NCBI GenBank assembly: GCA_020831765.1 | Contig: JAFIFY010000127.1 | Location: forward strand, 1 to 49,047 | DNA length: 49,047 nt | DNA from: Phycisphaeraceae bacterium | GTDB lineage: Bacteria; Planctomycetota; Phycisphaerae; Phycisphaerales; Phycisphaeraceae | Direction: 5' to 3' | Part shown: in pieces, positions 1 to 49,047 of the stretch | Numbering within the stretch: the stretch's first letter is position 1 | Layout: every line of letters begins with the position of its first letter | The notes under the pieces: model-generated | Told to the model about the DNA's origin: nothing | Seen by the model: only the letters and a program-made list of their open reading frames with translations | Databases searched by the model: none | Position numbers and translations under genes: made by a program

Positions 1-792
1 GAACGATTCGACATAATGGCCGCCAAGCCCGGCCGCGCCGGTACAGAAGTGAACCGGCAGGCCATCAAACAGTCCATCAGGTTGTGGCTCATCGCACGCC
101 ACGACGATGCCTACATCCGGCCCGAATCGCTGGACGATGCCCTGGGCGATCCGCCGGTACTGCTCACCAGTGCCGAAATACCTGCCCGCATTCCATACGC
201 GGTAGTCAGTCTGCCGGATCAGCAGGCCAACCAGACGATCATGGCGCTGGCGAAGGTCGGCTATCCATGGATCGGCGATCCGTGCAAAGCGGGACGCTGG
301 TTGCAGATACGACCGAATCACTTCCTGGTGCTTCTCGAAGAGTGGCCACCATCGCATCCTGAATCCACCAATCAAGTGTCTACCCGGGCTGAACCGGGCG
401 AGAAACGCTTCTGGACTGAGGGTCTCCAGCAATGATGAATCGTCAAAATAATGATCCGCGGCGATCCGGGATCGCAGTACGGTCGCGATCAAGTGATTCC
501 CATAACGGCCGTACAGCTTTGGAAACCATCGGCGAAGATGCTGTGTCAGGACTGCAAGGCGCGAGGATACCGGCCGTCGTGGTGCTGGAAATCGGCAAGC
601 GATGTTGTTTTCCGTACCCTGACACAGGTCGGCGTACGGCCAGAACCGATACTGGGTGATGCGCACTTCCGGTTTTTCGACGGCAAGCGCGATCAAATGC
701 CCGAAGACCATCAGTTGATTGGCAAAACGCCCCCCACCGGAGACGAATACCACATGAATGGAGGGTTCCATGTCCTCGTCCGTCTGATTCAG
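1..792 (-). CDS. Fucosyltransferase-like glycosyltransferase (C-terminus off window)
   Basis: The reading frame is open on the minus strand from 792 to base 1 with no stop, so the C-terminus lies outside the window. The N-terminus has a glycine-rich start, SGGGRFANQLM, resembling the GGLGNQLFQ motif of GT11 alpha-1,2-fucosyltransferases. About 150 residues later LIRQTDYRVWNAGRYF occupies the place of the family's HIRRGDY motif. It would transfer a sugar from a nucleotide sugar during surface-polysaccharide synthesis; it follows an O-antigen ligase gene on the same strand. Start: the first ATG is at 771 and has no good ribosome site. A perfect AGGAGG (minus strand, 800-805) lies 7 nt before an in-frame CTG at 792 that would add MNQTDED, so a CTG start is possible. 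The family is fairly sure at fold level; the substrate is unknown. Confidence 0.6.
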   Translation of the reverse strand, partial: MNQTDEDMEPSIHVVFVSGGGRFANQLMVFGHLIALAVEKPEVRITQYRFWPYADLCQGTENNIACRFPAPRRPVSSRLAVLTQHLRRWFPKLYGRYGNHLIATVLRSRIAADHYFDDSSLLETLSPEAFLARFSPGRHLIGGFRMRWWPLFEKHQEVIRSYLQPASRFARIADPWIADLRQRHDRLVGLLIRQTDYRVWNAGRYFGTGEQYRRIAQGIVQRFGPDVGIVVACDEPQPDGLFDGLPVHFCTGAAGLGGHYVESF

Positions 793-1147
793 AAAATCGC
801 CTCCTGATTTCAAACACGCCATGCAACTAGCTCACCAAAGGGGTGTCTGTCCTCGTCCGCATTCTCCCAGTTTGACCTCCGCGTCTCGGAATCACCGCAA
901 GGGTGCGACATCGGTCCTATCTGGTCAACTTGAAATTACCACCACCGGAACTTTTCACTTGTTTCCTCGAACGTGACAAACTGGAGAATGGAATTATAAC
1001 CGTTAGCCCTGAGGTGCTCGCAGTCCGCTGGCCACACCGGGCCACTTGAAGCAGGCTTGCGATGATCAGGAAGCGGGCGAAGGTCGAGCGCGTATTCCGG
1101 AATTTCGGTCAGCCACGGCATCAAGGAGGCGGCCCACCGGGTCGGGA

Positions 1148-2491
1148 TCACGAGGTTCCGGGCACGGGCATGCCGATGGGTCGGTCACGACCGGAGCGCG
1201 CCCAGGCGCTACGAAGCTGCTCAAAGGCTTGAAAGCGCGGGAAGGTGGTCGCGTAGATTCGCGCGATGACGATGATGCTCGCCGGCAGGAGAGAGGTGGA
1301 GGTACCCAGGTAATTGCCCTGCTTGTGAAAGACCAGAAACGTGAAAATAAACAAGGCGAAAAGGGTCGTGGCCAGACTCCGCGCCTCGGGTGAGCTCCAC
1401 GACATCCGAATGAGCCGGACCCCATGCACGACCGTATAGCCAACCACGCACATCCAGATGATCAATCCCACAATGCCCTTCTCGACGAGGATTTCCGGGG
1501 TCAGCATGTGAACGTAAATACCCACGACCTGATGGCTCATACTTGCGGCTTCACCAAGGCCAAGCAGCCAGTAAACCGCCCCGGCTTCGGCCCAGAACGA
1601 AAATAACTCCGCGACCAATCTGCCACGCCCCAGGGTCGGGTCGTCAAGAATGGCAGTAAATCGTTCAATCGTGGCGATCCCCGCAAACAGATACAGAAAC
1701 ACACTCAGGAATACCAGCCCGCCGATGGATACCACCGCGAACTGCTTGATGCTCCTGATCGGACGGGCGATCGGCATGAACGCCAGAACGATCACCAGGG
1801 AGAAGATCAACTGGCCACGGGATTCACTCTGAATACTCAGCCATGAGGCAAGAACGATGGCGGTCCAGCGGTAGATCGTCCACCACAAATTGCTTTTTTG
1901 TGGGACCATCAATAGCGCGGCGATCAGCACGTATCCCGCATAGGTGGAAAGTGCCAGCGGGTTGGTGACCATATCTCCATACGCGTGCTCAATGACCAGC
2001 CCTCGGCCGGCAAAGCCACCGTAGAGCAGGATCAAGCCAATCAGGGGAACGCTGATCAGAACCAGGCAAATCATGCCTTGGCGAAATTCACGAAGATCGG
2101 AAACCAGTAGCGGCGTAATCAGAAAACCAAACAGGAGGGCGAACAACAACCGATTAGCAAACTCCAGACCGATCCCCGAATCGTAGTGCCAGATGAATGT
2201 CGCCGCGCTCCAGAACATCAGGAGATACCACGCAATGCCGCCGGGCGACAGCGGCATCAGGATGCGCTGGCCGCGCATGAGCCGTACCACGATCGAAGTG
2301 AAAACCGGAATCGCCAGCACCGCATACGGAAGGTACCGATCGATGAGAAACGGGCCACCCATGATGCGGCCGAACTGCACCATGACCAGCATGCTCGCGG
2401 CAATGCCCAAGGCCGCGCCGGGATAGCGGAGCACCGCAATGGTGCCTCCTACGCAGACGGCGGCGAAAAGTGCAACGGCGATCCAAGTCAT
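1148..2491 (-). CDS. O-antigen ligase / polymerase family membrane protein
   Basis: A 447-residue, very hydrophobic protein with about 11-12 predicted membrane segments. A charged loop after the middle of the protein begins SIQSESRGQLIFSL, the SxSRGxxl signature of Wzy_C/O-antigen ligase proteins. A later periplasmic-type loop holds HMLTPEILVEKGIVGL, like the H...E.LvelGivGl motif of the family. It would ligate or polymerise lipid-linked oligosaccharides at the outer face of the inner membrane. It precedes a fucosyltransferase-like gene on the same strand, so the two probably belong to one exopolysaccharide or O-antigen cluster. The ATG at 2491 has no Shine-Dalgarno; a TAAACT box lies 9 nt upstream, so the leader may be only a few nucleotides. 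Ligase versus polymerase cannot be decided from sequence. Confidence 0.8.
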   Translation of the reverse strand: MTWIAVALFAAVCVGGTIAVLRYPGAALGIAASMLVMVQFGRIMGGPFLIDRYLPYAVLAIPVFTSIVVRLMRGQRILMPLSPGGIAWYLLMFWSAATFIWHYDSGIGLEFANRLLFALLFGFLITPLLVSDLREFRQGMICLVLISVPLIGLILLYGGFAGRGLVIEHAYGDMVTNPLALSTYAGYVLIAALLMVPQKSNLWWTIYRWTAIVLASWLSIQSESRGQLIFSLVIVLAFMPIARPIRSIKQFAVVSIGGLVFLSVFLYLFAGIATIERFTAILDDPTLGRGRLVAELFSFWAEAGAVYWLLGLGEAASMSHQVVGIYVHMLTPEILVEKGIVGLIIWMCVVGYTVVHGVRLIRMSWSSPEARSLATTLFALFIFTFLVFHKQGNYLGTSTSLLPASIIVIARIYATTFPRFQAFEQLRSAWARSGRDRPIGMPVPGTS

Positions 2492-2893
2492 GGAACTGTC
2501 AGTTTAGCCAAACCGAGCCAGGCAGGGCAGTGTCGATGGCAACAGCCGTCCGGCACCTTCGGCGCTCGATCTCGAAGTGCCTCTACGCGAAAACAACATC
2601 GGCGGTTCAAACAGACGTCGCGCCCAAGCACTCGGCTGACACCATCAACCTTATCGTCCTGATCGCCGCACGGCTCAACCGAGCATGCGGCAAAGCCCTG
2701 GGGTTGGCTGGAATGTAATGGATTCGATACGGCAGGCAAATATTGACGCATAGCGCGTGATCCGATCTTGCTTTAGCGTCAGTGGGCCGCCGGATTGCCA
2801 ATCCATCCGGAATACCCAGGCAAGCGTCGGATTCCGTTCCTGTTCCCCCGCCCATCGTACTGGCCAAGCCTTAAAAGCCGCGGCAAAACCCTA
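2492..2893. other. Intergenic stretch, no supported gene
   Basis: About 400 bases between the O-antigen ligase start and the queD stop. Short open frames on both strands (for example 2607-2867 and 2488-2751, minus) have no recognisable domain and no ribosome site. The only signal seen is the TAAACT box (2501-2506, minus) just before the ligase gene. Confidence 0.5.
2501..2506 (-). promoter_or_regulatory. Probable -10 box of the O-antigen ligase gene
   Basis: TAAACT on the minus strand lies 9 nt before the ATG at 2491. The same hexamer precedes comM and the 6990 isomerase gene at 6-7 nt. No convincing -35 element was seen. A transcript starting here would carry only about 2-3 leader bases. 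Confidence 0.35.
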
Positions 2894-3262
2894 TCAGGCC
2901 GCGGGGCCGGTGTATTCGGCTTCGCTGGTGCAGGTTTCGCGGACGCGGATTCGGTCCAGCAGGGGCAGTTGCGGCTTGATGCGTTCGTAAAGCCAGACGC
3001 ATAGCATCTCGGCGGTGGGGTTTTCAAGGCCCTCGATCTCATTGAGCACACGATGATCCAGCGAATCGATGATCGGGCCGACCACTCGCTTGATGTCGCC
3101 GTAATCGATCAGGTATCCGGCCTCGGGATTCACATCCCCGGCCACCAGCACATCGACATGGAAACTATGGCCGTGCATGCGGCGGCACTTGTGCCCTTCC
3201 GGGAACGTCGGCAGCCAGTGGGCCGAATCGAAGGTGAACGTCTTGGTCAGTGTGATTTGCAT
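2894..3262 (-). CDS. queD: QueD, 6-carboxy-5,6,7,8-tetrahydropterin synthase
   Basis: A 122-residue protein of the 6-pyruvoyl-tetrahydropterin synthase family. It converts 7,8-dihydroneopterin triphosphate to 6-carboxytetrahydropterin in queuosine (preQ0) synthesis. The zinc-binding histidines are seen in FDSAHWLP and in CRRMHGHSF. Further family motifs are the Cys in GHKCRRMHGHSF, DYGDIK, LDHRVLNEI, ENPTAEM and RVRETCTSEAEY, all close to the E. coli enzyme. Length equals that of the family. The chosen ATG at 3262 starts at the first beta strand; an in-frame ATG at 3283 would add seven residues, and neither has a clear ribosome site. It lies about 100 bases downstream of the P-type ATPase on the same strand and may be co-transcribed. 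No other queuosine gene is in the window. Confidence 0.93.
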   Translation of the reverse strand: MQITLTKTFTFDSAHWLPTFPEGHKCRRMHGHSFHVDVLVAGDVNPEAGYLIDYGDIKRVVGPIIDSLDHRVLNEIEGLENPTAEMLCVWLYERIKPQLPLLDRIRVRETCTSEAEYTGPAA

Positions 3263-3360
3263 GGTTCGATCAAGGTCCGCCATTGCCAGGGATCGCAAAC
3301 CGGGCCGGGCCCGGGCCGCCAGAAGCGCATCGGCCGGTTTCCCGGATAACCCCCCGGCCA

Positions 3361-6108
3361 TCAGCTTCGATCGGCCGCCGCCATCCGGGCGCGGATGCGC
3401 TTGTCGATCCACATCGCCGGGATGACCACCAGCCCTGCGCAAAACGCCTTGAGCAGGTGACCGCCCTCGAGCGCCGCGGTGCCGAAAAGCCGCTGCATCA
3501 TCGGCAGATACGTAAACAGCGCCTGAAGCGCGATCATACCAACCACACCCACGAGCACCGCTCGATTCTCGCCCAGCGGAACCTTCCAGAAAGGTTCCTC
3601 GAAACGGCGGCATTCAAGCATGTAGAACAACTGAAAGACCATGATCGTGGCCACCGTCACCGTCTGGCCCACGGCCAGGGCGTATTCGGCATCCGTGCCC
3701 TCGGCCAGCAGGGAGTGGTGCGTCCATCGGAACATCAGCAGCCCCACCACGGTCATCAGCAGGCCGAAGACCAGCACGCGGCTGAGGATGAATCGATCGA
3801 GGATCGGATGGTCCGGCCGGCGGGGCGGCCGGCGCATGACGTTGCGCTCCATGCCCTCGAAGGCCAGCGGCAGCGAGAGCAGCACCGCCACCACGAGGTT
3901 CACCCACAGAATCTGCGCCGGTCGGATGGGCATCACCGGCTGTCCCTCGACGATGGGGAAGATCATGATGGCGATCAGCACGATCATGGCCTGGCCGAAG
4001 TTGGTCGGCAGGATGAACGCCAGGGCCTTGACCAGGTTGTCGAACACCCTGCGGCCTTCCTCGACCGCCGCCTCGATGGTGGCGAAGTTGTCATCGGTCA
4101 GCACGATGTCGGCCGCCTCGCGTGAGACGGCGGTGCCGGTGATGCCCATGGCCACGCCGATATTCGCCTGGCGCAGGGCGGGGGCATCGTTGACCCCATC
4201 GCCGGTCATGGCCACGACCTGTCCGCGCGACTGCATGGCCTTGACCAGTTGCAGCTTGTGTTCGGGCGCGACCCGGGCGAACACCCGATGCCCCATCGCC
4301 GCACGCGTCAGTTCCTCCTGGTCCATACCCGAAAGCTGCGCGCCGGTGATCGCCTCGGTCTCCGATTCATCGGTCAGGCCCAGTTCACGCCCGATCGCCA
4401 GGGCGGTCTTGGGATGATCGCCGGTGATCATCTTCACCGTCACGCCGGCACTGAGGCACGCCTCGATGGCATCGATCGCTTCTTTGCGCGGCGGATCGAT
4501 CATGCCCACCAGGCCGAGAAGCTCAAGCCCTTCGGTCATCTCCTCGGGCTCGATCGTCGTGCGATCGGCCCCGCCCCGCCATCGCGCAACAGCCAGCACG
4601 CGCATGCCCTTGGCCGCCATCTGGTTCGTCGCCTCGCGTACCGGCCCGGGATCGGTGTCGCTTCGCTCCAGCAGAACATCCGCCGCGCCCTTGAGCATCA
4701 CCACCGTGCCGTGCTCTTCATCGGCATGCAGCGTCGCCATGAACTTGCGTTCGGAATCGAAAGGTACCTCATCGATGCGCTCGACCCGGTCTCGAAGCCG
4801 CTTGACATCAATGCCCAGCTTCTCCGCGGCAACGACCAGGGCCCCCTCGGTCGGATCGCCATGGATCACCCATCGCTCATCTTCATCTTTCTCCAGGCTC
4901 GAATCATTGCAGAGCACCGCCGCCTCGAGCAGCCGCCGCACATCATCGGGCAGGCTCGATACCGGTTGACCATCCTCCTCCAGCGAGCCTTCGGGCTGGT
5001 AGCCCACGCCGGAAAGCTCCATCGACCGGCCCGCGATCCAGATACGGGTCACGGTCATTTCATTGCGGGTGAGCGTGCCGGTCTTGTCCGAGCAGATGAT
5101 GGTCGTTCCGCCGAGGGTTTCGACGGCCGGAAGCTGCCGGACAATGGCCCTTCGCGCGGCCATTCGCTGCACACCGATCGACAGCGCGATGGTCACGATC
5201 GCCGGCAGGCCCTCGGGAATGGCCGCCACCGCCATACTGATCGCCGCCAGAACCGCATCAGCCAGCGGAAAGCCACGCAGCAACCCGATCACAAGCAGCA
5301 GCACGGTGATGGCCAGGATGCCGAGCGTCAGCCAGTTGCCCAGTTTCTTGAGGTTGAGGGTGAGCGGTGTCTGGAGCAGGTCGGCCTGCTCGATCATCTC
5401 CGAGATTCGCCCGATCTGCGCATGCACACCGGTCGCCACGACCACGCCGCGCCCCGTCCCGGCCGTGACCAGGCTTCCACTGTGCAGCACACTGGAGCGG
5501 TCGCCGACCTGGGCCCGCTCATCCTCGATCGGCTGGTTGTTCTTCTCGACCGGCACCGATTCGCCGGTCAGCATGGCTTCATCCACCCGAAGATTTCGCG
5601 ACTGAAACAGCCGCAGATCGGCCGGCACCTGATCCCCGGCCTGAAGCAGCACCACATCACCCGGCACCAACTCCCGCGTCGCCAGGCGCACATCGCGTCG
5701 ATCACGCCGAGCCGTCGCCTCTTCGGAAACCATCCCCATCAGCGATTCAATCGCCCTGCCAGCGCGAAACTCCTGGACAAAACCGATCAAGGTGTTCAGG
5801 AACACCACGCCCAACACCACCGCGCCATCGATGGTCTTGCCCATCAGCAGCGCCAGCGCCCCCGAGGCCAACAGAACATAGATCAACGGATTGTGAATCT
5901 GCCTTGCGATCAGCAGCCAGATGCTTTCGCCGCGCGTCCGGGGAATCTCGTTGGCCCCGACCGCCTCCAGCCTCGCCGAGGCCTCTGAATCAGACAAGCC
6001 ATCACGCGAAGCGTCCAACTCCTCGAGCACCTCATCGGCCGATAAGGCGTGCCAGGGGCGTGGGTCGGCCATCAGGGCCCGAAAGTCTCGGGATTGGGAA
6101 CGATTCAT
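3361..6108 (-). CDS. P2-type cation-transporting ATPase (CtpF/PacL-like)
   Basis: A 915-residue inner-membrane pump. An N-terminal cation-ATPase domain is followed by M1-M2, an actuator domain with LTGESVPV (TGES at about 181-184), M3-M4 with AIPEGLPAIV, the phosphorylation loop CSDKTGTLTRNEM (Asp about 341), the hinge motif TGDGVNDAPAL, and six C-terminal membrane helices. This is the layout of SERCA/PMCA-like pumps. In M5 the sequence is TNFGQA where SERCA has NVGE, and in M6 it is LWVNLVVAVLL where SERCA has NLVTDG. The acidic ligands of calcium site I are thus replaced, as I recall for mycobacterial CtpF-like pumps, so the ion is uncertain. Start: ATG 6108 has GAGAG-rich sequence about 9 nt upstream; the ATG at 6156 has none. 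The gene follows the isomerase on the same strand by 78 nt and precedes queD. Confidence 0.93.
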   Translation of the reverse strand: MNRSQSRDFRALMADPRPWHALSADEVLEELDASRDGLSDSEASARLEAVGANEIPRTRGESIWLLIARQIHNPLIYVLLASGALALLMGKTIDGAVVLGVVFLNTLIGFVQEFRAGRAIESLMGMVSEEATARRDRRDVRLATRELVPGDVVLLQAGDQVPADLRLFQSRNLRVDEAMLTGESVPVEKNNQPIEDERAQVGDRSSVLHSGSLVTAGTGRGVVVATGVHAQIGRISEMIEQADLLQTPLTLNLKKLGNWLTLGILAITVLLLVIGLLRGFPLADAVLAAISMAVAAIPEGLPAIVTIALSIGVQRMAARRAIVRQLPAVETLGGTTIICSDKTGTLTRNEMTVTRIWIAGRSMELSGVGYQPEGSLEEDGQPVSSLPDDVRRLLEAAVLCNDSSLEKDEDERWVIHGDPTEGALVVAAEKLGIDVKRLRDRVERIDEVPFDSERKFMATLHADEEHGTVVMLKGAADVLLERSDTDPGPVREATNQMAAKGMRVLAVARWRGGADRTTIEPEEMTEGLELLGLVGMIDPPRKEAIDAIEACLSAGVTVKMITGDHPKTALAIGRELGLTDESETEAITGAQLSGMDQEELTRAAMGHRVFARVAPEHKLQLVKAMQSRGQVVAMTGDGVNDAPALRQANIGVAMGITGTAVSREAADIVLTDDNFATIEAAVEEGRRVFDNLVKALAFILPTNFGQAMIVLIAIMIFPIVEGQPVMPIRPAQILWVNLVVAVLLSLPLAFEGMERNVMRRPPRRPDHPILDRFILSRVLVFGLLMTVVGLLMFRWTHHSLLAEGTDAEYALAVGQTVTVATIMVFQLFYMLECRRFEEPFWKVPLGENRAVLVGVVGMIALQALFTYLPMMQRLFGTAALEGGHLLKAFCAGLVVIPAMWIDKRIRARMAAADRS

Positions 6109-6186
6109 GCTGCAACTTCTCTCGCCAAGAGAGCATACCATCGGTCGGCGCGGCATGTCGCCGTCAAGTTTATGGTGAATCAGACT

Positions 6187-6990
6187 TTAGATAACCGGAG
6201 CCGCTTGCCGCCAGACCTTAGGCGCAACCTCGGCCCCCCGCCACGGATCGCTGAGCCCATCCAGATCAAGGATCACCGGCCCGATGCGCTGCTCGGCCAT
6301 GTCCAGACCAAGCCGGTAGGTCGCGACATCCAGATCACCCTCACCCAGCGTGCAGCGCACACCCGAACCGGCGACCGAGGTGGAAAGATCGCACAGCCTC
6401 CCAACGAGAACGTGCCGGCCCAGCCGCCCCATCGCAACCATCGGGTCGTTGCCCGCGGCCAGAGCGTGGGCCGGGCTGAACCCAGCGCCGATGCCCGGAT
6501 GATCGCACCGCTCAAGAAACGAAGCCAGAAGATCGGGCTGTTCTTCGAGGTGGATCGCCAGGCGGGCTCCGGTCCGATCGGCCTGGTTGATCAGCTCACC
6601 CACCAGCCCGCCATCCTGTTCCAGCAACGGCGCGGGCAGGCCAAGCGAGACCGGCAGATGGCCAAGATCGGCGGCCATCTCCAACGCCGCCAAGGTTGCA
6701 GCCATGGCCTGATCGACGTAAGCCTTGTTCAAGAAGTGCTTTACGGGTATAAACGCGTCCAGGCCCGCGATCTCGATCTCGCGACGTCGGCAGAAGCCGG
6801 CAAGATCCCGACGTGCCTGCTTGCTTAGCTCGCGTGGCCGGGTCGCGGGGAACGTGGCATCAATCTGGACCGCGCGATAACCCAGCCGTTCGAGACGATC
6901 CAGGCAGCCTCGGATATCACCGGATAGCCGCGCAAGCGTTCCAACAGCCGCAGCGAGCCGCATATCGGTGCCGTGCAGTCCATCCATCAT
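6187..6990 (-). CDS. Xylose isomerase-like TIM-barrel protein (sugar isomerase/epimerase family)
   Basis: A 267-residue protein of the AP-endonuclease-2/xylose isomerase-like TIM-barrel superfamily. Repeating beta-alpha units are visible, including LGYRAVQIDAT near the N-terminus, REIEIAGLDAFIPV, GARLAIHLEEQ, HPGIGAGFSPAHAL (the usual place of the metal-binding HD/GxxxDxxH segment), and PVILDLDGL near the C-terminus. Several canonical metal ligands are not obvious (GAGFSPAHA instead of GlclDtgH), so catalysis is not assured. Planctomycetes carry many such proteins in sugar catabolism together with Gfo/Idh/MocA oxidoreductases; none adjoins this gene. ATG 6990 has no ribosome site but sits 6 nt after a TAAACT box, suggesting leaderless transcription. 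It may be co-transcribed with the downstream ATPase (78-nt gap). Confidence 0.7.
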   Translation of the reverse strand: MMDGLHGTDMRLAAAVGTLARLSGDIRGCLDRLERLGYRAVQIDATFPATRPRELSKQARRDLAGFCRRREIEIAGLDAFIPVKHFLNKAYVDQAMAATLAALEMAADLGHLPVSLGLPAPLLEQDGGLVGELINQADRTGARLAIHLEEQPDLLASFLERCDHPGIGAGFSPAHALAAGNDPMVAMGRLGRHVLVGRLCDLSTSVAGSGVRCTLGEGDLDVATYRLGLDMAEQRIGPVILDLDGLSDPWRGAEVAPKVWRQAAPVI

Positions 6991-6996
6991 CCCTGG

Positions 6997-7002
6997 AGTT
7001 TA
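6997..7002 (-). promoter_or_regulatory. -10 box of a leaderless gene (isomerase-like protein)
   Basis: TAAACT on the minus strand is separated by only 6 nt (CCAGGG) from the ATG at 6990. This is the distance expected if the A of ATG is the transcription start. No Shine-Dalgarno exists in between. The same geometry recurs at comM, pcnB and the zincin gene. Confidence 0.5.
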
Positions 7003-7146
7003 CCCCAAGGCACACCACCGTCGGAACCGAGGACCAAAGCCCCGTGTGGGTTAGGTCGATAACTTCATGGAGTCGCCGCGTTTGCCGCCAAGAGTTGCCG
7101 CCACGAACACGCCGCGCTCAACCCCGCCGGGCCGACTGGATTCGCC

Positions 7147-7911
7147 ATGGCATCACGAACTTACAACCTCGATGACGGCTTGAACCTGCTGGCCAATCTG
7201 GCCGAGCGTAATCAAGGCGTCGTGTTGCGCGCGGCCAGGGCCGATTCAGCCGAGGAAGACGACGACGGTTATCCGGTTCGAATCTTGAAGTTCGATGATC
7301 AGGTGCTGGTGGTTGATCGGCCCTCGCACTGCTCGGATGCCCGGGTGCTGGAGCCAAAGCGAGCGGTGGAACTGGTGTTTGACCGGAAGGACCATCGGCT
7401 CGTGTACACGACGTACGTGCTTGGCCGCGATCGGGTAACGCTCAACGCGACCTTCGAAGTGGCATCCCTGATGCTTGCCCCGCCCCACCGCGTCCGGCAT
7501 GTCCAGCGCCGCGATTATTTTCGCATGATGCCGCCGGAGGATGCGGTGATTTCCCTGCGTATTCGGCGATTCGATGATGAACGGAACCTTCCGATGGAAC
7601 CATCGGTCACCACACCGATCGGACGCCTGGGCGGCGGCGGCGTGGATGTCATCCTCGGCAAGACCAGGCTGGAAACGATTACCGAGACGCCCAGGGTGTT
7701 TGTGAGCTTTGCCCTGCCGGATTCGGGATACCGGGTCGATACGCCCGCTCAAATCGCCCATCTGCGTCCATTGCGCAATGGCCAGGTCCGGGTCGGGATC
7801 GAGTTCCTGTTCGAATCAGGCCCCAAGTCGCAACGCACCATTGATGAAATCTGCCGTCAGACCGTCAACTGGCAGCGCCGCACACTGCAACGACAGAAAA
7901 TCCGCGCTTAG
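7147..7911 (+). CDS. PilZ-domain protein, YcgR-like
   Basis: A 254-residue soluble protein. The N-terminal half (about 1-110) is a beta-rich domain like the YcgR N-terminal domain. It leads into HVQRRDYFRM (residues 118-127), which carries the RxxxR cyclic-di-GMP-binding motif (R122-x3-R126) that opens PilZ domains. The second PilZ motif, normally D/N-x-S-x-x-G, appears only as IGRLGGGGVDVIL, so the binding site is degenerate. GIEFLFESGPKSQ near the C-terminus matches the G(i/v)eF strand that ends PilZ domains. It probably tunes motility or polysaccharide output in response to cyclic-di-GMP, or has lost direct binding. It is a single gene, convergent with glutamate dehydrogenase. The ATG has no clear ribosome site. 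Confidence 0.7.
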   Translation: MASRTYNLDDGLNLLANLAERNQGVVLRAARADSAEEDDDGYPVRILKFDDQVLVVDRPSHCSDARVLEPKRAVELVFDRKDHRLVYTTYVLGRDRVTLNATFEVASLMLAPPHRVRHVQRRDYFRMMPPEDAVISLRIRRFDDERNLPMEPSVTTPIGRLGGGGVDVILGKTRLETITETPRVFVSFALPDSGYRVDTPAQIAHLRPLRNGQVRVGIEFLFESGPKSQRTIDEICRQTVNWQRRTLQRQKIRA

Positions 7912-7946
7912 CTTTCCTTGACACATCCGAATCAGACCGAATCCGA

Positions 7947-9374
7947 TCACGGGAAGATGCCCAGGTTCTCGTAGGTCAGCGCGATCTTGTCGATGGCCAG
8001 GGCAAATGCGCTGGTGCGCAGGTCCGGCAGCGAGTCGGCGACCATTCGCTCATGGATCTCGCGGAAAGCAATGGCCATCGTGTCCTGAAGCGCCGAGAGC
8101 ACCAGCTCCCGTTCGGTGGGCCCATCCATGGCCGTCTTTCGACGCAGTTCAATATCCTCCCGACCGGCCAGGTCCTCCATGGCATCATAAAGCCGGCGGT
8201 GGGCGGTCTGCTGATATCGTCGCGTCATGCGTTCAAAGCTGACGTGATTCAGATTCTTGAGCCATTCGAAGTAAGAGACGGTAACGCCGCCGGCGTTGAG
8301 ATAGATGTCCGGAATGATCATGATGCCGCGTTTGAGCAGGATTCGCTCGGCCTGGGGCGTGACCGGGCCGTTGGCCGCCTCGGCGATGATCCTGGCCTGA
8401 ATGCTCGGGGCGTTGGCCTCGGTGATCTGGCCTTGCAGCGCTGCGGGGATGAGCACATCACAGGGCAGCTCCAGCGCCTTGGCGGTATCGGTGATGTCAT
8501 GCACGCCGCGCATGCCCAGAATCGAGCCGGTCGCCCGGCGGTGGTCCAGCACCTTGCGCACATCCAGACCATCAGGATGGTGGACCGCGCCTTCAAACTC
8601 GGCCAGCGCGACGATCCGGCCACCGGCCTCGGACAGCGCCTGGGCCGCCGGCACACCCACATTGCCCAGACCCTGCACGATGAAGCTCTTGTCCTTGACG
8701 CCCGGCTCCAGGCCCAGCGCGGCCATATGGTCCTCAACACTCAGCGCCTCGACAATGCCGTGAAAAACGCCCAGGCCCGTGGCTTCACGCCGGCCGGGAA
8801 TCCCGCCAAGCACCAACGGCTTGCCCGTGGTGCACGCCAATGCGTTGAGGTCATCGTGACGCAATGACTGGTAGGTATCAGCGATCCAGGCCATCTCGCG
8901 TTCACCCGTGCCGTAATCCGGCGCTGGCACATCCAGCGACGGGCCGAGAAAGCCCTTGCGCAACAGCTCGGTGGCATAACGCCGGGTAATGCGTTCCAGC
9001 TCGCCCAACGAGTGCGCACGCGGGTCCACCTTCACGCCGCCTTTGCCCCCGCCAAACGGAATGCCCATCAGGGCGCACTTGAAGGTCATCAGCGCCGCCA
9101 GCGCCATGACCGTATCCTGATCGACCAGCGGGCTGAACCGCAGGCCACCCTTGACCGGCAGACGATGCTGGCTGTGCTGGGCTCGATAAGCCTCCATCAC
9201 CATGATGCGGCCGTTATCCAGCCGAACCGGAAACCGCGTCCGAAAGACGGCGTTGCAGTACTTGATCTGATCGAGCAAGCCCTGTTCGTGGCGGGTGTAC
9301 CGCGCAGCATGATCGAAATAACCCAGCACGCCCTCGAACATGCTCGTACGCGAAAGATTGGATTCAGGCGCCAA
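7947..9374 (-). CDS. gdhA: Glu/Leu/Phe/Val dehydrogenase (glutamate dehydrogenase)
   Basis: A 475-residue cytoplasmic enzyme that interconverts glutamate and 2-oxoglutarate with ammonia using NAD(P). Family motifs in order are LPVKGGLRFSP, KCALMGIPFGGGKGGV (catalytic lysine loop), DVPAPDYGTGEREMAW (catalytic Asp), the Rossmann GQGLGNVG-like segment FIVQGLGNVGVPAAQ, AEAANGPVTP and LNAGGVTVSYFEW. The length is somewhat above the usual 410-450 residues, with the extra in a C-terminal extension. The start is a TTG at 9374 supported by AAGGAG 8 nt upstream on the minus strand; the next ATG (MFEGVLGYF) would remove 11 residues. It is a single gene, divergent from the dynamin-like GTPase and convergent with the PilZ gene. 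Strict substrate choice within the family is not proven by sequence. Confidence 0.93.
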   Translation of the reverse strand: MAPESNLSRTSMFEGVLGYFDHAARYTRHEQGLLDQIKYCNAVFRTRFPVRLDNGRIMVMEAYRAQHSQHRLPVKGGLRFSPLVDQDTVMALAALMTFKCALMGIPFGGGKGGVKVDPRAHSLGELERITRRYATELLRKGFLGPSLDVPAPDYGTGEREMAWIADTYQSLRHDDLNALACTTGKPLVLGGIPGRREATGLGVFHGIVEALSVEDHMAALGLEPGVKDKSFIVQGLGNVGVPAAQALSEAGGRIVALAEFEGAVHHPDGLDVRKVLDHRRATGSILGMRGVHDITDTAKALELPCDVLIPAALQGQITEANAPSIQARIIAEAANGPVTPQAERILLKRGIMIIPDIYLNAGGVTVSYFEWLKNLNHVSFERMTRRYQQTAHRRLYDAMEDLAGREDIELRRKTAMDGPTERELVLSALQDTMAIAFREIHERMVADSLPDLRTSAFALAIDKIALTYENLGIFP

Positions 9375-9561
9375 ACCCTATGCTCCTTGGCCAATTGCCC
9401 GCATCGGACGCAACGGTCCATCACCACGCGCCCGCCGATCAATCCCCCGGAAGTCGCGACCGTTGATCGACCGCATCGCGAAACATCTTAGCCGGATCGC
9501 CCGGGGCAACACTCGAAGCGCTGCGTTACCGGCAATTTACGGAAATTCGAGCAACAGGGGG

Positions 9562-9589
9562 TTGGCCCGGGGCGTTTTGGCGGTACAAT
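9562..9589 (+). promoter_or_regulatory. Sigma-70-type promoter before the dynamin-like gene
   Basis: TTGGCC (9562-9567) and TACAAT (9584-9589) are separated by 16 nt, a good match to -35/-10 elements. The transcript would have a leader of about 65 nt ending in the GGAGG ribosome site of the gene that starts at 9660. Confidence 0.5.
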
Positions 9590-9659
9590 AACCACAACGA
9601 TTTGCCGGCCTCACTCATGGATGAGTGGACCCTTTCACCCCTGGCATGGAGGCTGCCCA

Positions 9660-11954
9660 ATGAGCCGATCGATCCTTTCCCCCGTTCCCAGATCATCACG
9701 CAACGGAACCATGTCCTTGGAACCCACCACCGGGACCGCTTCTGATAACGACCCGCCCGCCGCCGGCCGCCAGGATGAAGCCGGGCACGAGACGGCGGAC
9801 ACGGTCCGAGATTCGGCCTACGACCTCCATCATCTGGAAGGTATCGAGGTCCAGCCGGCCCAAGGTTCTGACGGCGGCGATTTGACTTCACCTTCGGAAT
9901 CGCCGGTCCGCACGCGTTTGCGGGAGTTCAGCGAGGCGTTCCAAGCCTTTGCCGCGCCCCTGTTGCCGGCACTGGAGGACTTCGCGGCGAAACTGGCCGC
10001 CACGCCGCTGCCCGAGAACATCCGCGGCTTGTTGGCTCCGGTACGCGACCTGGTCCACCAGTTCCACCAACTCGTACAAAAGATCGCTCAGCAGCAGGCC
10101 TATGTCCTGATCTTCGGCCCGCTCAAGAGCGGCAAATCCACGTTCATGAACGCCATGTGCGGCACTTATGTCAGCGAAGTGACCGCCCTGCCGGCCTACC
10201 CCTGCATGGTTCATGTCGCCCACGCCGATGAATCGGGCATCACCTTGAGGCAGTACGACGATCAGTCCATCACGGTCAATGATGCCGCCGTACTGGGCGA
10301 GCGGATCGAAGAAGCCCACAAGGAACTGGTCGCCACGATGCGTCGGCTTGAAGCCGATGGCCAGACTTTCGACCCGGCGGCGCATCTTCCGACGGCCATC
10401 CATCGCATTGATGTCAATCTTCCCAACCATGCCCTGGCCGAATCCGGCGCGGTGCTCGTGGATACGCCGGGCCTCTACAGCCGCATGCGGTTCGGCTACG
10501 ACCGCATGACCCGTGACTTCCGGAACGCGGCTGCTTCGGCGATCTTCATCGTCAAGACCGACAATCTCTTCCTCGAACAGGTCTTTGAAGAGTTCAGCCA
10601 GCTTCTGGAGCTTTTCAGCCGCATCTTCCTGGTCATCAACGTCGATTCCTCGAAACGGGACCTGGCGCCCGATGGAACGCTGCGGCCCAGTCTCGAACAC
10701 ACCGATCCGGAACGGATCGTCCAGGCATTCCGCGATCTGTCGATGAGCGCGCCGCTCAAGGCCGCCGCCGATGAGCAACGCCTGAAGCTTTACCCGGTCG
10801 ATCTGCTCAGTGCCGCCAGTCAACGGCTTCGCCATGCGTCCGGGGCCGGGGCCGCGGACGCGGACGCGGCCGATGCGCAGGACGGCCAGAATTCGGGCCA
10901 GGCCGGCGACGATTTTGGCCGACTGCTCGACGATCTGACCGACTATCTCAACAGCAACGAATACCTTCGCGAGTTCCTGCGCGATTCAGTTCAGCGGGCG
11001 GCTTCCCTTCTGGATGAGTGCGGCCGCATGGGTGAAGCGATCGGGGCTCGCGAGGAACTGATGCGCCGGCGTCACGAGCTTAAAGAACGCCACGACCGCC
11101 TGTGCCGGCAGCGCGAAGCGGTGGGCCAACTGCGAAAGGTGAACTGGGCCACGGAATGCAAATCAGCCCTGGACGCGGTCGCGGCGACCTTCGATGAATA
11201 TGGCCTGGAGGTTCGGGCGAACCTCGAACACTTCGCCCACAGCCGCATCGATTCGTGGTTCCGCGGTGATGAACCGCTGGATTCGCTGGCCAATTCGATC
11301 CAGGCAGAACTGGCCCGCGCCGGCAAGGGCTTTATCGATCTTTACCGCGAAGATGGCCATCGAAGGCTGACCCAGGAAGCCCGTGGGCTTGCCCTGTCCA
11401 GCCCCGTGACCCAGGCGATTTCCACCGTCGGGCTCAACTGGCCGCAGGCAGCGCGGCAGGTCTTCAGCCGATTGGCGATCGATCAATCCATGCCAGTGCC
11501 CGAAGCCTCGCTGGCCACCGAGCGGATTCCCATTCGCAAGAGTCTGCTCGACTGGCTGCTCTTCCGCGGCCGGACCAGGATTCGCCGCAAACTGTTCGGC
11601 GACACCGACCAGCCCAGTCGGCCCATCCCAGCGCCCATCAAGAATCGCAAGCTGAGCGGGGCGGGGAAAAAGGCCATCGAAGCGCAGGCGTCCGAGGCGA
11701 TCGAACAGTTGATCCAGCAGGGCGCTTCGGCCTTTCCCGACAGCCTCGGACATGCTTTTATCTCCGGCATCGAGGGATGGATGAAAACGGAGCTGGAACG
11801 CGAAGATCGCGATATCCAGGCGAAGCTGGAGGCCCTCAAGCCGGAAATCGAAGCCGCCGAAGCCTTGGAACAATCATGGACCACACTGGATGAGCAACTG
11901 CAATCCGCGGACTCATCCCTGGAACAGGTCCGAGACCGCTTCGCCCGCCAGTAA
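9660..11954 (+). CDS. Dynamin-like large GTPase
   Basis: A 764-residue protein. A polar, probably disordered N-terminal tail (about 1-75) precedes a helical segment, then a dynamin-type GTPase domain. The P-loop is FGPLKSGKSTFMN (about 150-162), switch II is LVDTPGLYSRM (about 264-274), and the G4 position reads INVDSSKRD instead of TKxD. The rest is long helical sequence with strong coiled-coil stretches (EELMRRRHELKERHDRL and the last 70 residues) and basic patches, as in membrane-remodelling bacterial dynamin-like proteins. A Gly/Ala/Asp-rich linker (about 395-420) splits the GTPase domain from the helical part. Start: ATG 9660 follows a GGAGG 7 nt upstream; an in-frame ATG at 9621 has none. 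It stands alone rather than in the tandem pairs common for such proteins. Its role, perhaps membrane fusion, repair or vesiculation, is unproven. Confidence 0.8.
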   Translation: MSRSILSPVPRSSRNGTMSLEPTTGTASDNDPPAAGRQDEAGHETADTVRDSAYDLHHLEGIEVQPAQGSDGGDLTSPSESPVRTRLREFSEAFQAFAAPLLPALEDFAAKLAATPLPENIRGLLAPVRDLVHQFHQLVQKIAQQQAYVLIFGPLKSGKSTFMNAMCGTYVSEVTALPAYPCMVHVAHADESGITLRQYDDQSITVNDAAVLGERIEEAHKELVATMRRLEADGQTFDPAAHLPTAIHRIDVNLPNHALAESGAVLVDTPGLYSRMRFGYDRMTRDFRNAAASAIFIVKTDNLFLEQVFEEFSQLLELFSRIFLVINVDSSKRDLAPDGTLRPSLEHTDPERIVQAFRDLSMSAPLKAAADEQRLKLYPVDLLSAASQRLRHASGAGAADADAADAQDGQNSGQAGDDFGRLLDDLTDYLNSNEYLREFLRDSVQRAASLLDECGRMGEAIGAREELMRRRHELKERHDRLCRQREAVGQLRKVNWATECKSALDAVAATFDEYGLEVRANLEHFAHSRIDSWFRGDEPLDSLANSIQAELARAGKGFIDLYREDGHRRLTQEARGLALSSPVTQAISTVGLNWPQAARQVFSRLAIDQSMPVPEASLATERIPIRKSLLDWLLFRGRTRIRRKLFGDTDQPSRPIPAPIKNRKLSGAGKKAIEAQASEAIEQLIQQGASAFPDSLGHAFISGIEGWMKTELEREDRDIQAKLEALKPEIEAAEALEQSWTTLDEQLQSADSSLEQVRDRFARQ

Positions 11955-12047
11955 GCCATCAGGATGGATGCACCAATGTCGTCAACGCGGGCGACTTCAA
12001 GATGATCAGGTGCCGCACCCGATCAAGACCGGCGGCAGTCCGCCCGG

Positions 12048-12527
12048 TCAGGCGCGTGATGGCTGGCCGGTGCGGCTGTCGTGTTCCTTGATGATTCGGT
12101 AGAGGTCAGCGGCGCTGGCCGCTTTCTTGACCCGGTTTCGCAGGTCCGGGTCGGTGAGCATGCGGCTGATCGTGGCCAGCGCCTGAATGTGCGGGCCGGT
12201 CTGATCGAGGGGCGAGGCGAGGATGAAGATCAGTTCGACGGGCTGCCCATCGATGGCACCAAAGTCGATCGGCGGCGAACAGGCACCGACCGCCATCACC
12301 AGTCGATCACAGCCTTCCACCTTGCCGTGCGGGATGGCGATGCCGTGTCCGATGCCCGTGGTTCGCGTCTGTTCGCGACGCCAGACCGCATCCTTGAATC
12401 CGGCCGGATCGCGCAGGTAACCGCCAGCGCCCAGCAGATCAGCCAACTCGTGGATCGCCGACTGTTTGTCGCGCGCTTCCAGCGGCACCTTGATGCAATC
12501 GGCATGAAGAATCTCGGTCAGCAGCAT
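12048..12527 (-). CDS. PTS EIIA type-2 domain protein (PtsN-like)
   Basis: A 159-residue cytoplasmic protein consisting of one PTS EIIA type-2 (mannitol/fructose/nitrogen) domain. The phospho-accepting histidine is in TTGIGHGIAIPHGK (His67, with the second conserved His61). LIFILASPLDQTGPHIQALATISRML is the conserved helix-strand region of the family, with the pfam-typical H-x-x-x-L. It accepts phosphate from HPr or NPr and probably acts as a regulator, since no EIIB/EIIC permease gene is nearby. It lies 215 bases downstream of the C4 zinc-ribbon gene on the same strand. There is no clear ribosome site before the ATG. Single-domain EIIA proteins of this size are usually regulatory. Confidence 0.88.
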   Translation of the reverse strand: MLLTEILHADCIKVPLEARDKQSAIHELADLLGAGGYLRDPAGFKDAVWRREQTRTTGIGHGIAIPHGKVEGCDRLVMAVGACSPPIDFGAIDGQPVELIFILASPLDQTGPHIQALATISRMLTDPDLRNRVKKAASAADLYRIIKEHDSRTGQPSRA

Positions 12528-12742
12528 GGCTCGGGCCTGGAGGAACGGATGTTAAGGTGAATCGCGGCCGCTTGCCGCCAATGAATGCCTGTAAGAATAT
12601 CGGCCTGTCGCATCGATCGCAACCAATCCTTTACCCTCGCCGGGGATGTACCCCAAAAAACCAGCGTTCCTGGGCTCATCCAGGCGACCGACCGCCTTCA
12701 CCATGGTCCGGATCGTTGACCCGGCCCGGGGATGCGCGGCCG

Positions 12743-13504
12743 TCACGCGCTGGAAGCCGATTTCTCATGGCCGCTGGCCGCCGATTCGTGATAGAGCAGC
12801 CGCCCGCAGCTTGGACAGCTCACCACCTGCTCAGCGCCGGAAAACAGCACGCTGACCCGCTCCAGCGGAACCTGCATGAAGCAGCCGTTGCAACTGTATT
12901 CCCGTCGCCGCTTGTTGACTTCCTCGATCGAGGCCATCGCCTCGCCATCGTAAGCGTCCGAAAGCCGCTGAAACGTCTTGAGCAACTCCGGCGGAATCTG
13001 CCCACCCGCTTCATCACGCTGCTCCCGAAGCTCGCTGAGCCGCTGGCCAACCTCGGCCCGGGCCGCCTCGGTATCGCGCTCGGCCGCATCCACCAGCGTT
13101 CGCTGATCGGCGATCCGGCCTTCGATCTCCGCGATCGAATCGTTGAACTCCTCGGCACGGGTCATGAACTCCAGCGCCTGCTCCTCGATCTTGCCGCGAC
13201 TGTTCTTGAGCGTGCTGACCTCAACCAGAAGCGCTGAATATTCCCGGTTATTCTTGACACTGTTCATCTGCTCCCGAAGCTTGTTTTCCTTGGCCGCGAT
13301 CTCCTGAGCTTCGACCTCGGCCGCGGATGCCTTGACCCGCGATTCCTTCTGCTGGTGCAGCAGGCTTTCCTTCTGCCGGTTGTACTCCTCCCAACGCTGG
13401 GTCACCGCCTTCTGTCGCCGCATTGCCTGGTCAAGCCGGGATTCCAGGCCCCGCACCTGCTTGTCCAGCAGAAAAAGCTTCATCAGTCGCTCATGGATCG
13501 TCAT
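12743..13504 (-). CDS. C4-type zinc-ribbon coiled-coil protein
   Basis: A 253-residue protein. An almost uninterrupted coiled coil (about residues 10-185) is followed by a zinc ribbon with two pairs of cysteines, CNGC and, after 25 residues, CPSCGR. This is the layout of the zf-RING_7/DUF164 family, found in many bacteria and proposed to bind nucleic acid or act in cell-cycle or stress control; its biochemical role is not established. KNNREYSALLVEV in the middle is a conserved family signature (vk.nrEyqAl..Ei). Start: ATG 13504 has GGAG 6 nt upstream; a TTG five codons earlier is less likely. The PTS EIIA gene lies downstream on the same strand. Confidence 0.88.
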   Translation of the reverse strand: MTIHERLMKLFLLDKQVRGLESRLDQAMRRQKAVTQRWEEYNRQKESLLHQQKESRVKASAAEVEAQEIAAKENKLREQMNSVKNNREYSALLVEVSTLKNSRGKIEEQALEFMTRAEEFNDSIAEIEGRIADQRTLVDAAERDTEAARAEVGQRLSELREQRDEAGGQIPPELLKTFQRLSDAYDGEAMASIEEVNKRRREYSCNGCFMQVPLERVSVLFSGAEQVVSCPSCGRLLYHESAASGHEKSASSA

Positions 13505-13795
13505 CGGGCACTCCAGCAACTCGGGATCGGACTGCCATCATATCGGAAAATGATAGGGCCGCCGCAGACCACCTTCACAAGCCCGAACCCCGGGGCACAT
13601 CCCCGTCCGAGCCCCCGATCCGGCCTCATGCGCAAGTCTGCGGCCCGCACCGATCGATCAAAAGATGCGCTTGTATTGCTTAAGGATTGGCAAGACCCAT
13701 GCCGTCGGGCATACCCGCCCCGCACGTTGATGGGATGGCCACCGCTGGATGTCGAATCCGTCGCCACGCGATCTGGCCTCGCTGCGGCAGACCAA

Positions 13796-14236
13796 TCAGA
13801 CCCTGCCGTGAAGGTACTCGTTCAGATACTGGATCGTCACTTCCTGCGTGCCGGAGAGATACGCATTCACATCACCGATCGAGATCATGCCCACAAGCTG
13901 CCCATCTTCGCCCACCACCGGCAGATGGCGAATGCGATTGTTTTTCATCAGCGTCCGGATATCCTCCAATTCCATGCTCGGGTTGCAGCAGATGACCTGA
14001 GCCGTCATGACCTCCTCGACCAGGCTCGTGGCCGGGTCGCGCTGCTGGGCCACCACGCGCTGAAGCACATCCCGCTCGGTGAAGATGCCCGCGATGCCGT
14101 CCTGATCATCGACCACCACCAGTGCGCCGATCTTGCGGCTGTTCATCAGACGGGTCGCGGCCAGAACGGTGGCCCCATGATTGATGGTGTGGACGGTGGC
14201 ACCCTTCTGCTTGAGAATCTCGCTGGCTTTGGCCAT
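13796..14236 (-). CDS. CBS-domain pair protein
   Basis: A 146-residue soluble protein made of two CBS domains in tandem (about 10-65 and 75-135). Typical motifs are AATRLMNSRKIGALVVVDDQDGIAG with FTERDVLQRVV for the first, and VEEVMTAQVICCNPSMELEDI with NRIRHLPVVGEDGQLVGMISIGDV for the second. Such stand-alone pairs bind adenine nucleotides and are thought to sense energy status; the partner is unknown. Ribosome site AAGGAG lies 7 nt before the ATG. It is a monocistronic-looking gene between the zinc-ribbon and trmD genes. Confidence 0.92.
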   Translation of the reverse strand: MAKASEILKQKGATVHTINHGATVLAATRLMNSRKIGALVVVDDQDGIAGIFTERDVLQRVVAQQRDPATSLVEEVMTAQVICCNPSMELEDIRTLMKNNRIRHLPVVGEDGQLVGMISIGDVNAYLSGTQEVTIQYLNEYLHGRV

Positions 14237-14429
14237 GGGGCAACTCCTTATTCATCGAAGAACACGATGCGTTTTTGAACCATGATCGGTTCGATAGAAG
14301 CAACGATCATTCCCCGGGAGCGACCGCCAACGGAATTAGACCCGATCAGAATACTTTTTTCAAGGGAACCGCGCGAATTACGCGCCACATCGGCCAAAAC
14401 CGGCGGGGAAGTGTCGCCAAACCTCTGCC

Positions 14430-15194
14430 CTACGAGTGTTTTCGGCTCGCGCCATCGGGACCTTCGGGCTCGTTGAGAAGGTCCGGACGACGGTTCCGGG
14501 TGCGATGGACACTTTCGGCCCGTCGCCAGGCTTCGATCTGGGCATGGTGGCCACCCAGCAGCACATCCGGCACGGCGCGGCCATCCCAGACCGCCGGCCG
14601 CGTGTAGTGCGGATAGTCGAGCAGCCCGCCCAACGCCTCGGAAAAGCTCTCATGCAGCGGCGACTCATCATCGCCCAACGCCCCCGGCAAAAGCCGCACC
14701 ACGCCATCGATCAGCACCATCGCCGGCAGCTCGCCTCCCGTAAGCACATAGTCGCCCACGCTGATCTCGGTGATCGGCTCCAACCGATCGAGCACGCGCT
14801 GGTCGAACCCCTCATAGTGCCCGGCAAGAATCAACAGCCGATCCTCCCCGGCCAGTTCGGCCAGCAGCTTCTGATCCAACCGTCGCCCCTGCGGGCTCAT
14901 CAGAATGCGATGCGCCGGCCGATGCGGCTCCTGTTCCTGAACGCGCTTGACCGCATCCCAGACCGGCTGGCACTGAATGACCATGCCCGGGCCGCCGCCA
15001 TAGGGCGGCCGATCGACCTTCTGGTGACGATCGGTGGTGAAGTCGCGAATGTTGTGGACGTGGTAAGCAACCACCGGCTGGCGGACAACCTGCCCGGCAT
15101 CGTCCAGCTTCACCTCGGCCGCGCGCTTGAGAATGCTCGAGCCCAGGACGCCGGCGAACATCTCCGGAAACAGCGTCAGCACATCAATTCGCAT
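14430..15194 (-). CDS. trmD: TrmD, tRNA (guanine-N1-)-methyltransferase
   Basis: A 254-residue SPOUT (trefoil-knot) methyltransferase that makes m1G37 in tRNAs using S-adenosylmethionine. Seen are MRIDVLTLFPEMF at the N-terminus, PYGGGPGMV, ILAGHYEGFDQRV and EISVGDYVLTGGELPAM (knot and SAM site), then LLDYPHYTRP, where E. coli has LLECPHYTRP. Start: ATG 15194 is preceded by a strong GGAGGTGA site 7 nt upstream; the frame is open further upstream without support. It follows rpsP in the usual order, but rimM, normally between them, is absent and a terminator-like hairpin separates the two genes. rplS, usually next, is not seen downstream. Confidence 0.96.
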   Translation of the reverse strand: MRIDVLTLFPEMFAGVLGSSILKRAAEVKLDDAGQVVRQPVVAYHVHNIRDFTTDRHQKVDRPPYGGGPGMVIQCQPVWDAVKRVQEQEPHRPAHRILMSPQGRRLDQKLLAELAGEDRLLILAGHYEGFDQRVLDRLEPITEISVGDYVLTGGELPAMVLIDGVVRLLPGALGDDESPLHESFSEALGGLLDYPHYTRPAVWDGRAVPDVLLGGHHAQIEAWRRAESVHRTRNRRPDLLNEPEGPDGASRKHS

Positions 15195-15290
15195 GGGAAG
15201 TTCACCTCCACGTGCAGCAGAAACCCATTCCGGAAACCCACCCGAAGCGCACATTCCGGAATTCTCGCCACGACTCGGACACCCCTGTCG

Positions 15291-15323
15291 GGAAACGAAA
15301 ACACCTCGGCGGGAACCGAGGTG
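15291..15323 (-). terminator. Rho-independent terminator between rpsP and trmD
   Basis: On the minus strand a perfect 8-bp stem, CACCTCGG / CCGAGGTG (15316-15323 and 15302-15309) with a 6-nt loop, is followed by the T-rich run TTTTCGTTTCC. It lies about 125 bases after the rpsP stop and 97 before the trmD start. It would end or attenuate rpsP transcription before trmD. Confidence 0.7.
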
Positions 15324-15449
15324 CGATCCTTGAGCATCCTGATACGGCAACCTTGGCCGAGCCCTTGAAGCGCGATTCGGCCCGGATCGGACAGCGTCAT
15401 CGCCCACATCCGACCCAACCGCCGCGCCGGGCGGCCCCCCTGGCGTGCC

Positions 15450-15728
15450 TTATGCCGAGGTGGCCGGTTCGCTGGCCGTGGCGGGGGTGATGCCCGCCTT
15501 GCGGATCAGGTCGCGAACCGTCTGGCTGGGCTGCGCGCCCTTGCTGAGCCAATAGTTCACCCGCTCGGCGTTGAGCTGCAGCGCCTTCTCCGGCGCTGCT
15601 TCGATCGGGTCGTAAAAGCCCAGTTCCTCGATGGCCCGACCATCCCGGGGCGCTCGCTTATCGATCGCGCACACCCGGTAAAAGGGCCGATTCCGCCGTC
15701 CCATTCGCTTAAGCCTGAGTCGAACCAC
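15450..15728 (-). CDS. rpsP: 30S ribosomal protein S16
   Basis: A 92-residue small-subunit protein. VVRLRLKRMGRRNRPFYRV, DKRAPRDGRAIEELGFYDP and LNAERVNYWLSKGAQPSQTV are canonical S16 blocks. Start: a GTG at 15728 is preferred over the ATG at 15743, because GGAGAA lies 7 nt before the GTG and inside the first codons of the longer frame, and because S16 proteins begin exactly at M-V-x-(I/L)-R-L. The tail ends with a short Ala/Thr/Ser-rich extension. rpsP precedes trmD, as in most bacteria, without rimM in between. Confidence 0.95.
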   Translation of the reverse strand: MVRLRLKRMGRRNRPFYRVCAIDKRAPRDGRAIEELGFYDPIEAAPEKALQLNAERVNYWLSKGAQPSQTVRDLIRKAGITPATASEPATSA

Positions 15729-16111
15729 GTTCCAGTTCTCCATTCACAAGCCAAACCGCGACAGTCAGTTATCAAACCAACGGCAAACCCTGCGGCTTGA
15801 CATCGCCCGCGATCTGAACCATTACCGACCCGGTCACCCGACCGAGCCGAGCCAAGCAGTGTAACCCACCCCCCGCCGAGGTTCAAGTGGGATTCAAGGC
15901 GATTCACGCACGGAGGGCAACGTCATGCGTTGCGGCGACCTCCACTCGAGGGGTAGCCCCAGCCCCGGCAACATTCTAAGATGTCCCGGGCGGAAGACGG
16001 CCGTCGATCCGGCTGCCGAGCCGGTCATCAAGCGCTTGCCCTGTCCTGTGGCCACGGTTCCGGCCGCTTGCCGACGATGCGGGCCGCGCCGACTGAAGCA
16101 CCACCGGATGG

Positions 16112-16399
16112 ATGAAACCCAACATGACCCCAGCCAAATCCCCCACAGACCGCGCGACTTCGACGCCAAGCCCGCTCAAGGGGCAGGTTTCGGACATTCT
16201 CAATCGGATTCGCCCGGCCATCCAGGCTGATGGTGGCGATGTCGAGTTGATCGATGTGACCGAGGCGGGCGTGGTGCAGGTCAAGCTGCACGGCAACTGC
16301 ATCGGTTGCCCTTCCAGCTCGATGACCCTGCACATGGGCATCGAGAAGACGCTGGTGGAGAAACTTCCGGAAGTGACGGGCCTGGAGGTTGTGTCCTGA
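16112..16399 (+). CDS. NFU-domain iron-sulfur cluster protein
   Basis: A 95-residue protein made of a polar N-terminal tail and a NifU C-terminal (NFU) domain. It holds IRPAIQADGGDVELIDV and the cluster-binding CxxC in GNCIGCPSSSMTL. NFU proteins assemble and pass on [4Fe-4S] clusters, usually as dimers bridged by the CxxC pairs. ATG 16112 follows a GGATGG; a second ATG at 16124 would shorten the tail by four residues. No other iron-sulfur assembly gene is in the window. Confidence 0.92.
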   Translation: MKPNMTPAKSPTDRATSTPSPLKGQVSDILNRIRPAIQADGGDVELIDVTEAGVVQVKLHGNCIGCPSSSMTLHMGIEKTLVEKLPEVTGLEVVS

Positions 16400-16711
16400 T
16401 GCGGTCCGGGGCTCGGCAAAGCCGGTTCGTGGCCGACCCCTCAGGATCGCCGGGCGGCCTTGGTCACGGGGGCGAACCGGGGGTGCCCGCCTTGACGGCG
16501 AACCGGGCCAATCGCCGCGCCATCTTGAGCCGAGACGATAAGTTGACGACGAACCGAGGCGAATATCTGGCTTTATATCCAGCCTTGGTGTAGATTAAGC
16601 GCTCTCCGCTCCAGCGGAGTCGGCCGAGAACGGAATCGATACGAGCGTGTCCGTCGCGACGAACCCAGCCCCCGGAGGTCTGTCGCCCATGCTCGAGCAG
16701 GAGCAAAATCC
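16400..16711 (+). promoter_or_regulatory. csrA leader region with hairpin and GGA motifs
   Basis: About 310 bases without a supported gene. Near the end is an inverted repeat, CTCCGCT-CC-AGCGGAG (16604-16619), and three GGA-containing sites (AGCGGAG, CCCGGAGG and the ribosome site CAGGAGC) precede csrA. CsrA binds A(N)GGA sites, so the leader could be self-regulated. A TTGACG lies at about 16542, but no -10 at proper distance is convincing. Confidence 0.35.
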
Positions 16712-16924
16712 ATGCTGGCATTGACGCGAAGGATTGGAGAGGAAATCGTCATCGGTGATCCGGCCTCGCCCCTGGGGGTGATTCGCGTGGTCGATATTCA
16801 CGGAGACAAAGTCCGCCTTTCGTTTGATTTTCCCCGCGACATGCCGGTCAACCGCCGGGAACTGGCCGAACAGAAGGTCAAGCAGGCCCGGGAAGGCACG
16901 GCCAAGCCCGACGGGGGAGGTTGA
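16712..16924 (+). CDS. csrA: CsrA carbon-storage/translation regulator
   Basis: A 70-residue RNA-binding protein. MLALTRRIGEEIVIGD at the N-terminus and VRLSFDFPRDMPVNRREL are the two conserved blocks; the RNA-contacting Leu4, Arg6/7 and the R-E of the C-terminal helix start are in place. It binds GGA motifs at ribosome sites and in flagellated bacteria without enteric-type sRNAs often controls flagellin translation with FliW. fliW is not adjacent. Its ribosome site GGAG lies 9 nt upstream. The C-terminus ends in a short Gly-rich tail. The gene is followed after 247 bases by a pseudopilin-like gene with its own promoter. Confidence 0.95.
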   Translation: MLALTRRIGEEIVIGDPASPLGVIRVVDIHGDKVRLSFDFPRDMPVNRRELAEQKVKQAREGTAKPDGGG

Positions 16925-17014
16925 AGAACCGGCCCCATCCCATCCGCCGGATTCGACCAACTTCGCCGCGCATTTCACAAGTCTTCGTTTTTCACCAAGT
17001 TGCATGGAATTCGC

Positions 17015-17043
17015 TTGCGTTGTTCTGTTCTTTCGACTATTGT
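17015..17043 (+). promoter_or_regulatory. Sigma-70-type promoter before the pseudopilin-like gene
   Basis: TTGCGT (17015-17020) and TATTGT (17038-17043) with a 17-nt spacer lie in a locally AT-rich patch between csrA and the gene starting at 17172. The leader would be about 120 nt. Confidence 0.5.
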
Positions 17044-17171
17044 TATTTCAACGGATGTGCCCGAAATCTTCGGGCAGCCGCCAACGATCGGTTTCTTCGA
17101 TTGTGCGAGCCGGTCCGCGCCATGGTCCATCAGCGAAACTTCCGGCTTCACAAGGTAAGTGAGGTCGTCTC

Positions 17172-18029
17172 GTGAAAAACCGTCATGCTTTCTCCCTGAT
17201 CGAGCTTCTGTTGGTCTTGGCCATTCTTGCGCTCCTGATGAGCCTGCTGCTTCCTTCCCTGAGTGCCTCCCGCGAGGTCGCCCGGCTGGCCCATTGCCAG
17301 GCCACCATGCGCGGCGTCGGAGCTGCGGTGGGAACCTATGGCATGGACAACCGGCAGCGAACCCTGCCCGCCCTGATCACACTCACCAACTCATCGGAAG
17401 CGGGCGGAGAGTGGTGGGACGGCCTGTTGGTCAAGAACGAATATGTGCCCATCGAGAAGGGCGAAGAAGCCATCCCATCGAAGCGTTCACCGTTGCGCTG
17501 CGTCAACGATATTCCCGAGCCGGCCATGGACTGGCCACCGGGCCCCTACGATGGTCTGGAGCGGTCCGCCGCGTATCGAACCAGCGATGAGCTTCGCAAG
17601 GTCGCCGTACGCCCCTACAAGAGCCCGGCAACGGGCCAGGTGGAGTTCTGGACCCACACCAGCTTCGGCATCAACGGCAGCAATCCTGAGAGCAACGTAT
17701 TCATCAGACCATCACGATTCGGAGAGGGCAACACGCCGTTCCTTCACCCTCATCACTGGCAACGCCCCACGAGCAACTTCGCCAATGTCTACTACTCCCA
17801 GATCGAGGTTTCGCACAGCCGTCTGATCAGCTTGTATGACGGCTTTCTGTTCCATGTGACCGGATCGGACCTGCACAGCGCCCGCCACATGGGCAACACC
17901 CGCATCGCCCTGATCATGTTCGATGGCAGCGCGCTGAATGTGCTGAATGAGGATTTGCCCTCGACACTCTACAGCACCGGCCGGAATTTCAATCGGGATG
18001 GAGAAGTCACACACTGGATCAACCGGTGA
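17172..18029 (+). CDS. Prepilin-type N-terminal methylation domain protein (planctomycete pseudopilin-like)
   Basis: A 285-residue protein. It begins KNRHAFSLIELLLVLAIL, a type IV prepilin/type II secretion pseudopilin signal: basic leader, Ala-Phe cleavage site in place of Gly-Phe, Glu at position +5 and a long hydrophobic helix (to about residue 33). The rest is a large polar domain. Near the C-terminus ARHMGNTRIALIMFDGSAL resembles the H-x(9)-DG motif of the many secreted DUF1559-like proteins of planctomycetes. It starts with GTG at 17172 preceded by GAGG 7 nt upstream. The family is strongly expanded in planctomycetes and its function is not known. A sulfatase follows on the same strand. 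Confidence 0.85.
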   Translation: MKNRHAFSLIELLLVLAILALLMSLLLPSLSASREVARLAHCQATMRGVGAAVGTYGMDNRQRTLPALITLTNSSEAGGEWWDGLLVKNEYVPIEKGEEAIPSKRSPLRCVNDIPEPAMDWPPGPYDGLERSAAYRTSDELRKVAVRPYKSPATGQVEFWTHTSFGINGSNPESNVFIRPSRFGEGNTPFLHPHHWQRPTSNFANVYYSQIEVSHSRLISLYDGFLFHVTGSDLHSARHMGNTRIALIMFDGSALNVLNEDLPSTLYSTGRNFNRDGEVTHWINR

Positions 18030-18158
18030 TCCGACCCGCATCATTTCGATCCAGCACGGACCGACATCTCAAAACACAAGCGGTAATCCGATCCGCGCGA
18101 TGGTGGTCGTTACGATACGCCCCGCGTCATCACCAACCCGCATTCGGAACCTCCCCTC

Positions 18159-19772
18159 ATGCCCGACACCAGGCCTCCCAACCTACTTTGGATTTCGTTC
18201 GAGGACACCAACCCACGGTACGGCTGCTATGGCGATCCGATTTCGGTGACGCCGAATCTGGATCAACTGGCCGCCGAAGGCTGCGTCTGGCCTCAGACGT
18301 TCTCGACTTCCGGCGTCTGTGCTCCGGCGCGCGCGGCCGTCATCACGGGCATGTACGCGGCATCGATCGGCGCCCATCACATGCGCACGGTCCAGGCGCG
18401 GCCGGATATGCCGGAATTGCCCACGCCTTACGATGCCGTGCCACCCCACTATGTCAAATGCTTTACCGAATACCTTCGCGCCGCCGGCTACTACTGCACC
18501 AACAACCAGAAGACCGATTACCAGTTCCAGCCGCCGCTGACCGCCTGGGATGAGTTGGGCCCCAAAGCCCACTGGCGGAATCGGCCGAACCCCGATCAAC
18601 CGTTCTTTGCGGTCTTCAACCCCACGAGAACACACGAAAGCGGCATGTGGGATGAAAACGCGCCCGATCCGTTGGTGGTGGATCCCGATCAAGTGACCGT
18701 TCCGCCCTACCTGCCCGATACGCCAAAGGTGCGCACCGCTCTGGCGCGCCTGTATACCCACCTGCACCACTCCGATACCCATCTGGGGCGGTTGCTCGAC
18801 GAACTGGAGGCCGATGGCCTTGCGGACAACACGCTTGTCATGCACTGGAGTGACCACGGCCCCCTGCCGCGCGGCAAACGTTGGCCGTATGATGCGGGCG
18901 TTCATGTGCCGATGATCGCGCGATGGCCAGGTAGGATCGAGCCGGGCACGGTCAGCGACCAACTGCTCAGCACGATCGACCTTGGCCCGACGGTGCTCTC
19001 GGCGGTCGGCTTGCCGATTCCGCGCCACATGCAGGGCATGGCGTTCATTGGTGATCAGGCCGCGCCGCCGCGCCAATACGTCTACATGACGCGGGACCGT
19101 CACGATGAGAATTACGACATGGTCCGGGCCGTGCGCGATTCGCGATTCAAGTACATCCGCAACTACCATCCCGAACTGCCTCGACTCGGATGGCAGCCGT
19201 ACCTCAACCGCCACCCGATCATGCAGGAGATGTGGCGATGCAGAATGGCTGATGAACTTTCCGGCCCCCAGTTGCTGATGTTTGAACACGGCCGACCCTG
19301 CGAGGAACTCTACGACACGCAGAGTGATCCGCACGAGATTCACAACCTGGCCGATGATCCGGAATACGTGGCTCACCTTGGGCGATTGCGCGATGCCCTT
19401 GCCCGATGGCAGGATGAGATCGGCGATCTGGGCCGAATCAGCGAGATCGAGCTGGTCAACCGCTGGTATCCCAGGGGCATGCAACCGACCACGGCCACGC
19501 CGCTGTTCATTCCCCTGGCTGACGGTTACCCGGGCATCGTGCCATCCACCGGTTCAATCACCTGCCCGGCCCCGGCCATGCTGCAACTGACCTGCGCCAC
19601 GCAAGGGGCAAGCATCGCCTGGCGATTGGAGAGCGACGCGGCCGATCGCTGGCGACTGTATTCAGACCTCATTCAACTGACTCCGGGACGATACACGATC
19701 GAGGCCCAGGCCGGCCGCATCGGGTACAAGCCCAGTGACACCGTGCGCATGGAGATCGAGGTGACGGGCTGA
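18159..19772 (+). CDS. Sulfatase (type I, formylglycine-dependent)
   Basis: A 537-residue arylsulfatase-superfamily hydrolase that removes sulfate esters or sulfamates, probably from sulfated glycans. Metal ligands start in LLWISFEDTNPRYGCYGD, and the formylglycine precursor is Cys54 in SGVCAPARAAVITG (C-x-P-x-R). Other family blocks are TGMYAASIGAHHMR, HWSDHGPLPRGKRWPYDAG and a lysine-bearing DSRFKYIRNYHP. The N-terminus resembles the N-sulfoglucosamine sulfohydrolase-like group. The last 90 residues form a separate beta domain (STGSITCPAPAMLQLTC... to the end) like the C-terminal chitobiase/Ig-like module. No signal peptide is present and no earlier start gives one, which is unusual for planctomycete sulfatases. 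No ribosome site was seen. An anaerobic maturase or FGE is not nearby. Confidence 0.93.
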   Translation: MPDTRPPNLLWISFEDTNPRYGCYGDPISVTPNLDQLAAEGCVWPQTFSTSGVCAPARAAVITGMYAASIGAHHMRTVQARPDMPELPTPYDAVPPHYVKCFTEYLRAAGYYCTNNQKTDYQFQPPLTAWDELGPKAHWRNRPNPDQPFFAVFNPTRTHESGMWDENAPDPLVVDPDQVTVPPYLPDTPKVRTALARLYTHLHHSDTHLGRLLDELEADGLADNTLVMHWSDHGPLPRGKRWPYDAGVHVPMIARWPGRIEPGTVSDQLLSTIDLGPTVLSAVGLPIPRHMQGMAFIGDQAAPPRQYVYMTRDRHDENYDMVRAVRDSRFKYIRNYHPELPRLGWQPYLNRHPIMQEMWRCRMADELSGPQLLMFEHGRPCEELYDTQSDPHEIHNLADDPEYVAHLGRLRDALARWQDEIGDLGRISEIELVNRWYPRGMQPTTATPLFIPLADGYPGIVPSTGSITCPAPAMLQLTCATQGASIAWRLESDAADRWRLYSDLIQLTPGRYTIEAQAGRIGYKPSDTVRMEIEVTG

Positions 19773-19875
19773 GGTGTCTGGATGAGGTTCCTGATGGAGA
19801 CATCGGAGGAAATCCGGGATATGATTTGTTCGGCCAGCGTTTCGTCCGGCGTGGCACTTCGAGGGCTTCTTGAGC

Positions 19876-20214
19876 ATGTACGCGAATTATCCGCTTACAA
19901 TCTTCACCAGCGCGTTCGGTCAGCTTTTTTCTCGAATGATCATGTTCCAGGCGGCCGCCGCGCTGGGTACCGTGATCGGTCTGACCATGGTCGCCGGTTT
20001 CGGCTTTCAGCTTCTTCCCTGGTGGGCATGGCTCCTGATGATTTACAACTGGGTCGCCATGCTCTTTTCATCCGCCGGTTTCTTCCCGGCCATGCTCATC
20101 ATCGGATTGAAACTGATCTACATCACGCATGAACTCAGCCACCGTTGGCTGCTTGTGCCGTTGCTGCTCTTTGCGGTTCACGCGTGGTGGCTGTCCCGGA
20201 TGGTGGGATTCTGA
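19876..20214 (+). CDS. Small membrane protein of unknown function
   Basis: A 112-residue protein with about three or four predicted membrane helices (roughly 23-45, 46-68, 70-88, 93-109), rich in aromatic residues, with the loop ITHELSHRW. No family was recognised. The ATG at 19876 lies 10 nt after a GAGGG; a TTG two codons earlier is the alternative. It lies about 100 bases after the sulfatase and 80 before comM on the same strand. HELSH resembles HExxH but lacks the second histidine in place, so it should not be read as a protease. Confidence 0.55.
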   Translation: MYANYPLTIFTSAFGQLFSRMIMFQAAAALGTVIGLTMVAGFGFQLLPWWAWLLMIYNWVAMLFSSAGFFPAMLIIGLKLIYITHELSHRWLLVPLLLFAVHAWWLSRMVGF

Positions 20215-20280
20215 TTCGAGATTGAGCGCGGCAATCCAGCCGCCGCGCCATCATGGCGGGCCGGGGTCCGGGCTTTGCTG

Positions 20281-20286
20281 TAAACT
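20281..20286 (+). promoter_or_regulatory. -10 box of leaderless comM
   Basis: TAAACT followed by 7 nt (GCCCGCC) and then the comM ATG. The 10 bases CTGCCCGCCA are identical at pcnB (48246-48255), which has TATACT in the same place. No Shine-Dalgarno is present. Confidence 0.5.
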
Positions 20287-20293
20287 GCCCGCC

Positions 20294-21829
20294 ATGCTGG
20301 CCCAGGTCCATAGCTTTGTGCTTCAGGGCATCGAACCGATGGCCTGTGAGGTGGAGGTCGATGTCACCACCGATGAGTTGACGCCCAAGACCACCATCGT
20401 CGGGCTGCCGGATTCGGTCGTGAAGGAATCGATCGAGCGGGTCCGCGCGGCGATGGTCAACAGCGGCTTCACATTTCCCGAAGCCCGGTTGCTGGTGAAC
20501 CTCGCCCCTGCCGATATCCGCAAGGAAGGGCCGATCTACGATCTTCCCATCGCCATCGGCCTGCTTCTGGCTTCCAGCACCATTCAACAGCCCAATCATC
20601 GACGTTTGCTCTTTGCCGGCGAGCTGTCGCTGGATGGCCGCGTCCGACCGATTCGCGGGGCCATCAACCTGGCGATTCTGGCGCGGCGGCTGGGCATGGA
20701 TGGCGTGGTGGTGCCCACGGAGAACGCCGAGGAAGCAGCGGCCGTCGGCGATCTTGCGGTGTATCCGGCCGATTCGCTGACCAGCGTCGTGGGCTTTCTA
20801 AACGAGACCTACCCCATCGAGCCGCATCCGGATGTCGATATCGATGCCATGCTCGATCAGGCGACGCCGCCGGTGGACTTTGCCGATGTCAAGGGACAGG
20901 AAGCGGTCAAGCGGGCGATGCTGATCGCGGCGGCCGGGGCGCACAACATTCTGATGATCGGCCCGCAGGGAACGGGTAAGACCATGATGGCCAAGGCGCT
21001 GCCGGGCATCCTGCCGCCATTGACGCGGGATGAAGCGCTCGAGGTGACGCGGATATTTTCCAGTGTCGGCCAGTTGGCCAGGGGCGAAGCTCTGGTGACC
21101 CGCCGCCCGGTGCGCAGCCCGCATCACACCTCCAGCGGCATCGCCATGATCGGCGGCGGTGCGATCCCGCGGCCCGGTGAAGTCAGCCTCGCTCATCATG
21201 GCATTCTTTTCCTGGATGAACTGCCCGAGTTTCCCCGGCCGGTGCTCGAAACGCTGCGCCAACCCCTGGAAGATGGTGAAGTGACCATCGCCCGGGCGCA
21301 CAGCTCGCTCCGCTTTCCTTCGCGCTTCATGCTGGTGGCAGCGCTCAACCCCACGCGCAAGGGCCGCAAAAGCAACGATGAGGCCGGGCGGAAGCAGATG
21401 GAGAAGTATCTCTCGCGGATCAGTGGCCCGCTGCTGGATCGGATCGATATTCATGTCGAGGTGCCCAATGTGCCTTACCGCCAACTGGCATCCATGAAGC
21501 GCGGCACCGGCTCGGCGGAGATGCGCCAGCAGGTTCGTCAGGCAAGGGAACGACAGCAGTGCCGAAATGGTGCGGATGTCCAGACCTCGCGCAATGGCGT
21601 GCCCAATGCCGTGCTCAGCGGCCGGAAGCTGGATGAGATCGCCACAGTCGATGAGCAGACACGCGAGTTGCTGCGACAGGCAATGACCGAACTGGGCTTA
21701 TCCGCCCGGGCATTCGACAAGGTTCGCCGCGTGGCGCGCACCATCGCCGACCTGGAAGGTGCCGACCGGATCGAATTCCAGCATGTCGCCGAGGCCATCA
21801 GCTACCGTCTCCTGGACCGCCAGCAGTAA
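20294..21829 (+). CDS. comM: ComM/YifB family Mg-chelatase-like AAA+ ATPase
   Basis: A 511-residue protein. The N-terminal Lon-like S5 domain (MLAQVHSFVLQGIEP..., VGLPDSVVKESIERVRAA, NLAPADIRKEG) is followed by a Mg-chelatase-type AAA+ domain with Walker A GPQGTGKTMMAK, Walker B GILFLDELPEF and the sensor region LSRISGPLLDRIDIHVEVP, then a C-terminal helical domain (LGLSARAFDKVRRVARTIADL). ComM is a hexameric helicase that drives branch migration during natural transformation. In most family members the sensor segment reads AAxNPCPCG with more cysteines before the KISGPLLDRID block; here it is ALNPTRKGRKSNDEAGRK with no cysteine. ATG 20294 gives the family's usual length. The start looks leaderless. 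Confidence 0.93.
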   Translation: MLAQVHSFVLQGIEPMACEVEVDVTTDELTPKTTIVGLPDSVVKESIERVRAAMVNSGFTFPEARLLVNLAPADIRKEGPIYDLPIAIGLLLASSTIQQPNHRRLLFAGELSLDGRVRPIRGAINLAILARRLGMDGVVVPTENAEEAAAVGDLAVYPADSLTSVVGFLNETYPIEPHPDVDIDAMLDQATPPVDFADVKGQEAVKRAMLIAAAGAHNILMIGPQGTGKTMMAKALPGILPPLTRDEALEVTRIFSSVGQLARGEALVTRRPVRSPHHTSSGIAMIGGGAIPRPGEVSLAHHGILFLDELPEFPRPVLETLRQPLEDGEVTIARAHSSLRFPSRFMLVAALNPTRKGRKSNDEAGRKQMEKYLSRISGPLLDRIDIHVEVPNVPYRQLASMKRGTGSAEMRQQVRQARERQQCRNGADVQTSRNGVPNAVLSGRKLDEIATVDEQTRELLRQAMTELGLSARAFDKVRRVARTIADLEGADRIEFQHVAEAISYRLLDRQQ

Positions 21830-22077
21830 CCGAGCGATGCAGCCATTACGCTTTGCCCATCCCCCGGGCCGCTGGTAAGCTGTCTTCAGACGGCACGCGC
21901 GGCTTCGGAATCGTCCGAGGCCCTTTTTCTTATCCGGCGGATGCAGCCCGAACAGTCCACCGATCCTCCGGCCTCGGGGGACCGTGGACGGCTTCTGGGT
22001 GCCGGGGTGGGGATGCTCGCTGCCGCGCATCGGTTCGCTCATGCCCCGTGCCCGATCATCGACCTGGAGCCTTCATC

Positions 22078-23286
22078 ATGTTCGACAGCGTGCCCACCGC
22101 CCCACCGGACCCGATCCTCGGGCTGACCGATGCGTTCAAAGCCGATCCCAACCCCGACAAGATCAATCTCGGTGTCGGGGTCTACCAGGATGAGACCGGC
22201 CACACGCCCATCCTCGATAGTGTCACCGAGGCACGCAAGCGCATCATCGCGGCGGAGAAGAGCAAGACGTACATGCCCATTACCGGTGATCCGGCTTTCG
22301 GCCGCCACACTCAATCGCTGCTGCTTGGTGCTGACCATGCCCTGGTCGATCAGAAGCGCATCCTGACCGCCCACTGCCCCGGCGGCACGGGCGCTTTGCG
22401 CATCGCCGGCGAGTACCTGGCCAGGCTTCACCGGGGGGCGACCATCCACATCAGCGATCCGACCTGGGCCAACCATGAAAGCGTCTTTGGCGCCGCGGGG
22501 CTGCCCATCGAAACATACGACTATCTCGCCGGCGAAACGATCAGCCTCGATTTCGAAGCCATGCTCGAATCCATTGAGGGCATGGCCCGGGGTGATGTCA
22601 TCCTGCTGCATGGTTGCTGCCATAATCCCACGGGCATCGACCTTTCGTCCGAACAATGGCGAACCGTGGCCGAACGCATTCGCGATCAGGGCCTGCTGCC
22701 GCTGGTCGATCTGGCCTATCAGGGCTTTGCCGACGGCCTGAACGAAGATGCCGGGGGCCTGCGCATCCTCGCCTCGATCGTGCCCGAGATGATCATCTGC
22801 TCGAGTTATTCCAAGAACTTTGGTCTTTACAACGAGCGTGTCGGAGCGCTTTCGATCATCGCCTCCAGCACCAAGGCCGCCGAGGCGGTGTTCAGTCAGA
22901 TCAAGACCATCATCCGCGCCAACTACAGCAATCCCCCGGCACACGGCGCGGCGATCGTCACCACCATCCTCGACGATGCCCAACTGCGGAAGCGATGGGA
23001 GGTTGAACTGGCCGAAATGCGCACACGCATCAACGATCTTCGGCGAAAGTTTGCCGAGGCACTGGCGGAGCGCAGGGTGAAGCTGATCGAATCGGGCAAT
23101 GATTTTCTCAACCACCAGCGCGGCATGTTCTCCTACTCGGGCCTGAACCGGGAGCAGGTGACGAAGTTGCGCCGGGAACAGGCGGTCTATATCGTCGGCT
23201 CGGGCCGCATCAACATCGCGGGCATCAATGACCGGAACCTGGTGCCCCTCTGTGATGCCATCGCCGCGGTGACCTGCGCCCGGTGA
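22078..23286 (+). CDS. Aspartate/aromatic aminotransferase (AspC/TyrB type)
   Basis: A 402-residue PLP enzyme of class I, subgroup Ia. The N-terminus DPILGLTDAFKADPNPDKINLGVGVYQDE, LHGCCHNPTGIDLS, the PLP-lysine segment SSYSKNFGLYNERVGAL, and the substrate arginine in GSGRINIAGIND are all diagnostic of AspC/TyrB. It moves amino groups between aspartate, tyrosine or phenylalanine and 2-oxoglutarate. Which amino acid is preferred cannot be told. ATG 22078 has GGAG 9 nt upstream; the frame is open further upstream without support. It is convergent with the flagellar operon, whose last gene ends 37 bases away. Confidence 0.94.
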   Translation: MFDSVPTAPPDPILGLTDAFKADPNPDKINLGVGVYQDETGHTPILDSVTEARKRIIAAEKSKTYMPITGDPAFGRHTQSLLLGADHALVDQKRILTAHCPGGTGALRIAGEYLARLHRGATIHISDPTWANHESVFGAAGLPIETYDYLAGETISLDFEAMLESIEGMARGDVILLHGCCHNPTGIDLSSEQWRTVAERIRDQGLLPLVDLAYQGFADGLNEDAGGLRILASIVPEMIICSSYSKNFGLYNERVGALSIIASSTKAAEAVFSQIKTIIRANYSNPPAHGAAIVTTILDDAQLRKRWEVELAEMRTRINDLRRKFAEALAERRVKLIESGNDFLNHQRGMFSYSGLNREQVTKLRREQAVYIVGSGRINIAGINDRNLVPLCDAIAAVTCAR

Positions 23287-23322
23287 GCGCCGGGCGAGGC
23301 TCGAACCCGCGACGGCCCGCAT

Positions 23323-24414
23323 TCATTCAAAAACCAGTTCCGCCACCAGATTGCCGTTGGCGTGAAGCTGCCGGATGATGGCGATTCGGTCCTTGACCGG
23401 CACCTGAAGCTGATTGAACGCCGCGACCAGATTGACCAGCGACCGACCGGCCGCCTGGGCGGGGTCCAGCTCGTGGAACACCTTGGTCCGCACCTGCGGG
23501 TTCTCCGGCGTGGCGGGTGCCTCGGGCACGATCGTCGAGATGGTCAGGCCCTCGTGCGTGATGATCACCGGGGAAATCTGCACATCACCGCTGATGACGA
23601 TGGTGCCGGTCTGTTCATTGATCCGAACCCGGGCACCGACGGGCACCAGCGACTGGTGTACCTGAAGCTGCATGAGGCGACTGATGAACGTGGCCGGGTT
23701 CGCCCGATCGGCTTCGGGAATGCGCACCAGCACATTGCGCTGGTCATGCGCCACCGCAATCTCCGGCCCATCCGGCGCCATATGGTTATTGATCAGGTTG
23801 GCCAGGTTCGCCGCCAGCGTCCAACCGGCAAACGCATCATCGAGCACCAGGTTGATCCGGCCCTGGGCATCGACGGTCTGGGCCAGAATGTCCACCTCCG
23901 CCCGCGCTCCATCTTTGATGAATCCGGTTCGCTGAAGTCGTTCATCCTCGATCGAGATCCGGCCTGAAGCCATCGCGAACACCGGTGAATCGTCGCGGCC
24001 CTCGATCAGCGGCGTCAGGAACAACTCGCCGCCCTCCAGGCTCCGCGCATCGTAGACCGAACTGACACGGACATCGATCCGGTCGCCCGATCGGATGCCG
24101 GTGGCCGGAATCGTCGCTGACACCATCACCACGGCGACATTCCGAGCACCCGATACATCCACCGGCAACGTCGATTCATCCAGCATCTTCTGCAGCACAC
24201 CGGCCAGTGATCGTGCCCGGGGCAGAAACTGATTGCTGTCTCCGGTGCCGCTCAATCCCACCACCAGGCCCATGCCCACGACGGTGCGGGATTCCGAGCC
24301 CTTGATCCGCGCCAGATTCTGCAACTGCGTGGCCCACGCGACCGTAGGGCCGGCCAACATCAACAACCCGATCATCACTGTGCCAATCATCCATCGCATC
24401 TTCATGAGCTCCAT
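23323..24414 (-). CDS. flgI: FlgI, flagellar P-ring protein
   Basis: A 363-residue secreted protein forming the flagellar P ring in the peptidoglycan layer. The signal peptide is MRWMIGTVMIGLLMLAGPTVAWA. Family blocks follow: LARIKGSESRTVVGMGLVVGLSGTGD, AVVMVSATIPATGIRSGDRIDVRVSS, GELFLTPL, RINEQTGTIVISGDV and, at the end, VKDRIAIIRQLHANGNL. Several starts are possible (GTG 24450, ATG 24444, 24414, 24405, 24399); 24414 gives the usual length, while ATG 24399 has GGAG 9 nt upstream. It is the last gene of the flgF-G-A-H-I operon, 39 bases after flgH. Confidence 0.95.
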   Translation of the reverse strand: MELMKMRWMIGTVMIGLLMLAGPTVAWATQLQNLARIKGSESRTVVGMGLVVGLSGTGDSNQFLPRARSLAGVLQKMLDESTLPVDVSGARNVAVVMVSATIPATGIRSGDRIDVRVSSVYDARSLEGGELFLTPLIEGRDDSPVFAMASGRISIEDERLQRTGFIKDGARAEVDILAQTVDAQGRINLVLDDAFAGWTLAANLANLINNHMAPDGPEIAVAHDQRNVLVRIPEADRANPATFISRLMQLQVHQSLVPVGARVRINEQTGTIVISGDVQISPVIITHEGLTISTIVPEAPATPENPQVRTKVFHELDPAQAAGRSLVNLVAAFNQLQVPVKDRIAIIRQLHANGNLVAELVFE

Positions 24415-24453
24415 GCTGTTTTCACTCTCCACCTCGGCGTTCATCGTCACACA

Positions 24454-25206
24454 TTAGAACGCGAACAAACCTTCAAGCACACGGGTGATCAGCCCCTTCT
24501 CCGTGGCGCTCTTCAGCTCACCCTTGTGGTCCTTGACCACACGCAGGTCGTGAATCTGACTCGAACGGATCGTGTTGGTCGCTGAGATATCCGCAGCGCG
24601 GCAGATGCCGGTGAGCACGATCGAAAGCGTCTCGTGATCGGAACGGATGTACTTGCGGGCCTCGATGACCAGGTTGCCATTGGGCTTGACATCGATGATT
24701 TCAGCCTGAATCTGGGTACTCAGCGAATCGCGACGGGTGTAGTTGCCCGAACCGGAAAAACTGTTGCCCAGCTTCGTCTTGATCTCCGGCTTGCCGCCGG
24801 ACAACGCGGTCGGTTGCAAGCGAAGCTCGATCAACTGCCCAAGATCGATGAATGCCTCGATCGCCGCATCCAACTGCGCTTCCTTGCTGGTGTCGATGCG
24901 TGCCGAGGACTGGCTGGAGGCCGATTCGTTGACGACGATCGTCACCAGGTCATGGACGGAGAACTCCCGAGGTGGGGGCAAGCGAACCGTGGCGAATGTC
25001 GCGTGGCGCAGCGATGGCACCAGGGTGTGATCCTGACCACTCGATCGCGCGGCCGCGGGGGCGGAACGATCGGGCACATGCACACGCGGTCGCGGGGCAT
25101 CATCGCCCAACGAAATGCTCCAATCCTCCCGGGCGGAGTATCCCATCGCCGCGCCGGCCGCGATGCCCAGCACGGCCACCCATTGCAGAATACCTGTTCG
25201 CTTCAT
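24454..25206 (-). CDS. flgH: FlgH, flagellar L-ring protein
   Basis: A 250-residue protein of the outer-membrane L ring. FSVHDLVTIVVNESASSQSSA, the GSGNYTRRDSLSTQIQAEIIDVKPNGNLVIEARK block and EHETLS-like DHETLSIVLTGICRAADIS are conserved FlgH segments. FlgH is normally a lipoprotein; here the hydrophobic N-terminus (ILQWVAVLGIAAGAAMGYSA) has no cysteine, so it is either secreted by signal peptidase I or anchored. The central glycine-rich segment is shorter than in enteric FlgH. Ribosome site AGGAGG lies 7 nt upstream, and the ATGA start overlaps the flgA stop by four bases, indicating translational coupling. Confidence 0.93.
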   Translation of the reverse strand: MKRTGILQWVAVLGIAAGAAMGYSAREDWSISLGDDAPRPRVHVPDRSAPAAARSSGQDHTLVPSLRHATFATVRLPPPREFSVHDLVTIVVNESASSQSSARIDTSKEAQLDAAIEAFIDLGQLIELRLQPTALSGGKPEIKTKLGNSFSGSGNYTRRDSLSTQIQAEIIDVKPNGNLVIEARKYIRSDHETLSIVLTGICRAADISATNTIRSSQIHDLRVVKDHKGELKSATEKGLITRVLEGLFAF

Positions 25207-26396
25207 GGACGATCCTCCTGCCTGGATTGAACTCTGCCTTCGCCGACACCCGGATTGTCCGGCACCCTGGCCAGTCGATCTCCGATCAGCATGGCGTTGA
25301 TCACGTTTCGACTATTGCCGTGTTGAATGCGAATCATTTCGCCGATCCGGCCGTCCTCCATCGCCCGGCCGCGCATGGTCAGCATGACGCCACCGACGAC
25401 CGACTGAACGATGACCTCATCCTGCCTCGCCGCCGCCAGGGGTGCGCGAACCTGACTGGCCGCGACCGTCGCGCCGGCCCGAAGGGATGCCACCAGCGTC
25501 TGGCCGATCACTCGATCCACTTCGGTCACCGGAACCAGTTGCGATCCGGTCAGGCGGCGCGACTCGAGCTTGACATCATCGGGACCAATGACATCCCCGC
25601 GGACCATGCTCCGTCGCATCACCACCACATCCGCGAGTTGTTCGACCTGAAGCAACATTCGACGCTGCTCGATCAGCTCCCGGCCGGCGAAGCGACGGAC
25701 CAGCACCGGGACGCGCCCCGGAACCTGCGTCACCACCGGCTCGACCTCGAAACGCTCATTTTCATCGCGCGGCAGCCGGTCGATCCACGCCGCATCCTGA
25801 TCGGTGAGCGAATGTTCCCAACGGCCCGGCTGCTCGGCCGAGAGCATCTTCACCAGTCCCAGCAACTGCGAACGAAGCGGATGTGAGCCGGCATCGCCAT
25901 TCGATGGGTTGGAAGCTTGCCGATCGTCATCGCCGCGCTGGGAATCGTTGGCGGATTCGGCCTCGTCACCTTCGATATACGCAACCCGAATCGCCTTGCA
26001 CTGGGCGAAACCTCGAAGATCGACATGCGCCCAGTTGACTCCGATCCTGCCCAGGTCGCGCCGGATCGTCGCCGCCGAGACGACGGTCGTCACCTCGACA
26101 TCAACCTGGTAGGCGCCGATCCGGGCGACGGGAAACGCGCCCAGCGCTTCAGCGCCGGGACCGGTCAGACCGGCCACATCTCCCAATGTCACCCAATCGT
26201 CGGCGACCTCGGCCTCGTTCTTCAGACCAATCACCACACCGCTGTTGATTCTGGCCAGTTCCCCGCGAAAGGTATCCTGGCGCTTGGCAAGTGTGGATGA
26301 GTCCTCGCCGCGAGCCGGAATCGCCACGGAACAGGCCAGGATCAGGCTCAGGATCACCGTTCGTAGTGCGCATGCGGGATTTACGTGGTCAGTCAT
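25203..26396 (-). CDS. flgA: FlgA, P-ring assembly chaperone
   Basis: A 397-residue periplasmic protein that helps FlgI assemble the P ring. A signal peptide (ILSLILACSVAIPARG) precedes a long N-terminal region (to about 240). The C-terminal SAF-type part holds VVMRRSMVRGDVIGPDDVKLESRR, DRVIGQTLVASLRAGATV, VIVQSVVGGVMLTMRGRAMEDGRIGEMIRIQH and NAMLIGDR, typical of FlgA. It is longer than enteric FlgA (about 220), the extra being N-terminal and including an acidic low-complexity stretch near residues 145-170. Its stop overlaps the flgH start. GAGGA about 9-10 nt before the ATG. Confidence 0.92.
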   Translation of the reverse strand: MTDHVNPACALRTVILSLILACSVAIPARGEDSSTLAKRQDTFRGELARINSGVVIGLKNEAEVADDWVTLGDVAGLTGPGAEALGAFPVARIGAYQVDVEVTTVVSAATIRRDLGRIGVNWAHVDLRGFAQCKAIRVAYIEGDEAESANDSQRGDDDRQASNPSNGDAGSHPLRSQLLGLVKMLSAEQPGRWEHSLTDQDAAWIDRLPRDENERFEVEPVVTQVPGRVPVLVRRFAGRELIEQRRMLLQVEQLADVVVMRRSMVRGDVIGPDDVKLESRRLTGSQLVPVTEVDRVIGQTLVASLRAGATVAASQVRAPLAAARQDEVIVQSVVGGVMLTMRGRAMEDGRIGEMIRIQHGNSRNVINAMLIGDRLARVPDNPGVGEGRVQSRQEDRP

Positions 26397-26443
26397 GTTC
26401 CGGGTTCCTCAAGTTCAGTCACGCATTCGTTCAACGTTTCGAA

Positions 26444-27250
26444 TTACCGCCTGAGGTTGGAGACGACCTGCAAGGCCTGATCAGCCGACTGGATCGACTG
26501 GCTGTTCATCTCGAACGCGCGTTGGGTCTTGATGAGCGACACCAGTTCCGTCACCGGGTCGACATTGGACATTTCGATCGCGCCCGACAGGATTCCACCG
26601 AGGTTGCCATTGGTCGGAGTGTCGGTGATCGGAGGTCCGGAAGCCGAGGTTTCGAAGAAGAGATTGCCCGCCGCCGCCTCCAGCCCATGGGGGTTGATGA
26701 AGGTCGATATCTCCAACTGCCCGATGCCGATCGGCTCAGCGTTGCCTTGGGTCGTACCGGTGATCAGGCCTTCGGCCGAAATGCTGATCGATGTGATTTC
26801 CGCCGGGATATTGATCGGCGGGATCAGCCTTGGTCCATCATGGGAGCCCAGCACAAGATCACCATCGGAGTTGCGGAAGAAGTTCCCCGCACGGGTATAG
26901 GCCGTGACGTTCTCGCCGCCTCGAAGCGCATTGACCTGAAAGAAGCCCTGTCCGACAATCATCATGTCCAAGTCCCTGTCGGTCACACGCGGGCTGCCGG
27001 TCTTGAAATCGAACTGCGTATTGGAAATCTGCGTGCCCATGCCGACGTACAGACCCGCCGGTCGGGCATCGCCGTTGGCGTTCTCGACGCCAGGCTGCTT
27101 CTTTTCCATGTAAAGCAGGTTCTCGAAATTCGAGCGGGACGCCTTGAAGCCGACCGTGTTGACGTTCGCCAGGTTGTTGGCGATGACATCCAGGTCGGTG
27201 CTCAGGGCCGAAAGGCCGGTCGAGGCTGAGTGAAGGGCGACAATGGCCAT
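26444..27250 (-). CDS. flgG: FlgG, flagellar distal rod protein
   Basis: A 268-residue axial protein. The N-terminal block ALHSASTGLSALSTDLDVIANNLANVNTVGFK, the YMEKKQPG segment, GQGFFQV, and the C-terminal SNVDPVTELVSLIKTQRAFEMNSQSIQ with DQALQVVSNLRR are canonical for FlgG. It builds the distal rod of the basal body. Ribosome site AAGGAG lies 9 nt upstream. It is 39 bases downstream of flgF in the operon. Confidence 0.97.
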   Translation of the reverse strand: MAIVALHSASTGLSALSTDLDVIANNLANVNTVGFKASRSNFENLLYMEKKQPGVENANGDARPAGLYVGMGTQISNTQFDFKTGSPRVTDRDLDMMIVGQGFFQVNALRGGENVTAYTRAGNFFRNSDGDLVLGSHDGPRLIPPINIPAEITSISISAEGLITGTTQGNAEPIGIGQLEISTFINPHGLEAAAGNLFFETSASGPPITDTPTNGNLGGILSGAIEMSNVDPVTELVSLIKTQRAFEMNSQSIQSADQALQVVSNLRR

Positions 27251-27289
27251 GGAATTGGACTCCTTGAATTACCCTAGAAGCGCAACGGG

Positions 27290-28075
27290 TCAGGCAACGC
27301 GACCGAGCGTGTTGATCGCCTGATCCATCAACTGATCGTGATATCGAAGCAGTGTGGCATTGCTGCCCACCGCGCGTCCGGCGCCGGTGACATCCATCAG
27401 GGCGGTGATCGGATCAACACCGCTGGCCTCGATGAACCCTTCGTGCATCAGCCTGTTCCGGGCCGGCTGACGCAGCTCGGCGTCGCCCTCCAATCGGAAG
27501 AGATTACGTTGATCCTTGACCAAGGCCTGGAGATCGAGAATCTGACTGACACCCAAGCTTGCCACCTCCTGGTCACCCTGGAGTACCCGGCCCTCCGAAT
27601 TGATCATCACCGGCCGGTTCACATCGACACGAATGGGCTGATCTTGATCGTCCAGCACCTGATGTCCTCCGGCCACGGTCACCAAGTGTCCATCGGGCCC
27701 AACCACGAATTGGCCGGCACGGGTCAAACGGGTTTCCATCCCGCCGCCGTCCGACCCGGCGACGCCAACCACAAAGAACGAATCATCACCATCCAACGCC
27801 ACATCAAGTGGGCGTTCAGTTCGCTCCCTGGGGCCGGGGCTGAAGTTGATCCGATGACGCGCCGACCAGACGCCGCCGCCAAGCCGGTCCATCAGCTCGT
27901 GAGCCGAATCGAACCCATGATTTCCTTCCACCGACTGGGGCGCACGTTGCCGCACGTCGGCGATATCGGGCTTGAAGCCGGGCGTCCGCACATTGGCCAG
28001 ATTGTTGGCAAAGACATCCTGCCGGGCCATGTGGGTCTGAATCGCGCTCAGCGAAAGGTAAAGTCCATAGTCCAT
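27290..28075 (-). CDS. flgF: FlgF-type flagellar rod protein
   Basis: A 261-residue rod protein of the flagellar basal-body family. MDYGLYLSLSAIQTHMARQDVFANNLANVRTPGFKPD at the N-terminus and GFIEASGVDPITALMDVTGAGRAVGSNATLLRYHDQ near the C-terminus mark it. The first position of the operon and the pairing with FlgG support FlgF over other rod proteins. GAGG lies 9 nt before the ATG. A sigma-54-type promoter ends about 45-55 bases upstream. Confidence 0.9.
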   Translation of the reverse strand: MDYGLYLSLSAIQTHMARQDVFANNLANVRTPGFKPDIADVRQRAPQSVEGNHGFDSAHELMDRLGGGVWSARHRINFSPGPRERTERPLDVALDGDDSFFVVGVAGSDGGGMETRLTRAGQFVVGPDGHLVTVAGGHQVLDDQDQPIRVDVNRPVMINSEGRVLQGDQEVASLGVSQILDLQALVKDQRNLFRLEGDAELRQPARNRLMHEGFIEASGVDPITALMDVTGAGRAVGSNATLLRYHDQLMDQAINTLGRVA

Positions 28076-28131
28076 GGGTCACGACCTCGTTTTTCCGGCT
28101 CCGCCGGCGGGCAAGTAGGCCCCGATTGGAC

Positions 28132-28147
28132 AGCAATCCGGGTGCCA
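28132..28147 (-). promoter_or_regulatory. Sigma-54 (-24/-12) promoter of the flgF operon
   Basis: The minus strand reads TGGCACCCGGATTGCT, matching the consensus TGGCACG-N4-TTGCW at all but one position with exact spacing. Transcription would start near 28120, giving a leader of about 45 nt before flgF. RpoN-dependent control of rod/ring/hook genes is known in many flagellated bacteria. Confidence 0.7.
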
Positions 28148-28297
28148 GTCATGGCAGCGGCCGGACTCGATCGTTCGGGCAGCGCCGGAAGATGGTGAAG
28201 ACCAAGGTCCGCGACGATACCCCTGGTTCGCCGAGGCTGGAGAATCGCATGGGATCAACACGGCCGCGCAAGGCCAGGCTCCGATAATCTCAACGAC

Positions 28298-28468
28298 ATG
28301 CGCAAAGATGACCCGTTGAAGCGCAAGTTCGACCGCTATGGATGGCTCACCCGCTGGGTTAAGAGTCCGACCAAGCCGCACACGGTAGCGCGGCCATGGG
28401 GCTCAAAAGACAGGATACGGGGCTCCAGCCCGGAGGGTTGCCCATTGGTACTTGGGAAGCGCGATTGA
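28298..28468 (+). CDS. Possible small protein, 56 residues, leaderless
   Basis: An open frame starting MRKDDPLKRKFDRYGWLTRW and ending VLGKRD, hydrophilic and basic, with no recognised family. It is divergent from the flgF operon. The only support is a TAATCT box exactly 7 nt before the ATG, the geometry seen at other apparently leaderless genes here, and a GC-rich third-position pattern in the first 35 codons. The rest of the surrounding 398-base gap holds only the sigma-54 promoter. Confidence 0.3.
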   Translation: MRKDDPLKRKFDRYGWLTRWVKSPTKPHTVARPWGSKDRIRGSSPEGCPLVLGKRD

Positions 28469-28473
28469 AGACC

Positions 28474-29262
28474 TCAGCCGGCCTTGGCCATCGGTACCTT
28501 GCCGTAATAATCCCTCAACCACCCGTCGATGGGGGTGCCGGCGATGGCGGTGGGCTGAAAATCGAAGCGATCATTGAATAATCCCTTCTCCGGCGGATTG
28601 GCAACAAAATAATCCAGGGCGGGATGGAGCGGCCGTTTGGCCATTTCGCTTTCGAGATTGCCGCGCAACAGTACCACCGGATGATCGTTTACCGCGTTGT
28701 AAGACTTGACATCATCTTCCTGCATAAAGCCGAAGAAGCGCGAGTAGAACCGGGCATGCCGAGGATGTACCCCGATAACGAAATCCGTAATCTTCCTGCT
28801 CAGCCCGAAATAGAACGCCAGGCGCATGAACTGGAAAAGACTTTCGGTCGTTCGCGAAAGATGTCTGCGACGATCGGCAAACAGGCCGACTTCCATCAGG
28901 CGGTGGCCCTTGCTCCGCAAACGCTGGAGTTGCGGCCCGTAAACCCGGTCCAGGGGAAGCATGGCCCCTTCGCGGCTTGGGTCATCGGTAATGGCGGTAA
29001 GGGTTGATACGGGGATGATGCCAATGCTTGAACTGAGCACGGCCGTCCCGGGCCCGATGGCCTGAGGCGCCATGTGGATGTGATGAGGATTCTGATGAAT
29101 CAGTCCCACACGGACATATGCATCGTAAACCAACCGCCATGAGGCAATAACCTCATCAACGGTGGACGAAACGCAAAGACCCAGATTCTCGCCTGATTCA
29201 TCGATCAAGGCGTCATCCAGTGCACTAGTGACGTCCAAGGACGAATCCCTTCTCTTTTCCAT
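28474..29262 (-). CDS. FeeM-like N-acyl amino acid synthase / exosortase-associated acyltransferase family
   Basis: A 262-residue protein of the GNAT-like FeeM fold. Typical features are VDEVIASWRLVYDAYVRVGLI, the TLTAITD strand, LMEVGLFADRR, and FVIGVHPRHARFYSRFFGF, which matches the conserved VHPRHxxFYxRxFGF core of FeeM and of the PEP-CTERM/exosortase-associated acyltransferases. FeeM makes long-chain N-acyl tyrosines from acyl-ACP; the exosortase-linked relatives are uncharacterised. Two PEP-CTERM proteins are in this window, so either reading is possible. No acyl-carrier-protein gene adjoins it. The start is uncertain: ATG 29262 or GTG 29304, neither with a good ribosome site. It is divergent from trpB. 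Confidence 0.7.
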   Translation of the reverse strand: MEKRRDSSLDVTSALDDALIDESGENLGLCVSSTVDEVIASWRLVYDAYVRVGLIHQNPHHIHMAPQAIGPGTAVLSSSIGIIPVSTLTAITDDPSREGAMLPLDRVYGPQLQRLRSKGHRLMEVGLFADRRRHLSRTTESLFQFMRLAFYFGLSRKITDFVIGVHPRHARFYSRFFGFMQEDDVKSYNAVNDHPVVLLRGNLESEMAKRPLHPALDYFVANPPEKGLFNDRFDFQPTAIAGTPIDGWLRDYYGKVPMAKAG

Positions 29263-29475
29263 GGCTGGCTCGACTTGCCGGAAAGACAGCAATCTTGCAA
29301 CCACTGGTCACCACAATGGCGACCGTCTTGATGAACAATCGGAACAGAATGACTACGTCTTGAGACTTCCCACCAAAGACAATCGTAACAAACCACAAAG
29401 TCGCCGGGAATGCAAGTCAACTTGTGCGAATTCGGCTAAAATCAGCATAATCTGCCTAAAAAGATTGGTTTTCCA

Positions 29476-30708
29476 ATGAATTCAACCACCATTGACTCGA
29501 CATCGCCGCTCCGTTCTCTGCCAGACTCCGCGGGCCACTTCGGCCGTTTCGGCGGCGTCTTCGTACCGGAAACGCTTTACCACGCATTAGATGCGCTTTC
29601 CCGGGCCTATACCGAATCGCGAACCGATCCGAAGTTTCAGGAAGAACTGGATCAACTCCTGGAAAACTACGTCGGCCGGGCCACGCCACTATACCATGCC
29701 CGACGCCTGAGCGAGCAAGTCGGCGGGGCATCGATCTGGCTCAAGCGCGAGGACCTGGCCCACACCGGAGCGCACAAGATCAATAACGCCCTGGGTCAGG
29801 CGCTGCTGACGCGGCGGATGGGCAAGACCCGGGTGATCGCCGAGACCGGTGCGGGCCAGCATGGCGTGGCCACCGCCACAGCCGCCGCCGTTTTCGGTCT
29901 TTGCTGCGAGGTCTACATGGGCAGCGAAGACATCCGGCGGCAAGCGCCCAATGTCAAGCGGATGAAGCTGATGGGTGCCAAGGTCGTGCCGGTCGAATCC
30001 GGCTCACGCACCCTCAAGGATGCCACCAATGCCGCGATGCGCGACTGGATGGAATCCAGCCAGTCCACCCATTACATTATCGGCTCGGTGGTCGGTCCAC
30101 ATCCATTTCCGATGATTGTCCGCGATTTCCAGTCCGTGATCGGCCATGAGGCCCGGTCACAGTGCACTTCGCGGTTCGGACGCCTGCCGGATGCGGTGGT
30201 GGCCTGCGTGGGTGGCGGCTCCAATGCCGCGGGCATCTTTTACCCGTTCATCGACGATCAGGAAGTGAAACTGGTCGGCGTGGAAGCCGGCGGCCGGAGC
30301 GCTAAGCTCGGCCATCACGCCGCGCCGCTTTCCTTCGGCTCACCGGGCGTGCTGCATGGCTCGCTCAGCTATGTGCTTCAGGATGATGATGGACAGACCG
30401 CCGATGTGCACTCGGTCTCGGCCGGGCTGGATTATCCCGGCGTGGGCCCCGAGCACAGTCACTGGCACGATGCCGGCCGCGTTCAATACACCGCCGTCAC
30501 CGACGATGCGGCACTGGAGGCCTTCAAGCTACTGACGCGCCTCGAAGGCATTCTCCCGGCACTGGAATCTTCCCACGCCGTGGCCCATGCTCTGGAACTG
30601 GCCCGATCCATGCCCGCTGATCAACATCTGCTGATCAATCTCTCGGGCCGGGGCGACAAGGACCTTGATGAAGCCCTGCGACTCATGGGCGAAAAACCAG
30701 CCGAGTAA
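29476..30708 (+). CDS. trpB: Tryptophan synthase beta chain
   Basis: A 410-residue PLP enzyme joining indole and serine to give tryptophan. [39 protein letters not shown] (PLP lysine), [27 protein letters not shown] (phosphate-binding loop) and [11 protein letters not shown] are diagnostic of the TrpB1 type that pairs with TrpA. trpA is not adjacent, so the trp genes are at least partly scattered here. The ATG follows an AT-rich stretch with TAAAAT and TAATCT boxes about 45 and 35 nt upstream; no strong ribosome site. Confidence 0.97.
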
Positions 30709-30835
30709 CCCCACCCCCGGAACCCCGAAAGTGCCCCCGGAAATATCCCCGCCGGCAAGCGCTAAAGCGCAACGCCTTAAACGCGGACGAAAACTCCCCT
30801 GCCGCGCAACGCTTCGGCGCAAGGTCTGACGGCCC

Positions 30836-32452
30836 TCATCGCGCAAACTCAATCGTGCGTAGCTCGCGAAGCACGGTGATGCGGATTTCTCCGGGAAAGG
30901 TCATCTCATCGCTGACCCGCTTGGCTATGTTCCGGGCGATCAGGATGCAGTTGCCATCGTCCACCCGCTCCGGATCGACCACCACCCGAACCTCGCGGCC
31001 GGCCTGGATGGCGAATGCCTGACGCACCCCGGGCTGATCGGTGGCGATCTTCTCGAGGTCTTCAAGCCGTCGGACATATTTCTCCAGCGTTTCCCGTCGT
31101 GCCCCGGGCCGGGCCCCGCTGATGGCATCGGCGGCCATGACGATGGGCGTGTAAGGGCTGATGGATGGGATGTCGTTGTGGTGGCCGCCGATGGCGTTGA
31201 GCACTTCCGCCTTTTCGTTGTACTTCTTGCAGAACTCCATGCCGATGGCCGGGTGTCCGCCTTCCACCTCGTGATCCATAGCCTTGCCGATATCGTGGAG
31301 GAACCCGCACCGCCGCGCCAGCGCGCCGTCCAGGCCCAGTTCATCGGCGATCACCTGGCACAGATACGCCGTCTCGATCGAGTGCTTGAGGATGTTCTGG
31401 CCGAAACTCATGCGGAAATGCAGGCGGCCCATCATCTCGCTGACCCGCGGGTGCAGGCCCTGGATATTGGCCTCGATGGCCGCATCCTTGCCGTATTTGA
31501 TGATCCGCTGGTTCATCTCCTTGGTGATGTTCTCCACCACCTCCTCGATCCTCGCCGGATGGATGCGACCATCATCCACCAGCTTCTGCAGCGCCTCGGC
31601 GGCCACAGCGCGTCGGACGGGATCGAAGCAGGAAACCACCACCACGCCCGGCGTGTCATCCACAATCACATCCACACCCGTGGTCTTTTCGAACGCCCGG
31701 ATATTGCGACCCTCCCGGCCGATGACCCGGCCCTTCATGTCATCTGATGGGATCGCGATCGCGCTGACGGTGTTGTCCACGGTGTGCTCGCTGGCATAGC
31801 GCTGAATCGCCTGGAGCGTGATCTTGAGGGCCTGGTCACGGCATTCCTCCTCGGCTTTCTGAAGGTTCCGCTGCACCAGTTGGGCCGCTTCACGCTGCAC
31901 ATCCCGCTCGAAGGCCACCAACGTCTCCCGGCGCGCTTCTTCCTCGCTCATCCCGCCGACCCGAAGCAACTCTCGCTTCCGCTCCTCCAAGGCCTTTTCA
32001 TTGTGCCGCCGCTGTTCCTCCAGCAGCGTCTCAAGCTCCGCCTCGCGCTGGGTCACCACCTGCTCGCGTTTCTTGATCTTCCCGTCCAGCTCATCCAGGA
32101 AACGCTCCTTGGTGGTCAGTGTGTCCAGCTTCCGGTCCAGGTTGTCCTCACGCTTGACCAGCCGCTGCTCGGCCTCCTTGATTTCGGCCTTCTCCCGGTT
32201 CAACTCCCGCTCGAATTCCTCGCGACGCTTGGCCAGTTCCTCGCGGGCATCCAATTCCAACTGCTTCTTGATGTGCCCCGCCTCGCTCTTGGCCTCCTCG
32301 ATCAGCCGCCCGGCCTGGCGCTGGGCATCGCCCAGCGACCGCGCGCCGATCAACTTGCTGATCAGCAGCATCAAACCAGCGCCCACCAACAGGCCACCGG
32401 CACCAAGGCCGATCGCCAGAGCATCTCCCAAAATCAACGGGATATCGAGCAT
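30836..32452 (-). CDS. rny: Ribonuclease Y
   Basis: A 538-residue membrane-anchored endoribonuclease that starts mRNA decay. An N-terminal membrane helix (about 5-32) is followed by a long charged coiled coil (to about 215), a KH domain ([22 protein letters not shown]) and an HD domain with [12 protein letters not shown] as metal/catalytic motif, then a C-terminal domain ending in [20 protein letters not shown]. Length equals that of the family. AAGGGG about 8 nt before the ATG. Monocistronic by spacing. Confidence 0.96.
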
Positions 32453-33258
32453 CAGGATTCCCCTTTCCCGCCGCGGGGACGAATACGTCCAGGCGCGGCG
32501 TCAGGGGCACAGACTTGAAGGGAGACATCGCACAGACGCCTCACCATCTAAAGGTGTACCACCAGGCGGCACGGACCTTCAGGTCGTAACCGGATGGATC
32601 GGGGGACGAAGGACCGGAAACTTCGGAAACGACAGCAACCAACGATATTGAAGGCGCATCACGCCGACAGGCCCGGCGACTTTCACCGGAACCGGTAACC
32701 GAGTTATCCGAAACAGCTTCATCATCTTCAATCTATCCAGCAGACGGACCCAGCCGCTCGCCGGCCCGACTCCCGAGTGTCCATGGACAATCAGAAGCCG
32801 GGTTTTTCGGTCACCTCAGCCGGGGAACTTGCCTCCAGCCTGTGCCGTTATTCGACATATCGCGCGCCGGCCATGCGGCAGACGACTTCAGGGACGCTCG
32901 TTCACACGTCCAGCACCACAACCGGCATCGCCCGGTCTAAAATCCCCCATCACGCGCCCGCGATACTTCCGAATCGAGCCGAGGGCCAAAAGAGCGGCCT
33001 TGCCCGCGCCAATGCATCGCCGATGCCGTGGAGCCATTCCGCCGCCGCGACGCTAACCAAATCATAATCGCCAGGACCGGCTACCGTCAAGTCGGCTTAT
33101 TTCCAAATCCCTACCGCCAACAGACTTGCATAACCGATCATGCCGGGCTTGCCGGCCATGGTAGCCCCCCCCCGATCCTCACCTCGACCACCGCGCGATC
33201 CGACACTGGCGGGCCGATACGCCGGTCGCCGCTGTGCCCGGCAACCGACAAGTCTCTA
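32453..33258. other. Intergenic stretch of about 800 bases without a supported gene
   Basis: Between the SPOR-like lipoprotein stop and the RNase Y start. A plus-strand frame at 32777-33067 has no recognised domain or ribosome site, and the opposite strand in register with it is broken by several stops. No strong hairpin-plus-T terminator or consensus promoter was found. It could hold an untranslated leader of rny or a decayed gene. Confidence 0.4.
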
Positions 33259-34098
33259 TCAATTGCGTACTTGCACCAGGAAGCTGGGCCGCACTTCCTG
33301 TCGGCCGCCGGGAAGATTGACGACGATGGTTCGCCCGTTGCCCAGATTGTGGGGGAACTGCTCCTGCAATTGCCGGACCGCCGGGCCGTAGACCATGATC
33401 TTTCCGCCGCCTGCGTGCTCCCGAGCGACAAGGTCGGCATCGGTGAAGAGGCCCACGGTGACGCTGGACATGACCGGTCCATGGTAGAAATACGCCTCAA
33501 CCCCATCAGCGCGAAGCACCTCGACCATCTGCTCGGCCGCCTTCTCAAAATCGCCGGCCGCCTCATCGTAAAAGCCGATCTGCAGTGAATACATGCCCGC
33601 GTGCTGGCGAAGGTCATATTCGGATGTCGGCCCCCTTCGGCCCGGCATGACCATGACCAGCCGGCTTTCCCGGAACCGTTGCCCGTCTTCCAGCTCCGCC
33701 ACCCGTAGCTCGCGCAGGTCCTCGACGGCGGCATCGACGCGCGGATCGGGATATCGGCCGCGATAAAGCCTCGCCCGGTCACCATCGTGGTGTACCCACA
33801 GGCCCGTCACCGATGTCTGCGACCGGATGCGACCGGCCAGGCGCTCGGCCTGTCGCCGCGCATCCCGACCGGTGAACTCAGCCACCAGGATCGTCCAGCC
33901 CGAACGCTCGGCCGATCGGACCGAACCGCGATCGGATCGCGCGCGGGCCTCGCTTCTCTGGCGATCGGCCGCTTCTCGCATGCCCGGAAACGTCTCGCGA
34001 ACCACCCGGCGCTCCTCCACACAGCCGACAATGACCAGCAGCATGCCCAGCGCCAGCGCCGGCCCGCATATGCCCAAAACGCCGCGGCCCATCCACAT
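33259..34098 (-). CDS. Lipoprotein with two SPOR-like repeats
   Basis: A 279-residue putative outer-membrane or periplasmic lipoprotein. The N-terminus has a hydrophobic segment ending in LLVIVGCVEE, a lipobox with Cys at about 26. Two segments resemble SPOR folds: GWTILVAEFTGRDARRQAERLA... to RARLYRGRY (about 68-120) and MYSLQIGFYDEAAGDFEKAAEQ... to MSSVTVGLFTDAD (about 170-225). SPOR domains bind septal glycan strands lacking stem peptides. Only fold-level features are visible, so the assignment is tentative. ATG 34098 has GGAG 8 nt upstream. It follows the 35454 oxidoreductase by 102 bases on the same strand. Confidence 0.55.
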   Translation of the reverse strand: MWMGRGVLGICGPALALGMLLVIVGCVEERRVVRETFPGMREAADRQRSEARARSDRGSVRSAERSGWTILVAEFTGRDARRQAERLAGRIRSQTSVTGLWVHHDGDRARLYRGRYPDPRVDAAVEDLRELRVAELEDGQRFRESRLVMVMPGRRGPTSEYDLRQHAGMYSLQIGFYDEAAGDFEKAAEQMVEVLRADGVEAYFYHGPVMSSVTVGLFTDADLVAREHAGGGKIMVYGPAVRQLQEQFPHNLGNGRTIVVNLPGGRQEVRPSFLVQVRN

Positions 34099-34200
34099 CA
34101 CCAAAGCTCCGCTTGCCGTTCCACCATGCCATGCCCGGTCCGCCAGCCCGCGAACCCATCCTCCGGGCCACGCAGCGGGCCGAACCGGCGACCGCGCCCT

Positions 34201-35454
34201 CTAGCCCTTCTTCGGGCCGGAAAAGCTCTTGTACCCCTGAAGACTCATCTTTTCCGCCGGAACCGTCCAGTCAAACCGTCCCGACTCATGAAGCATCTTT
34301 TCGTTCTCGTTGCACCAGGCAAAGCCATCTTCGATCCCATTGATCACACGAAGCGCCATCTCGCCTTCACCCTCGGTCCGGATGGCCGACTCGGGCACCG
34401 TGCGCACCGCCGCGGCCTCCGATGCGGCATTGACCACCAGCGTCTGCACCCGGGCATTTTCCAGGGTGCTGACCGCGACGCGGGGATCATCGATCCCGCG
34501 GATCAACTGGTTGAACCGATCGGCCATGAACCGGTGCGGCCGCTCATCGCGCTGGGTCGAATACGCCATGTCGGGCTTGCCGGTGTCGGAGGTGATCCGC
34601 AGGTCGATCTGGCCGCCAAACGACCAGGACAACCGGCCGGCCTCGCCTTCGAGCATCAGCGTTGGATGTTGAAGCTCCTGACCGGCGTGCGTCAGGTGGA
34701 CCAGCATCGGCGTGCCATCGGCCAGCGTGATGCGCAGGCTGCACGTGTCAAAATTCTCGATCGGGTTGGCCCGGTACAACTCGGCCTCGACGGCCGCGGG
34801 CGCTGCGCTGTCGAGCATCCCCGTCCCCATGAAAAACAGGCCGATGTTGATAAAGTGGGCCAAGGCATTGTTGGCCGGACTGTCCATCACCCACTGGCCA
34901 TCCTTCTTGATCGCGCCCGCCCAGTCGTTGCGGTGGTAGTACCGATGCTCGCGCGGCCAGACGGCCCAGAGCGTCGCTCGACGGATCGAACCGATCGCGC
35001 CATCCAGCAACCTGCGCTTGACCTCCACCGTCGCCGGGTCGTAGATGTCCTGGTAGCCGATCAGCAATACCTTCTGATGCCGATCGCGAAGCGCGATCAG
35101 TTCATCGACATCCTGCACCGCTCCGGCCACGGGCTTCTCGAGCATCACGTGCTTGCCCGCTTCCATCGCCAGGCGGCTGTATCCCAGATGCATGTCGATC
35201 GGCAACGGAATCCACACCGCCTCAAGCTCGGGCAGGGCCAGCATCTGTTCGTAACTGTCGCAGACCTTTACCCCGTGGGCCTCCAACTCGGCGATGCGCT
35301 CGGCATGCTTCTGGCGATTGGATGACACCACCGCCGCCAACTGAACCGTACCATCGCCCGAAGGCGCGGCCTGTCCCCGCTCCTCAAGCAACAATCGGCA
35401 GATATTGGCCGCGTATCCTCCCAGTCCAACCAGTCCGGTCACCACAGGCTTCAT
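34201..35454 (-). CDS. Gfo/Idh/MocA family oxidoreductase
   Basis: A 417-residue NAD(P)-dependent dehydrogenase of sugars or cyclitols. The Rossmann motif is VTGLVGLGGYAANICRLL, the conserved lysine is in GKHVMLEKPVAGAV, and a C-terminal alpha/beta substrate domain follows, with IGYQDIYDPATVEVKRRL and ALAHFINIGLFFMG. It acts on an unknown sugar-like substrate. ATG 35454 has GGAG 9 nt upstream; a TTG directly before it is the alternative. An AT-rich patch with the palindrome GATATATATC lies 35-45 bases upstream and may be promoter or operator. It is followed by a SPOR-like lipoprotein gene. Confidence 0.9.
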   Translation of the reverse strand: MKPVVTGLVGLGGYAANICRLLLEERGQAAPSGDGTVQLAAVVSSNRQKHAERIAELEAHGVKVCDSYEQMLALPELEAVWIPLPIDMHLGYSRLAMEAGKHVMLEKPVAGAVQDVDELIALRDRHQKVLLIGYQDIYDPATVEVKRRLLDGAIGSIRRATLWAVWPREHRYYHRNDWAGAIKKDGQWVMDSPANNALAHFINIGLFFMGTGMLDSAAPAAVEAELYRANPIENFDTCSLRITLADGTPMLVHLTHAGQELQHPTLMLEGEAGRLSWSFGGQIDLRITSDTGKPDMAYSTQRDERPHRFMADRFNQLIRGIDDPRVAVSTLENARVQTLVVNAASEAAAVRTVPESAIRTEGEGEMALRVINGIEDGFAWCNENEKMLHESGRFDWTVPAEKMSLQGYKSFSGPKKG

Positions 35455-35488
35455 CAATCACGTCTCCATGTCGGTCAGGAACACCGGC

Positions 35489-35498
35489 GATATATATC
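35489..35498. promoter_or_regulatory. AT-rich palindrome upstream of the oxidoreductase gene
   Basis: GATATATATC, a perfect 10-bp palindrome flanked by CCGG on both sides, in an otherwise GC-rich region 35-45 bases before the oxidoreductase start (35454, minus). It may contain the -10 region or an operator. Confidence 0.3.
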
Positions 35499-35647
35499 CG
35501 GCAAAAATCATAATCTTAGCGACTTTGGCCACCGCTAACAAAGGTGCGAAAAACGCAAAACGCACGCCCACGACGATGGCCGGGTGCCAAGCGCCTCGGA
35601 CAGGGGCGCCCCATGCCAACCGAGCGGCCATCGGGCGCCCCGCCCCG

Positions 35648-35653
35648 TAAAAT
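35648..35653 (+). promoter_or_regulatory. -10 box of the leaderless zincin gene
   Basis: TAAAAT followed by 7 nt (GATGGCC) and ATG 35661. Two further in-frame ATGs at 35652 and 35655 overlap or touch this box, so the geometry favours 35661 as the true start. Confidence 0.45.
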
Positions 35654-35660
35654 GATGGCC

Positions 35661-36059
35661 ATGCTCACACCCAGCGATCGAGAAGCCTTCGACCAGGTCG
35701 TCGATGAAGTCATGGAAACCCTCCCGGAGAATCTCCACCAGCTGCTCGAAGAAGTGCCCCTGGTCGTCGAGGATGCGCCGAATCGCAGGCTCATGCGCGA
35801 GATGGGCATCGAGTTTCCCGATGAACTCTGCGGCCTGCATGATGGCATCGCCATGACCGAACGCAGCGTCAACGACCTGCCCCACACGCCGGACACCATC
35901 ACCATATACCGCCTGGGCATCATGAACATCAGCGCCGATGAATCGGGCCGGATCGATCCCGAAGAACTCTTCAACCAGGTCCGTATCACCATCCTCCACG
36001 AAATCGGCCACCACTTCGGACTCGACGAAGAACAGCTCGAAGCGCTGGGTTACGATTGA
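35661..36059 (+). CDS. Small zincin-like metallopeptidase (DUF1025/MpE-like family)
   Basis: A 132-residue single-domain metalloprotease-like protein. The zinc motif is HEIGHHFGLDEEQLEALGY at the C-terminus, with HExxH, a third ligand in the following segment, and the ending LExLGY typical of this minimal zincin family. ITIYRLGIMNIS and VRITILHEIGHHFG are the conserved strand and helix. Activity is not demonstrated for most members. The start is at 35661 if leaderless; ATGs at 35652 and 35655 would add two or three residues. It is a lone gene. Confidence 0.88.
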   Translation: MLTPSDREAFDQVVDEVMETLPENLHQLLEEVPLVVEDAPNRRLMREMGIEFPDELCGLHDGIAMTERSVNDLPHTPDTITIYRLGIMNISADESGRIDPEELFNQVRITILHEIGHHFGLDEEQLEALGYD

Positions 36060-36435
36060 ACCCAATCACCTTCAATCCACCCGAGAGTCTCTCCCAGTCC
36101 CGGCATCTGGTCACAGGACAACGCCACCCAAGCAAGGAAATTCCGCCGCGCTTGAGTACGCGATCAGCGCAGCGCGCCGTACACCCAACGGAAGGCACGC
36201 CGATCGGAAGGCGATAACGCCGCGCAAGTCGATTCAGGCCGCGGCGACAAACCCCAGGGCCCATCGCCAGGGCTTGATGGCATGATGCTCGGGCGCGAAG
36301 CGCGCCAAAAGCTGGTCCCCGAATCCAGCACAACCGACCGGCTTAGGCGACCAGGACAGCGATGAGACCGCCGTTCAAGTGATCCGCCACATTGGGACTA
36401 CCTTTCGCGGGGCCGGACAGGTCCGACCGACTTGT
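36060..36435. other. Intergenic stretch, no supported gene
   Basis: About 375 bases between the zincin and the first PEP-CTERM gene. Just after the PEP-CTERM stop (minus strand, around 36408-36426) lies a GC-rich hairpin, GGTCGGA-CCTG-TCCGGCC, without a T run; it may protect or end that transcript. Nothing else was recognised. Confidence 0.4.
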
Positions 36436-37506
36436 TCAGGCACTTCGCCGGCGGGTGAGCAGGATAAGGCCACCAAGGCCCAGCAGCGCGACCGAGCCCG
36501 GCTCGGGCACCAGCGTCGGCCCTGACCAGTCAAAGCCGCTGTCACTGGTCACGCTGAAGTCGTCAACCGGCAGTCCGTCGGGGCCGAGGACCTCGTCAAA
36601 CCCCGGCCACTTGACCGTGTTACCGAACAGGCCCGAAGATGCGGCGGACCCGTAAGTCGTGCTGCTCTGGCCCGCGGAAGCAACAACGTTCAACTGTCCC
36701 CTTACTTGGAAAGGTTCACCGAACACGAACGCTGCCTCGACAATCAATGCGCCGCCGCTGGGATTCTCGCTGAATTCCAGGATCGACCCATCACTTTGGC
36801 GAGATCGTGAGCGGAATCCATTGATCTGCTCGAAGAAAGCTGGCGACCAGGTCGGGCCGAGGCCGAAAATGGACTTGGTAAAATTCCAAGTCGCGGAGGC
36901 GGTCGTGTTGCCCGACATCGCCAGCGCTCCCGACACGTTAACGATCGCGGTCAGCGTGCCCAACTGACCGGTGAGACCCGGGCTCGATATCGTGACCGTG
37001 TCCACGTAGCGGCCGGAGGCTGAGCCTTGGGCCCTATACACCTCGTCGGCGAAGGGGCCGCCGCCCTCCGGACCGGGGAAGTTAATCGAGGCGCCGGTAT
37101 TGGCAGGAATAAACCCCAGCCCCACCGCCGCGCTCGCGACGCCGTCACCGCTTCCGGTGCTGGTGCTTGCGAACTGCGACACCAGATCGGTCGGCCCAGC
37201 GTTCAGTCGTTCGTCAGAGTTCGAAGCGGTCTCTACCGGGAATTGAAACGGCCTGGCAAGAGCACTTGTGGTTACCTCCAGGGTTGCTGCCGAGGCCCCG
37301 ACATGGGCCTGACCCATGAATGTTGCGGCCAGAACCAGCGCGGCGATCCGGCCCTGTCGCCCCGCCCGGGCCGGCGCGAGATTGGGCGCTGGAATGGGCG
37401 ACATTGCGTTGCGCGGCGACACAAGGTCAGACTTGGCCGAGAACGACCACCGGGGCCCGGTGGCAGCGCCCAACGGGGAAAAGACAATCGCGGTGATACA
37501 GCACAT
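36436..37506 (-). CDS. PEP-CTERM sorting-domain protein
   Basis: A 356-residue secreted protein with the C-terminal anchor LVPEPGSVALLGLGGLILLTRRRSA: the PEP motif, a membrane helix and a basic tail, recognised by exosortase. A hydrophobic signal segment, RIAALVLAATFMGQAHVGASA, lies at about residues 53-73. The middle is a beta-rich, Gly/Ser/Thr-rich domain with no known fold. The start at ATG 37506 has AGGAG 6 nt upstream and gives an unusually long region before the signal segment; an inner ATG at 37404 without a ribosome site would give a shorter one. It would be exported and fixed to the envelope or matrix. No exosortase gene is in the window. Confidence 0.85.
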   Translation of the reverse strand: MCCITAIVFSPLGAATGPRWSFSAKSDLVSPRNAMSPIPAPNLAPARAGRQGRIAALVLAATFMGQAHVGASAATLEVTTSALARPFQFPVETASNSDERLNAGPTDLVSQFASTSTGSGDGVASAAVGLGFIPANTGASINFPGPEGGGPFADEVYRAQGSASGRYVDTVTISSPGLTGQLGTLTAIVNVSGALAMSGNTTASATWNFTKSIFGLGPTWSPAFFEQINGFRSRSRQSDGSILEFSENPSGGALIVEAAFVFGEPFQVRGQLNVVASAGQSSTTYGSAASSGLFGNTVKWPGFDEVLGPDGLPVDDFSVTSDSGFDWSGPTLVPEPGSVALLGLGGLILLTRRRSA

Positions 37507-38040
37507 GGGTGACTCCTACTCACTGAAAAACACTTGACGAACTAAAAAGAGTTGATTCCGAACCGGCCAAGTCAGGGCCTTGGGGGATAGAGGGGAAAAC
37601 GATGAACTCTGCCCTCGCCGCGAATCGAAGTGCGATCCGCCCCGCTTACCATCCAGGCCCTTCGTTCTGGCCGCGCTGAAATCGGTTCTCTTCCCGGGGA
37701 TGATTCCCCACCGATTAAAGGCAACTCTGACACCCATGTCCAGAATTGTCAAGACGAAAATGGCCATTTTCCCTACAAAATCCGTAAAAATTGACGGCCA
37801 GCCTCTCTCGTTCACCAGTCACGGCCAAATCGTGCCCCCCCAAATCTCTGACTTGAACCAAGGTCCGGCCAAGGCAATCGGCCAACAACCAAACCACCCT
37901 CGAAACTCGCTTCTCACCGCGATTCATACGACTCGAGCACCAGAATCCCCGCCAAACCCATGGTCCGCGCCATAGCCGCCGTCTGCACGGCCGCCCATCT
38001 CAAGATGCACCACCAGCCAAACCCGCCAAGCCGGCCCCTT

Positions 38041-38116
38041 TCCTCCCTCCAAATCTTTGTGGATCACTGCCTCCGTGCGACATCCTGATGCATGATCTCA
38101 CCAAGGCGCGGAGGTG
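38041..38116. repeat. Partial palindromic unit (U1a)
   Basis: Contains TCTTTGTGGATCACTGCCTC, a centre CATCCTGATGCATGATCTC and the right arm CCAAGGCGCGGAGG. It matches the first of the three hairpins of the full composite repeat (same arms, same CTGATGCATG centre) but lacks the second and third hairpins. Confidence 0.6.
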
Positions 38117-38190
38117 GGGAGCGATAGATTCACGGGCTCATGTCCACTGCGATGGACCGGCAGGATCGGCCGAGTTGCTTTGGCTCCCCT

Positions 38191-38481
38191 TCCTCCTTCC
38201 AAAAACTTTGTGCCTTGGTGCCTCCGTGAGAGACCTTGATGTATGCTCGCTCAAAGGCTCGAAGTGGATTTCTACACCAATCAGGAGGAAGTCCACACCC
38301 CACGGCTTCCTTTTTCGCGTGTTTCGCGTGTTTCGTAGAAGTTTCACTCTGAATCCTAAGCCCGCGCGGCAATGATCCGGCCGCGCGCGGATGCTTGGCC
38401 GATCGGCGGTATTCCACTGCCACCGCCACTGGCCGGACCAAGACAATCTTCAAACGACGAAACACGCGAAAATCGCGAAAG
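38191..38481. repeat. Composite palindromic repeat, copy A
   Basis: Three imperfect inverted repeats in a row. U1: arms around 38206-38228 and 38252-38263 with core GAGAGACCTTGATGTATG. Middle: GTGGATTTC (38264-38272) against GGAAGTCCAC (38287-38296). U2: a run of TTTCGCGTG-type repeats (38311-38338) against the complementary CGAAACACGCGAA-type run (38454-38480), enclosing about 115 bases that include CCGGCCGCGCGCGGATGC. Copy B at 43391-43683 has the same order and about 80-90 % identity by eye in the U2 core. Confidence 0.75.
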
Positions 38482-38566
38482 TGGGAACAAGAGAACAGGG
38501 CCACAGCGCGACGTATCGACTTGCCCACACCTGGCCGGGGCGCACCTCGATCTCTTCAACTTCCGA

Positions 38567-38629
38567 AATCTTCGTGCCTCCGCGAGAGACTCTGATGCAT
38601 GCTCTCACCAAGGCACGGAGCCACCGAGA
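38567..38629. repeat. Partial palindromic unit (U1c) abutting a stop codon
   Basis: Carries TCTTCGTGCCTCCGCGAGAG, CTGATGCATG, CTCTCACCAAGGCACGGAG. The inner stem GAGAG/CTCTC and the outer GTGCCT/AGGCAC arms can pair. It ends next to the stop codon (38630-38632) of the minus-strand 1012-residue gene, so it forms the first part of that gene's 3' untranslated region and might act as terminator or mRNA stabiliser. Confidence 0.6.
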
Positions 38630-41600
38630 TCATCGCGTGGCCGGTGCTCGGCGTGAGTTGGTGTTGGTTACGATGATGGTGCCGATTCGTGGACCGTCGT
38701 TGCCGTGCTGCCGGGCGCCGAAGTGGATCGTGTGTTTGCCCGGCTCCTTGAGTTCCAGGCCGCGGCTTTGCCAGGTCCATTCCTGGTTGCCGATCGCGGT
38801 CCAGGTCCATTGCTCATCGTTTCCTCCGCGAATCCAGGCCGAATCATTGCTCCCCGCGTTGCCCCAGCAGTAGTAATGAACTTCGTAGCGACCCGGCTGC
38901 GAGCCGATGTCGATGGTGAAGGAGAAACTGAGGTCCGGATCGATGACGTTGTCCGTGCTGCTGCGCACGGGCACCAGGATGCGGCCGCCGGGCGCATCAT
39001 CATCAGCGCGAAGTTCCCAGTGCTTACCCAGCGTGATCTTGTCGAAATCGATCTCGACGTGGAAATTGCGTTCGTGCGTGGTGCCAGCCGCCATCGGGGA
39101 GGGGTCGGAGGCGAAGGCCGGGTTGTGTGCCAGCACCCGGAAGTGGCGGGTTTCGCCATTGGACATCCCGCCGGCCTCAAAGTGCAGCACATCGGCGGGC
39201 GTGCGCCCGATCTGCCGCCAGGTCTTGCCGCCGTCGGTGCTGCTCTGGACGGTGTGGTGCCGTATATCCGTGCCGCCGCTGGCTTCCCAGTACACACGAA
39301 CAGCGCGGTTATTGATCGTCCAGGTCCGCACGTTGGTCGGTGCCGGCGGGGTCGCATCGCCCACGGCGAAATAACGCTGCACGGACAGGGCGGGAATGTG
39401 GGCGGCGTTTCCATCCTGGTGGGCGGTCACCCACACAATGCCGGGCTCACCTTCGAGGACCAGTTCCTGCCCGTCCACCCGGGCCGGGCCGCTGTCCACC
39501 TCGTAGCGGACTTGCAATCCGGAGCTGGAGGCAGCGCCCAGGGTGATCCGGCCCGGCTTGCCCGGCTGATTCTCGATCTCGGGAAACTCGATCGTCTGCG
39601 GTTGCGGCACCGGGCGCCCGGCCTCCGCCATCCGCGCGGCGATGCGGTTGAACTCGATCAGATTCAGCGCAACTTCGGCCGGCAGAACCGCATACGCATG
39701 GCCGCTCCAAAGCCGTACATCGCGTTGATCCCACACCGATGAGTCCCAGATCACCCCGGTGCGGGGGCGATACATGGAATGGACCGTGTGGAAAAGCTGG
39801 CCCGCCTTGCGAAGGTACTCGTCACTGTCCGTCTTCTCGGCCGCCGCCAGATAGATCAGCGCCATCCGCATGGTGCCGACCGTCTCCATGCCCGTCGGGC
39901 CCCGCGATTGGTAATAGCTGATTCGGGGAAGCCGATCCGGTCCCTCGTGCCAGAGCATTTCCGCCCATTCGATCGTCGCGGCGAACAATTCGGGATCCCA
40001 CTTGTCGGCATACCGCAACTGGTACAGGGCATAGAACATTGGGCCATCATCATCGGGACGCGATCCATCGCTTCGACCTTCGATCAGGTACCGGCGTCCC
40101 TGATGCGTCACGCCCTCCAGCAGCGCTTTGCGCATCCAGGTGGCGGCGCGCTCCTCGACATCGCGGTAGTCCTCCACGCCCAGTTCCGTGCGAATGCGTC
40201 CGAGCAGCTCCAGCCACATTCCGTTTGCGCGGGGGACGTTGTCCCAACTGCGATCGTGACGGCTCAGCGTCGTGCCCACTTCACCGCTTTGCGCCGAGAC
40301 GTAGCTCCAACTGCCGTGCTCATCCTGTGTGTGACGCAAGGCATCGGCCACTTCCAGGGCTCGGGCCTTCCAGAAGTCCGACTCGGTAATGACCGCCAGG
40401 TCCACCAGCGCCCGGCCCATCCAGTATTGGGGCCGGAACATGGTCTTGTAGGTTGGCAGCAGGTTGTACGGCCCGACCCGGTGCGAGAGGATGTAGTGGC
40501 CCGCCCGTTGCGCGGTCATCAGAGCCTGGGCGCGCAGGAGCGGATCATCACTGGTCTGCACGACCGCCCGCATGGCCATCGGCCCGAACCCGCCGACCAT
40601 GGGCGGGTCGCAATAATCCTTGCTCCCGGTGTTCCGCACATCGCCCAGCGCCAGATCATTGCCGAACAGGCCGCCGCCGTACGGATTCACATCCGTCAGC
40701 CATCGCAGGTGCGTCCGCAACTCATTCTCGCCGCGCATGCCATCGGCCTGTTCCCGCAGCGGAAACGCAAGGTGTCCGCTTCGCCCCCAATAACCGGCGA
40801 CTTCCTGAGCGCCGTGATCCTCATCACCGACGATCCGATACCGCCCGAAAACCAGATCGCCCACACGATGCAGTTCCATGTGATAGGTGACCGGCCCTCC
40901 GTCGTACACGGCCTCGATGGTCAGCCTGCCTTGGTTCACGTCGCCGGAAATCTTCGGGTTCTTCAGATTGCTGACATCCTCAGTCGTTCCGCGAGGACCA
41001 TCCACGGCGTGATATCCCACCCTTCCGCCGGCGAGCACCACCCGCATCGATTGCCGGGTGTGACGACTTGCGGCATGGGTGCTGGAATCGATGAGGGTAA
41101 TCGCCTGGGGTCGACCTTCCTTGAGGGTGATGCCGGCAATGGCCCGGCTATGGCGATTCCATCGGCCGCCATCGGCATGACCGGGAAGGGGATTGCGGAT
41201 GTAGAGCGTGAGGTGATCGGCCTTGGACCATTCGGGCAACGGAACCAGCATGCCATGCACTTCTCCGTCGGCGGCGTGTTTGTCACTGCCCCGGGCATCG
41301 GTCCATTCGTACCGGCCGCGCAGGATGTATTCGTCCCGCGTCACGTTCAGGCCGATGGCGAACTCGTCGCCATGCTTGAGCGATCCCCGAAGTCGCGAGC
41401 CATCCCAGGTCAGATCATCAACCGCGACCGCATCGACCCGCAAGTTGCCGGCGGGCTCGCCACGCTGGCGACCGGTCCGATACGGCTCGGTCACCGCCGC
41501 CGCGCGCAGTTGGTCGCCCTTCACCTCCAGAATGACCAGCACCGGCGAGTGGTGTACTGATGCTCCAAGAAGGTTCAGATGAATGGCCTGGACCTCATCG

Positions 41601-41668
41601 GCTGCGGCGCGCGAGGAAAAAGCCGTGATGGCCGCCAGCCCGACGGCAACCAACAGAATCCGCATCAT
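38630..41668 (-). CDS. Large secreted protein: six-hairpin (alpha/alpha-barrel) domain, FN3 and carbohydrate-binding-like modules
   Basis: A 1012-residue exported protein, family not recognised exactly. Signal peptide MMRILLVAVGLAAITAFSSRAAA. Residues about 25-325 are beta-rich. About 330-690 are helical repeats resembling an (alpha/alpha)6 toroid of glycoside hydrolases and polysaccharide lyases (QYWMGRALVDLAVIT, ARALEVADALRHTQDEHGSWSY, WAEMLWHEGPDRLPRISYYQ, GMETVGTMRMALIYL, LWSGHAYAVLPAEVALNLIEF). A linker leads to a fibronectin-III domain (about 780-865, APTNVRTWTINNRAVRVYWEAS) and a C-terminal CBM35-like sandwich (YEVHYYCWGNAGSNDSAWIRG... LKEPGKHTIHFGARQ). It likely attacks an acidic polysaccharide; the reaction is unknown. 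ATG 41668 has GGAG 8 nt upstream; an upstream in-frame ATG (41701) does not. Repeats lie at its 3' side. Confidence 0.7.
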   Translation of the reverse strand: MMRILLVAVGLAAITAFSSRAAADEVQAIHLNLLGASVHHSPVLVILEVKGDQLRAAAVTEPYRTGRQRGEPAGNLRVDAVAVDDLTWDGSRLRGSLKHGDEFAIGLNVTRDEYILRGRYEWTDARGSDKHAADGEVHGMLVPLPEWSKADHLTLYIRNPLPGHADGGRWNRHSRAIAGITLKEGRPQAITLIDSSTHAASRHTRQSMRVVLAGGRVGYHAVDGPRGTTEDVSNLKNPKISGDVNQGRLTIEAVYDGGPVTYHMELHRVGDLVFGRYRIVGDEDHGAQEVAGYWGRSGHLAFPLREQADGMRGENELRTHLRWLTDVNPYGGGLFGNDLALGDVRNTGSKDYCDPPMVGGFGPMAMRAVVQTSDDPLLRAQALMTAQRAGHYILSHRVGPYNLLPTYKTMFRPQYWMGRALVDLAVITESDFWKARALEVADALRHTQDEHGSWSYVSAQSGEVGTTLSRHDRSWDNVPRANGMWLELLGRIRTELGVEDYRDVEERAATWMRKALLEGVTHQGRRYLIEGRSDGSRPDDDGPMFYALYQLRYADKWDPELFAATIEWAEMLWHEGPDRLPRISYYQSRGPTGMETVGTMRMALIYLAAAEKTDSDEYLRKAGQLFHTVHSMYRPRTGVIWDSSVWDQRDVRLWSGHAYAVLPAEVALNLIEFNRIAARMAEAGRPVPQPQTIEFPEIENQPGKPGRITLGAASSSGLQVRYEVDSGPARVDGQELVLEGEPGIVWVTAHQDGNAAHIPALSVQRYFAVGDATPPAPTNVRTWTINNRAVRVYWEASGGTDIRHHTVQSSTDGGKTWRQIGRTPADVLHFEAGGMSNGETRHFRVLAHNPAFASDPSPMAAGTTHERNFHVEIDFDKITLGKHWELRADDDAPGGRILVPVRSSTDNVIDPDLSFSFTIDIGSQPGRYEVHYYCWGNAGSNDSAWIRGGNDEQWTWTAIGNQEWTWQSRGLELKEPGKHTIHFGARQHGNDGPRIGTIIVTNTNSRRAPATR

Positions 41669-41841
41669 GATGATCACTCCGACTGTTGTCTTATCACTCA
41701 TCGGGATGGCCGCCTTTCATTGTCATTACGTGGAATCGCACGCGCCGGCCGGGATCGGCCCGGCGCTGGCGCGGGGAGGGCTCCATGCGTCGCGTTCTCT
41801 TCAAAGGATCGAATCGTCCTATGGTCCATAGATCACCCATA

Positions 41842-41869
41842 ATTGTATACTAATTCACATTCAGGTCAA
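41842..41869 (-). promoter_or_regulatory. Promoter of the 1012-residue secreted protein gene
   Basis: On the minus strand TTGACC (41864-41869) and TACAAT (41842-41847) are spaced by 16 nt, the best sigma-70-type match in the accessory region, in an AT-rich island. The odd palindrome CTATGG-T-CCATAG (41819-41831) lies just downstream of the -10, where an operator would sit. The leader would be about 165 nt. Confidence 0.6.
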
Positions 41870-42172
41870 CAGGGGATTTCCGTGACCCGTGGTGAAGGCC
41901 GCGGACCGGAAACTGGCGGCCGGGCTGAGCCTCGCGGATCGGCATTGCATCACGGGCTTGGGCGTTCGGAACGCGGATCGCGGTGAACCTCATGCGCTGG
42001 GGGCGACGGGGGGTTGGTCAAGTGGACTTGGCGTGGGGATGATCGTGCCCGGTAAGTGCATGTTATGGCATGGCTTGTATTATTCCAAGTGACGGGCGAG
42101 CCGGCGCCTCGCGGGGCAATCCGCCGAACGGCCCGCACGCTGGCGGGAAGGGCGAACACCTCGCAAAGCCCG

Positions 42173-42184
42173 CCAACATGTTGG
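42173..42184. promoter_or_regulatory. 12-bp palindrome upstream of the PEP-CTERM gene
   Basis: CCAACATGTTGG is a perfect inverted repeat centred about 50 bases upstream of an extended -10 element (TGGTATGCT, 42224-42232). It could bind a dimeric regulator. Position and symmetry are the only evidence. Confidence 0.3.
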
Positions 42185-42314
42185 AATTCGTGATATGAAT
42201 GGCTGGATTGCTTTCGAAGCGTGTGGTATGCTTTGGTCCCAATCGGGACGGATTCGCGGCGTGGCGGCTGGGGATGCATTGATCCTCCGGCCCCCTGCAA
42301 AAGGAGAGTGAAAG

Positions 42315-43250
42315 ATGAGAGCGCCAAAATTACTACTTGCATCGGTATCGACCGCGGGCCTTCTGCTCGGCGCTGCCGCCGACCCGGCCAGTGCGAGCCT
42401 GATTCTTTACGATGGTTTCCCAGCCGGCGGCGACTCGCCCACGGCGGGGCAATACCAGTCGGAGCCGGCCTCGACGACCGGTGCAAACAATGATGCACTG
42501 CATGGCCAAGGCCCGGACTTGCTCGGGTTCAGCAGCGCCGATGCGTGGAGCAATCAGAGTCCTGTGGCCGCCACCGTTTATCCGCGGGTCAACAGCACCG
42601 GCCTGGAGTGGAGCAACGCTGCGGGGACGCAGTTTCTGATCACGGCAGAGGGCGCAGCGGAAATCTTCCGGGATGGAAGTAGTACTGGCGACCTGGCCAA
42701 GGGTGTTATCCGAGACGTGAGTCCAGCTTTAGGTGGTCTTGGCGCCACCTACTACATGAGTGGCCTGTTGCAGTTTTCCGAGGGAACCGAAGGCACAGTG
42801 CGGCTGGTGGTGGGGCGCCAGCAGGCCGGTGGCCCCCGGGAGCATTTCTTCGGGTTCAACAGCGACGGCAATCTCATCGCCGGCTCGGACACCGGCCAGT
42901 TTGGTATAAGTTCGGAGGTCTTTGATGCCGATACCGCGCACCTGATCATCGCTCGGTTCCACGATGGTGGGATCGGCAACCGAAGTGTCGATGTCTGGAT
43001 CAACCCCCAGGATCTGACCGATCCCGGCGCTGCCAACTATACGTTCGATGCGGATCACGCTACCGTTCTGAATCTCAATGCCCTTCGCCTGTTCGCTGAA
43101 ACGGGGCAAGGCGTGCAGGATCCTTCCTTCATCTTCGATGAGATTCGCCTCGGTACGAGCTTCGCAGCGGTCACCCCTTGGATTCCCGAGCCGGCATCGC
43201 TGGCACTGTTGGGGATCAGCGGCCTGGTGCTGCTGCGTCGCCGACGCTGA
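42315..43250 (+). CDS. PEP-CTERM sorting-domain protein, lectin-like beta domain
   Basis: A 311-residue exported protein. Signal peptide LLLASVSTAGLLLGAAADPASA, then a beta-rich domain from LILYDGFPAGGDS; a start with YDGF and later FIFDEIRLGTSF resembles concanavalin/LamG-like lectin domains often found in planctomycete PEP-CTERM proteins. The C-terminus is IPEPASLALLGISGLVLLRRRR: PEP motif, membrane helix, arginine tail. Exosortase would cut and anchor it. Strong AGGAG site about 8-9 nt before the ATG. A terminator follows 59 bases after the stop. It is divergent from the large secreted enzyme. Confidence 0.9.
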   Translation: MRAPKLLLASVSTAGLLLGAAADPASASLILYDGFPAGGDSPTAGQYQSEPASTTGANNDALHGQGPDLLGFSSADAWSNQSPVAATVYPRVNSTGLEWSNAAGTQFLITAEGAAEIFRDGSSTGDLAKGVIRDVSPALGGLGATYYMSGLLQFSEGTEGTVRLVVGRQQAGGPREHFFGFNSDGNLIAGSDTGQFGISSEVFDADTAHLIIARFHDGGIGNRSVDVWINPQDLTDPGAANYTFDADHATVLNLNALRLFAETGQGVQDPSFIFDEIRLGTSFAAVTPWIPEPASLALLGISGLVLLRRRR

Positions 43251-43308
43251 TCGCCTGAACGGAACGCTCGATGCCATGAGCGTGCGACATACTGAAATGG
43301 ACATGAAC

Positions 43309-43338
43309 AAGGGACCCGCCCCGCGGCGGCTCCCTTTT
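43309..43338 (+). terminator. Rho-independent terminator after the PEP-CTERM gene
   Basis: Stem AAGGGA-C-CCGCC, loop CCGC, GGCGG-C-TCCCTT (11 pairs with one internal mismatch), followed by TT and TGC. It lies 58 bases after the stop. A second small hairpin, ACGCTC/GAGCGT (43264-43283), lies just before it. Confidence 0.75.
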
Positions 43339-43390
43339 GCATGGTGCGCTCGGGCTTGAGGTAGTTCCACCGGCCAAGCCGCTTGCTTTC

Positions 43391-43683
43391 CTTCTTCCAA
43401 ACCTTTGTGCCTCCGTGCCTCCGTGCGAGACCTTGATGCATGCCTCTCATAAAGGCACGGAGATCACGGAGTGGATTTCGCGACCAATCGTGGGGAAGTC
43501 CACCACGTCCCCCGCCTCCATTTTTTCGCGTGTTTCGCGTGTTTCGTAGTTGTTTCACTCTGAATCCTGCGCCTGCGCATCAGTGTTCCGGCCGCGCGCG
43601 GATGCTTGGCCGATCGGCGGTATTCCACTGCCGCCGCCCCTGGCCGGACCAAGACAATCCTCAAACCACGAAACACGCGAAAG
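43391..43683. repeat. Composite palindromic repeat, copy B
   Basis: Same order as copy A. U1: CTTTGTGCCTCCGTGCCTCC left arm (about 43403-43425), core GAGACCTTGATGCATGCC, right arm AAAGGCACGGAGATCACGGA (43451-43470). Middle: GTGGATTTC (43471-43479) against GGAAGTCCAC (43494-43503). U2: TTTCGCGTG-type run (43521-43549) against CACGAAACACGCGAAA (43667-43682). The U1 arms are better paired here than in copy A. It fills the gap between the PEP-CTERM terminator and the 43788 gene end; no gene lies in 43251-43787. Confidence 0.75.
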
Positions 43684-43787
43684 GGGGAACTGGCGGGCGG
43701 TTTCGCTCTTCGGCTTTCGCTTCCACTTCCGGGGGCGGGGGCTGGGGCGGCGCATCAACCGCCTTCAGTTTCGGCGCTGTTCGACCA

Positions 43788-45101
43788 CTACCGGCCGACG
43801 GCCGGAAAATCCATCTCGACTTGCCTGTCCCCGTACCACCTAAACCGCGAGACCAGTCGGAAGCCTCCATCGTCGAGCCGGATGATCTCGAAGGGCTCTT
43901 CATCGATCGGATCCGGAATCCGGGCGAACGCTTCCTCATCTTCGTCGAGTAGCGCGATCGCGGCCAGGAGCATCCGCCGCTGGGTTAAAGCCAGGTGATG
44001 GGCAAATATGGTATGGACCAATTGTGGGATAACGAACGCCGAGGATTGTCCGTCCTCGATCGCCACATCTCTCAATCTGCGCATAGGCTCGGCTGCCTCC
44101 TTCAGGGGCTGGCTTGTCAGAACGCGAAGTTGCTCCAGACGTATCGCTGTGAGGCGCGCTTCTCTCAGGTGGGATTCAGGATCACCAAGAAACCCTCTAC
44201 GTTTGAATTCATCAACTTCTTGGCCCTCGCTGTCTACTTCGGCGACCTCAACTGCATCGTCGTTGGACAATCGCAACCCCACCGGGCTCTGGTCGAACAG
44301 GCGAAATACGTAGTCGTGGGAGACAATGCGTTCGCAGTCGAGCATCCGATCGATCTCACCCGCAGAGTTATGGGGAACGAGAATGCCGGCGAGACGCGAT
44401 CGCTCTTCAGCAGTCATTCGGCTGAGTTTCGAAGCCAGTGTCCGCTGGAGATCGTTGCGTATGCTCAACGCCATCAGGCTTGTGATCGCGACGGTCGACC
44501 GCTCAGTCCCTGCCGTATGCTCGGCCATACGCATCGCGATTCTTACATTTGCTAATGCCTGTTCGATCCGGCCTTCGTGAATCGCGTGGACAATGGCAAG
44601 TTGATTCAGAAGATACAGCCGCCGCATCCGCCCGGCATGGCGCCATTCCGTCTGCATGCCCGTTCTATAAAGGTCAATTCCCCAATCCACGATCGGCGCT
44701 TCGACAGCGCGGGCCAGCAAGGTCAGTACATCCTGATGGCGGGCAACGATCCCTGCAATAACCTCAGGCTCCGTCCCCGGCTCGCTGGCATCAAAGACTT
44801 CGTCGAAAGACTCGCCGCTGGCTATTTCAAAAGCCGCGCGGTAGTAATCGGCCGCGTTCACCGACTCGATGGCCGCGCTAACCCGGCGCTCGGTCGCATG
44901 GTCTCGCGGAGCGGCAGCGCAGCCCATGCCCAGCAGACAGGCCGGGATCAGGAGCCAGCCGGCGGCAACCGACCAGATCGCTCGTGCCCGCGATCGTGAT
45001 GGGGGCCGCTTTCCGGGCCGGCTCGTGACGCGTGGGCCGCGGGAAGGATTCAGCAGCGCGGCCAGGCCGCAACGCATGTAAGGATCAAATCGACCGGTCA
45101 T
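43788..45101 (-). CDS. Putative lipoprotein of unknown function
   Basis: A 437-residue protein with no recognised family. The hydrophobic segment IWSVAAGWLLIPACLLGMGC at about 45-64 ends in a lipobox-like L-G-M-G-C, followed by a mostly helical, charged domain (for example RLYLLNQLAIVHAIHEGRIEQALANVRIAMRMAEH), which suggests alpha-helical repeats, and a short beta-rich tail (DDGGFRLVSRFRWYGD). The start ATG 45101 has AAGGAG 7 nt upstream, so the roughly 45 polar, Arg-rich residues before the hydrophobic segment appear to be real, an unusually long n-region. It is the last gene of the apparent nrdR-oxidoreductase-folA unit, 88 bases after folA. Confidence 0.6.
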   Translation of the reverse strand: MTGRFDPYMRCGLAALLNPSRGPRVTSRPGKRPPSRSRARAIWSVAAGWLLIPACLLGMGCAAAPRDHATERRVSAAIESVNAADYYRAAFEIASGESFDEVFDASEPGTEPEVIAGIVARHQDVLTLLARAVEAPIVDWGIDLYRTGMQTEWRHAGRMRRLYLLNQLAIVHAIHEGRIEQALANVRIAMRMAEHTAGTERSTVAITSLMALSIRNDLQRTLASKLSRMTAEERSRLAGILVPHNSAGEIDRMLDCERIVSHDYVFRLFDQSPVGLRLSNDDAVEVAEVDSEGQEVDEFKRRGFLGDPESHLREARLTAIRLEQLRVLTSQPLKEAAEPMRRLRDVAIEDGQSSAFVIPQLVHTIFAHHLALTQRRMLLAAIALLDEDEEAFARIPDPIDEEPFEIIRLDDGGFRLVSRFRWYGDRQVEMDFPAVGR

Positions 45102-45189
45102 CGCAATGCTCCTTTTTATCCATCGCCCCCAACCAGAAGCCAAACCCCCGCACCCATTACGCCCGGAGCGCTCACGTTCTCGGCATCAA

Positions 45190-45684
45190 CTACCCGATGC
45201 GACCGTACTCCACCACCTGAAACGGGATCAGGGCATCGGGGTAATCGGTTCTCAGAATCGGCTTCCAGATCGCCGGATCGATCTCGGGGAAGTGGGTGTC
45301 GCCCTCAAACTCGCGCTTGAGGTGGCTGATGAGCAACTGACTGGCCTTGGGCATGGCCAGGCGGTAGATGGCCTCGCCGCCGATCACGAAGGCCCGGTCA
45401 TCTTCAGCGCGGCAACACTCGATGGCCTCCTCGATGGAGCTCACGCGATCGACGAACTCGGGCAGCTCGATGTTGCCGCGCGTGATGACGATGTTGTGCC
45501 GGTCGCGCAGTGGCTTGCCATCCATGGATTCCCAGGTCTTGCGGCCCATGATGACCGGGTGGCCCGTGGTGGTTTCCTTGAAGAAACGCATATCCTCGGG
45601 CAGGCGCCAGGGCAGGATTCCGTTGCGGCCGATCACACCGTTGGCGGCGACCGCGGCGATGAGGGTCAGGGAGACTCGGCGCAT
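45190..45684 (-). CDS. folA: Dihydrofolate reductase
   Basis: A 164-residue NADPH-dependent enzyme reducing dihydrofolate to tetrahydrofolate. LTLIAAVAANGVIGRNGILPWRLPEDMRFFKETT contains the substrate-binding acid (Asp in PEDM), VIMGRKTWESM and AFVIGGEAIYRLAM are the NADPH-binding blocks, and GDTHFPEI is the C-terminal signature. It starts 2 bases after the oxidoreductase stop, with GGAG 8 nt upstream inside that gene's end, so the two are co-translated. No thyA gene is next to it, unlike in many bacteria. Confidence 0.96.
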   Translation of the reverse strand: MRRVSLTLIAAVAANGVIGRNGILPWRLPEDMRFFKETTTGHPVIMGRKTWESMDGKPLRDRHNIVITRGNIELPEFVDRVSSIEEAIECCRAEDDRAFVIGGEAIYRLAMPKASQLLISHLKREFEGDTHFPEIDPAIWKPILRTDYPDALIPFQVVEYGRIG

Positions 45685-45686
45685 GG

Positions 45687-46607
45687 CTAATACTCCACTT
45701 TGACCGGCCGGCCATCGGGCTTGAGCGCTTCGACGATATCCAGAATGACCGTGCTCTTGCGGCCTTCGATGCCATCACAGGCCAGCGTCGCCTTGCCGTT
45801 GAGATGCAGGACGAAGTTCTCGACCAGCCCCCAGTGCGTGGCCGGCAGCGGGCCGACGTCTTCCTTCCTGCGTTTGCCGTCTTTCTCGATAATGAGCTTA
45901 CCGGCCTTGAGGTCCATGATCAGAATCCGCCCGCCGCGGCCGCGGATATCCAGCATCTCGGGGACGAGGTTCTCATCCCAGCCCGCGGGGGTCATGCTTA
46001 CTCCCCCGCCCTGATGCCGACAATGCAGCATCGGACCGGTCGCGGCGTTCGAGCACGGCGGCAGCGGTTCATCATCCGCGCTGACCTCGCTCATGTCGCC
46101 CAGGAAGAAATGGCACAGGTCCAGCCGGTGGGATAGCGGGAACTCATCGTTGAGATAGATCGACTCCACATCGCCGATCTCGCCAGCCTCCATCAGCGCC
46201 TTGGCGCGAAGGATGGTCGGATAGCAGCGCCGATAGTACGCAACGGCCAGCGTCACGCCGGCCTCGCGACACGCCGCGATCATCCGGTCGCAGGCGGGCG
46301 TGTTGGTGGCCATGGCCTTTTCGACCAGCACATGCTTGCCAGCCCGCGCGGCGGCGAGCGTGCCTTCTTCATGCGCGGCGTCCGGCGTGGCCACGTACAC
46401 CACCTCGACTTCGGAATCGGCCAGCAGGTCTTCAACGCCGCCGTACCAGCGCGGCACATCATGCCGGCGGGCGAAATCCTCGGCCTTGGCGACATCCCGT
46501 CGCATCACCGCCGCCAATCGCGAGTGTTCAACACCGTAAAGCGCCGGGCCCGCCTTCTTCTCGCACACATTGCCGCAACCAAGAATGCCCCATGTCACTG
46601 TCTTCAA
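45687..46607 (-). CDS. Gfo/Idh/MocA family oxidoreductase
   Basis: A 306-residue NAD(P)-dependent dehydrogenase. TWGILGCGNVCEKKAGPAL is the Rossmann motif, GKHVLVEKAMATN the conserved E-K-(P/A) lysine segment, and a shorter C-terminal substrate domain follows. The usual EKP is EKA here. The substrate is probably a sugar or cyclitol. Start: a TTG at 46607 preceded by AAGGAG 8 nt upstream; no ATG is near. It lies between nrdR and folA on the same strand, an unusual place for a sugar oxidoreductase. Confidence 0.9.
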   Translation of the reverse strand: MKTVTWGILGCGNVCEKKAGPALYGVEHSRLAAVMRRDVAKAEDFARRHDVPRWYGGVEDLLADSEVEVVYVATPDAAHEEGTLAAARAGKHVLVEKAMATNTPACDRMIAACREAGVTLAVAYYRRCYPTILRAKALMEAGEIGDVESIYLNDEFPLSHRLDLCHFFLGDMSEVSADDEPLPPCSNAATGPMLHCRHQGGGVSMTPAGWDENLVPEMLDIRGRGGRILIMDLKAGKLIIEKDGKRRKEDVGPLPATHWGLVENFVLHLNGKATLACDGIEGRKSTVILDIVEALKPDGRPVKVEY

Positions 46608-46695
46608 CTGCTAAACTCCTTATGCATCAAGACTCCGGCCGGCCCCACCCGTCCGGACGGCCGCAAAGCCCGCCCGATCCGGCCCCGATCCACAA

Positions 46696-47190
46696 CTAAG
46701 GGAACAGGCTCTGCTGTCCCGGGATTCTTCGCTGATCGTTATCCAGCACCTCCTTGACCTCTTCCAGCAGGTCATCGAGATCGCGGAACTGCTTATACAC
46801 ACTGGCAAAACGCACATAAGCCACATGATCCAGCCGCCGGAGCTTCTCGGCGATGATCTGACCGATATCCAGCGAGCTGACTTCCTTCTCAAAACGCCGA
46901 AACAGCTCCTCCTCGACCTCATCCACCACCTGCGACACCTGCTCTGGCGTCACCGGCCGCTTGTAGCACGCCTTCTCGATGCCGCTCTGGATGCGCAGCC
47001 GGTCGTAAGGTGCCCGGGAGTTGTCGCGCTTGATCACCACCAGCTTGGGGTGGCTTTCGACATGCTCGAAGGTGGTGAATCGCTTGCCGCAGCGCAGGCA
47101 CTTGCGGCGGCGGCGGATGCTACGCCCCTCATCCGTCGGCCGCGAATCGATGACCTTGTCATCGGGATGTTCACAAAAGGGACAGCGCAT
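46696..47190 (-). CDS. nrdR: NrdR, transcriptional repressor of ribonucleotide reductase genes
   Basis: A 164-residue regulator. The N-terminal zinc ribbon is MRCPFCEHPDDKVIDSR with RRRKCLRCGKRFTTFE, and the ATP-cone domain follows (VVIKRDNSRAPYDRLRIQSGIEKACYKRPV). It represses nrd genes through NrdR boxes when dATP is high. ATG 47190 fits the family's N-terminus exactly; GAGAG lies about 6 nt upstream. The palindrome CGGTTCGAACCG lies 22-33 bases upstream. It is first in the unit with the oxidoreductase, folA and the lipoprotein. Confidence 0.96.
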   Translation of the reverse strand: MRCPFCEHPDDKVIDSRPTDEGRSIRRRRKCLRCGKRFTTFEHVESHPKLVVIKRDNSRAPYDRLRIQSGIEKACYKRPVTPEQVSQVVDEVEEELFRRFEKEVSSLDIGQIIAEKLRRLDHVAYVRFASVYKQFRDLDDLLEEVKEVLDNDQRRIPGQQSLFP

Positions 47191-47211
47191 GGCGGACTCT
47201 CGGGATGAAAT

Positions 47212-47223
47212 CGGTTCGAACCG
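47212..47223. promoter_or_regulatory. 12-bp palindrome upstream of nrdR
   Basis: CGGTTCGAACCG is a perfect inverted repeat in the short region between nrdR and the next gene, downstream of an AT-rich patch (CCATATCTTGA, minus strand) that may be the -10. It does not resemble the known NrdR box (ACACwATAT-type), so another regulator would be expected. Confidence 0.3.
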
Positions 47224-47269
47224 CTCAAGATATGGTAGCCGATTGGCTTGACCTGCCCATCGGTGGGGT

Positions 47270-48202
47270 TCAGGCGGCCTTGGCGCTGGCGGATTCGGAG
47301 GGCTCACCCGAGGTCCCGGTCTGGTCATCGGCCGATGGGTCGGGCTCGACAGTCAGCGCGGCATCCCGCGGCGTGGCAGTCGATGGTGACTCGACTTCAG
47401 CTTCCGGGGCGGCGGGCTGAGCGTCGGCTTCGCCTTGTGCCTGCTGCTGTGCATGCACGACGGCTTCCGAAGGCGCGGGGGGGTCGGTTTGCTGAGGCTC
47501 TGGTGATGCTTCGGGAACGTCCGCGGTTTGCGGGGCTACTTCCGGGGGCGGGGGCGGGGCTGCTTCCGGGGACCGGGGCGGATGCTCCGGGGATGAGATC
47601 ACCTGTTGGCCGCGCGGCAATCGAAGCACCAGGCCGCAGGATGAGGGCGATTGGGTGTATGCCCAGCGCACGCGATGCCAGAAGGATGTGCGGCCATCGC
47701 CGGGCAGTTCCACCCGGCATGCGCCGGCACCGGCAGCGCTGATGCGGAACAGGGCCTTATCGATCAGGGGCTTGACGATGTTGGCCCACTCTTCCGGCCG
47801 CGTGGCGACCATCTGACCCAACCGGCCGCACGGCAGCCACGAGGCGAAAGCCAGAAGTTCACCCTTCCGCTCGGCGATCAGGCGTATCTCCCCGCGCTTG
47901 CGGGTCCGGGTGATGCAGTCGGTATCCGCGCCCGCCATTTCCAGCAGCGCTGTCACGGCCGAGCGATCATCCGGCGTCATCTCGCGTATATCGATCGGCG
48001 GCAACAAGGCGGCTTCTCCCATGTCCGGGGCAGCGGGCGAAACGGATCCCGAGGTTCTCTCGTCATTATCGGCCCGCCAACGGGCCTGCTTGATGCCCGG
48101 CGACTGGCCAAGCGGCTGAACACGGCGAGCCGCGGCCATCATCTCGCGCCAGTCCACCTTCGCCGCGGACGCAGGCGCCAAACCGACTCGCCCATGCCGC
48201 AT
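47270..48202 (-). CDS. Hypothetical protein with GNAT-like middle and Pro/Glu/Ala-rich tail
   Basis: A 310-residue protein, not recognised. Residues about 65-185 resemble a degraded GNAT acetyltransferase fold (DIREMTPDDRSAVTALLEMAG as strand 1/helix 1, RLIAERKGELLAFASWL as strands 2-3), but the acetyl-CoA R/Q-x-x-G-x-G/A loop is not seen. The last 115 residues are a disordered Pro/Glu/Ala/Ser-rich tail (PPRSPEAAPPPPPEVAP and on). The start is uncertain: ATG 48202 was chosen because the frame upstream overlaps the divergent pcnB start; no ribosome site is visible. It lies 79 bases upstream of nrdR on the same strand. Confidence 0.5.
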   Translation of the reverse strand: MRHGRVGLAPASAAKVDWREMMAAARRVQPLGQSPGIKQARWRADNDERTSGSVSPAAPDMGEAALLPPIDIREMTPDDRSAVTALLEMAGADTDCITRTRKRGEIRLIAERKGELLAFASWLPCGRLGQMVATRPEEWANIVKPLIDKALFRISAAGAGACRVELPGDGRTSFWHRVRWAYTQSPSSCGLVLRLPRGQQVISSPEHPPRSPEAAPPPPPEVAPQTADVPEASPEPQQTDPPAPSEAVVHAQQQAQGEADAQPAAPEAEVESPSTATPRDAALTVEPDPSADDQTGTSGEPSESASAKAA

Positions 48203-48241
48203 GGCTGGAGCCTGGCGGCACCGTACACGGGCCCGCGGCGC

Positions 48242-48247
48242 TATACT
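48242..48247 (+). promoter_or_regulatory. -10 box of the leaderless CCA-adding enzyme gene
   Basis: TATACT followed by 7 nt (GCCCGCC) and ATG 48255. The spacer is identical to that at comM. No Shine-Dalgarno is present. Confidence 0.5.
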
Positions 48248-48254
48248 GCCCGCC

Positions 48255-49047
48255 ATGGACCCGGCAAGACAGGCGGCCATCCGGATCATCGAACAGCTTC
48301 GCCGACATGGCCACGAGGCCTACCTGGCCGGCGGGTCGGTGCGCGATCGCCTTCTCGGCCTCTGGCCCAAGGATTTCGATGTCGCCACCAGTGCCCTGCC
48401 ACAGCGGATTCGCGCGATCCACCCGCGTGCGCGGCAGGTGGGCGAGGCGTTCGGCGTGCTGCTGGTGAAGGTCGATCGGAAGTGGATCGAGGTCGCCACG
48501 TTCCGCAAGGATGGCGATTACCTGGATGGCCGGCGGCCGACGAATGTCGAGTTCTGCGATGCGCAGCAGGATGCGCACCGTCGCGATTTCACGATCAACG
48601 GCCTGTTCGAAGACCCGCTTTGCCAGGCGTTGCCGGCCGGTGTGCTCGAGTCCATCCAACCGCCGCGCACCCGGCCGGATGGCGCGCCGGATCCCACCGA
48701 CCCGGGCATCCCGCTGAACGATCCTGTCCAGATGCGGGCGATTATCGATCACGTCGGCGGCATCGACGACCTTCGGCACGGCCTGGTCCGCGCGATCGGC
48801 GATCCGCGCCGGCGCTTCGCCGAGGATTACCTGCGCATGCTGCGGGCGGTTCGCTTTGCCGCGCGGTTGGGTTTCGCCATCGAGCCGGTCACCGAAGCGG
48901 CGATCGGCGATTTCGCCAACCTGCTGGGTCGGATCAGCCGTGAGCGCATCGGGCAGGAGGTTCGCTGGATGCTTGAATCCGCGCCGACGTCGGCGCGGCC
49001 GATCGCGCCGGATTCCGCCGGGCGCCCGGGCAGGATGATACAGACGC
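48255..49047 (+). CDS. CCA tRNA nucleotidyltransferase / poly(A) polymerase (C-terminus off window)
   Basis: The first 264 residues of a class II nucleotidyltransferase. The head domain shows EAYLAGGSVRDRLLGLWPKDFDVATSALP (GGxVRD with the DxD metal site in DFDVAT), EVATFRKDGDYLDGRRPTNVEF, RRDFTINGLFEDP, and the neck helix region DPRRRFAEDYLRMLRAVRFAARLGFAIE. It either adds CCA to tRNA 3' ends or adds poly(A) tails; the two cannot be told apart from this part. An extra segment of about 45 residues rich in Pro and Asp (about 130-165, PPRTRPDGAPDPTDPG) interrupts the head domain. The frame is open to the window edge. Confidence 0.92.
   Translation, partial: MDPARQAAIRIIEQLRRHGHEAYLAGGSVRDRLLGLWPKDFDVATSALPQRIRAIHPRARQVGEAFGVLLVKVDRKWIEVATFRKDGDYLDGRRPTNVEFCDAQQDAHRRDFTINGLFEDPLCQALPAGVLESIQPPRTRPDGAPDPTDPGIPLNDPVQMRAIIDHVGGIDDLRHGLVRAIGDPRRRFAEDYLRMLRAVRFAARLGFAIEPVTEAAIGDFANLLGRISRERIGQEVRWMLESAPTSARPIAPDSAGRPGRMIQT

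Follow-up and report, generated by a model that had tools for sequence, protein, structure and literature searches.

Rickettsia palindromic elements are palindromes that are able to sit in frame inside proteins. Among other small palindromes, REP/REPIN and TIR repeats go with RAYT or TIRYT transposase genes (PMC3733652, PMC3116915), and CGTC-type repeats have no known transposase (PMC3733652). Intervening sequences of 23S rRNA are found with an S23 protein gene (PMC4990558). We analyzed a 49,047-nt stretch of a Phycisphaeraceae genome (contig JAFIFY010000127.1), referred to here as the window, in which two palindromic units, U1 and U2, recur. Like MITEs, these elements are short, non-coding, multi-copy and intergenic, with inverted ends, and they have gene-bearing kin with the same ends. 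Unlike those of MITEs, these gene-bearing kin have a gene for a PD-(D/E)XK nuclease instead of a transposase gene, target-site duplication was not seen, and the arms are tandem 8- to 10-mers that vary between copies. On balance, we favor the view that the window repeats belong, as non-autonomous, MITE-like members, to a broad palindromic class linked to GxxExxY genes. Elements of this class are small and end in inverted arms that consist of two to four tandem 8- to 10-bp words. We read them in this way because U1 flanks a GxxExxY gene both in its own genome and in that of a relative, and because gene-less and gene-bearing kin share their ends. Those members of the class that bear a gene have only one, for the GxxExxY PD-(D/E)XK nuclease, and no transposase. 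Membership of U1 in the class is well supported; U2 is assigned by its architecture only, and less firmly.

A preliminary description of the window had reported two copies, A and B, each with a U1 hairpin, a middle hairpin and a U2 palindrome in that order, as well as two lone U1 units. We found all of these, with their arms, at the places given, and all copies lie in gaps between convincing ORFs, as had been claimed (Table 1). Between copies A and B, 278 bases align with 88% identity and a score of 333 (at most 27 in 200 shuffles). The extent of the unit had to be revised. Copies A and B are real, but the true unit is larger (38206–38628): the whole U1-hairpin-U2-spacer-U1 stretch recurs on contig C131 with 79% identity over ~436 bp, and the downstream “lone” U1 is the right border of copy A. 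The corresponding right-hand U1 is missing from copy B. The stretch that runs from the upstream lone U1 to the U1 of copy A also recurs, on contig C155. From these two recurrences of U1-bounded stretches, we concluded that the window holds a small array, U1-p1-U1-p2-U1, and a partial second copy. Each U1 is made up of a right end (CTTTGTGC CTCCGTGC CTCCGTGA), ~20 bases that include TTGATGCATG, and a left end (TCACCAAGGCACCAAGGCAC). Two ORFs beside the repeats, at 36436-37506 and 42315-43250, have a borderline PEP-CTERM sorting motif at the C terminus.

Table 1. Parts of the palindromic array, with positions numbered from the first base of the window
Feature	Position	Strand	Evidence
U1 unit 1 (upstream lone U1 of the preliminary description)	38055..38121	+	covariance-model match, 72.6 bits
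Short cassette p1, flanked by U1 units 1 and 2	38122..38205	+	U1-p1-U1 75% identical to a stretch of C155
U1 unit 2, start of copy A	38206..38264	+	covariance-model match, 73.4 bits
Middle hairpin of copy A, GTGGATTTC / GAAGTCCAC	38264..38296	+	repeat family D6, 81% identical to the copy B hairpin
U2 of copy A, with tandem 9-mers (TTTCGCGTG) as inverted arms round a core of constant length	38312..38481	+	repeats D1 and I3; core aligns without gaps to other U2 copies
Spacer completing the U1-hairpin-U2-spacer-U1 unit	38482..38559	+	conserved on contig C131
U1 unit 3, bordering copy A on the right	38560..38628	+	covariance-model match, 62.3 bits; same position in C131
U1 unit 4, start of copy B	43403..43470	+	covariance-model match, 79.9 bits
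Middle hairpin of copy B	43471..43503	+	repeat family D6
U2 of copy B	43523..43683	+	repeat D1, 92% identical to copy A over 161 nt

The repeats are confined neither to the two loci first described nor to this genome. In this 4.7-Mb genome, a DNA search combined with a covariance model gave ~11 sites of U1, and U2 is present as ~11 full copies and ~8 end fragments. Among relatives, the covariance model detected U1-like units that are clear in one genome of the same family (G002) and possible in G050. For U2, 40 relatives yielded nothing beyond arm-like traces in one. Hence, the palindromes are dispersed, intergenic and multi-copy, with inverted ends and with kin in relatives, and the MITE- or REP-like nature proposed for them at the outset is supported. 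We rejected the U2 core as coding sequence, since stops interrupt all or most frames of its copies. In two places, U2 units follow one another with similar spacers of ~140 bp near contig ends (L012 and L016, on contigs C148 and C17), and the assembly may therefore have collapsed a longer array. CACCACGAAG...CTTCGTGGTG arms mark a third repeat family, which occurs at four loci of the same genome (L013, L023, L198 and L058, on contigs C178, C90, C159 and C181); its copy on C181 borders a broken fragment of a GxxExxY gene.

The preliminary description had left room for a structured RNA instead of a mobile element, noting that each U1 keeps its pairing potential despite base changes. Pairing is indeed kept, in 93% of cells in U1 and 95% in the U2 arms. 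However, the compensatory changes that it called for are essentially absent within this genome (1 of 15 pairs among U1 copies and 1 of 19 pairs in U2 arms). Neither count exceeds that of shuffles, and covariation among the own-genome copies is therefore no proof of an RNA. When the window U1 units were folded, two were more stable than shuffled sequence (z of -4.0 and -3.2), whereas the other two hardly were (z of -1.3). Searches of Rfam returned chance-level matches only. An RNA kept for its function in transcripts, such as an mRNA hairpin, a terminator or an IVS-like processed segment, would fit the high pairing, the frequent position of GxxExxY elements inside apparent operons, and the constant length of the U2 core: nine aligned cores contain no gaps, although two subfamilies diverge strongly in sequence. 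The shuffle-level covariation, the poor folding of half of the window U1 units and the missing Rfam match speak against such an RNA, as does the scatter of sites among unrelated genes. We consider it improbable, and of the two original proposals we retain the MITE-like one.

A palindromic site, U1, that alternates with short cassettes or a gene is reminiscent of attC sites in integrons. In this genome, nothing scored above the curated TIGR02249 cut-off for the integron integrase IntI, and we rejected integron cassettes as an explanation. The attC core sites RYYYAAC and GTTRRRY are also absent from the U1 consensus, as judged by eye.

With no transposase in the window, the mobilizing enzyme had been predicted to lie elsewhere. 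We identified a concrete candidate, although its role in movement is inferred. The genome has one intact and one broken gene of the GxxExxY family (TIGR04256/PF13366), which is, to our knowledge, a large conserved protein family without a known role. The intact gene, on contig C32, sits directly between two U1 units of the same orientation, and the leader from the arm to the gene resembles the left flank of the window U1. The arrangement is repeated in G002, where a GxxExxY gene on contig C11 likewise has U1-like units on both sides; other, gene-less U1-like units are present elsewhere in the genome. The C32 protein matches PF13366 (5.9e-39) and TIGR04256 (2.0e-39). Its high-confidence structural model (mean pLDDT, 95.9) has a PD-(D/E)XK nuclease fold, most similar to the Cas4-type nuclease SSO0001 (Z, 9.1) and also similar to the Hjc resolvase (Z, 6.7); ranks this close are not decisive. 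Residues E28, D68, E78 and K80 are invariant in 50 GxxExxY sequences, and the active site is therefore probably intact. GxxExxY proteins from Planctomycetota, Verrucomicrobiota, Deltaproteobacteria, Spirochaetes and Cyanobacteria are 60-77% identical, which suggests that the family has spread horizontally.

Gene-bearing relatives with the same ends were found for U1 (on C32, in G002 and in G038). For U2 there was none: the best score for a GxxExxY gene with U2-type arms was 26, which is not a convincing match. In G002, the decamer pattern CATCTGYGTTYATCTGYGG had 114 matches, compared with 0 for the reversed control. We fetched 20 of these places, and 19 proved to be elements with the common ends TTTAGCCGCAGATGAACGCAGATG ... 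CATCTGCGTTCATCTGCGGCTAAA, 91-188 bp long (456 bp in one case). Eighteen of the TTTAGCCGCAGATGAACGCAGATG / CATCTGCGTTCATCTGCGGCTAAA elements are gene-less and one encloses a GxxExxY gene; the border sequence just inside the arms is also common to both kinds. Several of the gene-less elements hold a second palindrome of another word, a nesting like that of U1, hairpin and U2 in the window. Similarly, several gene-less elements in G038 have TCTCACGGAGGCACGGAGGCAC ends identical to those of its one GxxExxY element. A check for target-site duplications had been suggested, and we found none in the 19 G002 elements (mean of 1.6 nt, equal to that of shuffled pairs). Some element types make no target-site duplication.

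We then asked how general inverted arms are round GxxExxY genes, using 107 such genes with enough flank, 68 from the own genome and relatives (family and order) and 39 from other phyla. For each, the stretch before the gene was compared with the stretch after it, and the pairing was compared with that of 100 shuffles. Flanking inverted arms beat all 100 shuffles for 85 of the 107 genes, compared with 0 of 60 other ORFs of the same loci; the remaining 22 GxxExxY genes had no detectable arms. The arms lie a median of 11 bases beyond the stop codon. Their words are tandem, with a length of 8 bases in 46 of 78 arms, 9 in 15 and 10 in 12 (8-10 nt in 73 of 78). The mean score of cognate arm pairs was 41.6, compared with 18.9 for swaps between genomes, and among 13 genomes with at least two armed copies, every swap within the same genome scored below the cognate pair in 34 of 35 cases. 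We concluded that arms are copy-specific and yet matched to each other. The arms of gene-bearing kin thus co-vary strongly between copies, unlike those of U1 and U2 in the own genome. In principle, replication slippage and template switching might generate U1 and U2 passively, with no enzyme, and template switching at hairpins would be expected to maintain matched arms with copy-specific words. Mutation alone is not expected to link the arms to one gene family (85 of 107 versus 0 of 60), nor to yield dispersed copies with fixed ends and a common inner sequence, and we regard passive origin as highly improbable.

Because arm sequence differs between copies, a sequence-specific enzyme is unlikely, and only a structure-specific one would fit. 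In the reading that we prefer, the nuclease would act on the arms when they are folded into a hairpin or cruciform, and would start the spread of the element by breakage and repair. U1, and possibly U2, may have spread in trans, or may be remnants or duplicates of such units. In G015, the decamer motif has 40 matches, yet the arms of the one GxxExxY gene in that genome are of another motif, which argues that the gene is not needed in cis. We infer from comparison of sequences, rather than from observed transposition or excision, that the nuclease moves the palindromes. GxxExxY could instead be a homing-type passenger that inserts into hairpin sites of any sequence by recognizing their structure, with the palindromes arising and spreading by other means. 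Such a passenger would explain why arms are copy-specific even inside one genome and why many palindromes are gene-less, including those with motifs that have no GxxExxY partner in the genome (G015), and the fold does resemble Holliday-junction resolvases, among other PD-(D/E)XK nucleases. It would not explain the exact ends and inner border sequence common to gene-less and gene-bearing elements, and no other mobilizer of the palindromes was found (the transposase search of the own genome covered Y1 only). We consider a passenger rather unlikely. Whether the nuclease is mobilizer or passenger, copy-specific arms favor recognition of structure over sequence.

The other enzyme that we considered as a mobilizer was an IS200-like Y1 transposase (RAYT or TIRYT), which would make U1 and U2 REP or TIR elements. 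REPtrons and TIRtrons follow the same plan, with small intergenic palindromes and one gene bounded by matching ends (PMC3733652); like those repeats, the present palindromes occasionally insert within coding genes. Moreover, 49 of 61 relatives have Y1_Tnp matches. In contrast, the own genome (98% complete) has no Y1_Tnp match, the ends are not GTAG-tagged hairpins, and the partner gene has another fold. The inverted repeats at Y1_Tnp genes of relatives (16 of 25 genes, which also served as a positive control for the arm test) are of other kinds, and the Y1 loci that we fetched lack tandem-octamer arms, save for one distant stray cluster in L311. Absent from the own genome and with different ends in relatives, a Y1 transposase was rejected as the mobilizer, and we give this origin almost no credence.

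We return to the GxxExxY nuclease as the preferred mobilizer. It is possible, if still doubtful, that the elements form a distinct mobile-element class with a structure-specific PD-(D/E)XK gene as its only gene, copy-specific arms of tandem oligomers, and neither transposase nor target-site duplication, and that this class is the source of hundreds of non-autonomous palindromes in many phyla. Our literature search covered open sources, with subscription journals outside its scope, and in these there was no description of a link between GxxExxY and palindromes; two open papers mention GxxExxY, neither of them apparently concerned with repeats, and PDDEXK_3 and six of the arm words had no mention. 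The repeats are therefore of a widespread and apparently undescribed kind. Many bacterial genomes contain scattered short palindromes of this kind, and the tight link gives the GxxExxY family a testable function and orphan palindromes a candidate mobilizer. If the nuclease moves or maintains palindromes through their structure, the route of transposition would be unusual and would explain why each copy has its own arm sequence.

The 23S rRNA intervening sequences are similar to the gene-bearing elements in that a small ORF lies within an inverted repeat and there is no transposase. They differ in lying within rRNA, whereas the present elements are intergenic and carry a nuclease family. As a partner of U1 or U2, the S23/IVP protein was rejected: it has two good matches in the genome, and neither adjoins a U1 or U2. 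The two 23S rRNA IVP (S23) genes (L088 and L089, on contigs C4 and C170) adjoin other inverted repeats, made of tandem purine/pyrimidine words.

At what appear by eye to be the same gene junctions, GxxExxY genes with different arms occur in different genomes, for example at lysS/lolC, groEL/dnaJ and hisC/hisB (L075, L077, L081, L082 and L086; L061, L064 and L066; L060 and L078). On contig C20 of G050, multi-word octamer palindromes cluster within 8 kb (positions 115070-123318; L204, L208, L210 and L213), and the contig also has a divergent GxxExxY gene. A loop of the tRNA-dihydrouridine synthase gene, dus, has different in-frame insertions in three relatives, G046, G050 and G054 (L228, L231 and L232), and none in G037 and G042. 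In-frame palindromes inside a protein are a likeness to the Rickettsia palindromic elements, from which the present elements differ in sequence and arm design. The dus insertions of G046 and G050 are clear tandem-octamer palindromes.
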